Shown in pieces: positions 1 through 10,073 of a stretch of DNA of 10,073 nucleotides (within the stretch, counting starts at the first letter, position 1; each line of letters starts with the position of its first letter). A program made the position numbers and the translations under genes. The notes under the pieces were generated by a model. That model was not told the origin of the DNA, made no database searches, and was given only the letters and a program-made list of their open reading frames with translations. Source of the stretch: Sneathiella sp. (GTDB lineage: Bacteria; Pseudomonadota; Alphaproteobacteria; Sneathiellales; Sneathiellaceae). The stretch spans positions 1 to 10,073 of the forward strand of contig NVRR01000094.1 of NCBI GenBank assembly GCA_002732675.1. The letters run 5' to 3'.

Positions 1-316
1 TATGCCGGTCCAGCAATTGATGGCCGCGATTAAGCGGCACGCCATCCATAAACTGTCGGTCTGGTTGATGACAGCTGGCGCAAGAGAGCAACGTGCCCTT
101 GGACAGGCGCATTTCCTGAAATAATTGCTGTCCGTAGGCAATGGCAGCGGGGGCGCCGGAAAACCGGTTGCTGGGGTCCGGTTTTAACGTGGGCGGCCAG
201 GGGCCATGGCTCAGGATGCTGGCTTTTTCGGTATCGGTAAATGTTGGGTGGTTTTCCTCGGCACTGGCCGGTAGCATAGTAAGCAATAGAAAAAAGCTGG
301 CGAGAAGAAGCCGCAT
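1..316 (-). CDS. Di-heme cytochrome c peroxidase / MauG-like protein, N-terminal part (cut by window edge)
   Basis: Reading the minus strand from ATG at 316 gives 105 residues that run off base 1 with no stop. Residues 1-19 form a Sec signal peptide ending in PASA, so the product is periplasmic. A proline-rich segment (HGPWPP, then DPSNRFSG) leads to GQQLF and the heme-c attachment motif CASCH at about residues 84-88, followed by QFMDG. This order is typical of the N-terminal heme domain of bacterial di-heme cytochrome c peroxidases and MauG-like proteins. Family members either reduce H2O2 with electrons from small c-type cytochromes or carry out oxidative protein modification; the visible part cannot tell which. 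The second heme domain would lie left of the window. The gene is the third of an exported-protein operon, starting 4 bases after the stop of the preceding gene; no strong Shine-Dalgarno is seen, so coupling to the upstream gene is likely. Confidence 0.85.
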   Translation of the reverse strand, partial: MRLLLASFFLLLTMLPASAEENHPTFTDTEKASILSHGPWPPTLKPDPSNRFSGAPAAIAYGQQLFQEMRLSKGTLLSCASCHQPDRQFMDGVPLNRGHQLLDRH

Positions 317-320
317 TATT

Positions 321-746
321 CTAGGATCCCGGTTTCAAATCATAGTCCAGCAGGATCGTCTCGGTTTTTCCGTTTTCACGGATCTGGAAGGCGAATTGCC
401 AGCTGCCCAGCATATGAAATGCAAAGCCTTCCATATGGTGGACACTTTCCTCAACGGCAATGACTTCAGGTTGATAGTTCATGCCATGTTTGTGGGCGGG
501 CATGGTTGCGGCTGCCGTCACCTCCCCATTGAAAGGCGCGCCGTCTTTGCGGCAGACTTCCAGATCAACTTTGAATAGCTCGCCGACAGTGATTACTGCG
601 GGGATAGTTGTGACCGAGATATCATACTGCGCCGAGCTAAGGTCGGGCACCTTTTTATCGTCGGAAATCGGGCAGCTATAGGCGCTGAACGAAATACCCG
701 CCATCAGCAGCGAAAGGGCCCATAAAGCAGTGTTTTTATATTTCAT
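321..746 (-). CDS. Small exported YtkA/FixH-like protein, His/Met-rich
   Basis: A 141-residue protein with a signal peptide (hydrophobic core about residues 7-22). Cys25 follows AYS, a poor lipobox, so a soluble periplasmic protein is more likely than a lipoprotein; Cys25 could pair with Cys65. The rest reads as one beta-sandwich domain resembling the YtkA-like/FixH families: a VGELFKVDLEV strand, the family-like MPAHKHGM at 82-89, and a C-terminal stretch with GSWQFAFQIRENGKTE. Histidines and methionines cluster at H85/H87/M89, H103/H104/M105 and H111/M112, which could form a metal (copper-like) site; that is inference. The ATG overlaps the stop of the upstream amidohydrolase as ATGA, and the heme peroxidase gene follows 4 bases after the stop, so the three are very probably co-transcribed. 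The function of this family next to heme peroxidases is not known to me. Confidence 0.82.
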   Translation of the reverse strand: MKYKNTALWALSLLMAGISFSAYSCPISDDKKVPDLSSAQYDISVTTIPAVITVGELFKVDLEVCRKDGAPFNGEVTAAATMPAHKHGMNYQPEVIAVEESVHHMEGFAFHMLGSWQFAFQIRENGKTETILLDYDLKPGS

Positions 747-1564
747 TTTTTAAGTGCCCATTCTGCCAGTGCTTCGGCATTTTCCTGTGATATTTTCCGG
801 GCAACCGCGGGCGGCAGATCTTGGAGCCAAACCCGGGTTTCATTGGCGTGATCAATCACGTAATACCAAAGTTCCGGCGCGTAAGTGTCTGTTCCTAGCA
901 TGATACGATCGGGGTACGCCAGAAAAAGCGCGCGCCATTCCGGATCGACCGTGCCGTCATTGTCATGCTCGCTGCGAACGGCAAGATCGGATGTCAAATG
1001 CGGGTATCTGGCAAACATTTCGGCGAGTTTTTTGGGGGGCACAAAGCCCGAATGTGCCCAAAGGACGCGGGTGTTCGGGTTTTGCGCGAAGATAAACTCG
1101 ATAGCCTCTGCATCGGAATGGGCGTGCAGGAAAATGCCATGCTCATTGGCAAGCTCGACAATCCGCCGGATGACCGGCAAATTCGCATCCTCGCCATAAA
1201 CATGGAATTCGCCGATCCCGGCATAGGTATTTTCTTTCAGTTTTTTCTCAATCATGCCGATAACACTCTCGTCCCGCACCCAGGTGCCAAGCTCGCCTCT
1301 TTTGCGATAGGGGCGCAAGACGGGGACAATAAGGTCCGGTGCCACTGCATAAAGTTTCTGCGTGCCCTCATCGCTTGAGCTTGAGACAAAAGCTTTTTTT
1401 AACCCGGCGTCGCGCAGGACCTTGACCGCCTCTTCCGGTGGCAGCATTTCCCAGGCATCATGGCTGTAATGGATATGAACATCGATCAGATCTTCCGTGG
1501 CCTTCGCCGGACTGGCGAGAAGGATGGCTATGAAAATGGTGCAGACGGAAAGGGTCTTCAGCAT
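743..1564 (-). CDS. Exported metal-dependent amidohydrolase (Amidohydrolase_2-like TIM barrel)
   Basis: A 273-residue protein. I chose ATG at 1564 because AGAGGA lies about 5 bases before it; an in-frame TTG at 1579 has no comparable site. Residues 1-23 are a signal peptide (hydrophobic core, then SPAKA), so the enzyme is periplasmic. The mature part has the landmarks of the amidohydrolase superfamily: HIH at 30-32, GIGEFH with E119 and H121, HAHSD at 147-151, WAHSG with H171, and GTDT with D226, which fit the metal ligands and the general base at the ends of the barrel strands. The family hydrolyses or decarboxylates small cyclic or ester substrates; the substrate here is unknown. Export is unusual, since most relatives are cytoplasmic. 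It is the first gene of the operon, with the YtkA-like and heme peroxidase genes following, and is divergent from the M14 gene across 136 bases. Confidence 0.85.
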   Translation of the reverse strand: MLKTLSVCTIFIAILLASPAKATEDLIDVHIHYSHDAWEMLPPEEAVKVLRDAGLKKAFVSSSSDEGTQKLYAVAPDLIVPVLRPYRKRGELGTWVRDESVIGMIEKKLKENTYAGIGEFHVYGEDANLPVIRRIVELANEHGIFLHAHSDAEAIEFIFAQNPNTRVLWAHSGFVPPKKLAEMFARYPHLTSDLAVRSEHDNDGTVDPEWRALFLAYPDRIMLGTDTYAPELWYYVIDHANETRVWLQDLPPAVARKISQENAEALAEWALKK

Positions 1565-1700
1565 CTCGTTCCTCTTCAAATAACGGACGAATTTGCGGAG
1601 GTTATCACACTCGATGCTGTTTCTGGAATGGTGGAATTGCCGCTACCGTTTAAACAGGCTATGGCTAAGGTCGTACGGCCTATGGTTTAAGGGAAAAAAT
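1565..1700. other. Divergent intergenic region between the amidohydrolase operon and the M14 gene
   Basis: These 136 bases must hold the start signals of both the leftward operon and the rightward carboxypeptidase gene. Only ribosome binding sites can be supported: AGAGGA (minus strand, about 1570-1575) for the amidohydrolase, and AAGGGA (plus strand, 1689-1694) six bases before the ATG at 1701. No convincing -35/-10 pair was recognised. Confidence 0.5.
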
Positions 1701-2837
1701 ATGATACGGATCAGCAGCAATTTTGACGGCGGAAATATCGACTGTGATCAATGCGACGATCCTGCCGAAATCCGACTGCGCATTCTTCCTGACGCAAAAA
1801 CGGATATATTGCAGTGGTTTTATTTTCGATTGAGCGGTGCGGAAGGACGCGCTTGCTGCATGAGCATTGTGAATGCCGGCGCTGCATCCTACCCGAAGGG
1901 GTGGGAGGGATACCGCGCTGTTGCCTCCTATGACCGGGAAAACTGGTTTCGCATTGATACAGAGTATCTGGACGGGCTTTTGACCCTTCAGATGACACCG
2001 GAGCAGAATAGCGTCTATATCGCCTTTTTTGCCCCCTATTCGATGGAGCGGCATGCAGACCTCATCGCCAGGGCACAGCGTTCGCCGCGCGCTTCGGTCT
2101 CAGTCCTTGGGCAGACGCTGGATGGCCAGGATATGGATTTGCTGACCATCGGCGAGGAAGGGCCGGGCAAAAAGGCATTTTGGTTTATCGCCCGTCAGCA
2201 TCCCGGTGAGGCCATGGCGGAGTATTGGATGGAGGGGTTTATCGCCCGGCTGCTGGATGCCGCGGACCAGGTATCGCAAGAGCTGCTGGACGCTGCCGTC
2301 TTTTATGTGGTGCCCAATATGAACCCGGATGGCAGTCGGCGCGGTCATCTGCGTAGTAATGCCGGGGGCGCCAATCTGAACCGGGAATGGCAGGCACCGG
2401 AGATGGACAGGTGCCCGGAGGTATATGTGGTCCGCGAAAAAATGCACCAGACGGGCGTTGATTTTTGTCTCGATGTTCATGGCGACGAAACCTTGCCGTA
2501 TAATTTCCTGATAGGAACCCAGGGAATACCGGGTTGGGATACCCGGCGGGACATGCTGCTGACAGACTTCAAACGGACCTGGCAGCTGGTTAATCCGGAT
2601 TTCCAGACCGTCCATGGTTATCCCATGCCGCCAAAAGGCAAAGGAAATCCAGCGCTTTGCGGAAATTATGTCGCGGAAACATTTGATTGCTTCGCCATGA
2701 CGTTAGAGATGCCGTTCAAGGACGCCGCGGATACGCCCGATAATATTACGGGCTGGTCGCCGGAGCGGTCCCGTAGGCTCGGCGCCTCGGTGCTTGATGT
2801 TCTGTATAAGCTGGAAGACAGGATTACTGTAAATTAA
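1701..2837 (+). CDS. M14-family zinc carboxypeptidase, cytosolic carboxypeptidase (CCP/AGBL)-like
   Basis: A 378-residue protein without signal peptide. The ATG at 1701 is preceded by AAGGGA with 6-base spacing, whereas an extension to 1593 has no such site and adds unlike residues. Residues 1-120 match the beta-sandwich domain placed before the catalytic domain in CCP-type M14 peptidases (FDGGNI, then QWFYFRLSG, ending IAFFAPYS). The catalytic domain follows: zinc ligands H167 and E170 in RQHPGE, VVPNMNPDG at 203-211, a substrate-binding NRE at 227-229, the third zinc ligand H260 in LDVHGDE, and the general base E336 in TLEMPF. All key residues are present, so it should be active in removing C-terminal residues from a peptide or protein. 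Eukaryotic relatives remove glutamates from tubulin; the bacterial substrate is unknown. It converges with the DUF2855 gene, with 12 bases between stops. Confidence 0.9.
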   Translation: MIRISSNFDGGNIDCDQCDDPAEIRLRILPDAKTDILQWFYFRLSGAEGRACCMSIVNAGAASYPKGWEGYRAVASYDRENWFRIDTEYLDGLLTLQMTPEQNSVYIAFFAPYSMERHADLIARAQRSPRASVSVLGQTLDGQDMDLLTIGEEGPGKKAFWFIARQHPGEAMAEYWMEGFIARLLDAADQVSQELLDAAVFYVVPNMNPDGSRRGHLRSNAGGANLNREWQAPEMDRCPEVYVVREKMHQTGVDFCLDVHGDETLPYNFLIGTQGIPGWDTRRDMLLTDFKRTWQLVNPDFQTVHGYPMPPKGKGNPALCGNYVAETFDCFAMTLEMPFKDAADTPDNITGWSPERSRRLGASVLDVLYKLEDRITVN

Positions 2838-2849
2838 AGGGTCCTGATC

Positions 2850-3929
2850 CTAGGCCATGTTGACGATAAATCCGTCTGTTGGGGCTGTGGTCCCGGCGAC
2901 AAGGGCGGCGTAGGTATCGCGGGCAGAGGCGAGCCCCCTTCCCTCTTTCACGGTCAGCCAGGATTCACTTTTAATTGCCAGGTCCCGCCAGGCATCCATG
3001 GTTTTAGTCTGCGTAACGCTCGCGCCCCATTCTTCTTGCCGTTTTTTAATTTGTGCGGGGGCAAAGAACATTTTCGGTTTTGGTCCCTGAAGGCCCTCTG
3101 TGGGCCGGAATTTATCCCAGTGACTGATACCAACGGAACTGCTGAGCCGTAACTGATCGCCGAGGCGGGTATGGACAGCAATGCGGACATCGGCATTGCC
3201 GGACATATCAATATAGACAGATGGGACCTGGCTCACATCGTTGCTAATATTGTCATATGTCACCACTTGATCGCAGATATTGCGTTCTTTCACGAAGGCT
3301 TCGTTGCGGCTGGAGGTCAGTCCGATAACAGCGGGATGAGGGGCCGCATGGTCATGCAAAAGCTGCAGGACGCCAAGCGCCGTTTTGCTGGAGGCGCTAC
3401 CGAGCAGGATCTGTTCGGCGCCAAAATACTCATTATCCAGAAGATAGTCATAAATCATATAGGATGTCGCAAACAGCGGGTATAAAATCGCCTGCAGGTC
3501 TTCAAGCGCCGGATCGTGGGTTGGAATAGCGGCCAATCGCACATACGCGTTATAAACCGATGGCAGTGCTGACCGATGGGCCATTCCGTCCGTAAAGGCA
3601 TGGGCCCGCACACGGGCCGGTTGGACGACAAGTTCTTCCGCCATGGGAAAATAGCCATAGACGCGCTCGCTAGGCTCAATGCCATCGCATTTACTTTCGA
3701 TGACTTCGGCATGGCCCCATACCGGGACAATTCCCCATCCTTCGTCGGGTGCGGGGAAAAACTTCCAGTATCCGATCATGTCCCCCGCGACCGCATAGGT
3801 GACATTGTTGGCCGTCAGGGCGAAGCGGTCAATTTTAAGCCGCACATCTCCTGCAGCAAGCGGCGGTGACGGGGTTTCGACAATTTTCGTTTGTTTTATA
3901 TCGGATTTATTGACCAGAAGCTGTTGCAT
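2850..3929 (-). CDS. DUF2855 family protein (medium-chain dehydrogenase-like fold)
   Basis: A 359-residue cytoplasmic protein resembling the DUF2855 family. ATG at 3929 is preferred because the purine-rich GGTGGGGGAA lies just before it; an in-frame ATG at 3959 sits inside a small hairpin and lacks a site. The N-terminal half looks like the GroES-like domain of medium-chain dehydrogenases/reductases: GDVRLKIDRFALTANNVTYA at 27-46, then GDMIGYW and a WGIVPVWGHAEV segment. Residues 173-190 (EQILLGSASSKTALGVLQLL region) resemble the nucleotide-binding turn of the Rossmann part, although the classic GxGxxG is changed to GSASSKTALG. Residues 236-245 (PSVYIDMSGN) fit a later strand. No zinc ligands typical of alcohol dehydrogenases are evident. 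An NAD(P)-dependent reductase role is possible but unproven. It lies 72 bases downstream of the double-ACT gene and may share its transcript. Confidence 0.82.
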   Translation of the reverse strand: MQQLLVNKSDIKQTKIVETPSPPLAAGDVRLKIDRFALTANNVTYAVAGDMIGYWKFFPAPDEGWGIVPVWGHAEVIESKCDGIEPSERVYGYFPMAEELVVQPARVRAHAFTDGMAHRSALPSVYNAYVRLAAIPTHDPALEDLQAILYPLFATSYMIYDYLLDNEYFGAEQILLGSASSKTALGVLQLLHDHAAPHPAVIGLTSSRNEAFVKERNICDQVVTYDNISNDVSQVPSVYIDMSGNADVRIAVHTRLGDQLRLSSSVGISHWDKFRPTEGLQGPKPKMFFAPAQIKKRQEEWGASVTQTKTMDAWRDLAIKSESWLTVKEGRGLASARDTYAALVAGTTAPTDGFIVNMA

Positions 3930-4001
3930 TTCGTTCCCCCACCTGCGGCAATACCGCATTTCCTTTTTGTTAGTCGGATGATGGGCGCGTGTCCCGGAAT
4001 G

Positions 4002-4535
4002 TCAATCGCCGATCGCATCCGCGATCAAATGCTGACCGAGACTCTCGGCGGTATTGCCAAGTGCGGCCAGGCAGCTTGCAGCCCGGTCTGGCGGGATATT
4101 GACGGCGAGACGGGTAACGAATATCGCGCCATCAGGCGTTGTTGACTGATCTGATTTGAGATCAACAATATTGGCATCAAAATCAATAAAAACCTCTGAC
4201 AGGCGTGCTAGCAAACCCGGCTGATCCGGGCCTTTACATTGGATCATATGGGTTATGTCGGTCGGCGGCGTTTCGCTGTTGGCAAGGTTAAGCCGGCGGA
4301 TGTCAATCTCGGCATCGGCCAGCCCGTCCAAAGATCTCAGTTCGGCCGAAAGTGTGTCTTCGGCGATGTCAGCGGGAACGTCGAGCACGCTTGAGAATTC
4401 ACCGCCATCGCCGAGCCTGGCAAAAGATGTATCGCCAAGGTCAATGCCACGGTCGAACAGATGCCCTGTAAGCAGCGAGATCAAGCCAACACGGTCCTTT
4501 GAGAAAACGGACAGAAGCGCTTTGTAATTTGCCAT
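4002..4535 (-). CDS. Double-ACT-domain regulator, GcvR-like
   Basis: A 177-residue protein made of two ACT domains, about residues 5-80 and 95-170, each carrying the diagnostic turn at the start of its first helix: DRVGLI at 14-19 and DQPGLLA at 104-110. This arrangement is that of glycine cleavage system transcriptional repressor (GcvR)-like proteins, which lack a DNA-binding domain and act by binding a partner regulator in response to an amino acid. No HTH is visible here. Whether it acts on glycine cleavage genes is inferred from the family only; gcv genes are not in the window and a GcvA partner is not seen. The start is supported by AAAAGG on the minus strand at 4543-4548, 7 bases before the ATG; that site is embedded in an inverted repeat. 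The DUF2855 gene follows downstream. Confidence 0.83.
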   Translation of the reverse strand: MANYKALLSVFSKDRVGLISLLTGHLFDRGIDLGDTSFARLGDGGEFSSVLDVPADIAEDTLSAELRSLDGLADAEIDIRRLNLANSETPPTDITHMIQCKGPDQPGLLARLSEVFIDFDANIVDLKSDQSTTPDGAIFVTRLAVNIPPDRAASCLAALGNTAESLGQHLIADAIGD

Positions 4536-4542
4536 TGGGGAG

Positions 4543-4555
4543 CCTTTTCAAAAGG
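4543..4555. promoter_or_regulatory. Perfect 6-1-6 inverted repeat over the ribosome binding site of the ACT gene
   Basis: CCTTTTCAAAAGG reads the same on both strands except at its central base. On the minus strand its second arm is the AAAAGG that serves as Shine-Dalgarno for the gene starting at 4535. An alternative pairing TTTTCA (4545-4550) with TGAAAA (4556-4561) also folds the site away. It may be a repressor operator or a translation-control hairpin; AT-richness makes chance possible. Confidence 0.35.
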
Positions 4556-4697
4556 TGAAAATGTTGAAACATTCTGCTTATCCGACTGTCCAGTATGGCC
4601 TCATTTCGGGATTTCAGCAATAAATACAGCAAAACACCGACTGCATAAGGAGTGCCGGATGGCATTCGAAATAAATTTTACCTTATTTTCCGCAATT

Positions 4698-4713
4698 ATA
4701 ACGTTGCGTTAAC
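4698..4713 (+). promoter_or_regulatory. Candidate CtrA-type binding site
   Basis: ATAA-N7-TTAAC differs from the full CtrA consensus TTAA-N7-TTAAC at one base, with the exact 7-base spacer. It ends 108 bases before the start codon of the MshEN-AAA+ gene. CtrA controls cell cycle, motility and pilus genes in many alphaproteobacteria, which would suit this neighbour. A near match can occur by chance in a sequence this AT-rich. Confidence 0.3.
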
Positions 4714-4820
4714 GAAAAACACGTAAAACGTAATCTGCTGAATACCCGGCTGCTGACCAGCGGCCAGAAATATTCCGTAAATGGCGGGCTGTTTGTGGAA
4801 ATTAAAAACGGAGAATATGG

Positions 4821-6323
4821 ATGCTTATAGGCGATATCTTATTGGCGCAAAATCTTGTGACGCCTGAGGATATAAAGATTGCGGTTCATCGCCAGAAAGA
4901 AAATGGCGGACGCCTTGGGGAGAACCTGGTTGCGCTGGGAGCCCTGACGCAGGAGCAGTTGGACAAGGCAATCTATGAAGCGCCGCAGGCGCCGAAATCC
5001 ATTGAGGATACCGGGATTCCGCTGGCCAATCTGATGCGGATTTTCTTCAAGCTGATCTATATCAACAGTCTGGAGACTGCTTCTGAAATTTCCAATGCCA
5101 TGAAGCTGCCGATCGGCGTTGTAAACAAGCTTATCCAGCAATCCGGTGACCGCAAATTCCTGGAATCTCTGGGCACTGCTGATAAATCAACATTCTCGGA
5201 AACCCGCTATGTCATGACCGAAGCCGGCAAACGCTATGCTATCGAAAGCTTGGATCAGAACCAATATGTGGGTCCGGCTCCCGTGTCGTTGAAAGCCTAT
5301 CAAATCCGGATCAGCCTGCAGAAAATCACCAATGAGCGGGTTGAGCAGTCAAAAATTGATGCAAGTTTTGAAAGTCTTGTTATTGCCGATGATTTTGTCC
5401 GCCGTCTTGGGCCGGGCATCAATGCCGGTAAAAGTATTCTCCTCTATGGCCCTCCGGGCAACGGAAAAACCACGGTTGCGGAAAAAGTCGCCGAGATTTT
5501 TGCCAACGTCATTTACGTGCCTTATTGCTTTGAAGTTGATGGCCAGATCATCAAGGTGTTTGATCCAAGCGTTCATAAACCCATTCTCGGTCATGAAACC
5601 AAGAAAGTCGCAAGCTCCGGTTTGCGCCGGGAAGAATTTGACGGCCGCTGGGTGCCCTGTGAGCGCCCGATTGTCATCACCGGCGGCGAACTGACCCTGG
5701 AGATGCTTGATTTGAGCTTTAACGCCCATGCCAAATATTATGAAGCACCGCTGCATGTGAAGGCATCCAACGGCACCTTTATCATCGATGACTTTGGTCG
5801 CCAGCTGGTAAGCCCGGAAGACCTTCTCAATCGCTGGATTGTCCCGCTGGAAAGCCGCGTCGATTACCTGAAATTGCATACGGGTAAAAGTTTCTCTCTA
5901 CCATTTGACGAGCTTGTCATCTTTTCGACCAACTTGTCGCCGGACGATCTGATGGATCCGGCATTCCTGCGTCGTATTCCCTATAAGCTTGAAACGGTGG
6001 GTCCGACAAAAGAACAGTTTTTCAAAATTTTCCAGATGGTTGGTGCGGCTCGCGGATTGGAAATCACCGAAGATATCATGGACATTGTCATCGAAGAGTT
6101 GCAGATTAAAAATAAATTTGAATTGGCCTGCTATCAGCCAAAATTTATTGTCGATCAGATTATCGCTGCCTGTAAATACAGTGGCACAGAGCCCCGTGTG
6201 GATCAGCAGCTTGTCGTTGATGCGCTCAAGAACCTGTATACCTCAAGTGCCAAGGGCTCCGGTAAAACAGCGGCAAAATCACGCAACAAGAATCCAGAAG
6301 AACCAATGGCCGAGGCCGTCTGA
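4821..6323 (+). CDS. MshEN - winged-helix-like - AAA+ ATPase fusion protein
   Basis: A 500-residue cytoplasmic protein; the ATG at 4821 has GGAG about 7 bases upstream. Residues 2-54 form a tandem MshEN signature: motif 1 at 2-25 (IGDILLAQNL through HRQ), a 5-residue link, and motif 2 at 31-54 (RLGENLVALGALTQEQL through YEA). This is the layout of the c-di-GMP-binding domain of MshE/GspE-type ATPases, although motif 1 has Leu2 where Arg is usual. Residues about 72-145 resemble a winged helix (TASEIS, GVVNKLIQQ, then RYVMTEAGKRYA). The AAA+ part has Walker A at 210-218 (GPPGNGKTT), Walker B at 320-324 (FIIDD), sensor-1-like FSTN at 368-371 and RR at 384-385. It is not a secretion-type GspE ATPase, since the Asp/His boxes are absent. 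The tail from about 476 is charged and probably disordered. Its partner is unknown. It ends 2 bases from the convergent hutC-like gene. Confidence 0.85.
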   Translation: MLIGDILLAQNLVTPEDIKIAVHRQKENGGRLGENLVALGALTQEQLDKAIYEAPQAPKSIEDTGIPLANLMRIFFKLIYINSLETASEISNAMKLPIGVVNKLIQQSGDRKFLESLGTADKSTFSETRYVMTEAGKRYAIESLDQNQYVGPAPVSLKAYQIRISLQKITNERVEQSKIDASFESLVIADDFVRRLGPGINAGKSILLYGPPGNGKTTVAEKVAEIFANVIYVPYCFEVDGQIIKVFDPSVHKPILGHETKKVASSGLRREEFDGRWVPCERPIVITGGELTLEMLDLSFNAHAKYYEAPLHVKASNGTFIIDDFGRQLVSPEDLLNRWIVPLESRVDYLKLHTGKSFSLPFDELVIFSTNLSPDDLMDPAFLRRIPYKLETVGPTKEQFFKIFQMVGAARGLEITEDIMDIVIEELQIKNKFELACYQPKFIVDQIIAACKYSGTEPRVDQQLVVDALKNLYTSSAKGSGKTAAKSRNKNPEEPMAEAV

Positions 6324-6325
6324 CC

Positions 6326-7054
6326 CTAGGTTATTCTGTAGCGATTCCCGGGGAACAGCATTTTGACGGTGGAAAGTATCTCGTCGCCGAGCCAGGTTCT
6401 CCGGTTGAGGACAAGGCAGGCGGTGGCGTCCTCCAGTTCAAGAAAATGATGAGTTTCAGCATTTGAAAGGGCCGCATGGAGGTCATGTTCATGCGACAGC
6501 AACGCGAAGCGGCTGTTGATCAGTGTATCCGCGGTTACCGTTGTGAAATCCGCCTCCAGAAAATCCGGCATTAAATCCGGATTGACGTAACGGTCCTCCA
6601 GCATGACAGGTATATTGTTTTCACGATGGACGGAATAGGATCGGAAAACGGAATCTCCCGGACGCATGTCCATGGCCGTCGCGGCGTCACTCTCAATGGG
6701 TTCAGTTTGTAAAAAATGAATGTCGCAGTGATATCTGGTTCCGCGTGCCCTGATAACCTCATCGACCTCTTTCAATTCAAGCATTTTGCGCTGTTTTTTA
6801 CGGACGGCGATAAATGTGCCAACGCCTTGTATGCGTTCCAGATATCCGGCCTGGGTGAGTTCACGGAGCGCCCGGTGGATTGTCATTCGGGATATCCCCA
6901 TATCCTTTACCAGCGTATGTTCGGATGGCATTTGGTAATAGGCAGGCCACTCGCCGGATTCAATCCTCTTCAAAACATAAGATTTCACCTGTTCATACAA
7001 GGGCTTGGGCGGTGAATAGGGGGCATTGTTGTTTTCAAGGTTATGGTTTGGCAT
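6326..7054 (-). CDS. hutC: HutC-type GntR-family transcriptional repressor
   Basis: A 242-residue regulator. ATG at 7054 is preferred over an in-frame TTG at 7060; neither has a strong ribosome binding site. Residues about 18-84 are the GntR winged helix: LYEQVKSYVLKRIESGEWP, MPSEHTLVKDMGISRMTIHR, then the wing IQGVGTFIA. Residues about 92-240 are the UTRA effector domain, with VFRSYSVHRENNIPVMLEDR and a C-terminal FPGNRYRI very like that of histidine-utilization repressors, which release DNA on binding urocanate. No hut enzyme genes are visible, so it acts at a distance, the operon is beyond the window, or the effector differs. The hutC name rests on overall resemblance. The gene is divergent from htpG across 323 bases, so both share that control region. 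Confidence 0.8.
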   Translation of the reverse strand: MPNHNLENNNAPYSPPKPLYEQVKSYVLKRIESGEWPAYYQMPSEHTLVKDMGISRMTIHRALRELTQAGYLERIQGVGTFIAVRKKQRKMLELKEVDEVIRARGTRYHCDIHFLQTEPIESDAATAMDMRPGDSVFRSYSVHRENNIPVMLEDRYVNPDLMPDFLEADFTTVTADTLINSRFALLSHEHDLHAALSNAETHHFLELEDATACLVLNRRTWLGDEILSTVKMLFPGNRYRIT

Positions 7055-7157
7055 GGGCAAGACCGCTTTCTCTGTTAGGATATAGCAGAGGACGCTGGAG
7101 GGCGGGGAGCTGTGAATTCCGGGGCCTAAGAAAAATTCGAAAAATCAAAAATAATAC

Positions 7158-7187
7158 TTGAATGATCGTTCCATATATACATATGAT
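7158..7187 (+). promoter_or_regulatory. Candidate sigma-70-like promoter toward htpG
   Basis: TTGAAT at 7158-7163 and TATGAT at 7182-7187 are separated by 18 bases, matching TTGACA/TATAAT at 4 of 6 and 5 of 6 positions. A start near 7195 would give htpG a leader of about 180 bases containing the GGCCCAC/GTGGGCC inverted repeat. Confidence 0.35.
7171..7185. promoter_or_regulatory. Near-palindromic AT-rich site, possible HutC-type operator
   Basis: CCATATATACATATG contains ATATATACATAT, which is self-complementary at 10 of 12 positions and resembles the TGTATATACA-like sites of HutC-subfamily regulators. It lies about 120 bases upstream of the hutC-like start and within the promoter candidate toward htpG. 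AT-rich sequence makes chance likely. Confidence 0.2.
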
Positions 7188-7236
7188 AGTCTACTGATCA
7201 CCTCCATCTACACACAAATGTTGATGATCTGTGAAC

Positions 7237-7332
7237 GGCCCACTTCGATTTTCTGCGCCCCTCGAGGTGGGCCACTTCCCCCTGAAAGTCGAAAATTCCT
7301 GCATTTGGCCTTGATTGAAATCGGCCCACTCG
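7237..7332. repeat. Cluster of three GGCCCACT-like repeats (IS21-like end remnant or operator set)
   Basis: Copy 1 is GGCCCACTTCGATTTT at 7237-7252. An inverted copy GTGGGCC is at 7267-7273, running into GGCCACTTCC. Copy 3 is ATCGGCCCACTCG at 7320-7332. Copies 1 and 2 form a 7-base perfect inverted repeat around a 23-base loop. IS21-family insertion sequences carry several such GGCCCACTTTT-like repeats at their ends for transposase binding, so this may be a relic end; no istA or istB reading frame is present. Alternatively these are binding sites for a regulator of htpG. Confidence 0.4.
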
Positions 7333-7340
7333 TCATATAG
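7310..7340 (+). promoter_or_regulatory. Candidate heat-shock (RpoH-type) promoter of htpG
   Basis: CTTGAT at 7310-7315 and CGTCATATAG at 7331-7340 are 15 bases apart, similar to the RpoH pattern CTTGAA then CCCCATNTA. A start near 7347 would leave about 30 bases before the htpG ATG. Heat-shock control of htpG is general knowledge; the match is only partial. Repeat copy 3 lies in the spacer. Confidence 0.35.
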
Positions 7341-7377
7341 AGGGGCAGTGAAAACAATTATGAGACGTAGATCAGAA

Positions 7378-9258
7378 ATGACGGAAAAAACCCACGAATT
7401 CCAGGCTGAAGTTTCCAAGTTACTGGATATTGTTGCGCACTCCCTTTACAGCGAAAAAGAGATTTTTCTCCGCGAACTGGTGTCCAACTCATCTGATGCC
7501 TGCGACCGCTTGCGCTATGAGGCGCTGACAAAACCGGAACTGATTAAGGACGATCCGGAATTCAAGGTGGTTCTGACCATCGACAAGAAAGCCAAAACAC
7601 TGACCATTGCCGATAATGGTATTGGCATGACAGAGCAGGAGATAATTGACAATCTGGGGACCATCGCCCGCTCCGGCACGTCGCGCTTTTCTGAAGAACT
7701 GACAGGTGACGCAGCCAAAGACATGACCTTGATCGGCCAGTTCGGGGTCGGATTTTACTCATCCTTCATGGTGGCCGACAACGTCACCGTCACCAGCCGC
7801 AAAGCGGGTGAGGAACAGGCGACAAACTGGTCATCAAAAGGCGAAGGGTCTTTTGATATTGAGGCGGGTACTCGTGAGACGCGGGGAACCACCATCACCC
7901 TGCATATGCGCAAAGAAGCGAAAGAGTTTCTGGAGCCTGCCCGTATCCGAAATGTTATCAAGACCTATGCGGATCATATCGCCCTCCCGGTCATTCTGAC
8001 AGCCACAGAGGAAGACGGCGAGGACGAAACCCTCAATACTGCCAGCGCTCTTTGGACCCGCCCAAAATCAGAAATCACGCCCGAACAATATACGGAGTTC
8101 TATCACCATGTCGGGGAGGTATATGATAGCCCGTGGCTGACCCTTCATAGCAAGGTGGAAGGTCGCATTGAGTATTCGATGCTATTGTTCGTGCCGGAGC
8201 AGCCGCCCTTCGATTTGTTTAATTCTGAACGCAAGTCCCGTCTCAAGCTTTATGTGAAGCGGGTGTTTATTACCGATGATTGCGAAGAATTGATCCCGGC
8301 TTACCTCCGCTTCTTGCGCGGTGTTGTTGATTCTGAGGATCTGCCGCTCAATGTTAGCCGGGAGATGCTTCAGAATAACCCTGTGTTGATGAAAATCCGC
8401 AGCGGGCTGATTAAGAAAGTGATCGGCGAGCTTGAAAAGAAAGCGAAGAAGGATACAGAGAGTTTTGCGAAATTCTGGTCGAATTTTGGCGCTGTCCTGA
8501 AAGAGGGTATCTACGAAGATACCGAAAACGGCGAGCGTATCCTGAAAATAGCTCTTTTCAACAGCACTCATGAGGAAAACCTGACCAGTCTTGCTGATTA
8601 TGTCGGACGCATGAAAGACGGGCAGGACGTCATTTATTATATTTCTGGTGATGACCTGGACGCGCTGAAATCCAGTCCGCAATTGGAGGGGTTTGCCGCG
8701 AAGGGCGTGGAAGTTCTGCTTTTTAGTGACGCTGTTGATAGTTTCTGGTTGAACCGGATTACAGAATATGACGGTAAGTCTTTTCAATCCGTGACCCGCG
8801 GGACTGCTGGACTTGAGAAAATTGCCGGAGATAACGGGGAAACCGAAGAGACGGAAAGCAAGATTGAGAGCGGTGAGATGGATAGCCTTATTGCGCTGTT
8901 CAAACAGGCTCTGGATGGCAAGGTGAAAGATGTCAAGGAATCAACGCGGTTGACGGCAAGCCCCGTCTGCCTTGTGGCCGACGACGGGGACATGGATATC
9001 CATCTTGAGAAAATGCTGAAAGCCCATAAACAGTTTGGCGGTGCCGAGAGTATGCGCATCCTCGAATTAAACCCGACCCATACGCTCATTAAGAAACTGG
9101 CCGCAAATGCCAAGGCGAAGGGTGCCTCCGAGGCGTTGGAAGATGCTGCATTGTTGCTTCTGGATCAGGCGCATATCGTCGAGGGCGACCCAGTCGCTGA
9201 TCCGGTGGCTTTCTCCAAGCGTATGGCTGATTTTATGGCGAGTGGCCTCTCCGGCTGA
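7378..9258 (+). CDS. htpG: Molecular chaperone HtpG (bacterial Hsp90)
   Basis: A 626-residue protein, close to the usual length (624 in E. coli). The start at 7378 gives MTEKTHEFQAEV, which aligns with known HtpG N-termini; an in-frame ATG at 7360 would add six residues and neither has a strong Shine-Dalgarno. The GHKL ATP-binding domain shows E33 and N37 (FLRELVSNSSDACDRLR), DNGIGM at 79-84, GTIARSGTS at 94-102 and GQFGVGFYSSF at 120-130. The middle domain has LFNSERKSRLKLYVKRVFI and the catalytic-Arg region LPLNVSREMLQNN. The C-terminal dimerisation domain follows, ending MASGLSG without the MEEVD tail of cytosolic eukaryotic Hsp90. All ATPase residues appear intact. It acts as an ATP-driven dimeric chaperone in the cytoplasm, in E. 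coli together with DnaK. It is a single-gene unit closed by an intrinsic terminator. Confidence 0.98.
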   Translation: MTEKTHEFQAEVSKLLDIVAHSLYSEKEIFLRELVSNSSDACDRLRYEALTKPELIKDDPEFKVVLTIDKKAKTLTIADNGIGMTEQEIIDNLGTIARSGTSRFSEELTGDAAKDMTLIGQFGVGFYSSFMVADNVTVTSRKAGEEQATNWSSKGEGSFDIEAGTRETRGTTITLHMRKEAKEFLEPARIRNVIKTYADHIALPVILTATEEDGEDETLNTASALWTRPKSEITPEQYTEFYHHVGEVYDSPWLTLHSKVEGRIEYSMLLFVPEQPPFDLFNSERKSRLKLYVKRVFITDDCEELIPAYLRFLRGVVDSEDLPLNVSREMLQNNPVLMKIRSGLIKKVIGELEKKAKKDTESFAKFWSNFGAVLKEGIYEDTENGERILKIALFNSTHEENLTSLADYVGRMKDGQDVIYYISGDDLDALKSSPQLEGFAAKGVEVLLFSDAVDSFWLNRITEYDGKSFQSVTRGTAGLEKIAGDNGETEETESKIESGEMDSLIALFKQALDGKVKDVKESTRLTASPVCLVADDGDMDIHLEKMLKAHKQFGGAESMRILELNPTHTLIKKLAANAKAKGASEALEDAALLLLDQAHIVEGDPVADPVAFSKRMADFMASGLSG

Positions 9259-9290
9259 TTTTAGTGTCTGTATGAAGAGAATGTCATTCC

Positions 9291-9320
9291 TGAGGCGGCG
9301 TTATGCCGCCTCAATTTTTT
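9291..9320 (+). terminator. Intrinsic terminator of htpG
   Basis: TGAGGCGGC (9291-9299), loop GTTAT, then GCCGCCTCA (9305-9313) form a perfect 9-base-pair GC-rich stem followed by six T at 9315-9320. It begins 32 bases after the htpG stop. The 3' half overlaps the last codons and stop of the convergent MFS gene. In the opposite direction no T-run follows the stem, so it should act mainly on htpG. Confidence 0.9.
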
Positions 9321-10073
9321 CGGGCTCGATTTTAAGGAAGCCCAAAAGAAGGGCAAATGCGGCGAGGGCGCCGGTCGCCAGAAACACAACGCTGTAATCT
9401 CTGGTGGTCAAAAACAATGTGCTTGAAATTGCGACACCCATAGTCCCCCCCAATAGCTGTGCACAGAGTACGATGCCGCCCGCCAAACCCTTTTTATCAG
9501 CCGGGACTTCGTTCATGACGGCTCGCATCGGCGGCACGAAAAGGAGTGGTATAGCGCTGCCCCATATCAGAAGGCCGGGTAGTAGCAGTAAATAGCTCTG
9601 CCATTCCGATGCCACGCCGATCCACAGCAGAGCTGATGTCACAGCGACAAGACCGATCAATGTCGGACCACGGGCACCGAAACGATCCGCGACTTTTCCG
9701 GCCACAAGTCCCATCGGGGGGCTGAATATAACAGAGGCCAGCAGTGCAGTGCCAGCTTCAAGCGCTGTCATTTCCAAGTTCTTCTGTAAATACGCGGCAC
9801 CGAAAATAAAGATGACGATTTTGCTATATTGCGCCGTGAAGACGACGAAATTACAGACGGCGAAGCTAGCGTTCGCGAACAGGTCAACCTCAATAAGCGG
9901 GCGTTTAACCCGGAGTTCAATAGCAACGAATACCGCAAAAAGCAGGCCGCCAACGACCAGGCATCCCCATACGGCCGGATCCTTCCATCCCCATTCCGGC
10001 CCCTGCATTAGGCCGAAAACAAACAGGCCAAGGCCACCGATCAGACTGAACAGGCCCTGAAAGTCGAAACGGG
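9301..10073 (-). CDS. MFS multidrug-type exporter, DHA2 (EmrB/QacA-like), C-terminal part (cut by window edge)
   Basis: An open frame of 256 residues that continues past the right edge; the frame is open upstream of an internal Met at 10008, so that Met is not the start. The visible part begins RFDFQGLFSLIGGLGLFVFG and MQGPEWGW, the pattern that precedes the eighth or so helix of 14-helix DHA2 transporters, then ELRVKRPLIEVDLFANASFAV, typical of the central region of EmrB/QacA relatives. Several membrane helices follow, with GLVAGKVADRFGARGP at about 127-142, a motif-A-like loop of the second half. The protein ends with KIEPEKIEAA in the cytoplasm. Family members expel drugs, dyes or fatty-acid-like compounds by proton antiport in the inner membrane; the substrate is not predictable. 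The stop codon lies inside the htpG terminator. Confidence 0.88.
   Translation of the reverse strand, partial: RFDFQGLFSLIGGLGLFVFGLMQGPEWGWKDPAVWGCLVVGGLLFAVFVAIELRVKRPLIEVDLFANASFAVCNFVVFTAQYSKIVIFIFGAAYLQKNLEMTALEAGTALLASVIFSPPMGLVAGKVADRFGARGPTLIGLVAVTSALLWIGVASEWQSYLLLLPGLLIWGSAIPLLFVPPMRAVMNEVPADKKGLAGGIVLCAQLLGGTMGVAISSTLFLTTRDYSVVFLATGALAAFALLLGFLKIEPEKIEAA

Follow-up and report, generated by a model that had tools for sequence, protein, structure and literature searches.

An MshEN module joined to a predicted winged helix and an AAA+ core, in a family linked in part to Tad pili

The gene at 4821..6323 of the window (the whole 10,073-nucleotide stretch of Sneathiella sp. DNA analysed here) encodes a protein that joins an MshEN module to a core predicted to combine a winged helix with an AAA+ domain; in part of its relatives the gene is physically linked to Tad genes. 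The core co-occurs with Tad genes, with or without MshEN, in samples of three phyla. We propose, with a probability of roughly 0.55, that the gene product is an AAA+ ring accessory to the Tad pilus system (type IVc, Flp) and that c-di-GMP sets the activity of this ring.

Domain layout of the protein and its genomic setting

The first-pass annotation of this DNA had placed two MshEN motifs with an exact 24 + 5 + 24 spacing at the N-terminus of the protein, and profile matches bear this out. Residues 3–51 matched the NCBIfam model NF053729 ('c-di-GMP_motif, MshE-related') at E 7e-15 and 54.6 bits, above its cut-off of 38, so the match is not a chance one. Additionally, a profile of 115 sequences matched PilF (PDB 6f8l, 2e-16) and the chain of MshE with c-di-GMP (5htl, 1.5e-8), with residues 3–56 aligned onto residues 10–63 of the latter. 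The annotation had suggested searches with PF05157 and with AAA profiles. The first of these Pfam models did not match the window protein and gave only one weak hit elsewhere in the genome, and we do not claim membership of PF05157 for this protein; the second search succeeded, as the AAA+ part matched PF00004 and other general P-loop models of Pfam. The assignment of the ATPase to a non-secretion AAA+ class was likewise correct: GPPGNGKT (210–217), FIIDD (320–324) and FSTN (368–371) are present as described, and the protein has no match to PF00437. Over the 115 sequences, no variation occurs in FSTN, in the two aspartates of Walker B or in most of Walker A, the remaining positions of which are conserved at 90% or more.

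Table 1. Features of the gene and its product (positions in the window)
Feature	Position	Strand	Basis
MshEN – winged helix – AAA+ protein, 500 aa	4821..6323	+	ORF list
MshEN motif 1, residues 2–25 (Leu2, Ile3, Gly4, Ile18, Val22, Gln25)	4824..4895	+	NF053729, PDB profile match to MshE
MshEN motif 2, residues 31–54 (Arg31, Leu32, Gly33, Leu47, Ile51; Ala54 instead of Gln)	4911..4982	+	NF053729, PDB profile match
Conserved APxAP...TG linker, residues 55–65	4983..5015	+	Alignment; open frames of MshEN-less relatives
Predicted winged helix, residues 66–134	5016..5222	+	AlphaFold2 secondary structure H-H-H-E-E
AAA+ module, residues 157–475	5289..6245	+	
Walker A, residues 210–218	5448..5474	+	Pfam matches and alignment of 115 sequences
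Walker B, residues 320–325	5778..5795	+	Alignment of 115 sequences
Hairpin before sensor 1, residues 347–361, read as pre-sensor-1 hairpin	5859..5903	+	Model strands 347–351 and 357–361
Sensor 1 FSTN, residues 368–371	5922..5933	+	Invariant in 115 sequences
Arg384-Arg385, candidate arginine finger	5970..5975	+	Invariant in 115 sequences; role inferred

A winged-helix-like stretch had also been reported between the two parts of the protein. Its predicted structure agrees with this (H68–82, H87–94, H98–110, E114–119 and E128–132, with block pLDDT values of 86–97 except for 69 at residues 121–130), but no Pfam HTH model matched it. The MshEN helices were modelled with block pLDDT values of 67–85. 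In a structure search with the whole model, the matches listed spanned mostly residues 173–487, and the absence of MshE among them therefore carries no meaning. The closest solved fold to the AAA+ part, among the matches listed, was PDB 8p49, an uncharacterised archaeal protein (Pyrococcus furiosus Q8U0N8). A literature search for its accession found no paper, and we know of no function for this protein.

In the window the gene stands alone, with an ACT-domain gene and a GntR/UTRA gene as neighbours and no pilus genes beside it. It is carried by 22 of 23 other genomes of the same genus, one of which has it in two pieces; the ACT-domain gene, divergent upstream, and the GntR/UTRA gene, convergent downstream, are both conserved within the genus, and this neighbourhood tells little about function. 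Of the Sneathiella copies, that of Sneathiella glossodoripedis (L080) has an open frame covering only the 3' part of the gene, from residue 211 on, and that at G009:C12:131432-132906 was matched in two overlapping pieces; this is a disrupted gene copy in one Sneathiella lineage. Elsewhere in the window, positions 2850–3959 (minus strand) encode a DUF2855 protein (PF11017, 2e-98), of a family of unknown function according to Pfam, and positions 321–746 (minus strand) encode a 141-residue protein with no Pfam match at 0.001, flanked by the genes of an amidohydrolase and of a MauG-like di-haem protein. No known RNA or riboswitch was found in the window at gathering thresholds.

Relatives and their association with Tad pili

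At least 8000 database proteins are related to the window protein at E 1e-5, and the names among the 120 matches listed were AAA family ATPase, hypothetical protein and other general ATPase names. Relatives were found in Alphaproteobacteria, Acidobacteriota, Nitrospirota and other groups (80 loci retained of 558 confirmed). Genes in these loci were called by our own longest-ORF choices rather than taken from annotations, and copies were scored as MshEN-positive when a custom HMM gave more than 10 bits. Many MshEN-less relatives begin shortly upstream of the APxAP linker. A quick, midpoint-rooted tree of 119 rows, with SH-aLRT support only, separated 29 rows (28 of them MshEN-less) from 90 rows (77 of them MshEN-positive), with seven changes of label; it omits L014, L024, L080, L089 and L119, which are duplicate, broken or split, and rows at least 88% alike in the core. 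This pattern fits a fused module that has been widely retained and lost several times, the direction of change not being readable from the tree alone.

Single copies deserve mention here. The copies L024 (genome G308) and L089 (Kordiimonadaceae) have stop-to-stop frames of 163 and 243 residues, seemingly through a stop or frame break; G308 was still counted among the gene-bearing genomes. Genome G281 carries an MshEN-positive copy and an MshEN-less paralogue at separate places (L174 and L175). The copy at 9078–10310 of L197 (genome G570) lacks the MshEN core up to the linker; the linker remains, as do a few start residues, which resemble the MshEN of its relative L194. Either a deletion of natural origin or a fault in the assembly could account for this.

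The first-pass annotation had proposed a survey of the neighbours of homologues for pilus genes, and such a survey did reveal Tad genes, outside the genus of the window. CpaE, CpaF, TadB and TadC lie upstream of the gene in 8 of 40 long-flank loci of relatives, four of them acidobacterial and four from one alphaproteobacterial family, with the gene 1.2–2.3 kb from TadC; all eight copies are MshEN-less. A sample of the proteins in these loci was identified by Pfam and NCBIfam models; the CpaF proteins fell short of the TIGR03819 cut-off of 373, one of them scoring 344.7. At least two Tad genes were present in 1 of 112 MshEN-positive loci, compared with 8 of 60 MshEN-less ones, counts that include duplicates and some genes present in more than one locus; among loci of at least 15 kb, two or more Tad genes were found in 0 of 46 and 6 of 28, respectively. 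The single MshEN-positive case (L116, 'Nitrospirae bacterium') matched NF053729 at 60.1 bits and 1.3e-16. Beyond those counts, three more MshEN-positive and one more MshEN-less Nitrospirota loci have the gene in or beside the tad locus.

In the Nitrospirota sample, all four MshEN-positive copies were near a Tad locus: three face TadE-type genes, CpaB and CpaC in a head-to-head arrangement, at 1.6–1.75 kb from CpaB, and the fourth shares the strand of CpaB, 12.7 kb away. The MshEN-positive copy of G164, with a weakened motif (Pro31), is about 9–16 kb from TadC, CpaF and CpaB, and the interval contains TadE and Tad-domain genes. The gene of G668 lies downstream of TadC and points the same way, as in the eight acidobacterial and alphaproteobacterial loci. 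Copies close to tad loci are found in both halves of the tree. Outside Nitrospirota, the gene is apart from Tad genes in nearly all MshEN-positive loci examined, that of the window included.

As eight loci were flanked by Tad genes, we compared whole genomes, using CpaB (TIGR03177) as the Tad marker; the p values given here overstate independence, since the genomes are related. In Alphaproteobacteria, CpaB was present in 21/22 genomes with the gene, compared with 115/267 without it (p 7e-7), and in 16/17 when genomes with MshEN-positive copies were taken alone (p 2.5e-5). Counted by genome family, with family lists compiled by hand, the proportions were 12/12 and 60/~132 (p 1.5e-4). The one gene-bearing alphaproteobacterial genome lacking CpaB (G244) has a CpaF split over two contigs; one piece shares its contig with the gene, at a distance of about 11 kb. 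Corresponding values were 61/61 versus 55/139 in the Acidobacteriota sample, drawn from the class of G324 (p 3e-19), and 6/7 versus 7/161 in the Nitrospirota sample, drawn from the phylum of G330 (p 4e-7), where G655 is the sole gene-bearing genome without CpaB. Moreover, in Acidobacteriota the copy number of the gene correlated with the number of CpaB genes (Spearman 0.52), and 22 of 25 genomes with a single CpaB have one copy. A GspE-like control (TIGR02533 at E 1e-100, a threshold that includes related traffic ATPases, 14/289 genomes being over the model's cut-off) showed no association, with 5/22 genomes with the gene and 70/267 without it (p 0.72). The converse of the association fails, as 115 of 136 CpaB-bearing alphaproteobacterial genomes do not have the gene.

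The genome of the window is fragmented and 66% complete. Its Tad locus lies on another contig (C105), where CpaB was identified by TIGR03177 and a CpaC-type secretin and a CpaE-like protein by Pfam; CpaF scored 348 bits with TIGR03819, under the cut-off of 373, and CpaD, TadB and a TadG-like gene were assigned by position and look only. The window gene is neither in nor beside the tad locus. In the one-contig genome G011 of the same genus the gene and CpaB are about 2 Mb apart, and their distance is therefore not only due to fragmentation.

The head-to-head layout with Tad genes in Nitrospirota keeps alive another explanation, in which the protein would be a c-di-GMP-dependent transcription regulator, with the winged helix on tad promoters and the AAA+ ring controlling oligomerisation in a FleQ-like manner. 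We regard it as possible, though rather doubtful. Neither the Pfam HTH models nor that of sigma54 activators (PF00158) match the protein, GAFTGA is absent from its sequence, and residues 66–134 are not strongly basic (8 K+R versus 7 D+E). The co-directional position downstream of TadC, in the eight loci and in G668, also argues against promoter control, and winged helices often bind proteins.

The MshEN module and its prospects of ligand binding

The motifs were placed according to the motif published in PMC5013675. At position 3 of both motifs the window protein keeps the glycines (Gly4 and Gly33), and it also keeps the cluster hydrophobics. At position 1, as the annotation had correctly noted, it has Leu2 in place of arginine and retains Arg31, both within the R/K/L motif of PMC11731258; at position 24 it has Gln25 in motif 1 and Ala54 instead of glutamine in motif 2. 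Among 78 non-redundant MshEN-positive sequences, the window's included, both motif glycines were retained in 62 and one or both were missing in 16; Gln25 was present in 62 and Arg31 in 56, position 2 was arginine in 38 and leucine in 16, and glutamine at position 54 occurred in none. The conservation of contact positions was not significantly higher than that of the rest of the module (p 0.06). These counts suggest that the sensor is conserved in general and decayed in some lineages. The annotation had made its proposal depend on an MshEN match and on the conservation of Arg31 and the RLGxxL pattern; the NF053729 match and the frequency of Arg31 do not refute that proposal.

The annotation had further read Leu2 as a possible sign of lost ligand binding, and here we depart from it. 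The GSPII-B module of PilF binds c-di-GMP at 6 nM despite Lys and Leu at the arginine positions, for which the motif was extended to R/K/L (PMC11731258), and Leu2 is thus no sign of loss. In MshE, changes of Arg9, Asp12 or Gln32 cost at most about fivefold in affinity (PMC5013675), so one missing glutamine need not abolish binding. The putative c-di-GMP-responsiveness of the window protein is supported at the level of sequence by the residue counts over the 78 sequences. The second motif's glutamine is, nevertheless, missing throughout, so binding may have been lost, and the MshEN bundle of a Tad-linked AAA+ protein would then serve for docking or oligomerisation only. The sequences without one or both key glycines, the occurrence of whole-module losses, and the GSPII-A module of PilF, which has one good and one degenerate motif and does not bind c-di-GMP (PMC11731258), speak for such a loss. 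We nonetheless find it unlikely, given the residues retained by the window protein and its score with NF053729, the modest cost of the Gln32 change in MshE and the tolerance of GSPII-B at the arginine position; additionally, a degenerate copy (G088) sits in a genome devoid of GGDEF.

The genome of the window has five GGDEF matches, and GGDEF was found in 42 of 44 gene-bearing genome entries; a pair of these entries, G281 and G319, had the same matches and seem to represent a single genome. GGDEF was lacking in G088, with a degenerate MshEN (Ser4, Pro31, Thr33), and in G318, with no MshEN, which fits a pairing of GGDEF absence with a degenerate or absent module, in two cases only. As evidence of binding we set GGDEF co-occurrence aside as weak (21/22 genomes with the gene, p 0.007), since GGDEF is common (210/289 genomes overall) and MshEN-less copies occur in GGDEF-bearing genomes too; GGDEF-rich genomes hold both MshEN-less and degenerate copies.

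Proposed role, remaining alternatives and known systems

The annotation had left open whether the output would be remodelling of DNA or of protein; the evidence on output points to Tad pili. By analogy with MshEN structures, the N-terminal four-helix bundle would bind one c-di-GMP. Ligand binding may displace the bundle relative to the winged helix and to the ring, which is probably a hexamer, and this movement would switch the remodelling, powered by ATP, of one component of the Tad system. The CpaF motor, the TadB/TadC platform and CpaE would be the likeliest targets. MshEN-less relatives would be versions without c-di-GMP input. As NF053729 was absent from all six CpaF motors scanned, unlike the case of MshE and PilF, the c-di-GMP control of Tad would lie on a partner ring.

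High c-di-GMP has been reported to promote Tad retraction in Caulobacter (PMC6581867), and words beginning with 'receptor' are absent from the text of that paper. CpaF powers both extension and retraction (PMC11656802). For the switching of direction, PMC12019362 raises the possibility of a regulatory element yet to be identified, and c-di-GMP is not mentioned there. More tentatively, and at low confidence, a c-di-GMP-gated AAA+ protein acting on the bifunctional CpaF machine might tip the balance between extension and retraction, with the sensor on the partner ring. If true, this would supply a missing link between c-di-GMP and the direction in which Tad pili move. A Tad-linked AAA+ protein that bears a c-di-GMP sensor module of its own makes a concrete and testable candidate for the control of these pili by c-di-GMP. 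It also suggests an output for a large family. Among the papers listed in our literature searches, no title or abstract opening described an MshEN–AAA+ fusion or the family.

A pilus ATPase controlled by MshEN is known already; what is unusual here is where the sensor is placed. As in MshE, PilB, PilF and GspE, an N-terminal tandem 24 + 5 + 24 c-di-GMP module is joined to a putative ring ATPase tied to type IV-type pili. In contrast to them, the window protein belongs to another AAA+ class, has no T2SSE domain (PF00437) and carries a predicted winged helix in place of MshEN_C, and its family is linked to Tad pili, the scanned motors of which are free of NF053729. The same sensor serves as a bolt-on input in NfrB and in fusions to REC, HD-GYP, CheA, CheX, cyclase and kinase domains (PMC5013675); a fusion to the AAA+ class of the window protein is not named in the sections of its main text consulted here. 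FleQ is likewise an AAA+ ring controlled by c-di-GMP, with a similar core fold in the structure search, but its binding site for c-di-GMP is part of the ATPase domain (PMC5013675), whereas the window protein has a separate sensor module.

A general protein-remodelling AAA+ protein with no special tie to pili, its co-occurrence with Tad reflecting surface lifestyle or genome size, would explain why most MshEN-positive lineages have no conserved neighbour outside the genus. We consider this very improbable in view of the co-occurrence in samples of three phyla with no GspE link, the tracking of CpaB number by copy number, and the copies close to tad loci in both halves of the tree. Three named identities were rejected: a sigma54 activator, for want of a PF00158 match and of GAFTGA; a GspE/PilB/MshE traffic ATPase, for want of a PF00437 match, the nearest model of such an ATPase being VirB11 at 14.6 bits against a cut-off of 250 (among the best 25 of 41 NCBIfam rows); and the anti-phage ATPase IetA/IteA, whose NF042959 model gave 35.1 bits against a cut-off of 510 and whose likeness to the window protein is confined to the P-loop neighbourhood, the best PADLOC stretches covering the P-loop region only.

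In the acidobacterial Tad clusters L143, L144 and L146, two conserved small genes lie between TadC and the AAA+ gene, one of which encodes a DUF192 protein (PF02643, identified in L144).
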